Position numbers and translations under genes: made by a program. Source: Maritimibacter alkaliphilus (lineage in GTDB: Bacteria; Pseudomonadota; Alphaproteobacteria; Rhodobacterales; Rhodobacteraceae). Taken from it: 64,000 nucleotides of DNA. Below the pieces are notes generated by a model that saw nothing but the letters and a program-made list of their open reading frames with translations, was not told the origin of the DNA and made no database searches. Positions 1 through 64,000 of this stretch are shown here, piece by piece; the stretch's first letter is position 1; the number at the start of each line of letters is the position of its first letter. Location of the stretch: contig NZ_JAHVIT010000002.1 of the NCBI RefSeq assembly GCF_019801605.1, positions 1,240,001-1,304,000 of the forward strand. Reading direction: 5' to 3'.

Positions 1-905
1 TCGAAGGCGCAGAGGTAGAGCCCCCAGCCCAGCGTCAGCGCCGTGGTTTCGTGGCCCGCGACGATGAAGGTCAGCAGGTTGTCGCGCAACTCGTCCCGGT
101 TCATCTGGCGCCCGGTCTCGCCGTCCTTGGCCTGCATCAGCAGGTCCAGCAGGTCGGGCACCTCCGAGGCGCCCTGCCGCTTGCGGCGCTCGATGGCCTC
201 ATCGGCCACGCTCTTCATCTTGCGCAGGGCGGGGCCGCTCTTCAGCCGTCCGGGGCGTGGCACCCACTCGGGCATCCCCAGCAGATCGGGCAGCGAGACG
301 CGCCCGGCGGCAGCGATATATGCGTCGATGGCGCGGTGCACGCCGCCCCGGTCGAAGCCCTCGCCGCCCGAGAAGGTCACATCCGAGATCACCTCGAAGG
401 TGGCGCGCACCATCTGGTCGTAGAGGTCCAGCGGCTTGCCGTGGGCGGCGGCGATCCGGCGGCTGGCGGCCTCGGCGGCGGCGGACATGACGGGGGCGAG
501 GGCGGCCACGTTGCGGTGCGAGAAGACCGGCGCGGCGGCGCGGCGCTGCCAGCGCCAGTGCGCGCCCTCGGCGATGAAGAGGCTCTCGCCGATCGCGGGG
601 CGCAGCAGGGTCTTGGTCACGTCGGACTTGGGATAGCTCTCGACCTTTTCCAGCAGCACGCGGCGGATCGCGTCCGGATCCATCAGCATGTGCCAGCGGA
701 CCCCCATCTTGCCCGAGACGATGGGCTGGCGCGTGGCGATCTCGGGCAGGATGGTCAGCACGTTGCGCCGGGCCGCGGCGAGCGAGCCGAACAGGCCCAG
801 CGGCCGCGTCACGAGGGGTGCGCGGACGGGCAGGGGGCCGGGCTGGTCGGGGGCCGGCGTGCGGGCGGCAGGGCCGCCGCGGGGCGGGAGGGCTGTATCG
901 CTCAT
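1..905 (-). CDS. cytochrome P450, C-terminus beyond window
   Basis: About 301 residues are visible from an ATG at 905. The I-helix oxygen-activation motif AGHETT lies at residues 283-288, and a C-helix-like WRWQRRAAAPVFS stretch sits upstream, both typical of P450 haem monooxygenases. The ExxR motif and the haem-ligand cysteine would lie outside the window. No Shine-Dalgarno sequence precedes the ATG. The -10-like box about 6 nt upstream suggests a leaderless mRNA. The gene is divergent from the lipoprotein gene at 1053. The substrate cannot be judged; the family call is firm. Confidence 0.9.
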   Translation of the reverse strand, partial: MSDTALPPRGGPAARTPAPDQPGPLPVRAPLVTRPLGLFGSLAAARRNVLTILPEIATRQPIVSGKMGVRWHMLMDPDAIRRVLLEKVESYPKSDVTKTLLRPAIGESLFIAEGAHWRWQRRAAAPVFSHRNVAALAPVMSAAAEAASRRIAAAHGKPLDLYDQMVRATFEVISDVTFSGGEGFDRGGVHRAIDAYIAAAGRVSLPDLLGMPEWVPRPGRLKSGPALRKMKSVADEAIERRKRQGASEVPDLLDLLMQAKDGETGRQMNRDELRDNLLTFIVAGHETTALTLGWGLYLCAF

Positions 906-911
906 GACCGG

Positions 912-939
912 AATATAGGGCCTGCGTGCAACAGGCCAA
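912..939 (-). promoter_or_regulatory. candidate promoter of the P450 gene
   Basis: Read on the minus strand: TTGGCC, 16 nt, TATATT, then 6 nt to the ATG. The predicted transcription start falls on or beside the start codon. Seen by eye only. Confidence 0.4.
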
Positions 940-1052
940 TGTCCCCGTGCAGCCGGTGTCTTGCACCGCCGTTCAAAAAGCCTAGGTCGGGCGGGAGATT
1001 GCATGAGACGCATGGCTGGGCTATCCGGATCATGCCCCCAAGGAGGACCCGG

Positions 1053-1805
1053 ATGTTTCGCAAACTGATCCCGCTGGCCCTGTGCATGGCCGCTGCTGCC
1101 TGTACGAACCCAAATGACATGGACGGGACCACGCCGGACCTTGGCGATTTCCTTCTGGGACACAATATCGTGGTCGCCTCCAAGGCGCAGGAAGGCCCGA
1201 TGTCCCGCACCGCCTCCGAGGCGGAGTGGAAGACCGCGATGACCGACGCCATGCAGGAGCGCTTCGGCCGCTACGATGGCGATCATTACTACCACATCGG
1301 CACCAGCATCGAGGGCTACGTCCTCGCCCAGCCGGGCATTCCGCTGGTGCTGTCGCCCAAGTCGATCCTGCTGGTGAATGTCACCGTCTGGGATGACGAA
1401 CTGGGCAAGAAGCTGAACGAGAAGCCGCACACCATCTCGGTGATCGAGACCTTCGGCGGCCATTCGATCATGGGCTCGGGCTACACGATGGAGCCGGAAG
1501 AGCAGATGCGCGGACTGGCGCGCAACGCCGCCAAGGAGATCGAGCGCTGGATGCTGGAAAACCGCGAGTGGTTCGGCAAGAGCGTGGCGCCGACCTCGCT
1601 GAAGGCACCGGCCCCCGCCGCCAGCATGACGGCAGGCACGACGGCTGCGACGGCCGCCAGCCCCGCGGCCACCGCCGCGACGCCGACCCCCGCCGCGAGC
1701 ACCGCCACGACGGCGGTTCCGGCGGCCACCACACCCACCCCGGGTGCGCAGGCGGTCTTCGCCCCGGCGATCGAACCCGAGGTCCTGGGGCCGAACCTTC
1801 CCTGA
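1053..1805 (+). CDS. putative lipoprotein of unknown function
   Basis: 250 residues. The N-terminus has a short hydrophobic signal ending in AAAAC, so Cys17 is the probable lipidated residue. The middle part (about 25-175) is mixed and folded-looking. The last 70 residues are rich in Ala, Thr and Pro, a low-complexity linker-like tail. An AGGAGG ribosome-binding site at 1041-1046 fixes the start, although the frame stays open far upstream. I do not recognise the family. Envelope location is inferred from the lipobox. Confidence 0.75.
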   Translation: MFRKLIPLALCMAAAACTNPNDMDGTTPDLGDFLLGHNIVVASKAQEGPMSRTASEAEWKTAMTDAMQERFGRYDGDHYYHIGTSIEGYVLAQPGIPLVLSPKSILLVNVTVWDDELGKKLNEKPHTISVIETFGGHSIMGSGYTMEPEEQMRGLARNAAKEIERWMLENREWFGKSVAPTSLKAPAPAASMTAGTTAATAASPAATAATPTPAASTATTAVPAATTPTPGAQAVFAPAIEPEVLGPNLP

Positions 1806-1883
1806 CCCCTCTTTATAGTTCATCGGCGTCCGGGGTCCGGGCGTCACACCCCGGGAATCGCAGGCGCGATCCGATGCGAGCGC

Positions 1884-1912
1884 TTGATTTTCCCCTTCGG
1901 AGGCAATAAATG
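1884..1912 (+). promoter_or_regulatory. candidate promoter of tuf copy 1
   Basis: TTGATT, 17 nt, TAAATG, about 57 nt upstream of the tuf start. It gives this tuf copy its own transcription unit, unlike the copy in the str region. Confidence 0.55.
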
Positions 1913-1968
1913 CCGCCCGGAGACGAAACGGGCCGGGCTGGCCCCACAAACCAGAGGCTCCTTGCATC

Positions 1969-3144
<1,176 letters not shown>

Positions 3145-3171
3145 GCGGATCGGCGTTTCGCGCCGGACCGG

Positions 3172-3200
3172 AAAGGGCCGTCCTTCGGGGCGGCCCTTTT
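3172..3200 (+). terminator. terminator after tuf copy 1
   Basis: AAAGGGCCG, a CCTTCGGGG-type loop region, then CGGCCCTTTT. A strong GC stem with a UUCG loop followed by T residues. Confidence 0.85.
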
Positions 3201-3340
3201 GCGTTTTCAGCCCCGGGCTGCGCGGGCAGGGGGGGCGGAACCGCGGCTGCGCCCGGCAGTTGAACTGCGGGCCCGGTGTCGCGTATCCGCTGAAGGACCG
3301 GTGACATCGCGCCCTCTCGGCCCCGACGAAGGAGACCTCC

Positions 3341-4312
3341 ATGACCGCCTGCATCGAATACGCCTACGCCCTCAACGGACCGGAGGCCGGGCAACGGCTG
3401 GAGCATGGGCATCTCGTAGAGGTGCTGCGCGCCGATCAGCTGGGCTGGGTTCACCTCGATGCCACGGACCCGCAGGCGCCCGACTGGATCGCCCGGAACC
3501 TCCCCTACCTCGATCCGGCGGTGCATGAGTCGCTTACCGTGACCGCCACCCGCTCGCGGGCGACGCGGATCGGCGACGGGATGCTGGTTGTGCTGCGCGG
3601 GGTGAACATGAACGAGGGCCGCGATCCCGAGGACATGGTTGCCGTGCGCATGTGGATCGACGCCAACCGGATCGTCACGCTCTCGCGCCAGCGTGTGCGC
3701 GCGCTGGAGGACATCTGCAAGGCGCTGGAGGCGGGGCAGGGGCCCGACACGGCGGGCGGCTTCCTCGACACGCTGGCGGACCGCCTGAACGCCCGGCTGG
3801 AGCCGCTGGTGATGGAGCTGGACGTCGAGACCGACGGGCTGGAGACGCAGGTGATCGGCGCCCCCGACCAGTCGCTGCGCAAGCGGATCGTGGCGATGCG
3901 CCTGCAGGTGATCGAGTTCTATCGCCATTGCGCGCCCCAGGTGCAGGCCCTTCGCGCGGTCGAGGAGGCGTCGCCCCCCTTCCTTGCCGAGACCGACCGG
4001 CTGGGCCTGGCGGAGACCCGGCAGAGCCTGACCCGCCAGGTGGAGAACCTCGCCGAGATGCGTGATTCCCTCGCCGTCCTGCGCGAGGAGCTGTCGGGCC
4101 AGATTTCCGACCGGCTGAACCGGCACATGTATTTCCTCTCGATCATTTCCGCGATCTTCCTGCCGCTGGGGTTCCTCACGGGGCTGCTGGGGATCAACGT
4201 CGGGGGCATGCCCGGGGCCTCCAGCCCGATCGCCTTCTGGCTCGTCTGTGGCGGGCTTTCGGCGGTGGTTCTGGCGCAACTCGCGGTGCTCCGGCGGGCC
4301 CGCTGGCTCTAG
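3341..4312 (+). CDS. zntB: CorA-family divalent metal transporter, ZntB-like
   Basis: 323 residues. A long acidic/helical cytoplasmic part (1-260) is followed by two C-terminal transmembrane segments (about 262-284 and 293-315). The loop between them carries GIN at 284-286 and GGMPG, as in ZntB proteins, where the CorA GMN motif is altered. This favours zinc over magnesium transport, but specificity and direction cannot be read from sequence. Start supported by AAGGAG at 3329. Monocistronic, between tuf and tRNA-Trp. Confidence 0.85.
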   Translation: MTACIEYAYALNGPEAGQRLEHGHLVEVLRADQLGWVHLDATDPQAPDWIARNLPYLDPAVHESLTVTATRSRATRIGDGMLVVLRGVNMNEGRDPEDMVAVRMWIDANRIVTLSRQRVRALEDICKALEAGQGPDTAGGFLDTLADRLNARLEPLVMELDVETDGLETQVIGAPDQSLRKRIVAMRLQVIEFYRHCAPQVQALRAVEEASPPFLAETDRLGLAETRQSLTRQVENLAEMRDSLAVLREELSGQISDRLNRHMYFLSIISAIFLPLGFLTGLLGINVGGMPGASSPIAFWLVCGGLSAVVLAQLAVLRRARWL

Positions 4313-4370
4313 GACGCGACGGCACCCTGCGGGTGGCGCGGGAATTCTCCGACAGCGTGCAGATCCGCTC

Positions 4371-4399
4371 TTGATCTTGCTTTCCCAGTGCCCTATCCC
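4371..4399 (+). promoter_or_regulatory. candidate promoter of tRNA-Trp/secE
   Basis: TTGATC, 17 nt, TATCCC, ending 12 nt before the mature tRNA 5' end. This is the expected place for a tRNA promoter. Confidence 0.5.
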
Positions 4400-4411
4400 A
4401 CGGCACGGCCT

Positions 4412-4487
4412 AGGGGTATAGCTCAGTTGGTAGAGCATCGGTCTCCAAAACCGAGGGTCGCGGGTTCGAGTCCTGCTGCCCCTGCCA
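4412..4487 (+). tRNA. trnW: tRNA-Trp (CCA anticodon)
   Basis: 76 nt. The acceptor arms AGGGGTA and TGCCCCT pair. The D-arm AGCTCAGTTGGTAGAGC and T-arm GGGTTCGAGTCC are canonical. The anticodon CCA is at 4445-4447 in the loop CTCCAAA, and the 3' CCA is encoded. It precedes secE, as in many proteobacteria, and the two are probably co-transcribed. Confidence 0.97.
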
Positions 4488-4655
4488 GTCCTCCGGACAA
4501 TTCGATCTTCGGCACCGCTTCGGCGGGCTGCGATCGTTTGTCCGAGGGGGACGGCTTCAGGGATGACTTGAAAACATGCGCCGCGCGGCGTATGTGACGG
4601 CGATCCGCGGCAGGGGCCGCGGCAGGCAGACAACAGCAGAACGGACGCAACGCGC

Positions 4656-4847
4656 ATGGCCAACCCGATCCAGTTCATCCAGCAAACCCGTGGCGAGATC
4701 GCGAAGGTCACCTGGCCGACGCGCCGTGAGGTGCTGCTGACCACGGTGATGGTCTTCGTGATGGCCTTCGTGGCCGCCGTCTTCTTCTGGCTGGTCGACT
4801 TCCTGATCCGCATGGGTCTGACCGGGCTGCTGAGCCTCTTCAGCTGA
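4656..4847 (+). CDS. secE: preprotein translocase subunit SecE
   Basis: 63 residues, the short single-span form usual in alphaproteobacteria. The amphipathic N-terminal helix with KVTWPTRREV is the conserved SecE cytoplasmic motif. It is followed by one membrane span (about 29-54). It clamps SecY in the SecYEG channel. It sits between tRNA-Trp and nusG, the classic order. Confidence 0.96.
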   Translation: MANPIQFIQQTRGEIAKVTWPTRREVLLTTVMVFVMAFVAAVFFWLVDFLIRMGLTGLLSLFS

Positions 4848-4932
4848 TCCGGCTTCGGTCCGGCGCTGCCCGCGGGCGGCGCGGGGCCGCGACGCGCCGC
4901 AAAGGGTCTCCCGGTCTTCCGGGCATGTGCCC

Positions 4933-4961
4933 TTGAAATATCCGGCGCAGGGCGGTAGGGA
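4933..4961 (+). promoter_or_regulatory. possible internal promoter upstream of nusG
   Basis: TTGAAA, 17 nt, TAGGGA in the 247-nt secE-nusG gap. The -10 is weak, so read-through from the secE promoter is equally possible. Confidence 0.3.
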
Positions 4962-5094
4962 CCTCCTACTCTCGCGAGGTGGCGTGCGGCGATTCGAGTT
5001 GCGCGCCGATTTTTATTGCGGGAAGCGGCAGGTAACTGCCTGAAAGGTTTTGAATGTCCGGCTGTGGCCGGATGGGACGGGGAACGAAGGCGAC

Positions 5095-5628
5095 ATGGCA
5101 AAACGGTGGTACTCGGTTAGCGTTCTCTCGAACTTCGAGAAGAAGATCGCCGAGCAGATCAGGACTGCGGTCGTTGAGAACGGTCTCGAGGACGAAATCG
5201 AAGAAGTCCTGGTCCCGACCGAGGAAGTGATCGAGATCCGGCGCGGCAAGAAGGTGAACACCGAACGCCGCTTCATGCCGGGCTACGTGCTGGTGCGGAT
5301 GGAAATGTCGGATCGGGGCTATCACCTGATCAGCTCCATCAACCGCGTCACCGGCTTCCTGGGTCCGCAGGGCCGCCCGATGCCGATGCGCGACGCCGAG
5401 GTGAACGCGATCCTGAACCGGGTGCAGGAAGGCGAAGAAGCGCCGCGCACCCTCATCCACTTCGAGGTGGGCGAGAAGGTGAAGGTCAACGACGGGCCGT
5501 TCGAGGACTTCGACGGCATGGTCGAGGAGGTCGACGAGGACAACCAGCGCCTCAAGGTCACCGTCTCGATCTTTGGCCGGGAAACCCCGGTCGAACTGGA
5601 ATTCGGTCAGGTCTCCAAGCAGGCCTGA
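5095..5628 (+). CDS. nusG: transcription termination/antitermination factor NusG
   Basis: 177 residues. The N-terminal NGN domain begins [17 protein letters not shown] and includes the conserved MPGYVLVRM segment. The C-terminal KOW domain (about 123-177) contains [16 protein letters not shown]. It binds RNA polymerase and Rho or ribosomal protein S10. The start chosen is the ATG at 5095. The frame is open to an ATG at 5050, but those 15 residues are not conserved. Upstream of rplK. Confidence 0.97.
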
Positions 5629-5778
5629 TCGCTGCGGGCCTCCGGGCCCGTTCATTCGTGGGAGGCGCGGCAACCGCGGTTGCCAGACCCGACCACGCGG
5701 TAAGGCCCGGGGAGACGCGTTTCCCAAGGCCGGCAAGGACAGGGCATCCTGTCTGAGCGATGAAAAAGGAGAGGCCAC

Positions 5779-6204
5779 ATGGCCAAGAAACTGATCGGCA
5801 GCCTGAAGCTGCAAGTTAAGGCTGGTCAAGCCAACCCCAGCCCGCCCGTCGGCCCCGCACTGGGCCAGCGCGGCATCAACATCATGGAATTCTGCAAGGC
5901 GTTCAACGCCAAGACGCAGGACATGGAGCCCGGCGCGCCGTGCCCGACCGTGATTTCCTACTACCAGGACAAGTCCTTCACCATGGAAATCAAGACGCCC
6001 CCCGCGTCTTATTACCTGAAGAAGGCTGCCAAGCTGAAGTCCGGCGCCAACAAGCCCGGCCGTGAAACCGCAGGCTCGGTCACCGTTGCACAGGTGAAAG
6101 AGATCGCGGAAGCCAAGATGAAGGATCTGAACGCCAACTCCGTTGAAGCGGCGATGCAGATCATCCTGGGCTCCGCCCGCTCCATGGGCATCGAGGTGAA
6201 GTAA
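5779..6204 (+). CDS. rplK: 50S ribosomal protein L11
   Basis: 141 residues, full length. The N-terminal domain has the Pro-rich [16 protein letters not shown] helix region that contacts translation factors. The C-terminal domain binds the GTPase-associated 23S rRNA. An AAAGGAGAGG ribosome-binding site precedes the ATG. The stop overlaps the rplA start (TAATG). Confidence 0.98.
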
Positions 6205-6902
6205 TGGCAAAGCTCGGTAAACGTACCCGCGCCGCTCGCGAAGCCTTCGCCGGCAAGGAAGACATCACCATCGAGGAAGCGGTTTCGCTGATCAAGGCGA
6301 ACGCCAACGCGAAATTCGACGAAACCGTCGAGATCGCGATGAACCTCGGCGTCGATCCCCGTCACGCAGACCAAATGGTCCGCGGCGTCGTCGGCCTGCC
6401 GAACGGCACCGGCAAGACCGTGCGCGTGGCTGTTTTCGCCCGTGGCGCCAAGGCTGACGAAGCCCAGGCTGCCGGCGCGGACATCGTCGGCGCAGAAGAC
6501 CTGATGGAAGCCATCCAGGGCGGCAAGATCGACTTCGATCGCTGCATCGCCACCCCGGACATGATGCCCGTCGTCGGTCGTCTCGGCAAAATCCTCGGCC
6601 CGCGCAACCTGATGCCGAACCCCAAGGTCGGCACCGTGACCATGGACGTCGCTCAGGCCGTGACCGACGCCAAGGGCGGTCAGGTTCAGTTCAAGGCCGA
6701 GAAGGCAGGCGTCGTGCACGCAGGTGTCGGCAAGGCCTCCTTCGACGAAGCCAAGCTGATCGAGAACATCCGCGCCTTCGTGGACGCCGTCTCGAAAGCC
6801 AAACCGGCAGGCGCCAAGGGCACCTACATGAAGAAGATCGCGCTCAGCTCCTCGATGGGCCCGGGCGTGTCGGTCAGCGTCGAAAGCGCCACCGGCAACT
6901 GA
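6204..6902 (+). CDS. rplA: 50S ribosomal protein L1
   Basis: 232 residues, full length. It contains the L1 signature region around [20 protein letters not shown]. It forms the L1 stalk and in many bacteria represses its own L11-L1 operon. The start overlaps the rplK stop, which suggests coupled translation. A strong terminator follows. Confidence 0.98.
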
Positions 6903-6925
6903 TCCCGCTTCACGGGTAAAGTTAG

Positions 6926-6955
6926 AAAGGGCGGTCCTTCGGGGCCGCCCTTTTT
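6926..6955 (+). terminator. terminator of the rplK-rplA unit
   Basis: AAAGGGCGG, TCCTTCGGGG, CCGCCCTTTTT. Nearly the same design as the tuf terminator at 3172. Confidence 0.88.
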
Positions 6956-7052
6956 CATTGCCGGGCGTGGCGGGGCGTTTGGGTGTCTCGCGGGAAGGGC
7001 AGGGGGCTCGCCTGCCGGAGGCAGTGCTGGCGGGGGAGGGGTCTTCGGGCCC

Positions 7053-7817
7053 TCAGGCCCCGGCGGCGCGGGCCGCGTCGCGGCAGGTCTCCTCCAGCAC
7101 CTTCGGCGCGTGGCGGGCGGCTTTCAAGCTCTCGTCCAGCGTTTCGCCTTCCACCGCGCCGGCGGCGATCCGGGCCATGGCGTAGCTCGGCACCCGGGCG
7201 ATGCCCTTCAGCGCCTCGCGGACGACCGCATGGGTGGCGAGGTAGTCGAGGTGGCTGCCCAGCAGGCCGGCCCCCTCGGCCGTGCCGCCCTCGGCGTTCA
7301 CCCGGCAGGCCTCGGCATCGGTGGACAAAAAGGACCGGCAGATCATCGGTCGCGCCTCGTAGGCCCGGCAGGTGCGTGTCTCGGGGTCGAGGGCGGGGCA
7401 GGCGGCCTTGTGCCACGCGCGCCCGTCGGGCTGCCCCGCCAGAGGCGTCAGTGCTTCGTGCAGGCGGGTGGCCTCGCTCTCGGTGATCAACCCGCCGTCG
7501 CCCTCGGTCAGGATGCAGCAGAAGGCGCAGCCCGCGGTGCAGGCGGCGTTGCGTACGGCCTCGGGCGGGGTCGCCAACATCGCGTCACGGGTGGCGATGC
7601 CGAGGCGCCAGGCGGCCTGGCCGTCGGCCATGTCGGCCACCGTGTCGCGCAGGGACAGCCCGTGTTGCTCCGCCATGTCGAGGTAGGCCGCCAGCATGCG
7701 CCGGGCCCGCTCCTCCAACGGCCGCGACATGCCGCGGGCGCGGGCCTTGGCGAGGCGCGGCTTGAGGTCGGAGGGGCGCGTGGCGGGGCCGGGCCTGTTG
7801 CTTTTCTTGTTGCTCAT
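7053..7817 (-). CDS. YkgJ-family Cys-cluster (zinc/iron-chelating) protein
   Basis: 254 residues. Cysteines at 93, 97, 100 and 101 (CTAGCAFCC) and at 140, 150 and 160 (CPALDPETRTC, then RPMICRSF) match the YkgJ-type cysteine cluster thought to bind a metal. The N-terminus is basic and looks disordered. No catalytic function is established for the family. It sits on the opposite strand between rplA and rplJ, separating two ribosomal operons that are adjacent in enterobacteria. Confidence 0.8.
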   Translation of the reverse strand: MSNKKSNRPGPATRPSDLKPRLAKARARGMSRPLEERARRMLAAYLDMAEQHGLSLRDTVADMADGQAAWRLGIATRDAMLATPPEAVRNAACTAGCAFCCILTEGDGGLITESEATRLHEALTPLAGQPDGRAWHKAACPALDPETRTCRAYEARPMICRSFLSTDAEACRVNAEGGTAEGAGLLGSHLDYLATHAVVREALKGIARVPSYAMARIAAGAVEGETLDESLKAARHAPKVLEETCRDAARAAGA

Positions 7818-7992
7818 GGGGTCCCTCTTTGGCTGGGCGGGGCTACGACGGCAGCATAGAGCGGGGCGCGGCGGCGTCCAGCAGCCCGCAATAATGCGAA
7901 TTCATTGCCTGAATGGGCGAAACGTGCCATGCTCTCCCGGACCGGTTCCTGGCAGGCGATGGCCTGTGTGGGGTGTTGCGTGGTCTTTGGAC

Positions 7993-8021
7993 TTGCACCC
8001 ACCGGTTACAGCTTCTAAACG
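7993..8021 (+). promoter_or_regulatory. candidate promoter of rplJL-rpoBC
   Basis: TTGCAC, 17 nt, TAAACG. It would produce a leader of about 230 nt before rplJ. Confidence 0.45.
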
Positions 8022-8256
8022 GAACTACGCACTCAGCGCGCGATTCGTCGTGCGCTCTTTGCGTTTCGTCCGAGACGGCGGGTGGAGCAATCCATAAATC
8101 CTGCCCGAGACGGGAAAGAACCGATTTCTTCGGATGCCTCCACCGGCACCCGGGGCGAGATTGGACGGACCCGTAACAAGGACCCGCATGGCCGGGATCT
8201 TGCATCCCGGCTGAATTGAGCCGGAGGGTCTGACCCTCCCAAACTGGAGTGAAACT
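8022..8256 (+). promoter_or_regulatory. structured rplJ leader, probable L10 autoregulatory region
   Basis: This gene-free leader ends in two perfect hairpins close to the start codon: GCCGGGAT/ATCCCGGC at 8191-8211 and GGAGGGT/ACCCTCC at 8223-8239. In proteobacteria the L10-L12 complex binds the rplJ leader and represses translation, and such leaders have similar size and position. The exact L10 kink-turn site was not identified. Confidence 0.5.
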
Positions 8257-8769
8257 GTGGATAGAGCCCAGAAAGAGAAAGTGGTCGAGGAACTCGGCCA
8301 AATCTTCGAAAGCTCTGGCGTTGTGGTGGTTGCCCACTACACCGGCCTCACGGTTGCTGAGATGCAGTCGCTGCGTGCCAAGGCCAATGAGGCCGGTGGT
8401 GCAGTGCGCGTCGCCAAGAACAGGCTCGCCAAGATCGCCCTGGAAGGAAAGCCCTGCGCAAGCATGGCCCCGCTCCTGACGGGCATGACCGTTCTGACCT
8501 ATTCCGAGGACCCCGTGGCAGCAGCCAAGGTGGCCGAGGACTTCGCCAAGGAAAACAAGAAGTTTGAGATCCTTGGCGGTGCAATGGGCGAGAACGCTCT
8601 TGACCGGGCCGGTGTTGAAGCCGTGTCGAAAATGCCGTCGCGCGAGGAGCTCATCGCTTCCATCGTCGGCTGCATCGGCGCACCCGCTTCGAACATCGCC
8701 GGCGCGATTGGCGCACCTGCTTCGAATATCGCCTCCATCCTGTCCACCATCGAGGACAAGGCGGCGTAA
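8257..8769 (+). CDS. rplJ: 50S ribosomal protein L10
   Basis: 170 residues, full length. It starts with GTG at 8257 after a CTGGAGTG ribosome-binding site, giving [14 protein letters not shown]. The N-terminal half binds 23S rRNA. The C-terminal helix ([20 protein letters not shown]) carries the L7/L12 dimers. The internal near-repeat of GAPASNIA is visible in the C-terminal helix. Confidence 0.97.
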
Positions 8770-8840
8770 GCACCCTTCGAGACCGTCGTGGGTTGCAAAC
8801 CCACACGTTGGAACACATCTAGAGAAACGGAACCTGACAA

Positions 8841-9221
8841 ATGGCCGATCTTAAAGCCCTTGCTGAGCAAATCGTCAACCTGACCCTGCTCGAAGCCCAA
8901 GAACTGAAAACCATCCTGAAAGACGAGTACGGCATCGAGCCCGCAGCCGGTGGCGCCGTCATGATGGCTGGTCCCGCAGGCGATGCCGGCGGCGCAGCTG
9001 AAGAAGAAAAAACCGAGTTCGACGTCATCCTGAAGTCGGCCGGCGCTTCGAAAATCAACGTCATCAAAGAAGTCCGCGGCATCACCGGCCTGGGCCTCAA
9101 AGAAGCCAAAGAGCTGGTGGAAGCCGGCGGCAAGGCTGTCAAAGAAGGCGTGTCGAAAGACGAAGCCGAAGAAATCAAAGCGAAGCTGGAAGCAGCTGGC
9201 GCCGAGATCGAAGTCAAGTAA
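8841..9221 (+). CDS. rplL: 50S ribosomal protein L7/L12
   Basis: 126 residues. An N-terminal dimerisation domain (1-33) is followed by a flexible Ala/Gly hinge (about 36-55). The C-terminal factor-binding domain contains [20 protein letters not shown]. It recruits EF-Tu and EF-G. The ribosome-binding region is modest. Follows rplJ by 71 nt and precedes rpoB by about 300 nt. Confidence 0.98.
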
Positions 9222-9313
9222 TCCGGCGCTTCGGCGGACAGGCCCTGTGCCTGACCGCCAAGCCCGGCGCTGCCGAGGGGCTCTGTTTCCCACTGTGGCG
9301 ACTGGACTTTTCA

Positions 9314-9344
9314 GGCTGGATACGGGTTCGTCCCGTGTCCAGCC
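9314..9344 (+). promoter_or_regulatory. 13-bp hairpin between rplL and rpoB
   Basis: GGCTGGATACGGG (9314-9326), loop TTCGT, CCCGTGTCCAGCC (9332-9344), with one G-U pair. No T-run follows, so it is not an intrinsic terminator. The rplL-rpoB gap in E. coli holds an attenuator and an RNase III processing site, and a similar role is inferred here. Confidence 0.55.
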
Positions 9345-9527
9345 GAACCTGTCTCAGAGAGGCCCTGCGCGGCGGGGCTTTTCTAAGGCGAGGTTCAACG
9401 GGTCGGGAGGCTGCCTTTGGGACGGCGGCCAGGAATTGACCCAGAACCCCAATGCCTGTCTCGAAAGGGGGCGATGCCGGGGCCCGACGGCATCACCCTC
9501 GTTGAGAAACGAAAGGTGACATCTGTC

Positions 9528-13664
<4,137 letters not shown>

Positions 13665-13738
13665 GGGCGTCAGCCCCCTCGGGGGCGGCCCTCCGCCGCC
13701 CCGCCCTCGCTCCAAGCCAAGTCATTTAGGAAGACGAC

Positions 13739-17965
<4,227 letters not shown>

Positions 17966-17994
17966 TCGCCTGACGGTGAGACATGAATGACGAG

Positions 17995-18025
17995 AAGGGG
18001 CAGGTTTTCCTGCCCCTTTTCTTTT
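17995..18025 (+). terminator. terminator of rplJL-rpoBC
   Basis: AAGGGGCAGG, TTTT loop, CCTGCCCCTT, then TTCTTTT. A 10-bp perfect stem. Confidence 0.92.
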
Positions 18026-18066
18026 GGGATCAGGCTTGAGCAGAGGAGGGCGCGAGGCGATGGCGT

Positions 18067-18168
18067 CCCAAGCCCAAGCCCAAGCCCAAGCCCAAGCCCA
18101 AGCCCAAGCCCAAGCCCAAGCCCAAGCCCAAGCCCAAGCCCAAGCCCAAGCCCAAGCCCAAGCCCAAG
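18067..18168 (+). repeat. 17 perfect tandem copies of CCCAAG
   Basis: Seventeen uninterrupted 6-bp units (102 bp) followed by a partial CC. It lies 42 bp after the rpoC terminator and 379 bp before the DMT gene. Read either way it would encode a simple dipeptide run (Pro-Ser or Leu-Gly), but neither short frame has a convincing start. Confidence 0.98.
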
Positions 18169-18546
18169 CCGCCGGTAGGTCGGCTTACCGCCTCCGATGA
18201 CAATCCCAGCGCGGAGCAGGGCGGCAGGCCGCCACGCATCTGTATGAAGGCCATTTGCCGGGCGGCGTTGCTCTCACGTCACCTCGGCGCGCAGGGGCAA
18301 GCCGGCAGTGGCATCCGACGAAGCCGGGGCGTCGGAGTGACCTTCGTAGCGCGCGGCGCGTTTCAACCTCGTCTTCGCGCTCCTGGGCGCCCCGCACCGC
18401 ATGTGCGCGCTGACTTTCGGCGGCTTGGACTGCGGGGCAGGGGGCGAAGGGGGGGCCTGTGGGACGGTCTCGCAGACCCCCTCCGATTTGGCCCCTTCCG
18501 TCCTGCCCGCTGCCATGGCATTGCAGCCCGGCAGAGGAGGCGGTTC
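18169..18546. other. 378-nt gap without recognisable gene
   Basis: The plus frame of the downstream DMT gene stays open from 18244, but its residues are Arg/Gly-rich and unlike any transporter N-terminus. I see no tRNA, no clear promoter and no terminator here. Confidence 0.6.
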
Positions 18547-19470
18547 ATGTCCGACAATATCCGCGGCGCGCTGATCATGATGGCGGCCATGATGTGTTTC
18601 ACCCTCAACGACACGCTGACCAAGACGCTGGCCGGGGCGCTGCCGCCGCACCAGGTGCTGGTGATGCGCAACGGGCTGACCACGCTGGTTCTGCTGGCGG
18701 TCTCGCTCCACCTCGGGCATTTCCGCCTGAAGCTGCCGCGCCGGGACCGGGGCCTGATCCTCGCCCGGGGGCTGGCGGAGGCCGCCTCGGCCTACTTCTT
18801 CCTCAACGCGCTCTTCCACCTGCCGCTGGCCAATGTCACCGCCGTGGTGCAGTCGCTGCCGCTGGCGGTCACCCTCGCCGCGGCGGTCTTCCTGAAGGAG
18901 CCGGTGGGCTGGCGCCGGGCCTCGGCCATTGCCGTGGGCTTCGTGGGCGTGCTGCTGATCCTGCGCCCGGGGCCGGAGGGTTTCTCGCTCTACTCGTTCT
19001 ACAGCCTCATGGCGGTGCTGGTGGTCACCCTGCGCGAACTCTTCACCCGGCAGGTCGCGGACGACGTGCCCTCGATGCTGATCACGACGGTCACCTCGGC
19101 CACGGTCTTTATCTCGGCGCTGCTCTACGGCGGCGCGGTGGGCGGCTGGGTTGCCCCCACGGCGGGCCAGTGGGCCACGGTGGGCGCGGCGGCGGCGATC
19201 ATCCTCGTGGCCTATCTCGCCTCGGTCGTGGCGATGCGGGTGGGCGAGGTCTCCTTCGTGTCGCCCTTCCGCTATGTCTCGCTCCTCTGGGCGCTGCTGT
19301 TGGGATGGCTGGTCTTCGGCGACTGGCCCGGTCCCGTCACCCTGCTGGGCGGCGCGATCGTTATCGGATCGGGGCTCTTCATGATATGGCGGGAGCAGCG
19401 CATCGCGCGCCGGTCCGTGGCGACCGAGGCGGCGGCGGAGACAGCAGGATCGGGCCGGGGGCTGAAATGA
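18547..19470 (+). CDS. DMT-superfamily (EamA) transporter
   Basis: 307 residues with about ten hydrophobic segments arranged as two EamA repeats (roughly 5-135 and 147-285), the drug/metabolite transporter fold. The start MSDNIRGALIMMAAM is chosen because it begins just before the first membrane span and follows GGCGG. It ends in a charged tail. Its stop overlaps the next start (ATGA). The substrate is unknown; exporters of amino acids or metabolites are common in this family. Confidence 0.85.
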   Translation: MSDNIRGALIMMAAMMCFTLNDTLTKTLAGALPPHQVLVMRNGLTTLVLLAVSLHLGHFRLKLPRRDRGLILARGLAEAASAYFFLNALFHLPLANVTAVVQSLPLAVTLAAAVFLKEPVGWRRASAIAVGFVGVLLILRPGPEGFSLYSFYSLMAVLVVTLRELFTRQVADDVPSMLITTVTSATVFISALLYGGAVGGWVAPTAGQWATVGAAAAIILVAYLASVVAMRVGEVSFVSPFRYVSLLWALLLGWLVFGDWPGPVTLLGGAIVIGSGLFMIWREQRIARRSVATEAAAETAGSGRGLK

Positions 19471-20297
19471 AACAGGTGCAGATGCTGGGGCTCTGCCGCT
19501 TCTCCTATCCCACCGCGCTCGACGGGTTCGAGCGGACGGAGGGGGACGCGGCCACCAATGCCGCGCGGCTCTATGCCCCCGAGAGGCTGGACCTGCGGCT
19601 GTGGTTCTTCGAGCATGTCACCCTCCCGGCGATCCGGGCCCAGAGCGATCCCGACTTCACCATCGCCCTGCTGGCCGGGGAGGGCCTGCCGCAGCCCTAC
19701 CGGGGCCGGCTGGAGGCGCTGGTGGCCGACATCCCGCAGGTGAAGGCGCAGTTCCCGCCCGAGGGACAGAAGCACCGCGCCGTCTGCAAGGCGGTGCTGA
19801 CGGCCCTGCGCGACCCGGAGGCCCGGGCGGTGGGGGAGTTCACGCTGGATGACGACGACGCCGTCGCGGTGGATTTCGTGGCCTCCGCCAAGCGCCACTT
19901 CGCCGCGATGAAGGACATCTGGCGCGAGGAGAACCGCGCCGCGCTCGACTACAACGCGGGCCTCGTGCTGCGGGCGGGGGCAGGGGGGCTGGAGGCGGAG
20001 CCGGTGAACCGCCAGCAATGGGCCCCGGCACTGGCGATCTTCTCCCGCCCCTCCAGCACCCGCAGCCTGCAGGACTTCAACCACCGCCGGGTCTGGTCGC
20101 GGATTCCCACGCTGACCCTGCCCGGTCCGGTGATGTTCCTCCGCGGGGCACATGGCGGCAACGACAGCTCCGTCGCGCGCCCGGGGGAGGGCGGGCTGCC
20201 GGTCACCGATCCGCAGATCGCGGGCCTGCTGCAGACCCGCTTTGCCATTGACGCGGGGGCGCTTTCTGCGGCATGGGAGGGCCTCCGCGCGGGGTGA
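19467..20297 (+). CDS. putative glycosyltransferase (rhamnosyltransferase-like)
   Basis: 276 residues beginning MKQVQMLGLCRFSYP. The layout resembles the putative rhamnosyl transferase family of Rhodobacteraceae: a sugar-nucleotide-type fold with a TLDDDDAV acidic motif (Asp128-131), then a SSTRSLQDFNH segment. Translation is probably coupled to the DMT gene by a 4-nt overlap. The glycan and donor are unknown. Confidence 0.65.
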   Translation: MKQVQMLGLCRFSYPTALDGFERTEGDAATNAARLYAPERLDLRLWFFEHVTLPAIRAQSDPDFTIALLAGEGLPQPYRGRLEALVADIPQVKAQFPPEGQKHRAVCKAVLTALRDPEARAVGEFTLDDDDAVAVDFVASAKRHFAAMKDIWREENRAALDYNAGLVLRAGAGGLEAEPVNRQQWAPALAIFSRPSSTRSLQDFNHRRVWSRIPTLTLPGPVMFLRGAHGGNDSSVARPGEGGLPVTDPQIAGLLQTRFAIDAGALSAAWEGLRAG

Positions 20298-20373
20298 GGC
20301 GCGCCGGGGCCGGACGCAGGTCCCGCGACGCGGCGGCAGATCTGTCATCAGGGGGCGTTTGCCCCTGCATATG

Positions 20374-20402
20374 TTGACAAGGTCTCCGACTCCCCCTATA
20401 CG
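20374..20402 (+). promoter_or_regulatory. str operon promoter
   Basis: A perfect -35 TTGACA, 17 nt, TATACG. It is the strongest sigma70-like promoter in the window and implies a leader of about 240 nt ahead of rpsL. Confidence 0.8.
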
Positions 20403-20651
20403 CGCGGCAATCAGGTGGGGGGTAGTCCATCCGCCTTTCAGAATCGAAGTGGTCAAGATCCGGGCTGGTGCCCCGATCCTCTGGAAAACCCACCGCGTCG
20501 TACCCCTTAACTACGGGGGGCGAGTGCGGTTTTTTCGTTGCGCTTGTGCGCGAGTCACGGTCAGGCGCGGACGCGCACCAGGCCATTTTAGGAACCCGCA
20601 CGGGCCGCACCACCGTGCAACACATGTGTTAGAGACGGGGAAAGAAACCCA

Positions 20652-21023
20652 ATGCCCACGATCCAGCAGCTGATCCGCAAGCCGCGGCAGCCGAAAGTGA
20701 AACGCTCCAAGTCGCAGCACCTGGAAAACTGCCCGCAAAAGCGCGGCGTTTGCACCCGCGTTTACACCACGACTCCGAAGAAGCCGAACTCGGCAATGCG
20801 GAAAGTTGCCAAGGTCCGCCTGACCAACGGCTACGAAGTCATTTCCTACATCCCCGGTGAAAGCCACAACCTTCAGGAGCACTCCGTTGTCCTGATCCGT
20901 GGCGGCCGTGTGAAAGACCTTCCGGGTGTCCGTTACCACATCCTTCGTGGTGTTCTGGATACCCAGGGCGTCAAAGACCGTAAGCAGCGCCGCTCGAAAT
21001 ACGGCGCGAAGCGTCCGAAATAA
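20652..21023 (+). CDS. rpsL: 30S ribosomal protein S12
   Basis: 123 residues, full length. TPKKPNSA places Lys43 and RVKDLPG places Lys88 in their wild-type form, so no streptomycin-resistance substitution is seen. Asp89, the usual methylthiolation site, is present. First gene of the str block, 13 nt before rpsG. Confidence 0.98.
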
Positions 21024-21035
21024 GAGGTACAGCCG

Positions 21036-21506
21036 ATGTCTCGTCGTCACGCCGCAGAGAAGCGCGAAGTCCTGCCCGACGCCAAGTATGGTGACCGGGT
21101 TCTGACCAAATTCATGAACAACCTGATGATCGACGGCAAGAAATCGGCCGCCGAGAAAATCGTCTACTCGGCACTCGACCGGGTGGAAGACAAGGTGAAG
21201 CGTGCGCCCGTGGAAATCTTCCACGAAGCGCTCGACAACATCAAACCCTCGGTCGAGGTTCGCTCGCGCCGTGTGGGTGGTGCCACCTACCAGGTGCCCG
21301 TCGAAGTGCGCCCCGAGCGCCGTGAAGCGCTGGCGATTCGCTGGCTGATCACTGCCTCGCGTTCGCGCAACGAGAACACGATGGAAGAGCGCCTGGCAGG
21401 TGAACTGCTGGATGCCGTGAACTCGCGCGGTTCCGCCGTGAAGAAGCGCGAAGACACCCACAAGATGGCCGACGCGAACAAAGCGTTCAGCCATTACCGC
21501 TGGTAA
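21036..21506 (+). CDS. rpsG: 30S ribosomal protein S7
   Basis: 156 residues with the signature [20 protein letters not shown] start and the conserved [17 protein letters not shown] segment. It nucleates assembly of the 30S head, and in enterobacteria it represses the str operon. The ribosome-binding site is AGAGG. fusA follows after 21 nt. Confidence 0.98.
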
Positions 21507-21527
21507 TCTCTCAGGAAGGCAGGCCCC

Positions 21528-23651
21528 ATGGCACGCGAATATCCGCTGACCCGGTATCGTAACTTCGGCATCATGGCCCACATCGATGCCGGCAAGACCA
21601 CGACGACCGAGCGTATCCTCTACTACACCGGCAAGTCCCACAAGATCGGCGAAGTCCACGACGGCGCCGCGACCATGGACTGGATGGAGCAGGAGCAGGA
21701 GCGGGGGATCACGATCACTTCCGCTGCGACCACGACCTTCTGGCAGTGGCAGGAAGATCCGACCGCCGAAGGCACGTCGGACACGAAGTTCCGCTTCAAC
21801 ATCATCGACACCCCCGGCCACGTCGACTTCACCATCGAAGTCGAACGTTCGCTCGCGGTTCTCGACGGTGCGGTCTGCCTTCTTGACGGTAACGCCGGTG
21901 TTGAACCCCAGACCGAAACCGTGTGGCGTCAGGCTGACCGCTACAAGGTTCCGCGTATCGTCTTCGTCAACAAGATGGACAAGATCGGTGCTGACTTCTT
22001 CAACTGCGTGAAGATGATCAAGGACCGTACCGGTGCGACCCCCGTTCCCGTCGGCATGCCGATCGGTGCAGAGGACCAGCTGGAAGGCACCATCGACCTG
22101 ATCACCATGGAAGAGTGGGTCTGGAAGGGTGACGACCTCGGCGCAGGCTGGGTCCGTCAACCGATCCGCGACGAGCTGAAAGATCTGGCCGACGAATGGC
22201 GCGCCCACATGATCGAAGCAGCCGTCGAGATGGACGACGACGCCATGGAAGCCTACCTGGAAGGCGAAGAGCCCGACGTGGCCACCCTGCGGAAACTGAT
22301 CCGCAAGGGCACGCTGTCGCTCTCCTTCGTTCCGGTTCTGGGCGGTTCCGCGTTCAAGAACAAAGGTGTCCAGCCGCTGCTGAACGCCGTCATCGACTTC
22401 CTGCCGGGTCCGCTCGACGTTCCGCCGTACATGGGCTTCAGCCCGGACGACGAGACGGAAGAGCGTAACATCGCCCGTCACGCCAACGACGAAGAGCCTC
22501 TCTCGGGCCTCGCGTTCAAGATCATGAACGACCCCTTCGTGGGCTCGCTCACCTTCACCCGCATCTACTCCGGTGTGATGAAGAAGGGTGACTCGATCCT
22601 GAACTCGACCAAGGGCAAGAAAGAGCGCATCGGTCGTATGATGATGATGCACGCGATCAACCGCGAGGAGATCGAAGAGGCATTCGCAGGCGACATTATC
22701 GCGCTGGCCGGTCTGAAAGAGACCACCACCGGTGACACGCTCTGCGCTCAGAGCGCGCCCGTCGTGCTCGAAACGATGACCTTCCCCGATCCCGTGATCG
22801 AGATCGCCATCGAACCGAAGACCAAGAACGACCAGGAGAAGATGTCTCAGGGTCTGCAGCGTCTGGCGGCCGAAGACCCCTCCTTCCGCGTGGAGACCGA
22901 CCTCGAGTCCGGTCAGACCATCATGAAGGGCATGGGCGAACTTCACCTCGACATTCTCGTCGACCGTCTGAAGCGCGAGTTCAAGGTCGAGGCGAACATC
23001 GGTGCGCCGCAGGTGGCCTACCGCGAGACCATCTCGAAAGAGGTCGAGCACACCTACACCCACAAGAAACAGTCGGGTGGTTCGGGTCAGTTCGGCGAGG
23101 TCAAGCTGGTCATCACTCCGACCGAGCCCGGCGAAGGCTACTCGTTCGAGTCGAAGATCGTTGGTGGTGCGGTTCCGAAGGAATACATCCCCGGCGTCGA
23201 AAAAGGGATCAAGTCGGTCATGGACTCCGGTCCGCTGGCAGGCTTCCCGGTCATCGACTTCAAGGTCGCGCTGCTGGACGGTAAGTTCCACGACGTCGAC
23301 TCGTCGGTCCTCGCGTTCGAGATCGCAGCCCGTATGTGCATGCGTGAAGGCATGCGCAAAGCTGGCGCGAAACTGCTCGAGCCGATGATGAAGGTCGAAG
23401 TGATCACCCCGGAAGAATACACCGGTTCGATCATCGGCGACCTGACCTCCCGTCGTGGCCAGGTCTCGGGCCAGGAGAACCGCGGCAACGCCGTGGCGGT
23501 CAACGCCTTCGTGCCGCTGGCCAACATGTTCGGCTACATCAACAACCTGCGCTCCATGTCCTCGGGCCGCGCGCAGTTCACGATGCAGTTCGACCACTAC
23601 GACCCGGTTCCGCAGAACATCTCGGAAGAGATCCAGTCGAAGTACGCATAA
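21528..23651 (+). CDS. fusA: elongation factor G
   Basis: 707 residues, five-domain translocase GTPase. G1 AHIDAGKT at 17-24, DTPGHVDF near 93 and NKMD near 147 are intact. The domain IV tip region is present. AGGAAGG lies upstream of the ATG. The 83-nt spacer to tuf is filled with alternative hairpins (see 23657). Confidence 0.98.
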
Positions 23652-23656
23652 GCAGC

Positions 23657-23712
23657 GGTGCGGGGACAGCCCCGCACCCTACTACCCCGTAGGGTGCGTC
23701 AACGGACGCACC
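23657..23712 (+). promoter_or_regulatory. three overlapping alternative hairpins in the fusA-tuf spacer
   Basis: Stem A: GGTGCGGGG 23657-23665 with CCCCGCACC 23670-23678. Stem B: GCACCCTAC 23674-23682 with GTAGGGTGC 23689-23697. Stem C: GGTGCGTC 23693-23700 with GACGCACC 23705-23712. All are perfect. B shares bases with both A and C, so B excludes A plus C. No T-run follows. The function is not known. Confidence 0.75.
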
Positions 23713-23734
23713 GCCAGACAGATAGGAGGCCCCA

Positions 23735-24910
<1,176 letters not shown>

Positions 24911-24935
24911 TCTGACGAACGGGCAACCGTTCCGA

Positions 24936-24964
24936 TTGACACATCGGCGGCTGGGCCTTAAAGC
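24936..24964 (+). promoter_or_regulatory. candidate promoter of the S10 block (rpsJ)
   Basis: A perfect TTGACA, 17 nt, TAAAGC, 26 nt after the tuf stop. The -10 lies in the loop and stem of the hairpin at 24949-24970. Confidence 0.6.
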
Positions 24965-25001
24965 CCAGCCGACTTACCAAAACGGCGGGCTCCGGCCCGC
25001 C
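24949..25001 (+). promoter_or_regulatory. two hairpins in the tuf-rpsJ spacer
   Basis: GGCTGGGC/GCCCAGCC at 24949-24970 with loop CTTAAA, and GGCGGGC/GCCCGCC at 24984-25001 with loop TCCG. The first could end tuf transcription imperfectly, because no T-run follows. The second would lie in the rpsJ leader. Confidence 0.5.
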
Positions 25002-25076
25002 GCTCGGGTTCGAAGAGGGGCGGGGAATGAACCCGGCTCCTCCTCTCAACTCCAACGCCGAAGAAGGCTGAATGAC

Positions 25077-25385
25077 ATGCAAGGTCAAACCATTCGCATC
25101 CGGCTGAAGGCATTCGATTACCGCGTGCTGGACGCCAGCACCGCGGAAATCGTGAACACGGCCAAGCGCACCGGCGCTCAGGTTCGTGGCCCGATCCCGC
25201 TGCCGAACAAGATCGAGAAGTTCACGGTTCTCCGTGGCCCTCACATCGACAAGAAGTCCCGTGACCAGTTCGAGATCCGCACCCACAAGCGGCTTCTGGA
25301 CATCGTGGACCCGACCCCGCAGACCGTGGACGCGCTGATGAAGCTCGACCTCGCTGCTGGCGTCGACGTCGAGATCAAGGTTTAA
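25077..25385 (+). CDS. rpsJ: 30S ribosomal protein S10
   Basis: 102 residues starting [19 protein letters not shown]. The open frame extends upstream, but only this ATG gives a family N-terminus. S10 is also the NusE transcription partner of NusG. It begins the S10 block, and rplC follows after a strong AAGGAGG. Confidence 0.98.
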
Positions 25386-25399
25386 GGAGGGTCCAACTG

Positions 25400-26242
25400 A
25401 TGCTCCGTTCCGGTATCATCGCTAAGAAGGTGGGCATGACCCGCCTGTTCATGGAAGACGGCAAGCAGATCCCCGTGACCGTGCTGCAGCTGGACAAGCT
25501 GCAGGTCGTGGCACAGCGGACCTCCGACAAGGACGGCTACTCGGCTGTTCAGCTCGGTGCCGGCTCGGCGAAAGCCAAGCGCACTTCCAAAGCCATGCGC
25601 GGTCACTTCTCCGCCGCCAACGTCGAACCCAAGCGCAAGGTCGCCGAGTTCCGCGTTGACGCAGAGAACCTGATCAACATCGGTGAGGAAATCACCGCTG
25701 ACCACTACTTCGAAGGCCAGTTCGTCGACGTGTCCGGCACGTCGATCGGTAAGGGCTTCGCCGGTGCCATGAAGCGGCACAACTTCGGTGGTCTGCGTGC
25801 CTCGCACGGTGTCTCGATCTCGCACCGTTCGCACGGTTCGACGGGTCAGTGTCAGGACCCGGGCAAGGTGTTCAAAGGCAAGAAGATGGCAGGCCACATG
25901 GGTGCCGTCCGTGTCACCACGCAGAACCTGCAGGTCGTCAAGACCGACAGCGAGCGTGGCCTGGTCTTCATCAAGGGTGCCGTTCCCGGCTCCAAGGGTG
26001 GCTGGGTGACCGTCAAGGACGCCGTCAAGAAACCGTTCCCCGAGAACGCGATCCTGCCCGCCGCTCTGAAGTCCGCCGCTGACGAAGCCAAGCGTCTCGC
26101 CGAGGAAGCCGCCGCACAGGCCGCAGCCGAGGAAGCCGCAGCAGCAGAAGCAGCAGCAGCCGAGCAAGCCGCCGCTGAAGAGGCCGCCCTGAAAGAAGCT
26201 GAAGCTTCGATCGAGGCCGAGAAGAAGGAAGGCGAAGAATGA
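25400..26242 (+). CDS. rplC: 50S ribosomal protein L3 with long Ala/Glu-rich tail
   Basis: 280 residues. The core (1 to about 218) matches L3, including Gln150 in [10 protein letters not shown], the usual PrmB methylation site. Residues from about 221 form an extra Ala/Glu-rich, helix-prone tail absent from the 209-residue E. coli protein. The stop overlaps the rplD start (ATGA). Confidence 0.97.
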
Positions 26243-26856
26243 AACTCGACGTGATCAATCTGGACGGCTCGTCGGCCGGTTCCGTCGATCTCGGCGACGA
26301 GATCTTCGGCCTGGAGCCCCGTGCGGACATCCTGCACCGCGTGGTCCGCTGGCAGCGCGCCCGCGCGCAGGCCGGTACCCACAAGGTCCTGACCAAGTCC
26401 GAGGTGAGCTACTCGACCAAGAAGATCTATCGCCAGAAGGGCACCGGCGGCGCACGCCACGGCTCCCGCAAGGCACCGATCTTCCGTCACGGTGGTATCT
26501 ACAAGGGCCCGACCCCGCGCAGCCACGCCCACGACCTGCCGAAGAAATTCCGCAAGCTGGGTCTGAAGCACGCGCTGTCGGCCAAGGCCAAAGAAGGCTC
26601 GCTGGTGATCCTGGCGTCGGCCGAGGCCGAGGGCAAGACCGCCGCACTGGCCAAACAGGTCAAGAACCTGGGCTGGAAGCGTACGCTGATCATTGACGGC
26701 GCCGCCGTCAACGAAGGCTTCGCCAAGGCCGCAGCAAACATCGATGGGCTGGACATCCTGCCGTCGATGGGCGCCAACGTCTATGACATCCTCAAGCGTG
26801 ACACCCTCGTGCTCACGAAGTCGGCTGTCGAAGCACTGGAGGCTCGTCTGAAATGA
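26239..26856 (+). CDS. rplD: 50S ribosomal protein L4
   Basis: 205 residues. The long internal loop [19 protein letters not shown] reaches the exit tunnel in known structures. In enterobacteria L4 represses its own operon at the S10 leader. The ends overlap rplC and rplW by 4 nt each, suggesting coupled translation. Confidence 0.97.
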
Positions 26857-27149
26857 GCGCGAAAGCAGAACATTACGACGTGATCCGCAAGCCGATCATC
26901 ACCGAGAAGGCGACCATGGCTTCCGAAGCCAACGCCGTCGTCTTCGAAGTGTCGATCGACGCCAACAAGCCGCAGATCAAGGAAGCGGTCGAGGCGCTGT
27001 TCAATGTCAAGGTGAAGGCCGTCAACACGACCATCACCAAGGGCAAGGTCAAGCGCTTCCGCGGCATGCTGGGCAAGCGGAAAGACGTGAAGAAGGCCTA
27101 CGTGACGCTCGAAGAGGGCAACACGATCGACGTGTCCACCGGGCTCTGA
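26853..27149 (+). CDS. rplW: 50S ribosomal protein L23
   Basis: 98 residues. [10 protein letters not shown] near the N-terminus and the [20 protein letters not shown] segment are typical. L23 docks trigger factor and SRP at the tunnel exit. It is the last gene before a terminator-like hairpin and a 435-nt gap; rplB directly follows rplW in most bacteria. Confidence 0.97.
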
Positions 27150-27172
27150 TCGATACGGTCTGACGACTTTGG

Positions 27173-27206
27173 AAGGCCCTCCGCGCAAGCGGGGGGCCTT
27201 TCGCTT
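27173..27206 (+). terminator. terminator between rplW and rplB
   Basis: AAGGCCC, T, CCGC, loop GCAA, GCGG, G, GGGCCTT followed by TCGCTTT. A GNRA-type loop on a 12-bp stem. Confidence 0.75.
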
Positions 27207-27383
27207 TGCGGGCCGGTCTGCGGGCCGCCGTGGGGGCTGCAGGAGGCGCCTGAGGTCGCAAAGGGCCCTCTGGGGGCCTCCCGCCTGCGACGTCTTCGTC
27301 GGGCCGTCCTGGGCGGCTCTCAGGGGGCAGGGGAGGGCGGCCGAGCTGCCTCTCCCGGGGCAAGGACGCAAGGGCTTTTCCCC

Positions 27384-27413
27384 TTCGTCACCTGAATCGC
27401 CCCGCGCTATAGA
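27384..27413 (+). promoter_or_regulatory. candidate promoter of rplB block
   Basis: TTCGTC, 18 nt, TATAGA. The -10 is good and the -35 is weak. It lies in the 435-nt rplW-rplB gap, downstream of the terminator. Confidence 0.5.
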
Positions 27414-27450
27414 CATGGTCGGGCAAGACTGCTAAACGCGCCCAATCCAC

Positions 27451-27477
27451 GAGGCCCCGGATTCGTTCCGGGGCCTC
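27451..27477 (+). promoter_or_regulatory. 10-bp perfect hairpin in the rplB leader
   Basis: GAGGCCCCGG, loop ATTCGTT, CCGGGGCCTC. No T-run follows (TGGATATTT), so a processing or regulatory structure is more likely than a terminator. Confidence 0.55.
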
Positions 27478-27584
27478 TGGATATTTGAACTGGGGACCTT
27501 CGGGGCCCTCTACTGGCCACCTTCGGGGGGCTGAACCATAGGCGGGGCTCGACCCTGCCGCGTAGCAAACGGAAGACAGAAAGC

Positions 27585-28424
27585 ATGGCACTCAAGTCGT
27601 ATAAGCCGACGACGCCGGGCCAGCGCGGGCTGGTGCTGATCGACCGTTCGGAGCTGTGGAAAGGACGCCCCGTCAAGGCCCTCACCGAGGGTCTGACGAA
27701 GAATGGCGGCCGGAACAACACCGGACGGATCACGATGCGCCGCAAGGGCGGCGGGGCAAAGCGCCTCTATCGGATCGTCGATTTCAAACGGAACAAGTTC
27801 GATGTGAACGGCATCGTTGTCCGTATCGAATACGACCCCAACCGGACCGCATTCATCGCGCTCGTGCAGTACGATGACGGCGAAAAAGCGTACATTCTCG
27901 CCCCCCAGCGTCTGGGTGTGGGCGACAAGGTCGTCTCCGGCTCCAAGGTCGACATCAAGCCCGGTAACGCGATGCCCTTCTCGGGCATGCCGATCGGTAC
28001 CATCGTGCACAACATCGAGCTGAAGCCCGGCAAGGGCGGCCAGATCGCACGCGCCGCGGGCACCTATGCCCAGTTCGTCGGCCGTGACGGTGGCTACGCT
28101 CAGATCCGCCTCTCGTCGGGCGAACTGCGCATGGTCCGTCAGGAATGCATGGCCACCGTCGGTGCCGTGTCGAACCCGGACAACTCGAACCAGAACTACG
28201 GTAAAGCCGGCCGCATGCGTCACAAGGGCATCCGCCCGAGCGTCCGCGGCGTGGTCATGAACCCGATCGACCACCCCCACGGTGGTGGTGAAGGCCGGAC
28301 CTCCGGTGGTCGTCACCCGGTTACCCCTTGGGGTAAACCGACCAAGGGTGCACGGACCCGTAAGAACAAGGCGACGGACAAGTACATCGTCCGCTCGCGT
28401 CACGCTCGCAAGAAGGGCCGCTAA
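27585..28424 (+). CDS. rplB: 50S ribosomal protein L2
   Basis: 279 residues. The conserved C-terminal [20 protein letters not shown] motif near the peptidyl-transferase centre is intact. The ATG follows ACGGAAGACAG. It starts the second S10 segment, and rpsS follows after 3 nt. Confidence 0.98.
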
Positions 28425-28427
28425 TCT

Positions 28428-28706
28428 ATGGCACGTTCTGTTTGGAAGGGCCCCTTCGTTGACGCTTACGTCCTGAAAAAGGCGGAAGCGGCACGCGAAT
28501 CCGGCCGTAACGAAGTCATCAAGATCTGGTCGCGCCGCTCGACGATCCTGCCCCAGTTCGTGGGCCTGACGTTTGGCGTCTACAACGGTCAGAAACATGT
28601 TCCCGTCAACGTCACGGAAGACATGATCGGTCAGAAGTTCGGTGAGTACTCGCCGAGCCGGACCTATTATGGTCACGCCGCTGACAAAAAAGCGAAGCGG
28701 AAGTAA
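28428..28706 (+). CDS. rpsS: 30S ribosomal protein S19
   Basis: 92 residues beginning [20 protein letters not shown]. It contains the S19 signature region [19 protein letters not shown]. It lies in the 30S head and contacts S13. Only 3 nt separate it from rplB and from rplV, typical of coupled translation. Confidence 0.98.
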
Positions 28707-28709
28707 GTC

Positions 28710-29090
28710 ATGGGCAAGGAAAAGAACCCCCGCCGCGTGGCAGACAACGAAGCGATGGCCAAAACACGCATGCTTCGCACCAGCCCGCAGAAACTGAACC
28801 TCGTTGCAGCGATGATCCGCGGCAAGAAGGTCGACAAGGCCCTTTCGGACCTGACCTTCTCCAAGAAGCGGATCGCGGAAGACGTGAAGAAATGCCTTCA
28901 GTCCGCCATCGCGAACGCCGAGAACAACCACAACCTCGACGTCGATGAACTGATCGTCGCCGAGGCCTTCGTGGGCAAGAACCTCGTGATGAAACGCGGG
29001 CGTCCCCGCGCACGTGGCCGGTACGGCAAGATCATGAAGCCGTTCTCGGAAATCACCATCCTGGTGCGTCAGGTCGAGGAGCAAGCCTAA
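28710..29090 (+). CDS. rplV: 50S ribosomal protein L22
   Basis: 126 residues. The C-terminal beta-hairpin region ([17 protein letters not shown]) lines the exit tunnel. A roughly 15-residue N-terminal extension precedes the family core. The stop overlaps the rpsC start (TAATG). Confidence 0.97.
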
Positions 29091-29797
29091 TGGGTCAGAA
29101 AGTCAATCCGATCGGCATGCGCCTTCAGGTCAACCGGACCTGGGACAGCCGCTGGTACGCGGACACCAAAGACTTCGGCGACATGCTGCTCGAAGACGTG
29201 AAAATCCGCGAGTTCATCAAGACCGAGTGCAAGCAGGCCGGCGTGGCCCGTGTGATCATCGAGCGTCCGCACAAGAAGTGCCGCGTCACGATCCACACCG
29301 CACGTCCCGGCGTGATCATCGGTAAGAAAGGCGCCGACATCGAGGTGCTTCGCAAGAAGCTCGCCAAGATGACGGACTCGGAACTGCACCTCAACATCGT
29401 TGAAGTCCGCAAGCCCGAGCTCGACGCGCAGCTGGTTGGCGAGTCCATCGCCCAGCAGCTGGAGCGCCGTGTCTCCTTCCGCCGCGCCATGAAGCGCGCC
29501 GTGCAGAACGCCATGCGTATGGGTGCCCTCGGCATCCGCGTGAACGTTGCCGGCCGTCTCGGCGGCGCCGAGATCGCCCGCACCGAATGGTACCGCGAAG
29601 GCCGTGTGCCCCTGCACACCCTGCGCGCGGACATCGACTACGCGCACTCTGAAGCCACGACCCCCTATGGCATCATCGGGATCAAGGTCTGGATCTTCAA
29701 AGGCGAGATCATGGAACATGATCCGCAGGCGCGGGATCGCAAGGCTCAGGAACTTCAGGATGGTCCGGCGCCCCGCGGTGCTGGCGGCCGTCGCTGA
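29090..29797 (+). CDS. rpsC: 30S ribosomal protein S3
   Basis: 235 residues. The KH domain has the [14 protein letters not shown] loop, and the C-terminal domain has GVKVWIF-type sequence ([16 protein letters not shown]). It is part of the mRNA entry helicase site. rplP follows after 12 nt with AGGAGG. Confidence 0.98.
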
Positions 29798-29809
29798 GGA
29801 GGATAAGAG

Positions 29810-30223
29810 ATGCTTCAACCCAAGCGTACAAAATTCCGCAAGCAGCATAAGGGCCGTATCCACGGTCTGGCCAAAGGCGGTTCCGACCTCAACTTCGGCC
29901 ACTTCGGCCTGAAGGCGACCCAACCCGAGCGCATCACCGCGCGTCAGATCGAGGCAGCACGCCGCGCCCTGACCCGCCACATGAAGCGTCAGGGCCGTGT
30001 CTGGATCCGGATCTTCCCGGACGTTGCCGTCTCCTCCAAACCCACCGAAGTCCGGATGGGTAAAGGTAAGGGTTCGGTCGACTACTGGGCAGCCAAGGTC
30101 AAGCCGGGCCGCGTCATGTTCGAGATCGACGGCGTGTCCGAAGAGATCGCACGTGAAGCGCTGCGCCTCGCAGCCATGAAGCTGCCGATCAAGACCCGCA
30201 TCGTGGTCCGCGAAGACTGGTAA
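29810..30223 (+). CDS. rplP: 50S ribosomal protein L16
   Basis: 137 residues beginning [16 protein letters not shown]. Arg82 in EVRMGKGKG aligns with E. coli Arg81, the residue hydroxylated there by the oxygenase RoxA/YcfD. It ends the second S10 segment and is followed by a strong terminator and then a 2OG oxygenase-like gene. Confidence 0.98.
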
Positions 30224-30264
30224 TCGCCCCGCGGCCCCGGCCGCAGCGATGAACAAGATCGAGA

Positions 30265-30293
30265 GCCCCCGCCGTCACCGGCGGGGGTTTTCT
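30265..30293 (+). terminator. terminator after rplP
   Basis: CCCCCGCC, loop GTCACC, GGCGGGGG, then TTTTC. It closes the rplB-rplP unit, where rpmC would normally follow. Confidence 0.88.
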
Positions 30294-30386
30294 GTAAGGG
30301 CAGGGGGGAAATGCGCCCCCGCGGCTATCCCGACGGGGCAAAAGACCGTATGGGGGGCCGGCAGATCGACGCCACAGGAGGCCATC

Positions 30387-31007
30387 ATGTCCAGCATCCG
30401 TTCCCTCTTTGTCACCCGTCTCTATCAGGCCGCGCTGCGCGAGCACGGGCCGGTGATCGATACCGATGAACTCGAAGCCTCCTGCTATTCCATCGCCGAG
30501 GATGACGAGGCCGGGCAGGACTGGTGCGAGGCGCACGATTATCCGGGCTACACCTCCTATGCCTCGCTGACCGACCTGCCGTGGCGCTTCCCGATCTTCG
30601 GCGACCTGGTGAAATCGCTCGACGCCCATGTCGCGGCCTTCGCCGAGGAACTGGGCTTCGATCTGGACGACAAGCCGCTGAAGCTGGAAGACCTCTGGAT
30701 CAACATCCTGCCCGAAGGCGGCACCCACGCCAGCCACATCCACCCGCATTCGGTGATCTCGGGTACCACCTATGTCGCCATGCCCGAGGGCACCTCGGCG
30801 CTAAAGCTGGAAGACCCGCGCCTGCCGATGATGATGGCCGCGCCGACCCGCAAGAAGACCGCGCCGGAAGAGCTCAAGCCCTTCATCTACGTGAAGCCTG
30901 CCGTGGGCGACGTGCTGCTGTGGGAGAGCTGGCTGCGCCACGAGGTGCCCATGAACATGACCGAAGAGGACCGGATCTCGGTCAGCTTCAACTACTCCTG
31001 GGGCTGA
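30387..31007 (+). CDS. putative 2OG-Fe(II) oxygenase, TIGR02466-like
   Basis: 206 residues. The layout fits the TIGR02466-type double-stranded beta-helix family. It has a His-rich strand HASHIHPHSVISGTTYV (His117, 119, 121), then WLRHEVPMN (His185), then RISVSFNY with Arg196 as the probable 2-oxoglutarate anchor. A CAGGAGG-type site precedes the ATG. It lies 164 nt after rplP. Its substrate is unknown. The family call rests on motif pattern only. Confidence 0.75.
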   Translation: MSSIRSLFVTRLYQAALREHGPVIDTDELEASCYSIAEDDEAGQDWCEAHDYPGYTSYASLTDLPWRFPIFGDLVKSLDAHVAAFAEELGFDLDDKPLKLEDLWINILPEGGTHASHIHPHSVISGTTYVAMPEGTSALKLEDPRLPMMMAAPTRKKTAPEELKPFIYVKPAVGDVLLWESWLRHEVPMNMTEEDRISVSFNYSWG

Positions 31008-31046
31008 GGCCCGGACATGACGAACGACCATCAAGGAGACACCCAG

Positions 31047-31520
31047 ATGGACCCGCGCAAACTGGAAATGACCGTGCTGATGACGCCGGACATGGCGAAT
31101 TTCAGCGGCAAGGTGCACGGCGGTGCGCTGTTGAACCTGCTGGACCGCGTGGCCTTCTCCTGTGCCTCGCGCTACTCCAAGCAATATGCCGTGACGCTCT
31201 CGGTGGATCAGGTGATGTTCAAGGAGCCGATCAACGTGGGCGAACTGGTGACCTTCCGGGCCAGCGTGAACCACGCCGGGCGGACCTCGATGGAGATCGG
31301 GATCCGCGTCGAGGCGCAGGAGATCCGGTCCGGCAAGAGCCGGCACACGAACTCCTGCTACTTCACGATGGTCGCGGTGGACGCGCAGGGCAAGCCGGTG
31401 GAAGTGCCCGAGCTTCAGGTGCTGACCGAGGAAGAGAGCAAGCGCCTGAACGCCGCGGAAATCCGCAAGCGGTTGCGCAAGGAATTCGCCGCCGAGATGC
31501 ACAAGGCGACGAAGGGATAA
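31047..31520 (+). CDS. acyl-CoA thioesterase, hotdog fold
   Basis: 157 residues starting MDPRKLEMTVLMTPDMANFSG. The GKVHGGALLNLLDRVAF region is the hotdog helix with the conserved Gly-Gly and Asp of YciA/BFIT-type thioesterases. SVDQVMFKEPINVGE follows. The chosen start has AAGGAG at 31033-31038; an ATG 30 nt upstream in frame lacks one. It probably hydrolyses acyl-CoA. Probably co-transcribed with the oxygenase-like gene. Confidence 0.85.
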   Translation: MDPRKLEMTVLMTPDMANFSGKVHGGALLNLLDRVAFSCASRYSKQYAVTLSVDQVMFKEPINVGELVTFRASVNHAGRTSMEIGIRVEAQEIRSGKSRHTNSCYFTMVAVDAQGKPVEVPELQVLTEEESKRLNAAEIRKRLRKEFAAEMHKATKG

Positions 31521-31525
31521 GAGAG

Positions 31526-31554
31526 ACGGGCGGCCAAGGCCGCCCGTTTCTGTT
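31526..31554 (+). terminator. terminator after the thioesterase gene
   Basis: ACGGGCGGCC, AA, GGCCGCCCGT, then TTCTGTTT. Confidence 0.85.
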
Positions 31555-32140
31555 TGAGGGGGCAGGTTCGGTCGGGTTTGCTGCTCGATGGCTCGCGAGT
31601 GCGCTGCGCGGGAGCAGTCCCCGGTTGCGCGCTTCCCGTCCGGATTGCCCGCCGCCCCAACCGGCTCTCAACTGCTCTGACGAACGTGCGTAGGTCCCTT
31701 TGCTCGCGCCAGATCGCCCAGCCTCACGGAATGTGCCGCCCGGCCTAGGGCCGGGCAGCGCCGACCCGCCCCCCGTCGCCATTGGTGCTCGGACCAATGG
31801 CGCACCAATGGCGACCGGCGCTATCGCGCCACCCCGCGGGTCGGCGCTGCCCTTCGTGGCAAGGTGGCGAGGTGGCGAGGCGGGTCTCGCGTTACAGCCA
31901 GAGGCATGGTGGGGCAAACACCTACGTCCGCCCCCTTAGGCCCACACCCCGCTTGACCACCTGCCCCGACGGGCCTACACCACCCGCATGACGCATCCGA
32001 CCTTTCAATTCGCAACGGTCTATTACCCGCTGAACTGATCAGCGGATGCCTCGTCATGTTCTCCGCTGCCCCTGCCAGCGGTCGAACACAGCCCCCAAGC
32101 TTACCACACGGACCCTGGCCTCTCTCCCAAGGACCAGACC
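31555..32140. other. 586-nt gap with no gene, holding a large palindrome
   Basis: No plausible coding frame with a ribosome-binding site is seen on either strand. The only clear structure is the nested inverted repeat at 31753-31852. Confidence 0.65.
31753..31852. repeat. 100-bp nested palindrome
   Basis: Outer arms GGGCAGCGCCGACCCGC (31753-31769) and its exact complement (31836-31852), 17 bp. Inner arms GTCGCCATTGGTGC (31775-31788) and its exact complement (31802-31815), 14 bp. The 13-nt centre holds another ACCAATGG (31793-31800) that can compete for the inner arm. It resembles a REP/MITE-type element but has no known match here. Confidence 0.9.
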
Positions 32141-32884
32141 ATGCCCGCCACACCCTCCCTCTCGCTCTTCGGCTTCGGTGCTTTCGGCCAATTGCTGGCC
32201 CGGCACCTCGCGCCCGACTTCCCGCTGACGATCTGTGACCCATGCCCCACGGCGCAGCAGCAGGCGCGCGCTCTCGGCCTCCACTGCGTGCCCCCGCAGG
32301 AGGCCGCCTGCGCGGATATCCTGATCCTCGCCCTGCCGCTCAGCCGGATCGCGCCGCTGCTGAGGGAGATCGCCCCGGACCTCCGCCCCGGCCAGATGGT
32401 GCTCGACGTCTGCTCGGTGAAGGAGGAGCCGGTCCGCGTGATGCAGGCGCTGTTGCCCGAGGGGGTCGAGATCCTCGGCACCCACCCGATGTTCGGCCCG
32501 GCGAGCGCGGCTGGCGGCCTGCACGGCGCGCAGGTGGTGCTCTGTCCGGTAAGGGGCAGGGGCTGGCGGCGGCTGGGGGCCTACCTGAGGGCGCGTCACG
32601 GGCTCAAGGTCCTGCGGGCCTCGGCAGAGGAGCATGACACCCAGGCGGCGCTCAGCCAGGGGCTGACGCATCTGCTGGGGCATGTGCTGGCGGACATGGG
32701 GCCCGCGCCCCGCATCCGGACCCGGAGTTTCGAGATGATGATGGAGGCGCTCGAGATGGTTGCGGGGGACGCGCCCGAGGTCTACGAGGCCGTCACCCGC
32801 GCCAACCGCCACGTGGCGCCACTGCGCGCCCGGCTGGTGGCCGCGCTGGCCGCCGAGGGCAGGGCGGGGGAGGGCGGACGTTAA
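32141..32884 (+). CDS. prephenate (arogenate) dehydrogenase
   Basis: 247 residues. The Rossmann start SLFGFGAFGQLLARHL has a GxGxxG at about 11-16. DVCSVKEEPV and LGTHPMFGPASA are the substrate-side motifs of TyrA dehydrogenases. It oxidatively decarboxylates prephenate or arogenate for tyrosine synthesis. No chorismate mutase or ACT domain is fused. It sits between two ribosomal blocks, and its end lies 15 nt before the rpmC promoter. Confidence 0.85.
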   Translation: MPATPSLSLFGFGAFGQLLARHLAPDFPLTICDPCPTAQQQARALGLHCVPPQEAACADILILALPLSRIAPLLREIAPDLRPGQMVLDVCSVKEEPVRVMQALLPEGVEILGTHPMFGPASAAGGLHGAQVVLCPVRGRGWRRLGAYLRARHGLKVLRASAEEHDTQAALSQGLTHLLGHVLADMGPAPRIRTRSFEMMMEALEMVAGDAPEVYEAVTRANRHVAPLRARLVAALAAEGRAGEGGR

Positions 32885-32898
32885 TCGCCCTTTGCCTG

Positions 32899-32927
32899 TT
32901 GACCCGACGGGCCGTGCCGCGTATAGG
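32899..32927 (+). promoter_or_regulatory. promoter of the rpmC-rplR block
   Basis: TTGACC, 17 nt, TATAGG, 85 nt before the rpmC ATG. A close match to sigma70. Confidence 0.7.
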
Positions 32928-33011
32928 CAGCGCTCATTGTTCTGACATAACCCACCGGATTCGGGGTTACCGCTTGCGGGCCCGCCGGTGCCAGGAAGGA
33001 AAGGAAGAGTC

Positions 33012-33212
33012 ATGAGCGCTCAAGAGCTCCGTGACAAGACCCCTGACCAGCTCCGTGAAGAGCTGGCCAATCTCAAGAAAGAGCAGTTCAACCTGCGCTT
33101 TCAGCAGGCTACCGGCCAACTGGAAAACCCCGCTCGTATGCGTCAGGCCCGCCGTCAGGCGGCCCGTGTGCTGACCATTCTGAACGAAAAAGCCGCTTCG
33201 GCTGCTGAATAA
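33012..33212 (+). CDS. rpmC: 50S ribosomal protein L29
   Basis: 66 residues. [21 protein letters not shown] with the [17 protein letters not shown] core is typical L29. The start follows AGGAAGG; an upstream in-frame ATG at 32988 adds eight unconserved residues. It opens the third ribosomal segment. Confidence 0.96.
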
Positions 33213-33223
33213 GGGGAAGACAG

Positions 33224-33454
33224 ATGCCCAAACGTATCCTGCAAGGCGTCGTCACTTCCGACGCAAACGCACAGACCGTCACCGTGTCGGTGGAACGCCG
33301 CTTCACGCACCCGGTTCTGAAAAAGACCATTCGTAAGTCCAAGAAGTACCGGGCTCACGACGAGAACAACACCTTCAAGGTGGGCGACGCGGTCCGCATC
33401 CAAGAATGCGCACCGAAGTCGAAGACGAAGCGTTGGGAGGTGCTGGAAGCGTAA
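33224..33454 (+). CDS. rpsQ: 30S ribosomal protein S17
   Basis: 76 residues, an OB-fold protein. [19 protein letters not shown] begins the conserved N-terminal half, and the [17 protein letters not shown] part is also typical. It binds 16S rRNA early in assembly. Follows rpmC by 11 nt. Confidence 0.97.
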
Positions 33455-33536
33455 GCTTCCTCGCCTCTCCCAGCATGAGCGAAACCCTGGGGGATAAGGC
33501 CAGTCTGAGGCTGCCCCAAAGGTCGGGAGAAACCAA

Positions 33537-33905
33537 ATGATCCAGATGCAGACCAATCTGGATGTAGCTGACAACTCCGGCGCACGCCGAGTTCAGTGCA
33601 TCAAGGTCCTGGGTGGTTCCAAGCGTAAATACGCTTCGGTTGGCGACATCATCGTCGTCTCCGTGAAGGAAGCCATCCCGCGCGGCCGCGTCAAAAAAGG
33701 CGACGTGCGTAAAGCCGTCGTCGTGCGCACCGCCAAAGAAGTTCGCCGTGAAGATGGCACCGCGATCCGCTTCGATCGCAACGCAGCCGTCATCCTGAAC
33801 AACAACAACGAGCCCGTCGGTACGCGTATCTTCGGCCCGGTTGTTCGTGAGCTGCGCGCCAAGAACTTCATGAAGATCATCTCGCTTGCTCCGGAGGTGC
33901 TGTAA
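33537..33905 (+). CDS. rplN: 50S ribosomal protein L14
   Basis: 122 residues starting [19 protein letters not shown], with the conserved [15 protein letters not shown] segment. It lies at the subunit interface. The stop overlaps the rplX start (TAATG). An 82-nt spacer separates it from rpsQ. Confidence 0.98.
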
Positions 33906-34216
33906 TGGCTGCTAAACTCCGCAAGGGCGACAAGGTCGTCGTGCTGGCCGGCAAGGACAAGGGCAAGGAAGGCGAGATCGTCTCCCTCGACCCGAAAGCC
34001 GGCAAAGCCGTGGTGGAAGGCGTCAACATGGCCATCCGTCACACCCGTCAGAGCCAGACCTCGCAAGGTGGCCGCCTGCCCAAGGCCCTGCCGATCGACC
34101 TGAGCAACCTGGCCCTGCTCGATGCAAACGGCAAAGCCACCCGCGTCGGCTTCCGCATGGAAGGCGACAAGAAGGTGCGTTTCGCCAAGACCACCGGGGA
34201 TGCGATCGATGCTTGA
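33905..34216 (+). CDS. rplX: 50S ribosomal protein L24
   Basis: 103 residues. The KOW motif ([19 protein letters not shown]) and the IRHTRQSQ segment identify L24, an assembly initiator. It overlaps rplN by 1 nt and rplE by 8 nt. Confidence 0.97.
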
Positions 34217-34772
34217 TACCGCGACCTATACCCCGCGTCTTAAGACGCAGTATGTCGAGACGATCCGTGCCGCTCTGAAAGAAGAGTTCGGCTATTCGAA
34301 CGACATGATGATCCCCCGCCTGGACAAGATTGTCCTGAACATCGGCTGCGGTGCCGAGGCGGTAAAGGACAGCAAGAAAGCCAAGTCGGCCCAGGAAGAC
34401 CTGAGCGCGATCGCCGGCCAGAAAGCTGTCGTCACCAAGGCGAAAAAGTCGATCGCAGGCTTCCGCGTCCGTGAAGAAATGCCGCTGGGTGCGAAAGTGA
34501 CCCTGCGCGGCGAGCGGATGTACGAATTCCTCGACCGTCTGATCACCGTTGCGATGCCCCGTATCCGCGACTTCCGCGGCGTGTCGGGCAAGAGCTTCGA
34601 CGGCCGTGGCAACTACGCCATGGGCATCAAGGAGCACATCGTCTTCCCCGAGATCAACTTCGACAAAGTCGATGAGAACTGGGGCATGGACATCGTGATC
34701 GCCACCACCGCCAAGACCGACGCGGAAGCTAAGGCGCTGTTGAAAGCTTTCAACATGCCTTTCAACAGCTGA
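34209..34772 (+). CDS. rplE: 50S ribosomal protein L5
   Basis: 187 residues from [15 protein letters not shown]. The loop [18 protein letters not shown] and the C-terminal [13 protein letters not shown] part are conserved. It binds 5S rRNA. The start lies inside the rplX end (8-nt overlap). Confidence 0.97.
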
Positions 34773-34789
34773 TCGCGGGAGAGAGAGAC

Positions 34790-35095
34790 ATGGCTAAAAA
34801 ATCTATGATCGAGCGCGAGAAGAAGCGCGAGCGGCTGGTCAAGAAGTACGCCGCCAAGCGCGCCGCGCTTAAGGAAGTCATCGCCGACGAGTCGAAGCCG
34901 ATGGAAGAGCGTTTCCGCGCCACCCTGAAGCTGGCCGAGCTGCCCCGCAACTCGTCCGCGACCCGTCTTCACAACCGTTGCCAGCTGACCGGCCGTCCCC
35001 ACGCTTACTACCGTAAGCTGAAGGTCTCCCGGATCATGCTGCGGGAACTGGGCTCCAACGGCCAGATCCCCGGTCTGGTTAAGTCGAGCTGGTAA
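34790..35095 (+). CDS. rpsN: 30S ribosomal protein S14
   Basis: 101 residues, the long zinc-free form: the C-terminal region [20 protein letters not shown] carries a single Cys rather than paired CxxC. AGAGAGAG precedes the ATG. It is in the 30S head near S3 and S10. Confidence 0.97.
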
Positions 35096-35107
35096 GGAGG
35101 GCATGGT

Positions 35108-35500
35108 ATGAACGATCCTATCGGCGATATGCTCACCCGTATCCGCAACGCGCAGCTGCGCGGCAAGTCCACCGTCCTGACGCCCGGCTCCAAGCTGCGC
35201 GCCTGGGTTCTGGATGTGCTGGCGGACGAAGGCTACATCCGTGGCTATGAGAAAGGCACCGATTCCAACGGTCACCCGACCCTGGAAATCAGCCTGAAAT
35301 ATTTCGACGGCGCCCCCGTCATCCGTGAGGTCAAGCGGGTTTCGACCCCCGGCCGTCGCGTTTACATGGGCGTCAAGGACATCCCGTCGGTCCGTCAGGG
35401 CCTGGGTGTGTCGATTGTCAGCACGCCCAAGGGCGTGATGTCGGACGCCGCAGCCCGCGCCGCCAATGTTGGCGGTGAGGTCCTCTGCACGGTCTTCTAA
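35108..35500 (+). CDS. rpsH: 30S ribosomal protein S8
   Basis: 130 residues. [20 protein letters not shown] begins the family core, and [17 protein letters not shown] is the conserved C-terminal block. In enterobacteria S8 represses the spc operon. AAGGAGG precedes the ATG. Confidence 0.98.
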
Positions 35501-35510
35501 GGAGCAGGAT

Positions 35511-36044
35511 ATGTCTCGTATTGGGAAAAAACCGGTCGAGCTGCCCTCGGGTGTCACCGCATCCGTGTCCGGCCAGACCGTCGAAGTGAAGGGCCCGAAA
35601 GGGACCCACAGCTTCACCGCGACCGACGACGTCAGCATCACCATCGAGGACAACGTGGTTTCCGTGAAACCCCGTGGCACCTCGAAGCGTGCGCGCCAGC
35701 AGTGGGGCATGAGCCGCACCATGGTCGCGAACCTGGTGACTGGCGTGACCTCCGGCTTCAAGAAAGAGCTTGAGATCACCGGTGTGGGTTACCGTGCTGC
35801 AGCTCAGGGCAACACCCTGAAGCTGAACCTCGGCTACTCGCACGATGTGGACTTCGCCGTGCCGGCGGGCGTGACTGTCACGACCCCGAAGCCGACCGAA
35901 GTCATCATCGAAGGCACCGACCCGCAGCTCGTCGGCCAGGTCGCGGCTAACATCCGCGAATGGCGTGCTCCCGAGCCCTACAAAGGCAAGGGGATCAAGT
36001 ACAAAGGCGAGTACATCTTCCGCAAGGAAGGCAAGAAGAAGTAA
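35511..36044 (+). CDS. rplF: 50S ribosomal protein L6
   Basis: 177 residues from [15 protein letters not shown]. The C-terminal signature [14 protein letters not shown] is intact. It lies near the factor-binding site. An upstream frame extension is rejected because GGAGCAGG sits directly before this ATG. Confidence 0.98.
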
Positions 36045-36055
36045 GGACGTAACAG

Positions 36056-36415
36056 ATGGCACTGAGCAAACGGGAACTGTTCCAGAAGCGCCGCCTGCGC
36101 GTCCGGAACAAGCTTCGCAAGGTGAACGCCGGTCGCGTGCGGCTGTCGGTTCACCGGTCGAACAAGAACATCAGCGTTCAGCTGATCGACGATGTGCAGG
36201 GCGTGACCCTCGCAGCAGCTTCGACCCTCGAGAAGGATCTCGGCTGCGTCGGCAAGAACAACATCGAGGCGGCCCAGAAAGTGGGCGCCGCGATTGCCGA
36301 ACGCGCCAAGAAAGCCGGCATCGAGGAAGCATACTTCGATCGTGGCGGCTTCCTGTTCCACGGCAAGGTGAAGGCTCTGGCCGACGCTGCGCGTGAAGCA
36401 GGTCTGAAGCTCTGA
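36056..36415 (+). CDS. rplR: 50S ribosomal protein L18
   Basis: 119 residues. [18 protein letters not shown] and the C-terminal [21 protein letters not shown] are typical. It binds 5S rRNA with L5. It ends 12 nt before a terminator-like hairpin, although rpsE continues the usual gene order. Confidence 0.97.
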
Positions 36416-36427
36416 TTTCAGAACACG

Positions 36428-36466
36428 GGTGTGCGCGTCCCTGAGGGCGCGCGCACCTTTCTCTTT
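36428..36466 (+). terminator. terminator-like hairpin between rplR and rpsE
   Basis: GGTGTGCGCG, loop TCCCTGAGGG (itself able to pair), CGCGCGCACC, then TTTCTCTTT. It could be an attenuator, because no clear new promoter lies between it and rpsE. Confidence 0.65.
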
Positions 36467-36588
36467 CGCCCCTCGGGGCGGCAGGGCAGGCGGGTCCCCC
36501 CGCCTCGATGATCCGGGAAGACCGCCCTCGTGGTGCTTCACCTGGATTGGACAGCAAGGGCGAAAGCCCCAGAATTATGGAGTGCCGA

Positions 36589-37164
36589 ATGGCCAGAGAC
36601 GATAACCGCCGGGACCGCCGCGACCGCGAGGAAGCCCCGGAATTCGCAGATCGCCTTGTCGCGATCAACCGTGTGTCGAAAACCGTGAAAGGTGGTAAGC
36701 GCTTTGGCTTCGCCGCACTCGTGGTTGTCGGCGACCAGAAGGGCCGCGTTGGCTTCGGCAAGGGCAAGGCCAAAGAGGTCCCCGAGGCGATCCGCAAGGC
36801 GACCGAGCAAGCCAAGCGTCAGATGATCCGCGTTCCGCTGCGCGAAGGCCGTACCCTGCACCACGACATCGAAGGTCGTCACGGTGCCGGCAAGGTCGTC
36901 ATGCGGACGGCACCGCAAGGTACCGGGATCATCGCAGGTGGCCCGATGCGTGCCGTCTTCGAGATGCTGGGCGTTCAGGACGTGGTCGCCAAGTCGATCG
37001 GTTCGCAGAACCCCTACAACATGATCCGCGCCACCCTGGACGGCCTGACCAAAGAGTCGAGCCCCCGTATGGTCGCGCAGCGTCGTGGCAAGAAAGTGGC
37101 CGACATTCTGCCCAAGCGTGACGAGGCTCCGTCCGAGTCCACGCAAGTGGCCGAAGAGGCGTAA
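36589..37164 (+). CDS. rpsE: 30S ribosomal protein S5
   Basis: 191 residues from [15 protein letters not shown], a highly charged N-terminus. The dsRBD-like core [18 protein letters not shown] is conserved. GGAG at 36579-36582 supports this start. An upstream frame from 36508 is not conserved. rpmD follows after 12 nt. Confidence 0.96.
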
Positions 37165-37176
37165 GGAGAGCGACCA

Positions 37177-37365
37177 ATGGCAAAAACCATCGTTGTGAAG
37201 CAGGTCGGCTCGCCGATCCGCCGCCCCGCCATCCAGCGTCAGACGCTGATCGGCCTGGGTCTGAACAAGATGCACAAGACCCGTGAACTGGAAGACACCC
37301 CTTCCGTGCGCGGCATGATCAACAAGGTCTCGCACATGGTCGAGATCATCGAAGAGCGCGACTGA
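37177..37365 (+). CDS. rpmD: 50S ribosomal protein L30
   Basis: 62 residues, full length for L30. [26 protein letters not shown]-like sequence (about 5-31) is diagnostic. It is the last gene of this ribosomal segment. A strong terminator follows, so rplO is not in the same unit. Confidence 0.96.
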
Positions 37366-37391
37366 GCTTTCTTCCGATCATGAGATCAGCG

Positions 37392-37423
37392 AACGGCGCC
37401 CCTCGGGGCGCCGTTTTGCGTTT
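37392..37423 (+). terminator. terminator after rpmD
   Basis: AACGGCGCCCC, TC, GGGGCGCCGTT followed by TTGCGTTT. Confidence 0.85.
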
Positions 37424-37524
37424 CGGGAGATGTGCGCAAGCCGCGGAAGTCCTGTGCGTCCTGTCCCCTGTGCGGCGGGGCCCGCGCGCTCTAGGTTGGG
37501 GCCAAGGATATCTGGGAGACGACC

Positions 37525-38553
37525 ATGGAAGTGGGCCTGTACACCTTCGGCGACATCGGCAAGGACCCGGCGACGGGCAAGACCGTGAACGCGCATCAGC
37601 GGCTGAAGAACCTCATGGAAGAGATCGAACTGGCCGATCAGGTCGGGCTCGACGTCTTCGGGCTGGGGGAACATCACCGCCCGAATTACGCCATCACGAC
37701 GCCGCCCGTGGTGCTGGCCGGGGCCGCGCGCACGACAAAGCACATTCGCCTGTCCTCTGCCGTCTCGGTGCTCTCCTCCGATGACCCGGTGCGGGTCTTC
37801 CAGCAATATGCCACCCTCGACAATCTCAGCGACGGCCGGGCCGAGCTGATGGTGGGGCGCGGCAGTTTCATCGAGAGCTTTCCGCTCTTCGGCTACGACC
37901 TGAACGACTACGACGCGCTCTTCGAAGAGAAGCTGCAGATGCTGCTCGCGATCAACGAGGAGGAGAAGCTGCGCTGGTCGGGCTCGGACCACACCCAGCG
38001 GGTCGAGGGTCTCGGCGTCTATCCCCGTCCGGTGAACGGCAAGTTGCCGATCTGGATCGCCGCGGGTGGTACGCCCGATTCGATGATCCGCGCCGGTGTC
38101 CTCGGCACGCCGCTGGCACTGGCCATCATCGGAGGCGCGCCGCGCCGCTTTGCGCCGCTGGCCGATCTCTACCGCCGGGCGGCGGAACAGGCGGGCAATG
38201 CCGACAAGGCGCGTGTTTCGCTCAACGTCCACGGCTTCGTCGGCGAGGACGGCAAGCGCGCGGCGGATGTCTTCTACCCGGCGCAGAAGGCGGTGATGGA
38301 CCAGCTGGGACGCGAGCGCGGCTGGCCGCCGCAGACCCGTGCCCAGTTCGACGCCGGCACCGGGCCGGAGGGCGCGATGTTCGTCGGAAGCCCGGCGCAG
38401 CTGGTGGACAAGATCCTCGGCCTGAAGGATGATCTGGGCTTCGACCGGGTGACGATCCAGATGGCGATCGGGATCATTGACCACGCCGAGATGCTGAAGG
38501 CGATCGAGGTGCTGGGCACCAAGGTCGCCCCCGAATTGCGCAAGGCGGGCTGA
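37525..38553 (+). CDS. LLM-class flavin-dependent monooxygenase
   Basis: 342 residues with the bacterial-luciferase TIM-barrel pattern: MEVGLYTFGDIG, GLGEHHRPNYA near 50-60, then RLSSAVSVLSSDDPVRVFQ, and IWIAAGGTPDS. A reduced flavin cofactor is expected. The substrate is unknown. GGGAGACGACC precedes the ATG. It lies 21 nt before the ChaC-like gene, so the two are probably co-transcribed. Confidence 0.88.
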   Translation: MEVGLYTFGDIGKDPATGKTVNAHQRLKNLMEEIELADQVGLDVFGLGEHHRPNYAITTPPVVLAGAARTTKHIRLSSAVSVLSSDDPVRVFQQYATLDNLSDGRAELMVGRGSFIESFPLFGYDLNDYDALFEEKLQMLLAINEEEKLRWSGSDHTQRVEGLGVYPRPVNGKLPIWIAAGGTPDSMIRAGVLGTPLALAIIGGAPRRFAPLADLYRRAAEQAGNADKARVSLNVHGFVGEDGKRAADVFYPAQKAVMDQLGRERGWPPQTRAQFDAGTGPEGAMFVGSPAQLVDKILGLKDDLGFDRVTIQMAIGIIDHAEMLKAIEVLGTKVAPELRKAG

Positions 38554-38574
38554 CCCGCCGGAGACGAGAGACCG

Positions 38575-39333
38575 ATGTCCGACCTTTCCCCGAGCGGCGA
38601 CCCGTTCCGCCACCATCCCGAGCTGTCGGCCCTGATCCGGCCCGCCTCTGAGAGCTTCTTCCGGACCATGGAGCCCGCCGATCTGGACGCCACCATGGCG
38701 GAGCAGGGGCAGGGGCCGGAGTGGCGCTATACCGATGCGGTCCGCGAGGAGATGCGGCACGCGGCGCTTGCCGGGCACCGGGGCCGTGACCTCTGGGTGT
38801 TTGCCTATGGATCGCTCATGTGGGACCCGGGCATCGAGTTCGCGGAGGTGCGGCAGGCCCACGTGGCCGGGCATTGCCGCAAGATGTGTCTCGTCGATCG
38901 CTCCGGCGCGCGCGGGTCCGAGGCCCGGCCGGGCCTGATGGCCGGGCTGGACCGGGGCGGCAGCTGTCATGGCCTCGTCTTCCGGATCGCCGCCGAAAAG
39001 GTCGAGGTGGAGAGCGAAGTGGTCTGGCGCCGCGAGATGATCGCGCCCTGCTACCGGGCGGTCTTCATCCCGGTGCATACCGCGCAGGGCGTGGTCGAGG
39101 CGCTGGCCTTCGAGGCCGACAACAGCACCGACATGATCGAGACCGACCTCTGCTACGACCTGCAGGTGCGCTATCTCGCCACGGGGCAGGGGATGCTGGG
39201 CACCTCGATGGAATACGTCGACAACCTGCTGGGGCATTTCGAGACGCTGGGGATCGAGGATGCGCCGCTCGCCCGGCTGGCCGCTGATGCGCGCCGCTAC
39301 AGGGCCGAGCACCCCTCCGAGGTGCCGGCCTGA
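38575..39333 (+). CDS. gamma-glutamylcyclotransferase, ChaC-like
   Basis: 252 residues. The substrate-binding loop VFAYGSLMW lies at about 75-83, and the probable catalytic Glu154 is in WRREM. ChaC enzymes split glutathione into 5-oxoproline and Cys-Gly. The first 60 residues are an N-terminal extension rich in charged residues. Probably co-transcribed with the upstream flavin monooxygenase. The pair interrupts the usual rpmD-rplO order. Confidence 0.85.
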   Translation: MSDLSPSGDPFRHHPELSALIRPASESFFRTMEPADLDATMAEQGQGPEWRYTDAVREEMRHAALAGHRGRDLWVFAYGSLMWDPGIEFAEVRQAHVAGHCRKMCLVDRSGARGSEARPGLMAGLDRGGSCHGLVFRIAAEKVEVESEVVWRREMIAPCYRAVFIPVHTAQGVVEALAFEADNSTDMIETDLCYDLQVRYLATGQGMLGTSMEYVDNLLGHFETLGIEDAPLARLAADARRYRAEHPSEVPA

Positions 39334-39451
39334 GCCGAGCCCCCGCAGACATGGCCGAACGGCCAAGGGCAGGGGAGGGGGCTCGGGCCCGGGAACGCCG
39401 CCCCGGGAAACACGGCCCCGGAAAACGCCGTTTCGTCCCCATGCACAGCCC

Positions 39452-39480
39452 TTGAAAGGCGCAGGCCTCTTCGCTATACG
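39452..39480 (+). promoter_or_regulatory. promoter of rplO-secY-adk
   Basis: TTGAAA, 17 nt, TATACG, about 100 nt before rplO. It restarts ribosomal transcription after the inserted pair. Confidence 0.75.
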
Positions 39481-39580
39481 CGCCCGGTAGCCCCTGATGG
39501 GGCTGCGACTCGTATCATATCAACACGCCGTGTTCGGCCGCTCCCGTCGCTGGGGGCCGCATCCGGCAAGGAGAAGCGAC

Positions 39581-40054
39581 ATGAAACTGAATGAACTCCG
39601 CGACAACGCGGGCGCCGCACAGAAGGCCAAACGCGTTGCGCGCGGTCCGGGCTCGGGCAAGGGCAAGACCGCCGGCCGTGGTATCAAGGGTCAGAAATCC
39701 CGTTCGGGCGTGGCCATCAAGGGCTACGAAGGCGGCCAGATGCCCCTCTACCAACGTCTGCCCAAGCGTGGCTTCAACAAGCCGAACCGCCTGAAATTCG
39801 CCGTCATCAACCTGGGCATCATCGCCAAGTTCGTTGAAGCCGGCAAGATCGACGCCTCCGCGCCCGTCACCGAAGACGTGCTGGTTGCCTCGGGTGCCAT
39901 CCGCCGCAAGCTGGACGGTGTCCGCGTCCTCGCCAAGGGTGAGATCGCAACCGCGCTGAACCTGGAAGTGACCGGTGCCTCCAAGGCTGCCATCGAGGCA
40001 GTTGAGAAGGCTGGCGGCTCGCTCAAGGTCACTGCGGCCGAAGCCGCGGAATAA
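39581..40054 (+). CDS. rplO: 50S ribosomal protein L15
   Basis: 157 residues from [19 protein letters not shown]. The Gly/Lys-rich N-terminal arm ([20 protein letters not shown]) and the [15 protein letters not shown] signature are intact. AAGGAGAAG precedes this ATG. secY follows after 110 nt. Confidence 0.97.
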
Positions 40055-40164
40055 GAGGTTGTGAGCGGTGAATGAGCCGCTTACATACCTTTGAGTTTTC
40101 CTGAAACGCCGCCAGAGCCGGGGAACGGCCCTTGGCGGCGTTGTCACATGAAAGAGACCCGCGC

Positions 40165-41537
<1,373 letters not shown>

Positions 41538-41541
<4 letters not shown>

Positions 41542-42113
41542 ATATTATCCTTCTCGGACCGCCCGGCGCAGGCAAAGGCACCCAGGCAGGTTTTCTGGTC
41601 GAGGAGCGTGACATGATCCAGCTCTCCACCGGGGACATGCTGCGTGAGGCCCGCACCTCCGGGACGGAGATGGGCAAGATCGTGGCCGACGTCATGGACC
41701 GCGGTGAGCTCGTCACCGACGAGATCGTCATCGGCCTGATCCGCGAGAAGCTGGAAGGCGACGCCAAGGGCGGGTTCATCTTCGACGGGTTCCCCCGCAC
41801 GCTGGCCCAGGCCGACGCGCTGGAGAAGCTGCTCGCGGAGATGGGCCAGAAGCTCGACCACGCCATCGAACTGCAGGTGAACGACGAGGTCCTCGTCGGC
41901 CGTATCGTGAACCGCGCCAAGGAGGCCGTTGCGGCCGGTGGCACGGCGCGGGCGGACGACAACGAGGAAAGCCTCAAGAAGCGCCTGATGGAATACTACA
42001 AGAAGACGTCGCCGCTGCTCGGCTACTACCACGCCAAGGGCACCCTGCGCGGCGTCGACGGCCTGGCAGAGATCGGCACCGTGAAAGCGTCGATCGCCGA
42101 GATCCTCGGCTGA
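41538..42113 (+). CDS. adk: adenylate kinase
   Basis: 191 residues. The P-loop GPPGAGKGT is at 7-15, and the NMP-binding [11 protein letters not shown] region is intact. The LID is short and Cys-free, so this is the short form without zinc. It converts ATP plus AMP to two ADP. It overlaps the secY stop, an arrangement common in bacteria. Confidence 0.97.
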
Positions 42114-42125
42114 GATCACGACCGG

Positions 42126-42151
42126 CAGGGGCGGGCAGATCACCGCCCCTG
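42126..42151 (+). terminator. possible terminator after adk
   Basis: CAGGGGCGG, GCAGATCA, CCGCCCCTG. The stem is good but no T-run follows, so termination would be weak. Confidence 0.45.
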
Positions 42152-42173
42152 ACCGAGATTGTGACTTGACGGG

Positions 42174-42202
42174 TTGACGATCCCTCGAAAACCCCATACC
42201 AC
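42174..42202 (+). promoter_or_regulatory. candidate promoter of rpsM block
   Basis: TTGACG, 17 nt, TACCAC. A second TTGACG lies 8 nt upstream at 42166. The -10 is poor, so the position is tentative. It lies in the 243-nt adk-rpsM gap. Confidence 0.4.
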
Positions 42203-42356
42203 GCCCTATCTCGGCCAGATGGTGATTCCGTCACTCTCTGTTAAGCTGCCGAGACCCCGCCGAATTCAGCTGCGGCCCGCGGTGTTCCGCCACGGGCCAT
42301 ATGTTGTGAAAAAAGGTTCTGGAGCTACGGAACCGCAACTATAAGGAAAGTGACAC

Positions 42357-42725
42357 GTGGCACGTATCGCCGGCGTTAACATCCCGACTGCAAAACGGGT
42401 ACCGATCGCCCTCACCTACATCACCGGTATCGGCCATACTTCGGCCAAAGCCATCTGCGACGCTGTGAACATCGACGCGACCCGTCGTGTGAACGAGCTC
42501 TCGGATGCCGAAGTTCTCGCCATCCGTGAACACATCGACGCCAACTACACCGTAGAAGGCGACCTGCGTCGCGAGACGCAGATGAACATCAAACGCCTGA
42601 TGGACCTGGGCTGCTACCGTGGCCTGCGCCACCGCCGCAACCTGCCGGTGCGTGGTCAGCGGACCCACACCAACGCGCGTACCCGCAAGGGCCCCGCGAA
42701 ACCCATCGCCGGCAAGAAGAAATAA
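42357..42725 (+). CDS. rpsM: 30S ribosomal protein S13
   Basis: 122 residues with a GTG start at 42357, read as [28 protein letters not shown] lies 9-14 nt upstream. The helix-two-turn-helix [12 protein letters not shown] and the basic C-terminus ([14 protein letters not shown]) are typical. It contacts the P-site tRNA. rpsK follows after 15 nt. Confidence 0.97.
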
Positions 42726-42740
42726 GGGGGGCTCTGACCA

Positions 42741-43133
42741 ATGGCACGTGATACCCGCCGTGGGGGCAAGAAAAAGGTCTCCAAGAACATCGCCGCTGGC
42801 GTGGCGCATGTGAACTCGTCGTTCAACAACACAAAGATCCTGATCTCTGACGTTCAGGGCAACGCCATCTCCTGGTCCTCCGCAGGGACCATGGGCTTCA
42901 AGGGCTCGCGCAAGTCGACCCCCTACGCCGCTCAGATGGCTGCCGAAGACGCAGGCAAGAAAGCTCAGGAACACGGCGTGAAAACGCTGGAAGTCGAAGT
43001 TCAGGGCCCCGGCTCGGGCCGTGAATCGGCTCTCCGCGCCCTGGCTGCTGTCGGTTTCAACATCACCTCGATCCGTGATGTGACCCCGATCGCCCACAAC
43101 GGCTGCCGCCCGCCGAAGCGCCGCCGGGTCTGA
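42741..43133 (+). CDS. rpsK: 30S ribosomal protein S11
   Basis: 130 residues. Conserved [18 protein letters not shown] and the C-terminal [18 protein letters not shown] are intact. It lies on the platform near the E site. A terminator-like hairpin separates it from rpoA. Confidence 0.98.
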
Positions 43134-43150
43134 CCGCCCTGCAGATTTAC

Positions 43151-43180
43151 AGGAGGCTGCGCCAAGGCGCGGCCTCCTTT
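43151..43180 (+). terminator. hairpin between rpsK and rpoA, weak terminator or attenuator
   Basis: AGGAGGC, T, GCGCC, AA, GGCGC, G, GCCTCCT followed by TTACG. The T-run is short, so partial read-through into rpoA is expected. Confidence 0.6.
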
Positions 43181-43245
43181 ACGTCATTTCAACCTCGGGA
43201 GTTTCGACCTTTGGACATGGGGACGGAACGGGAATGGAGGGACGC

Positions 43246-44262
43246 ATGATCCACAAGAACTGGGCAGAACTCATCAAGCCGACGCAGCTCGACGTGAAAC
43301 CGGGTGTAGACCCGTCGCGTCAGGCCACCGTCGTGGCTGAACCGCTGGAACGCGGCTTCGGTCTGACGCTGGGCAACGCGCTGCGCCGCGTGCTGATGTC
43401 GTCGCTTCAGGGCGCCGCCATCACCTCCGTTCAGATCGACAACGTTCTGCACGAATTCTCGTCCGTCGCGGGTGTCCGCGAAGACGTGACCGACATCATC
43501 CTCAACCTCAAGGGCGTCAGCCTGAAGATGGAGGTCGAGGGGCCGAAGCGCGTGTCGATCAACGCCAAGGGTCCGGGCATCGTCACCGCCGGTGACATCG
43601 CCGAGACCGCCGGCATCGAGGTCCTGAACCGCGAGCACGTGATCTGCCACCTCGACGAGGGCGCGGATTTCTTCGTGGAACTGACCGTCGACACCGGCAA
43701 GGGCTATGTCGCTGCCGACAAGAACAAGCCGGAAGACGCACCGATCGGCCTGATTCCTATCGACGCGATCTACTCGCCGATCAAGCGCGTGTCCTACGAA
43801 GTGACCCCGACCCGTGAAGGTCAGGTTCTCGACTACGACAAGCTGACCATGAAGATCGAAACCGATGGCTCGCTGACGCCGGACGACGCCGTGGCCTATG
43901 CCGCGCGCATCCTGCAGGACCAGCTGTCGATCTTCGTCAACTTCGACGAGCCGGAATCGGCCACCCGTCAGGACGACGACGACGGTCTCGAGTTCAACCC
44001 GCTCCTCCTCAAGAAGGTGGACGAGCTCGAACTCTCCGTGCGCTCGGCGAACTGCCTGAAGAACGACAACATCGTCTACATCGGCGACCTGATCCAGAAG
44101 ACCGAAGCCGAGATGCTCCGCACCCCGAACTTCGGCCGCAAGTCCCTGAACGAGATCAAGGAAGTGCTTTCGGGCATGGGCCTGCACCTCGGCATGGACG
44201 TCGAGGACTGGCCGCCGGACAACATCGAAGACCTGGCCAAGAAGTTCGAAGACCAGTTCTGA
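43246..44262 (+). CDS. rpoA: RNA polymerase alpha subunit
   Basis: 338 residues from [15 protein letters not shown]. The N-terminal dimerisation domain has [20 protein letters not shown]. The C-terminal domain binds DNA and activators (about 255-325, with [16 protein letters not shown]). AATGGAGGGA gives the ribosome-binding site; an ATG four codons upstream is rejected because it overlaps it. Confidence 0.98.
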
Positions 44263-44382
44263 TCGACATTCCGCGAGGGGGCTGCTACGCCCCCTCCGGC
44301 ACGACCCGGGCAATCCCGCCCCAAGGAGAGCCGGTGACACGCATCGCCGGCCAGACAAAGCAAAACACGTTAGGAGACTATC

Positions 44383-44802
44383 ATGCGTCACGCACGAGGC
44401 TACCGCCGCCTGAACCGCACCCACGAGCACCGCAAGGCACTCTGGGCAAACATGGCCGGCTCGCTCATCGAACACGAACAGATCAAGACCACCCTGCCCA
44501 AGGCGAAAGAACTGCGCCCGATCGTCGAGAAGCTGATCACGCTCGGCAAGCGCGGTGACCTGCACGCCCGTCGTCAGGCCGCATCGCAGCTCAAGCAGGA
44601 CGCCCTGGTCGAGAAACTGTTCGAGGTTCTGGGCCCGCGCTACAAAGAGCGTCAGGGTGGCTACATCCGCATCATGAAAGCCGGCTTCCGCTACGGTGAC
44701 ATGGCGCCGATGGCGATCATCGAATTCGTCGACCGCGACGTCGACGCCAAGGGCGCAGCCGACAAGGCCCGCCTGGAAGCGGAAGAAGCCGCAGAAGACT
44801 GA
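44383..44802 (+). CDS. rplQ: 50S ribosomal protein L17
   Basis: 139 residues. [20 protein letters not shown] and the [20 protein letters not shown] block are diagnostic. A short Ala/Glu-rich tail ends the protein. Last gene of the alpha block, followed by a strong terminator. Confidence 0.98.
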
Positions 44803-44848
44803 GAGATCGGTTAATGGGTCAAAAGGCCCGCTGATCCGAGGGACAGTG

Positions 44849-44883
44849 AACCCCCGCCCCCCAGAGGGCGGGGGTTTTCTTTT
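44849..44883 (+). terminator. terminator of rpoA-rplQ
   Basis: AACCCCCGCCC, loop CCCAGA, GGGCGGGGGTT followed by TTCTTTT. Confidence 0.93.
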
Positions 44884-45133
44884 GCGTGATGTCGGGTGCA
44901 GGGCAGGGATCTCGCGATCCGTGTTGGCCGGGCGGGGCAGGGGGCGTCGGGGCACGGGGTGCGTGCCGGTCGACGGGCCGTGGTCGCCCCGGACAGGCCA
45001 CGCGTCGGGATGTTTCATCCGCGCAGCTCCGCCATCGCGTGGTTTCACAAGGCCGGGAAGCTGGAGGTGGCGTTGTTGCAATCCCCGGCGTGCTGCGGAT
45101 AGCTGGCTGCACGCAAGAAGAGGGGAAATGCCC

Positions 45134-46528
45134 ATGGTCCGAACCGCCCTTGTCCTTCTCACCCTCAGCCTGCCCGCGGCGCTTTCCGCGCTGCCGGTGA
45201 GCGCGGAAACCCGCGTTCCCATGAGCCAGGCCGAGATCTCGATGGGTTTCGCGCCCGTGGTGAAGAAGGCGACCCCGGCCGTCGTCAACATCTATGCCAA
45301 GCGCATCGTCCAGAGCCGGTCGCCCTTCGCGGACGATCCGTTCTTCTCGGAGTTCTTCCGGAACTTCGGTCAGGGCCGACCGCAGGTGCAGAACTCGCTG
45401 GGCTCCGGCGTGCTGCTCTCGGATGACGGCATCGTGGTGACGAACTTCCACGTGGTGGGCCGCGCGGATGAGATCCGCATCGTGCTGAACAACCGCGCCG
45501 AATACGACGCCGACGTGCTGCTGGCGGACGAGGAGGCGGACCTTGCCATTCTCAAGCTGAAGGGGGCGCAGGACATGCCGCACCTGACCCTGCGCGACAG
45601 CGACGATGTCGAGGTGGGGGAGCTGGTGCTGGCGGTCGGCAACCCCTTCGGCGTCGGGCAGACCGTCAGCTCCGGCATCGTCTCGGGGCTTGCGCGGTCG
45701 GGCACGGCCACGGGCAACGCGCGGGGCTACTTCATCCAGACCGATGCGCCGATCAACCCGGGCAACTCCGGCGGGGCGCTGATCGACATCAACGGCGACC
45801 TGATCGGGGTCAATACCTCGATTCTCAGCCGCTCGGGCGGGTCGAACGGCATCGGCTTTGCCATTCCCGCCGCGCTGGTGGCGCAGTTCGTGGATCAGGC
45901 CCGCGACGGCAAGACGGATTTCGAACGCCCATGGGCGGGGATGACCGGACAGCCGGTGGACGCGCAGATGGCGCAGGCCCTCGGCCTCGACCTGCCGGGC
46001 GGGGTGCTGATCTCGGAGCTGCATGACGCCAGCCCCTTCCTCGCCGCGGGCTTCCAGGTAGGCGACGTGGTGATGGACGTGGACGGCGAGCCGGTGAACA
46101 CCCCCGCCGAGATGCTGTTCCGCATGACGATCGCCGGTCTTGGCCACACGACCGAGGTCACCCGCTTCCGCGATGGCAAACCGCAGAACGTGACCGTCGA
46201 CCTGATCGACGCCCCGGAGGAACCCGCCCGCAACCGGGTGACCCTGCCTGAGCGCTCGGTCATCCCCGGCCTCGTGCTGGAGCGGATCAACCCCGCCGTC
46301 ATGGCCGAACTGGGCCTGCCGCTGTTAGCCTCGGGCGTCGTGGTGGCCGATCCCGGTCCGATGGGGCCGCGCGCGGGGCTGCGGACCGGTGACGTGCTGC
46401 AATCGGTGAATGGCACCAGCATCACGACCACGAAGGAGGCGCAGCGCGCGCTGTCCGATCCGGGACGCTGGTTGGAACTGGTGCTGCTGCGCGGCGGACA
46501 ACGGATGCAGTTGCGTTTCCGTCTCTGA
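45134..46528 (+). CDS. periplasmic serine protease, HtrA/Do family
   Basis: 464 residues. A signal peptide ends near LPVSA (residue 24). The catalytic triad is His106 (TNFHVVG), Asp136 (EADLAIL) and Ser212 (NPGNSGGAL). Two PDZ domains follow (about 250-340 and 370-455). It degrades or holds misfolded envelope proteins. ATGs at 45128 and 45134 are both possible; AAGAGGGG fits the second better. rarA follows after 17 nt. Confidence 0.92.
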   Translation: MVRTALVLLTLSLPAALSALPVSAETRVPMSQAEISMGFAPVVKKATPAVVNIYAKRIVQSRSPFADDPFFSEFFRNFGQGRPQVQNSLGSGVLLSDDGIVVTNFHVVGRADEIRIVLNNRAEYDADVLLADEEADLAILKLKGAQDMPHLTLRDSDDVEVGELVLAVGNPFGVGQTVSSGIVSGLARSGTATGNARGYFIQTDAPINPGNSGGALIDINGDLIGVNTSILSRSGGSNGIGFAIPAALVAQFVDQARDGKTDFERPWAGMTGQPVDAQMAQALGLDLPGGVLISELHDASPFLAAGFQVGDVVMDVDGEPVNTPAEMLFRMTIAGLGHTTEVTRFRDGKPQNVTVDLIDAPEEPARNRVTLPERSVIPGLVLERINPAVMAELGLPLLASGVVVADPGPMGPRAGLRTGDVLQSVNGTSITTTKEAQRALSDPGRWLELVLLRGGQRMQLRFRL

Positions 46529-46545
46529 CAGGTCAGATCCGGGGC

Positions 46546-47889
46546 ATGAGCGATCTTTTCGACACTGGTCCCGGCACTGATCCTGGCGACACTCAGGCTG
46601 CGGGCGGCGGCCGTCAGGCCCCCCGCCCGCTGGCAGACCGGCTGCGCCCGGTCTCGCTGGCCGAGGTCATCGGGCAGGAACAGGTGCTGGGCCCGGACGG
46701 GCCGCTTGGCGTGATGCTGGCCTCGGGCTCGCTCTCCTCGCTGATCCTCTGGGGGCCGCCGGGCGTGGGCAAGACCACGATCGCCCGCCTGCTGGCCCAT
46801 GAGACCGACCTGCATTTCGAACAGGTGAGCGCGATCTTCACCGGCGTCGCGGACCTCAAGAAGGTCTTCGAAGCGGCCAAGCAGCGCCGCCGGGCCGGGC
46901 AGGGGACACTGCTCTTCGTCGACGAGATCCACCGGTTCAACAAGGCGCAGCAGGACGGGTTCCTGCCGCATATGGAAGACGGGACGATCCTGCTGGTCGG
47001 CGCCACGACCGAGAACCCCTCCTTCGAGCTGAATGCGGCGCTTCTGTCGCGTTCGCAGGTGCTGACCCTCGAACGCCTCACGCTGGCCGAGATGGAGCGT
47101 CTGACCCAGCGGGCCGAGCAGGAGCTGGGCCGCACCCTGCCGCTGGACGGCCCCGCCCGCGAAGCGATGCAGGAGATGGCCGACGGCGACGGGCGGGCGC
47201 TGTTGAACCTCGTGGAACAGGCCACCTCGTGGAAGGTCGAGGGCAAGCTCGACACCGAGGGGCTGTCCAAGCGGCTCATGCGCCGGGCGGCGAAATACGA
47301 CAAGTCCGGCGACGAGCATTACAACCTGATCTCGGCGCTGCACAAATCCATCCGGGGGTCGGACCCGGACGCGGCGATCTACTGGCTGGCGCGGATGCTG
47401 GAGGGCGGCGAGGACCCGCGCTACCTGTTCCGCAGGCTGTCGATCATGGCGGTCGAGGACATCAGCCTCGCCGATCCGCAGGCGCAGTCGGTCTGCCTCG
47501 ACGCATGGCAGCTCTACGAGCGGATCGGCCAGCCGGAGGGTGAGCTGGCGCTGGCGCAGGTGGTGATCTACCTCGCCCTCGCGCCCAAGACGAACTCCTC
47601 CTACAAGGCGCTTTCGGCGGCCAAGGCGCTGGCACGGCAGACCGGGTCGGCGATGCCGCCCAAGCATATCATCAATGCGCCCACGCGGATGATGAAGGAT
47701 CAGGGGTTCGGGCGCGACTACCAGTACGACCACGATGCCGAGGACGGCTTCTCGGGGCAGAACTACTTCCCCGAGGGGGTCCAGCGGCCCACGCTTTACC
47801 AGCCGGTCGAGCGCGGCTTCGAGCGCGAGCTGAAGAAGCGGGCCGAATACTTCGCGCGCCTGCGGGCGAAGCGGCAGACCGGCGGCTGA
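46546..47889 (+). CDS. rarA: replication-associated recombination protein A
   Basis: 447 residues, a AAA+ ATPase of the RarA/MgsA/WRNIP1 group. LADRLRPVSLAEVIGQ precedes Walker A GPPGVGKTT (70-78), with Walker B LLFVDEIHRFN at about 122-132. The C-terminal tetramerisation domain includes NAPTRMMKDQGFGRDYQYDHD. It acts at stalled replication forks. Probably in one unit with the protease gene. Confidence 0.95.
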   Translation: MSDLFDTGPGTDPGDTQAAGGGRQAPRPLADRLRPVSLAEVIGQEQVLGPDGPLGVMLASGSLSSLILWGPPGVGKTTIARLLAHETDLHFEQVSAIFTGVADLKKVFEAAKQRRRAGQGTLLFVDEIHRFNKAQQDGFLPHMEDGTILLVGATTENPSFELNAALLSRSQVLTLERLTLAEMERLTQRAEQELGRTLPLDGPAREAMQEMADGDGRALLNLVEQATSWKVEGKLDTEGLSKRLMRRAAKYDKSGDEHYNLISALHKSIRGSDPDAAIYWLARMLEGGEDPRYLFRRLSIMAVEDISLADPQAQSVCLDAWQLYERIGQPEGELALAQVVIYLALAPKTNSSYKALSAAKALARQTGSAMPPKHIINAPTRMMKDQGFGRDYQYDHDAEDGFSGQNYFPEGVQRPTLYQPVERGFERELKKRAEYFARLRAKRQTGG

Positions 47890-47965
47890 GCGCCGCGTCA
47901 TGGTGCTTCCAACTCGCCCGGCATTCCTATAGGGAAGGGGATCGCGCCCCCCGGGGGCGGATTTC

Positions 47966-47994
47966 TTGACAACCCGCCGCTCCGGCGCGATGGA
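47966..47994 (+). promoter_or_regulatory. candidate promoter of the crcB operon
   Basis: A perfect TTGACA, 17 nt, GATGGA, with the predicted start at or beside the crcB ATG (48001). The -10 is weak. If right, the mRNA is nearly leaderless. Confidence 0.35.
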
Positions 47995-48000
47995 ACCGCG

Positions 48001-48378
48001 ATGATACTGACCGTTCTACAAGTTGCCCTCGGTGGCGCCATCGGCGCCTCCTGCCGCTACCTTCTGGGGGTCGGGGTGTTCCGTCTCGTGGGGCCGGGCT
48101 TTCCGCTCGGCGTGCTGAGCGCGAACATCATCGGCTGTGGGCTGATGGGAATGCTGGTGGTCTTCCTCGGAAGCAAGGGGCTGTCCCACTGGAACCCCTT
48201 CCTCGCGACCGGAGTCCTCGGCGGATTCACGACGTTCTCGTCCTTCTCGCTGGAGGCCTGGACCATGATTGAACGGGGGCAGGGCGGCAACGCGGTGCTC
48301 TATGTGGGGCTCTCCCTCCTGTTCTCCTTCGCGGCGCTGATCGGCGGCGCCGCCCTGATGCGGAGTGTACTGGCATGA
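48001..48378 (+). CDS. crcB: fluoride exporter CrcB (Fluc)
   Basis: 125 residues with four membrane spans. LGGAIGASCRYLLG at the N-terminus and GVLGGFTTFSSFSLE near 68-82 are the Fluc channel motifs. It works as a dual-topology dimer to expel fluoride. The stop overlaps the next gene (ATGA). No fluoride riboswitch fits upstream. Confidence 0.93.
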   Translation: MILTVLQVALGGAIGASCRYLLGVGVFRLVGPGFPLGVLSANIIGCGLMGMLVVFLGSKGLSHWNPFLATGVLGGFTTFSSFSLEAWTMIERGQGGNAVLYVGLSLLFSFAALIGGAALMRSVLA

Positions 48379-49430
48379 CCAGCAAGGTGCAGACGATCAC
48401 CGTGGGCCCCGGCGACGGCGGGCAGCGGCTGGACCGCTGGCTGCGGCGTCTTTTCCCCCATGTTCCGCAGGGCCGCATCGAGAAGATGTGCCGCAAGGGC
48501 GAGCTGCGGGTGGACGGCGGCCGGGTGAAGGCCAATACGCGGCTGGAAGCCGGGCAGGACGTGCGCATTCCGCCGCTGCCCGAGCCGGAGCCCGAGGGCA
48601 AGGCGCCCAAGCCGCGCGAGCCCAAGGTCTCGGACGCGGATGCCAAGCTGATCCAGTCCTGCGTGATCTACCGCGATGATCAGGTCATCGCGATCAACAA
48701 GCCCGCGGGCCTGCCGACGCAGGGCGGCAGCAAGCAGACCCGTCACGTGGACGGGCTGGCCGAGGCGCTGAAGTTCGGGTTCGAAGAAAAGCCCCGTCTC
48801 GTGCACCGGCTCGACAAGGATACCTCGGGCGTGCTGCTGCTGGCCCGTGACCGGGCGACCGCGCAGGCGCTGACCGCCGCGCTGCGCCACAAGCAGACGC
48901 GCAAGATCTACTGGGCGCTCGTCGCCGGCGTGCCCACGCCCTACCTTGGGGAAATCCGCTATGGCCTGATGAAGGCCCCGGGCCACGGCAAGGGTGGCGA
49001 GGGCGAGAAGATGATCGCCGTGCATCCGCGCGACATCGACAAGACCCCGGACGCCAAGCGCGCCCATACGCTCTATGCCACGCTCTACCGCGTGGCGAGC
49101 CGCGCCGCATGGGTCGCGATGGAGCCGCTGACCGGCCGGACCCACCAGCTGCGCGCCCACATGGCTGAGATCGGGCATCCGATCATCGGGGACGGCAAGT
49201 ACGGTGGCTCGGGTCAGGAAAACCTCGGCGATGGCTGGGGGGCACAGCTGGGCGGGATCATCTCGAAGAAGCTGCACCTGCATGCGCGCTCAATGACCTT
49301 CGAGCATCCTGTGACCCACAAGATGATCACCGTCACCGCCCCGCTGCCCGAGCACATGGCCCACAGCTGGGAGACCTTCGGCTGGACCGAGGACCTCGCC
49401 GCCGCCGACCCCTTCGAGGAGCTGCGCTGA
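48375..49430 (+). CDS. rluC: RluC/RluD-family 23S rRNA pseudouridine synthase
   Basis: 351 residues. An S4 RNA-binding domain (about 14-70) is followed by a Pro/Glu-rich linker. The catalytic domain has HRLDKDTSGVLLLAR with catalytic Asp148. A MEPLTGRTHQLRAHM motif follows. RluC-type is likeliest, but target bases cannot be read from sequence. Its stop overlaps the phosphatase start. Confidence 0.88.
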   Translation: MTSKVQTITVGPGDGGQRLDRWLRRLFPHVPQGRIEKMCRKGELRVDGGRVKANTRLEAGQDVRIPPLPEPEPEGKAPKPREPKVSDADAKLIQSCVIYRDDQVIAINKPAGLPTQGGSKQTRHVDGLAEALKFGFEEKPRLVHRLDKDTSGVLLLARDRATAQALTAALRHKQTRKIYWALVAGVPTPYLGEIRYGLMKAPGHGKGGEGEKMIAVHPRDIDKTPDAKRAHTLYATLYRVASRAAWVAMEPLTGRTHQLRAHMAEIGHPIIGDGKYGGSGQENLGDGWGAQLGGIISKKLHLHARSMTFEHPVTHKMITVTAPLPEHMAHSWETFGWTEDLAAADPFEELR

Positions 49431-50113
49431 TGACGACGACGCCGAAGCTGATCATCTGGGACGTGGACGGCACGCTGTCGGACAGTCAGGGCAGCATCAC
49501 GGCCTCCATGGCCGCCGCCTTCGAGGCCGAGGGCCTTGCCCCGCCGCCGCGCGATGTGATGCTCTCCATCGTCGGGCTGACGCTGGAGATCGGCATCGCG
49601 CAGATCGCACCGGGCAACGATGCCGAGCGGGTCACGCGGATGGCCGCGACCTACCGGGCGCACCATCGCGGGCTGCGTGACGCGGGCGGACGCGGCTTCA
49701 TCAAGCTCTACGATCATATCCCGGCGGTGCTGGAACAGCTCAACGCCCGGCCCGACATCCTGATGGCAGTGGCTACGGGCAAATCCCGCGGCGGCCTCGT
49801 GTCGCTGCTGGAGGTGACCGGGCTGTCCAAGCATTTCCTCTCGCTCCAGACGGCGGATGACCACCCGTCCAAGCCGCATCCCTCGATGCTGCTGGCGGCC
49901 ATGTCCGATTGCGGGGTGGGCCCGGAGGATGCCGTGATGATCGGCGACACCAGCTTCGACATGGACATGGGCCGTGCCGCCGGCATGCGCACCATCGGGG
50001 TCAGCTGGGGCTTCCACCCGCGCCGCGAACTGGCGCAGGCCAACGTGGTCGTGGATGATCCGCGCGACCTGCCCGACACGATTGATGCGCTCTGGCGCGA
50101 GGAGGTCGCATGA
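49430..50113 (+). CDS. HAD-family hydrolase, phosphoglycolate phosphatase-like
   Basis: 227 residues. Nucleophile motif WDVDGTLSDS (Asp11, Asp13), then ATGKSRGG as motif II, Lys in HPSKPHPSM, and MIGDTSFDMDMGRAAGM as motif IV. The helical cap insert places it with Gph-like phosphatases. The true substrate is unknown. It overlaps both neighbours by 1-4 nt. Confidence 0.88.
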   Translation: MTTTPKLIIWDVDGTLSDSQGSITASMAAAFEAEGLAPPPRDVMLSIVGLTLEIGIAQIAPGNDAERVTRMAATYRAHHRGLRDAGGRGFIKLYDHIPAVLEQLNARPDILMAVATGKSRGGLVSLLEVTGLSKHFLSLQTADDHPSKPHPSMLLAAMSDCGVGPEDAVMIGDTSFDMDMGRAAGMRTIGVSWGFHPRRELAQANVVVDDPRDLPDTIDALWREEVA

Positions 50114-50823
50114 GCGGCTGGAAGGCGAAACGCTTCTGGAAGGAGGTCTCGGTCGCCGAGGCCGAGGATGGGCACCTGGTCCATCTCGATGGACGCGAGC
50201 TGCGCACGCCCCTGAAGAGCCGCCTGCCGCTGCCCTCCCGCGCCCTGGCCGAGGCCATGGCGCAGGAATGGGAGGCCCAGCAGGACGAAGTGAAGCCGCA
50301 GCAGATGCCCTTCACCCGCACCGCCAACAGCGCGGTGGACAAGGTGCGCCCGCAGCGCGACGAGGTGGCCGCCATGCTGGCCGCCTATGCCGAGACAGAC
50401 CTGCTGTGTTACCGTGCCGAGGGGCCCGAGGAACTGGCCGCCCGTCAGGCCGCCGCATGGGACCCGCTGCTCGACTGGGCGGCGGAGACATATGGCGCGC
50501 GTCTCGTGGTGCAGCAAGGGATCATGCCCCGCGCGCAGGATCCCGCCGCGCTGAGCGCGCTTGCCGCCACGCTCGACGATATGGAGCCGTTCCAGCTGGC
50601 CGCCTTCCATGACCTCGTGGCGCTGCCGGGATCGCTGATTCTGGCGCTCGCCACGATCGAGGGCGTGGCCCCGGCAGAGACGCTCTGGGAGGCCGCGCGC
50701 CTCGATGACGCCTGGCAGGAAGAGCAGTGGGGCGCGGACGAGGAGGCCACGGAAGTGGCTGAAATCAAGCGCGATGCCTTCCTCCACGCCCATAAATTTT
50801 ACCAAATGGTCACCGGCCGGTAG
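50110..50823 (+). CDS. ATP12-family F1-ATPase assembly chaperone
   Basis: 237 residues. WKAKRFWKEVSVAEAEDGHLVHLDGRELRTP-like sequence at 4-34, an AEAMAQEWEAQ segment, then ETDLLCYRAEGPEEL are the hallmarks of Atp12. In mitochondria Atp12 holds the alpha subunit of F1. The family is usual in alphaproteobacteria, consistent with mitochondrial ancestry. It overlaps the phosphatase and ends the crcB operon. Confidence 0.92.
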   Translation: MSGWKAKRFWKEVSVAEAEDGHLVHLDGRELRTPLKSRLPLPSRALAEAMAQEWEAQQDEVKPQQMPFTRTANSAVDKVRPQRDEVAAMLAAYAETDLLCYRAEGPEELAARQAAAWDPLLDWAAETYGARLVVQQGIMPRAQDPAALSALAATLDDMEPFQLAAFHDLVALPGSLILALATIEGVAPAETLWEAARLDDAWQEEQWGADEEATEVAEIKRDAFLHAHKFYQMVTGR

Positions 50824-50866
50824 CGAGACCGCCCGATCCGCAAGCACTGCCCTGCTGACCGAGAGT

Positions 50867-50894
50867 AAGCAGCGCCGTAAGGCGTTGCTTTTTC
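50867..50894 (+). terminator. terminator after the atp12-like gene
   Basis: AAGCAGCGCC, GTAA, GGCGTTGCTT followed by TTTC. A 10-bp stem with one G-U pair. Confidence 0.85.
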
Positions 50895-51048
50895 TTGATG
50901 GTGCACTTGACCAATTGTGATGAATCCGCCCACACTTCGAGCACTGACGGGGGGAGAACCCGATCAGTACATCGTATCGCCCACCGGTCCGAAGGGGGCC
51001 GGTAGAAACCGCCACAGTGAACGGGCGGACAATCAGGAAGAGGTAAAT

Positions 51049-52068
51049 ATGAAAAAATCCGTATTTCTTGGCGCGCTGACGGTCGCCGGTCTGGCCGCGG
51101 GCGCCTCCGCGGCTGCGACCCTGGATGACGTCAAGGCACGCGGCAAGCTGAACTGCGGCGTGTCGACCGGCCTGGCCGGCTTCTCGGCACCCGACGCGAA
51201 CGGCGAGTGGGGCGGCTTCGACGTTGCCGTCTGCCGTGCCGTTGCCGCCGCAGTGCTCGGCGATCCGTCCGCCGTCGAATTCGTCTCGACCACCGGCAAG
51301 ACCCGCTTCACCGCGCTGTCCTCCGGCGAGATCGACATGCTGGCCCGGAACACCACCTGGACCCTGTCCCGTGACGTCGACCTGAAGTTCACCTTCACCG
51401 GTGTGAACTACTACGACGGTCAGGGCTTCATGGTTCCCAAGGAACTGGGTGTGTCCTCGGCCAAGGAACTGGACGGCGCGACCGTCTGCATCCAGACCGG
51501 CACCACCACCGAGCTCAACCTGGCGGACTACTTCCGCAAGAACGGCATGAACTACGAGCCGGTGCCGATCGAAACCAACGCCGAAGCGCAGCAGCAGTAC
51601 CTCGCCGGTGCCTGTGACGTGTACACCACCGACGCTTCGGGCCTGGCCGCAACCCGCGCCACCTTCGAAACCCCCGCGGATCACGTGATCCTGCCCGAGA
51701 TCATCTCGAAAGAGCCGCTCGGCCCGCTCGTTCGCCACGGCGACGACGAATGGGGCGACATCGTGCGCTGGACCCTCTACGCGCTGGTCGCGGCAGAGGA
51801 AATGGGCATCACCTCGACCAACGTGGGTGACCTGTCCGCCGCAGCCGGCGACAACCCCGAGATGAACCGCATGCTCGGCACCGAAGGCAACCTGGGCGAG
51901 ATGCTCGGCCTCGAAGCCAACTGGGCCGTGAACGCGATCTCCGCGGGCGGCAACTACGGCGAGATCTTCGCCACGAACATCGGTGAAGAAACCCCGATCG
52001 GCCTGTCGCGCGGCCTGAACGCGCAGTGGACCGAAGGCGGCCTGATGTACGCCCCGCCGTTCCGGTAA
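51049..52068 (+). CDS. bztA: amino-acid ABC transporter substrate-binding protein, BztA/AapJ
   Basis: 339 residues. The signal peptide MKKSVFLGALTVAGLAAGASA ends at about residue 21. The mature part begins ATLDDVKARGKLNCGVSTGL, the typical BztA/AapJ start. It captures Glu, Gln, Asp and Asn or general L-amino acids in the periplasm. The start is preceded by GGAAGAGG. A 12-bp hairpin separates it from bztB. Confidence 0.93.
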   Translation: MKKSVFLGALTVAGLAAGASAAATLDDVKARGKLNCGVSTGLAGFSAPDANGEWGGFDVAVCRAVAAAVLGDPSAVEFVSTTGKTRFTALSSGEIDMLARNTTWTLSRDVDLKFTFTGVNYYDGQGFMVPKELGVSSAKELDGATVCIQTGTTTELNLADYFRKNGMNYEPVPIETNAEAQQQYLAGACDVYTTDASGLAATRATFETPADHVILPEIISKEPLGPLVRHGDDEWGDIVRWTLYALVAAEEMGITSTNVGDLSAAAGDNPEMNRMLGTEGNLGEMLGLEANWAVNAISAGGNYGEIFATNIGEETPIGLSRGLNAQWTEGGLMYAPPFR

Positions 52069-52078
52069 GACCTACGGC

Positions 52079-52105
52079 GAAGGGCGCGGTCAAACCGCGC
52101 CCTTC
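52079..52105 (+). promoter_or_regulatory. bztA-bztB hairpin, mRNA stabiliser or attenuator
   Basis: GAAGGGCGCGGT, CAA, ACCGCGCCCTTC, a perfect 12-bp stem followed by GTGTTTCC. Such hairpins after binding-protein genes often let the binding protein be made in excess over the membrane subunits; that role is inferred. Confidence 0.65.
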
Positions 52106-52211
52106 GTGTTTCCTGCGCAGCCGCAACGACGGATGCGTGACAAACAAGAGACCGGCCGAAGGCGCAAAGACGCCCGACTAAAACAAGGCCGGATACGGGG
52201 AACATTCAGCG

Positions 52212-53468
52212 ATGACCACTTTGACCGATCCTCCGTCGGAGTCCTTTCGCCTATCCATGTTGATCTACGATACGCGGTATCGGGCGATCACCTTCCAGAT
52301 CATTGCGTTGATCTGCTTCCTTCTTTTCTTCGGCTGGCTGATTTCGAACACGGCACAGAACCTGGCAGACCTCGGGAAGGAGCCCAGCTTCGGCTTCCTG
52401 ATGGAGCCTGCGGGCTATGACATCAACCAGCGTCTGATCGACTACAACAACCAGGACAGCCACCTGCGCGCCGCCTTCGTCGGCCTGCTGAACACGCTTC
52501 TGGTGGCCTTCCTCGGCTGCGTCACCGCAACGGTGGTCGGCGTGATCGTCGGCGTGCTGCGCCTGTCGAACAACTGGCTGATCTCGCGCCTGATGGCGGT
52601 CTACGTCGAGATGTTCCGCAACGTGCCGGTCCTGATGTGGATCGTGCTCTGCATGGCGATCCTGATCGAGAGCCTGCCGGCCCCACGCGCCTTCCGGGGC
52701 GACGATGCCGAGGCGAGCATGAAGCTCTTCGACACTGTCGCGATCACGAACCGGGGCGTCTATATCCCCGAGCCGCTGTTCTCGCGCAGTCTCGGCGACA
52801 TCCCGGTCGGCAACCTGTTCAACATCAGCATCGACCTGATCGCGATCCTGATCGTCCTGGCGATCGGCTTCTACGTCTCGCACCGGATCAAGCTGAAGGC
52901 CGATGCCACGCAGGAAGCCACCGGCGTGCGGCCCAGGACGTGGTACATGCGCCTCGGCGTCATCTTCGTGCCGCTCGCGGCCCTGCTGGTGATTCTCGGC
53001 TTCCACCTCGGCTACCCGGAGCTGTCGGGCTTCAACTTCTCGGGCGGGACGCACCTGCGGAACTCGCTGATCGCGCTCTGGCTGGCCCTGTCGCTCTACA
53101 CGGCGGCCTTCATCGCCGAGAACGTCCGCGCCGGTATCCTCGCGATCTCGAAAGGGCAGACCGAGGCGGCCTCCGCCCTTGGCCTGCGGCCCAGCATCAC
53201 CATGCGGCTCGTCATCCTGCCGCAGGCGCTGCGGGTCATCATCCCGCCGCTGATCTCGCAGTACCTGAACCTGACCAAGAACTCCTCGCTGGCGATCGCG
53301 GTCGGATACATGGACATCACCGGCACGCTGATGGGCATCACGCTGAACCAGACCGGGCGCGAGCTCGAGACCGTTCTGCTGGGCATGCTGATCTACCTGG
53401 CGATCTCGCTGGCGATCTCGGCCGTGATGAACTTCTACAACTCCCGCGTTAAACTGGTGGAGCGGTGA
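52212..53468 (+). CDS. bztB: ABC transporter permease BztB/AapQ
   Basis: 418 residues, about eight membrane spans, much longer than the usual 220-residue HisM-type permease, as expected for Bzt/Aap. The C-terminal EAA loop includes GQTEAASALGLRPSITMRLV. A large periplasmic insert lies between spans (about 60-90). It pairs with BztC. The stop is 1 nt before bztC. Confidence 0.93.
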   Translation: MTTLTDPPSESFRLSMLIYDTRYRAITFQIIALICFLLFFGWLISNTAQNLADLGKEPSFGFLMEPAGYDINQRLIDYNNQDSHLRAAFVGLLNTLLVAFLGCVTATVVGVIVGVLRLSNNWLISRLMAVYVEMFRNVPVLMWIVLCMAILIESLPAPRAFRGDDAEASMKLFDTVAITNRGVYIPEPLFSRSLGDIPVGNLFNISIDLIAILIVLAIGFYVSHRIKLKADATQEATGVRPRTWYMRLGVIFVPLAALLVILGFHLGYPELSGFNFSGGTHLRNSLIALWLALSLYTAAFIAENVRAGILAISKGQTEAASALGLRPSITMRLVILPQALRVIIPPLISQYLNLTKNSSLAIAVGYMDITGTLMGITLNQTGRELETVLLGMLIYLAISLAISAVMNFYNSRVKLVER

Positions 53469-53469
53469 C

Positions 53470-54786
53470 ATGAGCGATACGCACGCAGAAACCGTCTCCT
53501 ACGTCCGCGAGACCATGCTGCCCCAGCAGGAGCCGCCGGCCTCGACCGTCGGCCCCCTGGGCTGGGCCAAGACCAACCTGTTCTCGGGCTGGTTCAACAC
53601 GGTCCTGTCCGTCCTGTCGGGCCTTTTCATCCTGTGGCTGGCCTACCGGCTGCTCCCCTGGATCATCTCTCCCACCTGGCAGGCCACCAGCCTGAACGAG
53701 TGCCGCGAGATCATCGGCGCCCTCAACAAGCCCCATGGCGGGGCCTGCTGGGGCGTGATCAGCGAACGCTGGAAACAGCTGATGTTCGGCTTCTACCCGC
53801 CCGAGCATTACTGGCGCCCGGTGCTGTCGCTGATCCTGCTGCTGGTCGCCCTCGGCCCGCTGCTGTTCCGGCACCTCGTCCCGGCCAAGGTGATCTACTT
53901 CTCGATGCTCTACCCCTTCATCGCGGCCTGGCTGCTCTGGGGTGGGACGATCTGGAACCCGATCGTCGCGATCCTCGGCTTCGTCATCATCGGCCTGTCG
54001 CTGAAGTTCCTCACCTCGGTGCTGAACCCGGCGCTGGCGCTGATCATCGGCGTCGTGCTGGCCGTGATCTGGTGGGTGGCGCTTGCCGGTACCGTGGCCG
54101 GTGGCCTGTCGGCGGTCCTGCCCATCGGGATCGAGGCGATCGCCTCGCGCCAGTTCGGGGGCTTCATGCTCTCGATCACCATCGGCGTCACGGCGATCCT
54201 GTGCTCGCTGCCCATCGGCATCCTGCTGGCGCTTGGCCGTCAGTCGGACCTGCTGCTGGTCAAGGCGATGTGCGTCGGCTTCATCGAGTTCATCCGCGGC
54301 GTGCCGCTGATCACGCTGCTCTTCGTGGCTTCGGTGCTGCTGAACATCTTCCTGCCGCCGGGCACCAACTTCGACATCATCCTGCGGGTCATCATCATGG
54401 TGACGCTCTTCGCCTCGGCCTACATGGCAGAGGTGGTGCGCGGGGGCCTCGCGGCCCTGCCCAAGGGCCAGTACGAGGGCGCCGACAGCCTCGGCCTCGA
54501 CTACTGGCAGTCGCAGCGGCTGATCATCATGCCGCAGGCGCTGAAGATCTCGATCCCGGGGATCGTCTCGACCTTCATCGGCGTCTTCAAGGATACCACG
54601 CTGGTCTCGATCATCTCGATGTTCGACCCGATCGGCCTCTCCAACGCGATCCGCGCCGACACGGCCTGGAACGGCGTATACTGGGAGCTGTTCATCTTCA
54701 TCGGCCTGGTCTTCTTCATCTTCTGTTTCTCCATGTCCCGCTACTCGATGTATCTGGAGCGCCGTCTCCAGACCGGGCACCGCTAA
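53470..54786 (+). CDS. bztC: ABC transporter permease BztC/AapM
   Basis: 438 residues, hydrophobic. The C-terminal permease core carries the EAA loop (KGQYEGADSLGLDYWQSQRL). The N-terminal 120 residues add extra spans and the periplasmic segment. It forms the heterodimeric channel with BztB. bztD follows after 12 nt. Confidence 0.93.
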   Translation: MSDTHAETVSYVRETMLPQQEPPASTVGPLGWAKTNLFSGWFNTVLSVLSGLFILWLAYRLLPWIISPTWQATSLNECREIIGALNKPHGGACWGVISERWKQLMFGFYPPEHYWRPVLSLILLLVALGPLLFRHLVPAKVIYFSMLYPFIAAWLLWGGTIWNPIVAILGFVIIGLSLKFLTSVLNPALALIIGVVLAVIWWVALAGTVAGGLSAVLPIGIEAIASRQFGGFMLSITIGVTAILCSLPIGILLALGRQSDLLLVKAMCVGFIEFIRGVPLITLLFVASVLLNIFLPPGTNFDIILRVIIMVTLFASAYMAEVVRGGLAALPKGQYEGADSLGLDYWQSQRLIIMPQALKISIPGIVSTFIGVFKDTTLVSIISMFDPIGLSNAIRADTAWNGVYWELFIFIGLVFFIFCFSMSRYSMYLERRLQTGHR

Positions 54787-54798
54787 GAGGAAACTTCC

Positions 54799-55590
54799 AT
54801 GTCTGAACTTGCTATGGATACCCCAATCGACCGCTCGGCGATGAAGGTCTCGGACGAGGTCGCCATCGAAATCCGCAACATGAACAAGTGGTACGGCCAG
54901 TTCCACGTTCTGCGGGACATCAACCTGACCGTGAACCGGGGCGAGCGGATCGTCATCGCCGGGCCCTCGGGCTCGGGCAAGTCGACGCTGATTCGCTGCA
55001 TCAACCGTCTGGAGGAACACCAGGCCGGGCAGATCATCGTCGACGGGACCGAACTGACCTCGGACCTCAAGAACATCGACAAGATCCGCTCCGAGGTCGG
55101 CATGTGCTTCCAGCACTTCAACCTCTTCCCGCATCTCACGATCCTGGAAAACTGCACGCTCGCTCCGATCTGGGTCCGCAAGGTTCCCAGGAAGGAGGCC
55201 GAGGAAACGGCGATGCATTTCCTCGAGAAAGTGAAGATTCCGGACCAGGCGCTGAAGTATCCGGGACAGCTCTCGGGCGGTCAGCAGCAGCGTGTGGCCA
55301 TCGCGCGCTCGCTCTGCATGAAGCCCCGGATCATGCTCTTCGACGAGCCCACCTCGGCGCTCGATCCGGAGATGATCAAAGAGGTCCTCGATACGATGAT
55401 CGAACTGGCGCAGGAGGGGATGACCATGCTATGTGTGACTCACGAGATGGGTTTTGCACGGCAGGTTGCGAACCGGGTGATCTTCATGGACCAAGGGCAG
55501 ATCGTTGAACAGAACGAGCCCGAAGAGTTCTTCAACAATCCCCGGTCCGAACGCACCAAGCTGTTCCTGTCGCAGATCCTCGGCCACTGA
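54799..55590 (+). CDS. bztD: amino-acid ABC transporter ATP-binding protein BztD/AapP
   Basis: 263 residues. Walker A GPSGSGKS at 55-62, signature LSGGQ at 158-162 and Walker B with the catalytic DE at 182-183 are intact. It powers uptake by ATP hydrolysis. AGGAAAC lies upstream. Last gene of the operon. Confidence 0.95.
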
Positions 55591-55736
55591 GCCGGATCCG
55601 CGCAGCCGCCTTTGTGGGGAGGTCAGTCAGGGAGAGGCTGACCTTTCAGCGAGGGGCGGAAGCGCGTCGGGAGGGAGGACCCCGGCGCGCTTCCGCAGCT
55701 TCCTCAAGAGGGTGGAACGCCAGCACCGCGCAAACG

Positions 55737-55760
55737 AAAAGGGGCCCACTGGCCCCTTTG
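55737..55760. terminator. bidirectional terminator between bztD and the SixA-type gene
   Basis: AAAGGGGCC, CACT, GGCCCCTTT. Read on the minus strand it ends in TTTTCGTTT; on the plus strand in a shorter T-run. It can serve both converging operons. Confidence 0.75.
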
Positions 55761-55912
55761 TCATGTCTGCCCTCTGCCTCTTCATGCCTTGATCCGCGCC
55801 CCCTTGGTCGTTCAGGCCTGTTTGCCCGGACTCGTGGCCGGTCTGTGGTGGGCAGGGCACTCCCGACGGTGCCGTCTGGTCCAGTCAGAGGCGTATGGGG
55901 CAGGGCAGGCGC

Positions 55913-56425
55913 TCAGGCCTGCGCCTCGCCCTCTTCGAGCAACTCGCGGGGGATGACGAAATCCAGTGCCGTGCCGCTGCCGGGCGCCAGTTTGCGCCAG
56001 TCGTCGATATCGAAGTCGGCCACGAGGGTCGCGCCGGTCGGGAAATCCTCGAACCGGGGATGGGCGGGGGCATGGTCCGTCAGGCTGAGCGCGAAATCCC
56101 CGAGGCCCGGGTTGTGGCCCAGCATCAGCACGCAGTCGCCCGTCGCCTCGCGCAGCGCGGCCATCAGGGTGGCGGGATCGGCGTGGTAGAGGTCTTCGCG
56201 CAGGTCCGCCGGGGCGTCGAGCCCGAGCCGCTCCCAGGTCTCCTGCGTGCGCACCGCGTCGGAGACGAGGGCCTCGTCCGGAAGATACCCCCGGTCCCGC
56301 AGCCAGTGGCCAAGGGCCTGGGCCGAGGCGCGACCACGGCCGTTCAGCGGACGGGCATGGTCGAAGAGCCCGGGATGCTTCCAGCTGGACTTGGCATGGC
56401 GCATCAGGATCAGGCGTCGGGGCAT
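55913..56425 (-). CDS. SixA-type histidine phosphatase
   Basis: 170 residues from MPRRLILMRHAKSSWKHPG, the RHG motif of the phosphoglycerate mutase-like superfamily with catalytic His10. A second motif MLGHNPGLGDF follows. SixA in E. coli dephosphorylates a phospho-histidine on PTS/ArcB proteins; the target here is unknown. It lies 10 nt after the ferredoxin-like gene. Confidence 0.85.
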   Translation of the reverse strand: MPRRLILMRHAKSSWKHPGLFDHARPLNGRGRASAQALGHWLRDRGYLPDEALVSDAVRTQETWERLGLDAPADLREDLYHADPATLMAALREATGDCVLMLGHNPGLGDFALSLTDHAPAHPRFEDFPTGATLVADFDIDDWRKLAPGSGTALDFVIPRELLEEGEAQA

Positions 56426-56435
56426 CGGGAACTCG

Positions 56436-57089
56436 TCAAAGGAAATGGCGCATGTGAAAAGCGGATTGTCCCTCGACCCTGCCATAGGCGGCGCCGGGGG
56501 GGCAAGACCGCCTGACCGCGCACCCCCGGTGCAGGCAGTCCGCGTCCGCCGGTGTCTCCAGGTAGGCCTTGCAGCGCGGCACGTCGTAGCCATCGCGTGT
56601 CAGGGCGCCCACGGGGCAGGCGGTGGCGCAGGGCGCCGCACAGGCCTCGCAGGGCGCGTCGGAGGGCGCGGGCAGGGCCACGGGCCAGTTGAGGGCGAGT
56701 GCCCCCCTGAAGGAGACGAACAGCCCGCTCTCGGGGCCGCAGAGCAACCGCACGGGGGAGGGGGCGGCAACGCCGGCCGCGACGGCCCAGCGATAGAACG
56801 GATGGTAGGGCGCGCCGCCGAAGGGATAGAGCGCGCGTGCGCCCAGATCGTCGGCCCATGCGCCGATCACCCGGGCCGACCAGCGGTCCATCGGATCGGG
56901 CAGCCCGTCGCGATACTCGGGTTGGTCGGTGAAGTGTTCCCAGAAGCCGCCCGGCTCGTCCGGCCCCAGCAGCAGGAGCGTGACGCAGCCCTCGGGGGCG
57001 TCGTCCTGCGGGCCGGGGCGGAACCCGCCCAGCAGGCGCAGGTGGCGGAGGCGCGCGGCGTCGGCGAGCGCCTCCCAGCCCGGTCCCAT
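56436..57089 (-). CDS. ferredoxin-like 4Fe-4S protein
   Basis: 217 residues. Cys147, 150, 154 and 158 (CEACAAPCATACP) can bind one 4Fe-4S cluster. Cys173, 185, 190 and 196 may form a second site. The N-terminal 130 residues show no recognised domain; the whole is loosely like the Fe-S half of QueG-type proteins. The start at 57089 lies 4 nt after the argB stop; an ATG at 57122 would overlap argB by 29 nt. Confidence 0.7.
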   Translation of the reverse strand: MGPGWEALADAARLRHLRLLGGFRPGPQDDAPEGCVTLLLLGPDEPGGFWEHFTDQPEYRDGLPDPMDRWSARVIGAWADDLGARALYPFGGAPYHPFYRWAVAAGVAAPSPVRLLCGPESGLFVSFRGALALNWPVALPAPSDAPCEACAAPCATACPVGALTRDGYDVPRCKAYLETPADADCLHRGCAVRRSCPPGAAYGRVEGQSAFHMRHFL

Positions 57090-57093
57090 AACC

Positions 57094-57957
57094 TCAGCGG
57101 GCCCGGATGATCGACCCGGCACCGTGTTCGGTGAAGAGCTCCAGCAGGACCGAGTTCGGCGCGCGGCCGTCGAGGATAACCACGGCGCGCACGCCGCTGG
57201 CGATCGCGTCGAGCGCGGTGGTGGTCTTGGGGATCATGCCGCCAGCGATGGTGCCGTCGTCCGTCATCTCGCGGATCTGCGCGGCGGTCAGGTCGGTCAT
57301 GACCTCGCCCTGCGCGTTCTTCACGCCCGCAACGTCGGTCAGCAGCAGCAGCCGGTCGGCCTTCAGCGCGCCGGCGATGGCCCCGGCGGCGGTGTCGCCG
57401 TTGATGTTGAAGGTCTCGCCGTCACGGCCCATGCCGATGGGCGCGATCACGGGGATAATCTCCTGCTTGAACATCGCGTGCAGGATGGTGGTGTCCATCT
57501 GCACCGGACGGCCCACGAAGCCGAGGTCGGGGTTGTCCTGTTCACAGATGATCAGGTTGGCGTCCTTGCCGCTGAGGCCCACGCCCTTGCCGCCCTGTTC
57601 GCCGATCGCCTGCACGATGCGCTTGTTCACCTGCCCGGAGAGAACCATCTCGACCACTTCCATGGTCTTCTCGTCGGTGACGCGCTTGCCCTTCACGAAC
57701 TCGGATTTCACCTCGAGCTTTTCGAGCATCTCGTTGATCATGGGGCCGCCGCCGTGGACGATCACCGGGTTCACGCCGACCTGACGCATCAGGACGATGT
57801 CGCGGGCAAAGGTTTCCATTGCCTCGTCGTCACCCATGGCGTGGCCGCCGAATTTCACGACGACGATCGCTTCGTCATAGCGCTGCAGGTAGGGCAGTGC
57901 TTCGGAGAGGGTGCGGGCGGTGGCGATCCAGTCGCGATTCATGGTCTGTTTTCTCAT
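57094..57957 (-). CDS. argB: acetylglutamate kinase
   Basis: 287 residues. [10 protein letters not shown] is the phosphate-binding Gly motif, and [14 protein letters not shown] binds the acetylglutamate side. It phosphorylates N-acetylglutamate in arginine synthesis. The start [14 protein letters not shown] has GGGGA upstream; an internal ATG five codons later is possible. First gene of the minus-strand argB unit. Confidence 0.96.
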
Positions 57958-58480
57958 CCGGATTTCCCCAAGGTTCGTCCGTTGATAGTCGCTCGCGCGG
58001 TGGGTGCCAAGCGTCAGAGCGTCAGGACCGGTCTTGCGCCCGGCCGAACCGCTTCCGGCGCTCCGGTTCCCGGGTTTTTCGAGGCTTCCGCCGGGTCATG
58101 TGAGAGGCGGATGGGGCCGGTGTCTCACCTCCGGAAATGGCGGGCGGGAAGACCACGGAGGATCAGCCATACTTGGCCGACACGAAGTCGTGTCCTTGAA
58201 AATTAAAGCTACTAAAAACAATAGTTTGTCGTGATTTCGCGACGGTTGGAAATCCTTCACACGCGCCGATTTCACGGCGCGCTGCGCGATAGGCCACTTC
58301 AAGCCTATGACCCTGCCGCCCTCTACCGAAAAGAAACCCAACTGCTATCTCAGCGTTGTCCAATCAGTGCAGCGAGCGAGTCATGCTCATCCTCGTTGCC
58401 ACTGAAACGATCGAGCAACCGAACCCGGCCGGATGTCGGGCACGAATGGGCCAAACGCCCGAACGATGGAGAGTAAAGAC
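57958..58480. other. 523-nt gap between argB and the first beta-barrel gene
   Basis: No gene seen. A short AT-rich tract (58196-58230) holds a TTGAAA and may be a promoter region, but the -10 is unclear and it lies 250 nt before the barrel gene. Confidence 0.55.
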
Positions 58481-59059
58481 ATGATCCGTATCACCGCAAT
58501 TTCCCTTGCTGCCGCCACCGCCCTCGCTTCGCCCGCTCTCGCAGGCAGCCTCGAGCCGGCGCCCATGGAACCCGCAATCACCCCCGTGCAAGCCGCGCCC
58601 GTGACCTACGGCAACGACTGGACCGGCGGCTACACCGGTCTGAGCCTCGGCTGGGCCAACGGCGAAGCCGGCAGCTTCGATGACGACGGCGTCGCCTACG
58701 GCGTGCAAGGCGGTTACGACTACGACTTCGGCAACTGGATTCTCGGTGGCGAACTGGCCTACTCGGGTACCAACCTGAGCATCGGCGGCGTCGACGTCGA
58801 CAGCCTGCTGGCCGCGAAAGCCCGCGTTGGTTACGACCTTGGCCGCACGATGATCTACGCAACCGGCGGTGCCGAGCAAGCGTGGGTCGATGGCGCTGAC
58901 GACACCGGCTACGTTGTTGGTGCAGGCGTCGAGCACATGCTGACCGACACCATCTCGGTCGGTGGCGAATACCTGTACCACAGCTTCGATGACTTCGACG
59001 GCTCGGGTGTGGATGCCAGCGGCAACACCCTCGCAGCCCGCGTGAACTACCGCTTCTGA
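58481..59059 (+). CDS. outer membrane beta-barrel protein
   Basis: 192 residues. The signal peptide ends ALA at residue 21. A Pro-rich linker (EPAPMEPAITPVQAAP) precedes WTGGYTGLSLGWANGEA, the start of an eight-stranded OmpA/Opa-type barrel. It ends in aromatic RF, the BAM recognition signal. AUGGAGAG lies upstream. Acidic, with repeated DDxG strands. Confidence 0.85.
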   Translation: MIRITAISLAAATALASPALAGSLEPAPMEPAITPVQAAPVTYGNDWTGGYTGLSLGWANGEAGSFDDDGVAYGVQGGYDYDFGNWILGGELAYSGTNLSIGGVDVDSLLAAKARVGYDLGRTMIYATGGAEQAWVDGADDTGYVVGAGVEHMLTDTISVGGEYLYHSFDDFDGSGVDASGNTLAARVNYRF

Positions 59060-59088
59060 TCCTCGCGCCCCGAGATCGGAAGCCAACG

Positions 59089-59123
59089 GCCCGGCCCGCC
59101 TCCCCCGGCGGACCGGGCTTTTT
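59089..59123 (+). terminator. terminator after the first beta-barrel gene
   Basis: GCCCGG, C, CCGCC, loop, GGCGG, A, CCGGGC followed by TTTTT. Confidence 0.85.
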
Positions 59124-59307
59124 CGTGCCTGATCCCTGACGCCCGCGGGTACCAGACTTGGGGAAACGGTGCTGCCGATACCTGATCCGGCGCGTCGGGC
59201 AGGGCGGCGAAAACGCGTCTCAGCGGGAACCTGCGCGTCGACAGGAAACAAATCGGCCACTTTCGGCGTTGTCCCCACACGAGAAGTTGAGATCGGGGAA
59301 CCAAGTC

Positions 59308-59829
59308 ATGCGCCGCACATCTCTCGCCATCGCCACGGCTGCCGCCACAACCGCAGCCTGTCTTGCCGCCAGCGCGGCCTCCGCCCAGTCCCGGCACGAA
59401 TGGGATGGCCTCTATGCAGGCGGCAACCTCGGCCTCGCCTTCGGGGAGACCCGCGACGAGGGGATGCGCTCGCTCCACGTGGGCCGTGACTGGTCAAACG
59501 GCCATATGGTCTGGGGGACGGAACTGCAGTGGACCGATACCGGGATCGAGGTGCCCGGCGGGGATCTGAGCGATCTGGTCAGCCTCAAACTGCGGTTCGG
59601 ACAGGGCACCGGTGACGTGCTCTGGTACGGGATCGCGGGGATCTCTTACGCCTCCGGCTCCTTCGGTGACGATCTCGGCTGGATGGTGGGCGTGGGCGTC
59701 GACGTGAAGGTCTATGGGCCCTTCACCGTGGGCGGCGAACTGACCCACCACGCGTTCAACGACTTCGAAGGCGGTGGCGGCTCACTGGGGCTGAATGCGA
59801 TCACGGCCCGGATCAGCTACCACTTCTGA
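59308..59829 (+). CDS. outer membrane beta-barrel protein (second)
   Basis: 173 residues. The signal peptide ends ASA near residue 26. EWDGLYAGGNLGLAFGETRD starts the barrel, and HHAFNDFEGGGG near the end resembles the last strands of the neighbour at 58481 (HSFDDFDGSG). It ends SYHF. The two are probably diverged paralogues. No clear promoter was found between them. Confidence 0.8.
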   Translation: MRRTSLAIATAAATTAACLAASAASAQSRHEWDGLYAGGNLGLAFGETRDEGMRSLHVGRDWSNGHMVWGTELQWTDTGIEVPGGDLSDLVSLKLRFGQGTGDVLWYGIAGISYASGSFGDDLGWMVGVGVDVKVYGPFTVGGELTHHAFNDFEGGGGSLGLNAITARISYHF

Positions 59830-59889
59830 CGCCCGCAAGCGCGCGACAGGTCGGCGCTCTGCCAGAGGTGTCATTCCCGACGCGGTACG

Positions 59890-59917
59890 CCAGACGTCTT
59901 ATTCCAGACGTCTTATT
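59890..59917. repeat. 14-bp tandem duplication over the engB stop
   Basis: CCAGACGTCTTATT occurs twice head to tail, followed by a further CCAGAC. The engB stop codon (minus strand, 59913-59915) lies in the second copy. Confidence 0.9.
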
Positions 59918-60569
59918 CCAGACTGGCGATGATCGCGCGCAGGGTTTCGACGCCTTCCCCCTTCTCGGAAGAGGTCAGCACGATCTCGGGGTAGGCGGCG
60001 GGGTGCTTGGACAGCGCCCCCCGCACCTGCGACAGGATCTTGTCGCGTTCCGCGACCTTCACCTTGTCGGCCTTGGTCATCACCACCTGGAAGGTCACGG
60101 CAGAGCTGTCGAGCAGCGCCATGATCTCTTCGTCCACCGGTTTCACCCCGTGGCGCGTGTCGATCAGCACGAAGGCGCGGCGCAGGGTCTGGCGGCCCGA
60201 GAGGTATTGCTTCAGCAGGCGCTGCCACTTCTCCACCACGGCCAGCGGCGCATTGGCATAGCCATAGCCCGGAAGGTCGACGAGGTAGTGGCTGTCGGCC
60301 AGCGTGAAGAAGTTGATCTCCTGCGTGCGGCCCGGCGTGTTCGAGGCGCGGGCAAGCGCCTTGCGCCCGGTCAGCGCGTTGATCAGCGTCGACTTGCCCA
60401 CGTTGGAGCGCCCGGCAAAGCAGACCTCCATCCGGTCGGCGGGGGGCAGGCCGTTCATGGCCACGACGCCCTTCAGGAACTCGGCCCCGGTGGCGAACAG
60501 CATCCGGCCCGCTTCACGGGTGGTGTCGTCGGGCTCTTCGGCCAGGGGGAAGGGCAGGGGGGCGCTCAT
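59913..60569 (-). CDS. engB: ribosome biogenesis GTPase YihA/YsxC (EngB)
   Basis: 218 residues. G1 FAGRSNVGKSTLIN, the Asp of DLPGYGYA and TKADKV of the GTPase core are intact. It is needed for 50S assembly in other bacteria. The start overlaps the MOSC gene stop by 4 nt, so it is last in the yidC-MOSC-engB unit. The end contains the 14-bp duplication. Confidence 0.95.
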   Translation of the reverse strand: MSAPLPFPLAEEPDDTTREAGRMLFATGAEFLKGVVAMNGLPPADRMEVCFAGRSNVGKSTLINALTGRKALARASNTPGRTQEINFFTLADSHYLVDLPGYGYANAPLAVVEKWQRLLKQYLSGRQTLRRAFVLIDTRHGVKPVDEEIMALLDSSAVTFQVVMTKADKVKVAERDKILSQVRGALSKHPAAYPEIVLTSSEKGEGVETLRAIIASLE

Positions 60570-61303
60570 TGCAGGACCACTTCGTCACCAAGGGCAATCT
60601 CGCCCCCGCGGATCACGCGGGCGTAGACGCCGAAATCAGTATGGCCGAAATGCTCCCGCAGGGCTTTCAGCGTGTTCACGTCGCGGGTGCCGGTCTCGGG
60701 GTTGGCTTCGGTGGCGCGACAGCGCCCGATCCGTTCCAACACTTCAAGCTCGGCCCCGCCGAGGGTCAGCCGCCGGCCGACCCAGTCGAATTCCGCGAAG
60801 GGCTCCAGCCCCTCGATCCAAAGATTGCCGCGAAAACGGCGTTCGTCCAGTGCCGTGCCACAGGCGGCAGAGAGCGCCTCCAGCGAGGCACGCCCCAGCA
60901 GCGCGACCGAGGGGAAATCCGCATCGGTCATGCCCTGCGCGGGCGCTGCGACCAGTTCCCGCGGGGCGGGGCGGTCGTCGGAATAGAGCGGCGCGATCCA
61001 CTCGACCAGCAACCCACCGTCGCGGGCAGGGTCGAGGGTGATCGGCGCCTGATCGGGATGGCGGAAGGTGATCCGCCCGTCGTCGTGGCTGTCCGCCGTC
61101 ACGGCCATGAGCCGCGGGGCATAGCAGCCGCGGGCGAAGTTGCGGCAGGGCATCCAGTCGCCCGTGGCCTGCGCGTCGCCCGTGAGGATGGCCCAGGCCC
61201 GGTCACCGGGCAGGGGCCGCGCCGCCTCCAGCCCGGTGCGGGTGAGGGGCTCGGCCCCCACACCCTTGACCGGATGGCGCCAGATGGCGGCGAGGCGGGC
61301 CAT
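60566..61303 (-). CDS. MOSC-domain protein
   Basis: 245 residues. RHPVKGVGAEPL begins the MOSC N-terminal barrel, and RPLPGDRAWAI and FRGNLWIEGLEPFAE follow. A conserved Cys in RIGRCRATEANPETG fits the MOSC catalytic region used in sulfur or molybdenum-cofactor chemistry. The exact substrate is unknown. It shares TAATG with the yidC stop and ATGA with engB. Confidence 0.85.
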   Translation of the reverse strand: MARLAAIWRHPVKGVGAEPLTRTGLEAARPLPGDRAWAILTGDAQATGDWMPCRNFARGCYAPRLMAVTADSHDDGRITFRHPDQAPITLDPARDGGLLVEWIAPLYSDDRPAPRELVAAPAQGMTDADFPSVALLGRASLEALSAACGTALDERRFRGNLWIEGLEPFAEFDWVGRRLTLGGAELEVLERIGRCRATEANPETGTRDVNTLKALREHFGHTDFGVYARVIRGGEIALGDEVVLQ

Positions 61304-63183
61304 TACTTCTTGTCCCCGGCTTTCTTGCCGGCGTCCTTCTTGCCGAACTTCACCGAGTTCCGGATGTTGCCGAAGACGTCGGGCTTGAACCCGTGGCTCC
61401 GCATGATCGTGTACTGCTGGATGAAGGTGATCGTGTTGTTGGTGATCCAGTAGAGCACCAGGCCGGAGGCAAAGTTGCCCAGCATGAACATGAAGACCCA
61501 GGGCATCCAGGCAAAGATCATCGCCTGCGACTTGTCGGCGGGTGCCGGGTTCAGCTTCTGCTGCAGCCACATCGAGATACCCAGCAGGATCGGCAGCACG
61601 CCGAGGCTGAGGATGGCGATGAAGCTCTCCGGGCTCGGCGGCGCGAAGGGCAGCAGGCCGAAGAGGTTCAGGATCGACGAGGGATCGGGCGCCGAAAGGT
61701 CGCGGATCCAGCCGACCCATGCGGCGTGCCGCAGTTCGATGGTGACGAAGATCACCTTGTAGAGCGAGAAGAAGATCGGGATCTGCAGCAGGATCGGCAG
61801 ACAGCCCGCGGCGGGGTTCACCTTCTCCTTCTTGTAGAGTTCCATCATCTCCTTCTGGAGCTTCTGACGGTCGTCGCCTGCGCGCTCCTTCAGCTTCTCC
61901 ATCTGCGGCTGCAGTTCCTTCATCTTCGCCATCGAGGCGTAGGACTTGTAGGCCAGCGGGAAGAGCAGCGCCTTGAGCAGGATGGTCAGTGCGATGATCG
62001 CCCAGCCCATGTGGCCCTTGAGGCCCAGGCCCTCGAAGAAGACCGACAGCCAGTGCAGCACGGCGAAGATCGGCTTGGTCAGGAAGAAGAACCAGCCCCA
62101 GTCGATCGAGTCGATGAAGCGGTCGACGCCCTCGTCGTCCTGGTAGTGGCGGATGGTGTCGGTTTCCTTGGCACCGGCAAAGAGCCGGGTCTCGGAGGTG
62201 CCGGTCGCGCCGGGGGCAATCTCCTGCAGCGGCATGACCGCCTCGGTCTGGTAGATGTCCGCGTTCGGGTAGTACTTGGCGACCGAGCGGAAGGGCTGGC
62301 CCTGCTGCGGGATCAGCGTCGACATCCAGTAGTGATCGGTGAAGCCGATCCAGCCGTTCTCGGTGACCTCGACACGATCCGCCGGCGCGCCTTCGCGCGT
62401 GTCGGTGTCGAACTCGGTCATCTTCTTGTATTTCTCTTCCTGCAGCGTGCCGTCCGACATCCGGACGAGGCCTTCGTGCAGCACGAAGAAGTTCTGCAGG
62501 GTCGAGGGTTCGCCGTGGCGGCGCAGCAGGCCGTAGGGGCGCAAGTTGACGGCGGCGCCGGTGGTGTTCTCCACCGACTGGGTCACGGTGAACATGTAGT
62601 CGGGGTCGACCGCGTATTCGCGGCGGAAGACGAGGCCCGCGCCGTTGTCCCAGGTCAGGGTGACAGGGGTTTCCGGGGTCAGGGTGGCGCCGTCCTCGGC
62701 CTGCCACAGCGTGTCGGGCCCGGGCACGGCGGAGGCATCGACGCCGGCGCCCGCAGCCCAGCCGAAGAGCGCGTAGTAGGGATCCTGCGAGCCGACCGGG
62801 CTCATCAGCGTGACGAGGGGCGAGGCGTCGCTGAGTTCGACGTGGTAGTCCTTCAGCTCGACGTCATCGAGCCGGCCGCCCAGCATCGAGATCGAGCCGG
62901 AGATACGGGGCGTGTCGATGGTGACGCGCGCGGCCTCGGACTCGGCGGTCTGGGTGGCGCCCATCTCGCCCGGGGCGGTGGCCCCTGCGCTCTGTCCCGC
63001 AGGCGCATCGGCACCCGGGGTCAGTGCGGTGTCACCCGAGGCCTGATCCGTCGCCGAGGTGCTTGTCTCGGCCGGGGCGTTGGGGTCCACGGCGGGGCTC
63101 GGCGGGAAGAGCACCGTCCAGCCGACGATGACAAGCCCGCTGAGCACGGTCGCGAGAAGTAGGTTCTTGTTCTGATTGTCCAT
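61303..63183 (-). CDS. yidC: membrane protein insertase YidC
   Basis: 626 residues, the long form with an N-terminal span, a periplasmic domain (about 50-360) and the C-terminal Oxa1-like spans. The hydrophilic cytoplasmic loop with QPQMEKLKERAGDDRQKL follows KALLFPLAYKSYASMAKMKEL. It inserts membrane proteins with or without SecYEG. rnpA and rpmH, often upstream, are not present here. Confidence 0.95.
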   Translation of the reverse strand: MDNQNKNLLLATVLSGLVIVGWTVLFPPSPAVDPNAPAETSTSATDQASGDTALTPGADAPAGQSAGATAPGEMGATQTAESEAARVTIDTPRISGSISMLGGRLDDVELKDYHVELSDASPLVTLMSPVGSQDPYYALFGWAAGAGVDASAVPGPDTLWQAEDGATLTPETPVTLTWDNGAGLVFRREYAVDPDYMFTVTQSVENTTGAAVNLRPYGLLRRHGEPSTLQNFFVLHEGLVRMSDGTLQEEKYKKMTEFDTDTREGAPADRVEVTENGWIGFTDHYWMSTLIPQQGQPFRSVAKYYPNADIYQTEAVMPLQEIAPGATGTSETRLFAGAKETDTIRHYQDDEGVDRFIDSIDWGWFFFLTKPIFAVLHWLSVFFEGLGLKGHMGWAIIALTILLKALLFPLAYKSYASMAKMKELQPQMEKLKERAGDDRQKLQKEMMELYKKEKVNPAAGCLPILLQIPIFFSLYKVIFVTIELRHAAWVGWIRDLSAPDPSSILNLFGLLPFAPPSPESFIAILSLGVLPILLGISMWLQQKLNPAPADKSQAMIFAWMPWVFMFMLGNFASGLVLYWITNNTITFIQQYTIMRSHGFKPDVFGNIRNSVKFGKKDAGKKAGDKK

Positions 63184-63540
63184 CAGAGAAAGCCGCCCTT
63201 ACCTTGGAAGAAGTCAGGGGCGGTTCAACATTTCGCGGCACGAAAGGTCAAGCTCATTCTAGGGAAACCAAGCGTTCCGCGCCGATTCCACGCGGGTTCT
63301 CACGCCGATGTCAGGCTGTCCCGGTGGGAGGCAGGGGCGGAGGGCCCGTGGCACGGGTGCGCCTCGCGCCCCTGCACGGGGCCGCGTGCTGGCGTTTCCG
63401 CGTCGCGGCCGGAGCAGGAGAGACGGGGCGGTGAGGTTTGCGAGGGAGCCGAGGCCTGTATTCGGGACACGTCGCGGGAGGGACGCCGGGCCTTTCAGGG
63501 CGGCTGTCCCTTTGAGGCGGCTGGGCCCCTAGGGGAACGC
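63184..63540. other. 357-nt gap upstream of yidC, no gene seen
   Basis: Mostly GC-rich DNA. A minus-strand promoter for yidC must lie nearby, but no convincing -35/-10 pair was found. The G-rich repeats begin at its right edge. Confidence 0.5.
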
Positions 63541-63664
63541 GAAACCTGTCGGGGACGCGACGCTTGTCGGGGAGACTGGGCCTGTCACGGAGGCTGGGCC
63601 TGACGGGGACAACGGCCTGACGGGGACACGGGGCCTGCCGGGGACACTGGGCCAGTCAGGGGAC
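63541..63664. repeat. about seven degenerate 16-20 bp G-rich tandem repeats
   Basis: Units approximate TGGGCCTGTCGGGGACAC, at 63541, 63557, 63577, 63595, 63613, 63630 and 63648. Related G-rich pieces continue to about 63770. Neither strand gives a plausible coding frame. Confidence 0.7.
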
Positions 63665-63839
63665 TGGTGGCTGTAAGAGAGGACCGGGGGTGACAGAGGC
63701 TGGGACAATGCGGCAGATGAAGGGGCCAGAGAGACGGGGACTTTGAGAGAGGCGGGGCCGGCAAGAGACGTGGGGCCGTCGGTGGTGCGATCGGAGGGGA
63801 CGGTTGGCGCGCCGCGCGGAGACAGGCATGCGCACGGCC
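63665..63839. other. 175-nt gap, G-rich, no gene seen
   Basis: It carries decayed relatives of the 63541-63664 repeats and the tail region of the EAL gene. No terminator with a T-run was recognised for that gene. Confidence 0.5.
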
Positions 63840-64000
63840 CTATCCGGTGCGATGCCCGATCGCCGGTGGGGCCCCCAGCCCGGCCGTATAGGCCATGAGC
63901 CAGTCGCCTACCTGCTCGCCCGGCATCGGGCGGGCGATGCCATAGCCCTGCACGTGGCCGCAGCCCAATTGGGCCAGCATTGCATGTTCACCCGCGGTCT
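63840..64000 (-). CDS. EAL-domain protein (c-di-GMP phosphodiesterase), C-terminus only
   Basis: The last 52 complete codons of a minus-strand gene, ending in TAG. The LGCGHVQGYGIARPMP motif is the conserved EAL C-terminal segment, preceded by TAGEHAMLAQ. The catalytic residues and any GGDEF or sensor domain lie outside the window. Activity cannot be judged. Confidence 0.85.
   Translation of the reverse strand, partial: TAGEHAMLAQLGCGHVQGYGIARPMPGEQVGDWLMAYTAGLGAPPAIGHRTG

Follow-up and report, generated by a model that had tools for sequence, protein, structure and literature searches.

A conserved, probably REP-derived palindrome doublet between fusA and tuf in Rhodobacteraceae

The gap between fusA (EF-G) and tuf (EF-Tu) in Maritimibacter alkaliphilus contains two GTAG-tagged REP-like palindromes whose GTAG ends face each other, and a doublet of the same layout lies at this locus in roughly two in five of the Rhodobacteraceae genera sampled. 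The element is conserved, intercistronic, single-copy in this genome, and probably REP-derived, and it is placed where fusA versus tuf output could be affected. Our preferred reading, which draws on sequence comparison, is that of a retained REP-like doublet that would serve, as a stem-loop between two cistrons, in the decay or processing of mRNA; we put its chance at about one in two (roughly 0.5).

Anatomy of the fusA-tuf gap

We analyzed a 64,000-nt stretch of the M. alkaliphilus genome (hereafter, the window). Here, the genes for EF-G and EF-Tu lie downstream of those for S12 and S7, and the fusA-tuf gap spans positions 23652-23734. Its features and the flanking genes are as follows:

21528-23651, + strand: fusA (EF-G), the upstream gene (NCBIfam TIGR00484 and open reading frame; stop codon TAA at 23649-23651)
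23655-23656, + strand: 5' strand of P1, a short outer helix, pairing with 23713-23714 (inverted-repeat search)
23657-23678, + strand: hairpin A (P2), a REP-like palindrome in inverted orientation (arms 23657-23665 and 23670-23678, loop 23666-23669)
23673-23698, + strand: alternative hairpin B, which excludes A and C and is conserved only in some members of the family (arms 23673-23682 and 23689-23698)
23679-23692, + strand: facing tags CTAC (23679-23682) and GTAG (23689-23692), with a C-rich, G-free spacer (23683-23688)
23693-23712, + strand: hairpin C (P4), the second REP-like palindrome (arms 23693-23700 and 23705-23712, loop 23701-23704)
23713-23714, + strand: 3' strand of P1 (inverted-repeat search)
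23723-23729, + strand: tuf ribosome-binding site TAGGAGG, outside the hairpins (sequence)
23735-24910, + strand: tuf (EF-Tu), the downstream gene (NCBIfam TIGR00485 and open reading frame; ATG at 23735)

Read from fusA to tuf, the element consists of hairpin A, CTAC, the C-rich spacer, GTAG, and hairpin C. Hairpin C amounts to a GTAG with an 8 bp stem behind it, and hairpin A repeats this unit in inverted form; the facing CTAC and GTAG tags are able to pair with each other (P3). Hairpin A starts 5 nt past the fusA stop codon. Hairpin C stops 22 nt short of tuf, and the ribosome-binding site, which begins 11 nt past C, stays free. An earlier sequence-only reading had placed this TAGGAGG correctly, a little 3' of C, and had described three perfect hairpins of 9, 9, and 8 bp. 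All three are 100% complementary, and A and C have the lengths given (9 and 8 bp), but B is 10 bp long. The same reading held that A, B, and C share arms, such that B is mutually exclusive with A and C, and we find this overlap as described. It missed a fourth pairing, of 8 bp, between the outer arms (23655-23662 with 23707-23714); P1 lengthens to these 8 bp (from 23655 to 23662) only when A and C are opened.

Both halves have the form of a GTAG REP, i.e., a palindrome of 20-40 bp with GTAG at one end, and the doublet sits as such REPs do, outside genes and downstream of a coding region. The sequence GTAGGGTGCG occurs twice in the window, both times in this element, and none of 100 shuffles contained it twice. 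Since two palindromes of one type have four arms that overlap in sequence, this could by itself yield the 1-2-3-4 pattern of arms from which a switch had been proposed.

Folding, a check suggested along with the hairpins, bears out a strong structure: RNA of 23630-23740 folds to -47.5 kcal/mol versus a shuffled mean of -34.7 (z -3.90), and 0 of 200 shuffles fold as low. For the gap itself, the A+C state (-39.9 kcal/mol) and the B state (-38.4 kcal/mol) lie 1.5 kcal/mol apart. The element is thus predicted to be a stable stem-loop between genes of one message, as intercistronic stability hairpins are, with co-transcription read from gene order. Consensus scans of 23300-23800 returned no terminator-like or sigma-70-like site, and no Rfam 15 covariance model matched 23500-23900 at E up to 1, so that no known Rfam family accounts for the element at this threshold.

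Distribution and maintenance of the pairing

To place the element among relatives, we collected fusA-tuf gaps from three sources: 80 FusA-anchored loci from named genomes, a genus set in which 21 of 22 genomes matched, and a family sample of 149 genomes, one per genus. FusA was found in 130 of the 149, and 120 of these 130 gaps were fetched (our own genome, one gap at a contig end, and the eight lowest-scoring were left out). The two-hairpin element is present in 51 of the 120 fetched genera; another 58 have a short gap of a different kind, and in 11 no tuf start was found in the stretch. All sources together gave 197 gap records, 189 of them distinct, of which 172 are short with tuf found. 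A layout parser passed 87 of these 172. The parser demands hairpins A and C, whose presence in all 87 is therefore by construction, so we repeated the test on gaps selected by tags alone (CTAC and GTAG 2-14 nt apart). This selection yielded 82 of the 172 gaps; hairpin A (at least 5 bp) is found in 82 and hairpin C in 81. Within the genus, 17 of 19 readable gaps carry the element, and the other two have two hairpins without the tags. The layout is regular: hairpin A starts 3-8 nt past the stop codon in 85 of the 87 parsed elements, an exact CTAC is found in 81, and an exact GTAG in 84.

Other sequences are seen past fusA in some relatives. In six loci (L036, L042, L071, L076, L087, and L156), the gap is longer (536-581 nt in the first five) and, by eye, a small lipoprotein-like open frame replaces the hairpins. 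In three others (L072, L077, and L209), the sequence past fusA resembles, by eye, the start of a sulfotransferase-type protein.

On a FusA tree of 77 rows, the state of the element changes 17 times, at least 7 of them on well-supported branches. The state is clustered on this poorly resolved tree (17 changes versus a shuffled mean of 25.7; 0 of 500 shuffles as low), and the patchy distribution fits loss, replacement, or repeated arrival. In two sister species of Lutimaribacter, the arms of both hairpins are of different types, a pattern that resembles replacement more than gradual change. Beyond the family, we scanned 289 genomes of the class, at least four of which belong to the same family, with a model built from fusA-tuf elements (R1). 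Under strict filters it matched 1 of the 289 at E 1e-5, a member of the same family (G076); as R1 misses the arm type of the window (our own genome, G000, has no match), absence elsewhere holds only for R1-like arms.

Hairpins A and C pass the covariation check across Rhodobacteraceae that had been proposed for them. Arm sequences vary among the 87 elements and the pairing is maintained, with 664 of 671 pairs in hairpin A being Watson-Crick (plus 5 G-U, 1 A-C, and 1 other) and 620 of 628 in hairpin C (plus 7 G-U and 1 A-C). MAFFT alignments of all arm types together (A1 and A2) were out of register and were excluded from counts, and the two arm classes were aligned apart as A3 (25 of 28 sequences of one arm class; L096, L179, and L210 left out) and A4 (15 of 23 GTGCG-type rows). 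A3 and A4 were chosen for even arm lengths and their pair counts lean to regular elements; the count over the 87 elements is that of the whole set. In A3, 99.4% of cells are paired under the A+C structure, with 30 two-sided changes versus a shuffled mean of 6.9 and a covariation score (0.211 versus 0.063 in shuffles) above all 500 shuffles. In A4, 100% of cells are paired, with 16 two-sided cells versus 6.0, and the score (0.178 versus 0.088) is again above all 500 shuffles. Two other A4 measures are not above shuffles, namely the number of pairs with a two-sided change (3, reached by 261 of 500) and of further pair types (11, reached by 89 of 500).

The P1 flanks of the 87 elements pair with their own partners better than in all 1,000 shuffles. 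Across seven close relatives, differences affect 22 of 786 compared positions in stems versus 84 of 147 in loops and spacer, and all three differences between this element and that of the nearest relative (L105) fall in loops. Gaps with the element are structured (z below -2) in 83 of 87 cases versus 41 of 85 gaps without it; hence strong structure at this place is common, not universal.

REP kinship and strand-specific marks

GTAG REP dimers have been described as short palindromes in opposite orientation that fold separately or as one large stem-loop; they lie mostly downstream of coding regions and occur as homodimers and heterodimers (Di Nocera et al. 2013, PMC3733652, available sections). 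The fusA-tuf doublet shares with these dimers (of BIME/REPIN type) the tag, the facing palindromes, the ability of the partners to fold apart or as one large stem-loop, the downstream siting, and the occurrence of homo- and heterodimers (PMC3733652, same sections). It differs in being single copy in a genome (that of M. alkaliphilus) that has no RAYT, in its recurrence at the same locus in many genera, and in its strand-specific spacer and loop marks. The main text of PMC3733652 contains no word beginning Rhodobacter, Roseo, Ruegeria, Paracoccus, or Dinoroseobacter, and we found no mention of the fusA-tuf doublet in the available parts of the literature searched, PMC3733652, PMC12306157, PMC2864571, PMC8632094, and PMC6238624 included.

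High copy number, typical of GTAG REPs, is not seen in M. alkaliphilus. Its genome has seven sites with GTAGGGTGCG, two of them in this element (9 matches for the reversed control), and the five others show by eye no following inverted arm. A DNA search of this genome gave the fusA-tuf place as the only one with E below 0.5. A further model, R2, finds the fusA-tuf place at E 6.9e-14 and the next at 0.61; the window's own sequence is among those that built R2, so only the distance to the next match is informative. With DNA, pattern, and model searches all giving one place, we rejected an ordinary multi-copy REP of this genome. Neither is there a cognate Y1 transposase, as a RAYT-mobilised REPIN or BIME would have: PF01797 has no match in the M. 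alkaliphilus genome and is found in 15 of the 149 family genomes.

Similar palindromes are dispersed in other genera. A loose GTAG-palindrome pattern, which does not enforce pairing, matches G039 112 and 120 times on the two strands (reversed control, 14 and 20), with G041, G086, and G158 likewise rich in it; the M. alkaliphilus genome has 7 and 16 matches versus 27 and 25 for the reversed control. Two of these palindrome-rich genomes, G039 and G041, have no Y1 transposase match. R1 matches at least 61 of the 149 genomes, 30 of them with one or two matches and 31 with three or more; these hand-made counts are lower bounds, as 35 candidates were scored per genome under strict filters. We fetched 20 other doublets among the matches listed, one of them a tuf leader; a stop codon lies a few nucleotides ahead of at least 12. 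Ten genes upstream of doublets were scanned, of which nine match a family and one none; the nine are serC twice, rplR, rpoA, sucD, atpD, rpoB, an ABC ATPase, and a thiolase. In eight loci (L321, L323, L324, L325, L335, L336, L337, and L340), doublets lie directly past the stops of serC, rplR, rpoA, sucD, atpD, and rpoB, as named by NCBIfam (rplR in L336 by eye).

Among the matches listed for the 22 genomes of the genus, CCTAC-spacer-GTAGG occurs at 0 to 9 places each, fusA-tuf included. Two loci of the genus carry REP-like pairs elsewhere, mid-locus: the pair in L125 (G016) has its GTAG ends outward, and the doublet in L127 (G005) has the layout of the fusA-tuf element. G086 has a second tuf gene whose leader contains a diverged doublet copy (L327 versus L246). 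This leader carries TGACGGGTGG, the sequence at the junction of fusA and gap in that genome, and the copy was likely brought by tuf gene conversion; its stems still pair by eye, and it matches R1. The second tuf of the window (start 1969) has no doublet in its leader, where a promoter-like stretch, CTTGAT ... AATAAAT, can be seen by eye (1880-1970).

The fusA-tuf elements are marked on the sense strand. Their spacers contain 5 G in 654 nt (87 elements) versus 51 in 245 nt for 18 dispersed doublets, whose spacers were read in the direction of the best model match. GNRA loops cap 20 of 87 A hairpins and 1 of 87 C hairpins, with 0 on the antisense reading. Stem mismatches on the sense strand are G-U rather than A-C by 11:1 (p 0.006, too small a value as the rows are related), or by 12:2 with the misparsed row L123 (p 0.013, too small for the same reason). 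Strand-neutral upkeep predicts equal numbers of the two, against which the 11:1 speaks; transcription-linked C-to-T mutation might also produce a G-U excess. R1 scores fusA-tuf sites far better on the sense strand (e.g., 84.7 versus 62.4 bits in G120), whereas for some dispersed doublets the two strands give similar scores (71.0 and 70.7 in G129) and for others they differ (three in G140, one each in G103 and G160), a comparison limited by the training of R1 on fusA-tuf sites. The G-poor spacer, the GNRA loops in A, and the G-U bias suggest selection on RNA.

Possible roles and alternative explanations

EF-G and EF-Tu are needed in unequal amounts. We suggest that the element is transcribed within an rpsL-rpsG-fusA-tuf message, as gene order implies. 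There, hairpin A would fold a few bases past the stop codon of fusA, with C ending ahead of the tuf start and the ribosome-binding site free. The stem-loop might then block 3'-to-5' decay of the upstream message, form a structure that protects the 5' end of a processed tuf message, or both, and fusA and tuf RNA would come to have different lifetimes. The A+C fold would be the working form, and B a by-product of two related adjacent palindromes. We infer a decay barrier or processing boundary from the proximity of the stop codon, the free ribosome-binding site, the lack of a terminator, and the strong double stem. Against this reading we count the 58 of 120 fetched genera with another short gap, the many changes of state on the FusA tree, the differing arm types of the two Lutimaribacter species, the mutational alternative for the G-U excess, the REP-like pairs elsewhere in L125 and L127, the A4 measures that did not exceed shuffles, and the elements in which B is energetically favored (52 of 77; see below).

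Comparable arrangements are known. The E. coli malE-malF REP (BIME) consists of palindromes between operon genes that stabilise the upstream mRNA, and it is one of many REPs in that genome. Here, too, REP-like palindromes lie between operon genes, but as a lone copy. Closer by, we take the puf operon to be the known precedent in Rhodobacteraceae for intercistronic hairpins. In Rhodobacter, the protein stoichiometry of the puf operon (pufBA-pufLMX) is set by structural RNA elements of a single message (PMC11354728, in part). The two cases share the bacterial family and structural RNA within one message (PMC11354728, same part); they differ in their genes, and the function is experimental for puf and proposed for fusA-tuf. 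The attenuators of the rpsL (str) operon belong to the same operon, but their place is 5' of rpsL (in streptococci, 5' of fusA), and they have terminator T-stretches (PMC2965389, in part), whereas the doublet lies between fusA and tuf and has no T-stretch. The HRC-8-4 motif of Rhodobacterales, with its run of U and other gene context, was set aside.

The sequence-only reading had seen in the shared arms a 1-2-3-4 switch such as an attenuator. We took this up as a two-state RNA that would alternate between A+C and B in response to a protein, translation, or temperature. That proposal fared poorly, and we now consider it quite improbable. In the gaps selected by tags, without regard to hairpins, B extends at least 5 bp beyond the tags in 66 of 82, versus 82 for A and 81 for C; it has at most 4 bp in 16 and fewer than 3 bp in 8 (18 and 10, respectively, among the 87 parsed elements). 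On A3, the B structure has 93.8% of cells paired and a covariation score of 0.114, weaker than A+C, yet above all 500 shuffles. No TTTT occurs within 14 nt 3' of C in any of the 87 elements, which extends to the family the earlier remark that no T-run is obvious, and as that remark also had it, no leader peptide is obvious by eye; a terminator or attenuator is not supported, given the absent T-run, the absent terminator-like site, and the lesser conservation of B. In favor of a switch, apart from the frequency of B and its covariation on A3, are the energies. Beside the narrow difference between the two states in the window, 77 of the 87 elements are able to form B with at least 3 extra pairs, and in these B is lower by more than 1 kcal/mol in 52, A+C in 16, and the two are within 1 kcal/mol in 9. 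Within a species, the arms of A and C are also better matched than randomly paired ones (5.74 versus 3.94 bp; maximum of 1,000 shuffles 4.48). Several species combine two REP types, e.g., a CGGGG-type A and a GTGCG- or CCGGG-type C. We read the match of the arms as a sign of a shared REP type, which in our reading also lowers the energy of B; the element may be two-state in part of the family. Ribosome stalling, in which a hairpin a few nucleotides past the fusA stop hinders termination and lowers EF-G relative to EF-Tu, is unlikely. It would suit the constant position of hairpin A and the other doublets found directly behind stop codons, and Liang, Rudd and Deutscher reportedly found in 2015 that E. 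coli REPs near stop codons stall ribosomes. It does not account for hairpin C, the tags, or the near absence of G from the spacer, however, and many genera do without such an element. Least probable of all, we think, is a site bound by a protein that regulates its own operon (S7 or EF-Tu) or by another RNA-binding protein: an unpaired C-rich spacer beside an often GNRA-capped sense-strand hairpin would make a plausible target, and S7 controls rpsL and rpsG translation in E. coli (PMC2965389, in part), but arm sequences vary freely and Rfam gave no match at E up to 1.

The main rival is relic or selfish DNA: a REP-type doublet that ended up in this gap and is maintained as a palindrome at the DNA level, by template switching between arms and by replacement with other REP types, with no role in the expression of fusA and tuf. 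We hold it to be possible, if rather doubtful. Similar GTAG palindromes are dispersed in other genera and REP-like pairs occur elsewhere in two genomes of the genus, the arms of A and C are alike within species, pairing is nearly perfect, and the sister Lutimaribacter species differ in the type of both hairpins. Template switching can create and maintain perfect stems with multi-base compensatory changes (PMC8794818, in part). Yet searches of the M. alkaliphilus genome found neither another copy to replace from nor a RAYT, and the copy in the tuf leader of G086 has diverged with its pairing kept by eye. Nor would a strand-neutral process be expected to leave a strand-specific spacer, strand-specific A loops, and biased mismatches, or sense-strand scores at fusA-tuf sites that some dispersed doublets lack.

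Beyond the decay or processing role that we favor, we tentatively entertain a more specific history. A mobile REP pair may have given rise to a family-specific cis-acting RNA, which selection on RNA kept after its REP kin and transposase were lost; its often GNRA-capped first hairpin and nearly G-free loop might be recognized by a protein or nuclease, and in this way it might set the EF-G:EF-Tu ratio.

Studies of REPs usually deal with a multitude of copies and of weak effects. In this case, a single doublet is met again and again at the same essential locus in a bacterial family, with changing arms, and in M. alkaliphilus it stands alone, with neither other copies nor the transposase. It would offer a clean natural case in which to ask at what point a mobile palindrome turns into a functional component of an operon. 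Its sense-strand marks, being readable directly, could help to separate RNA selection from template switching in the conservation of hairpins. It also bears on how the adjacent genes for EF-G and EF-Tu may yield different levels.
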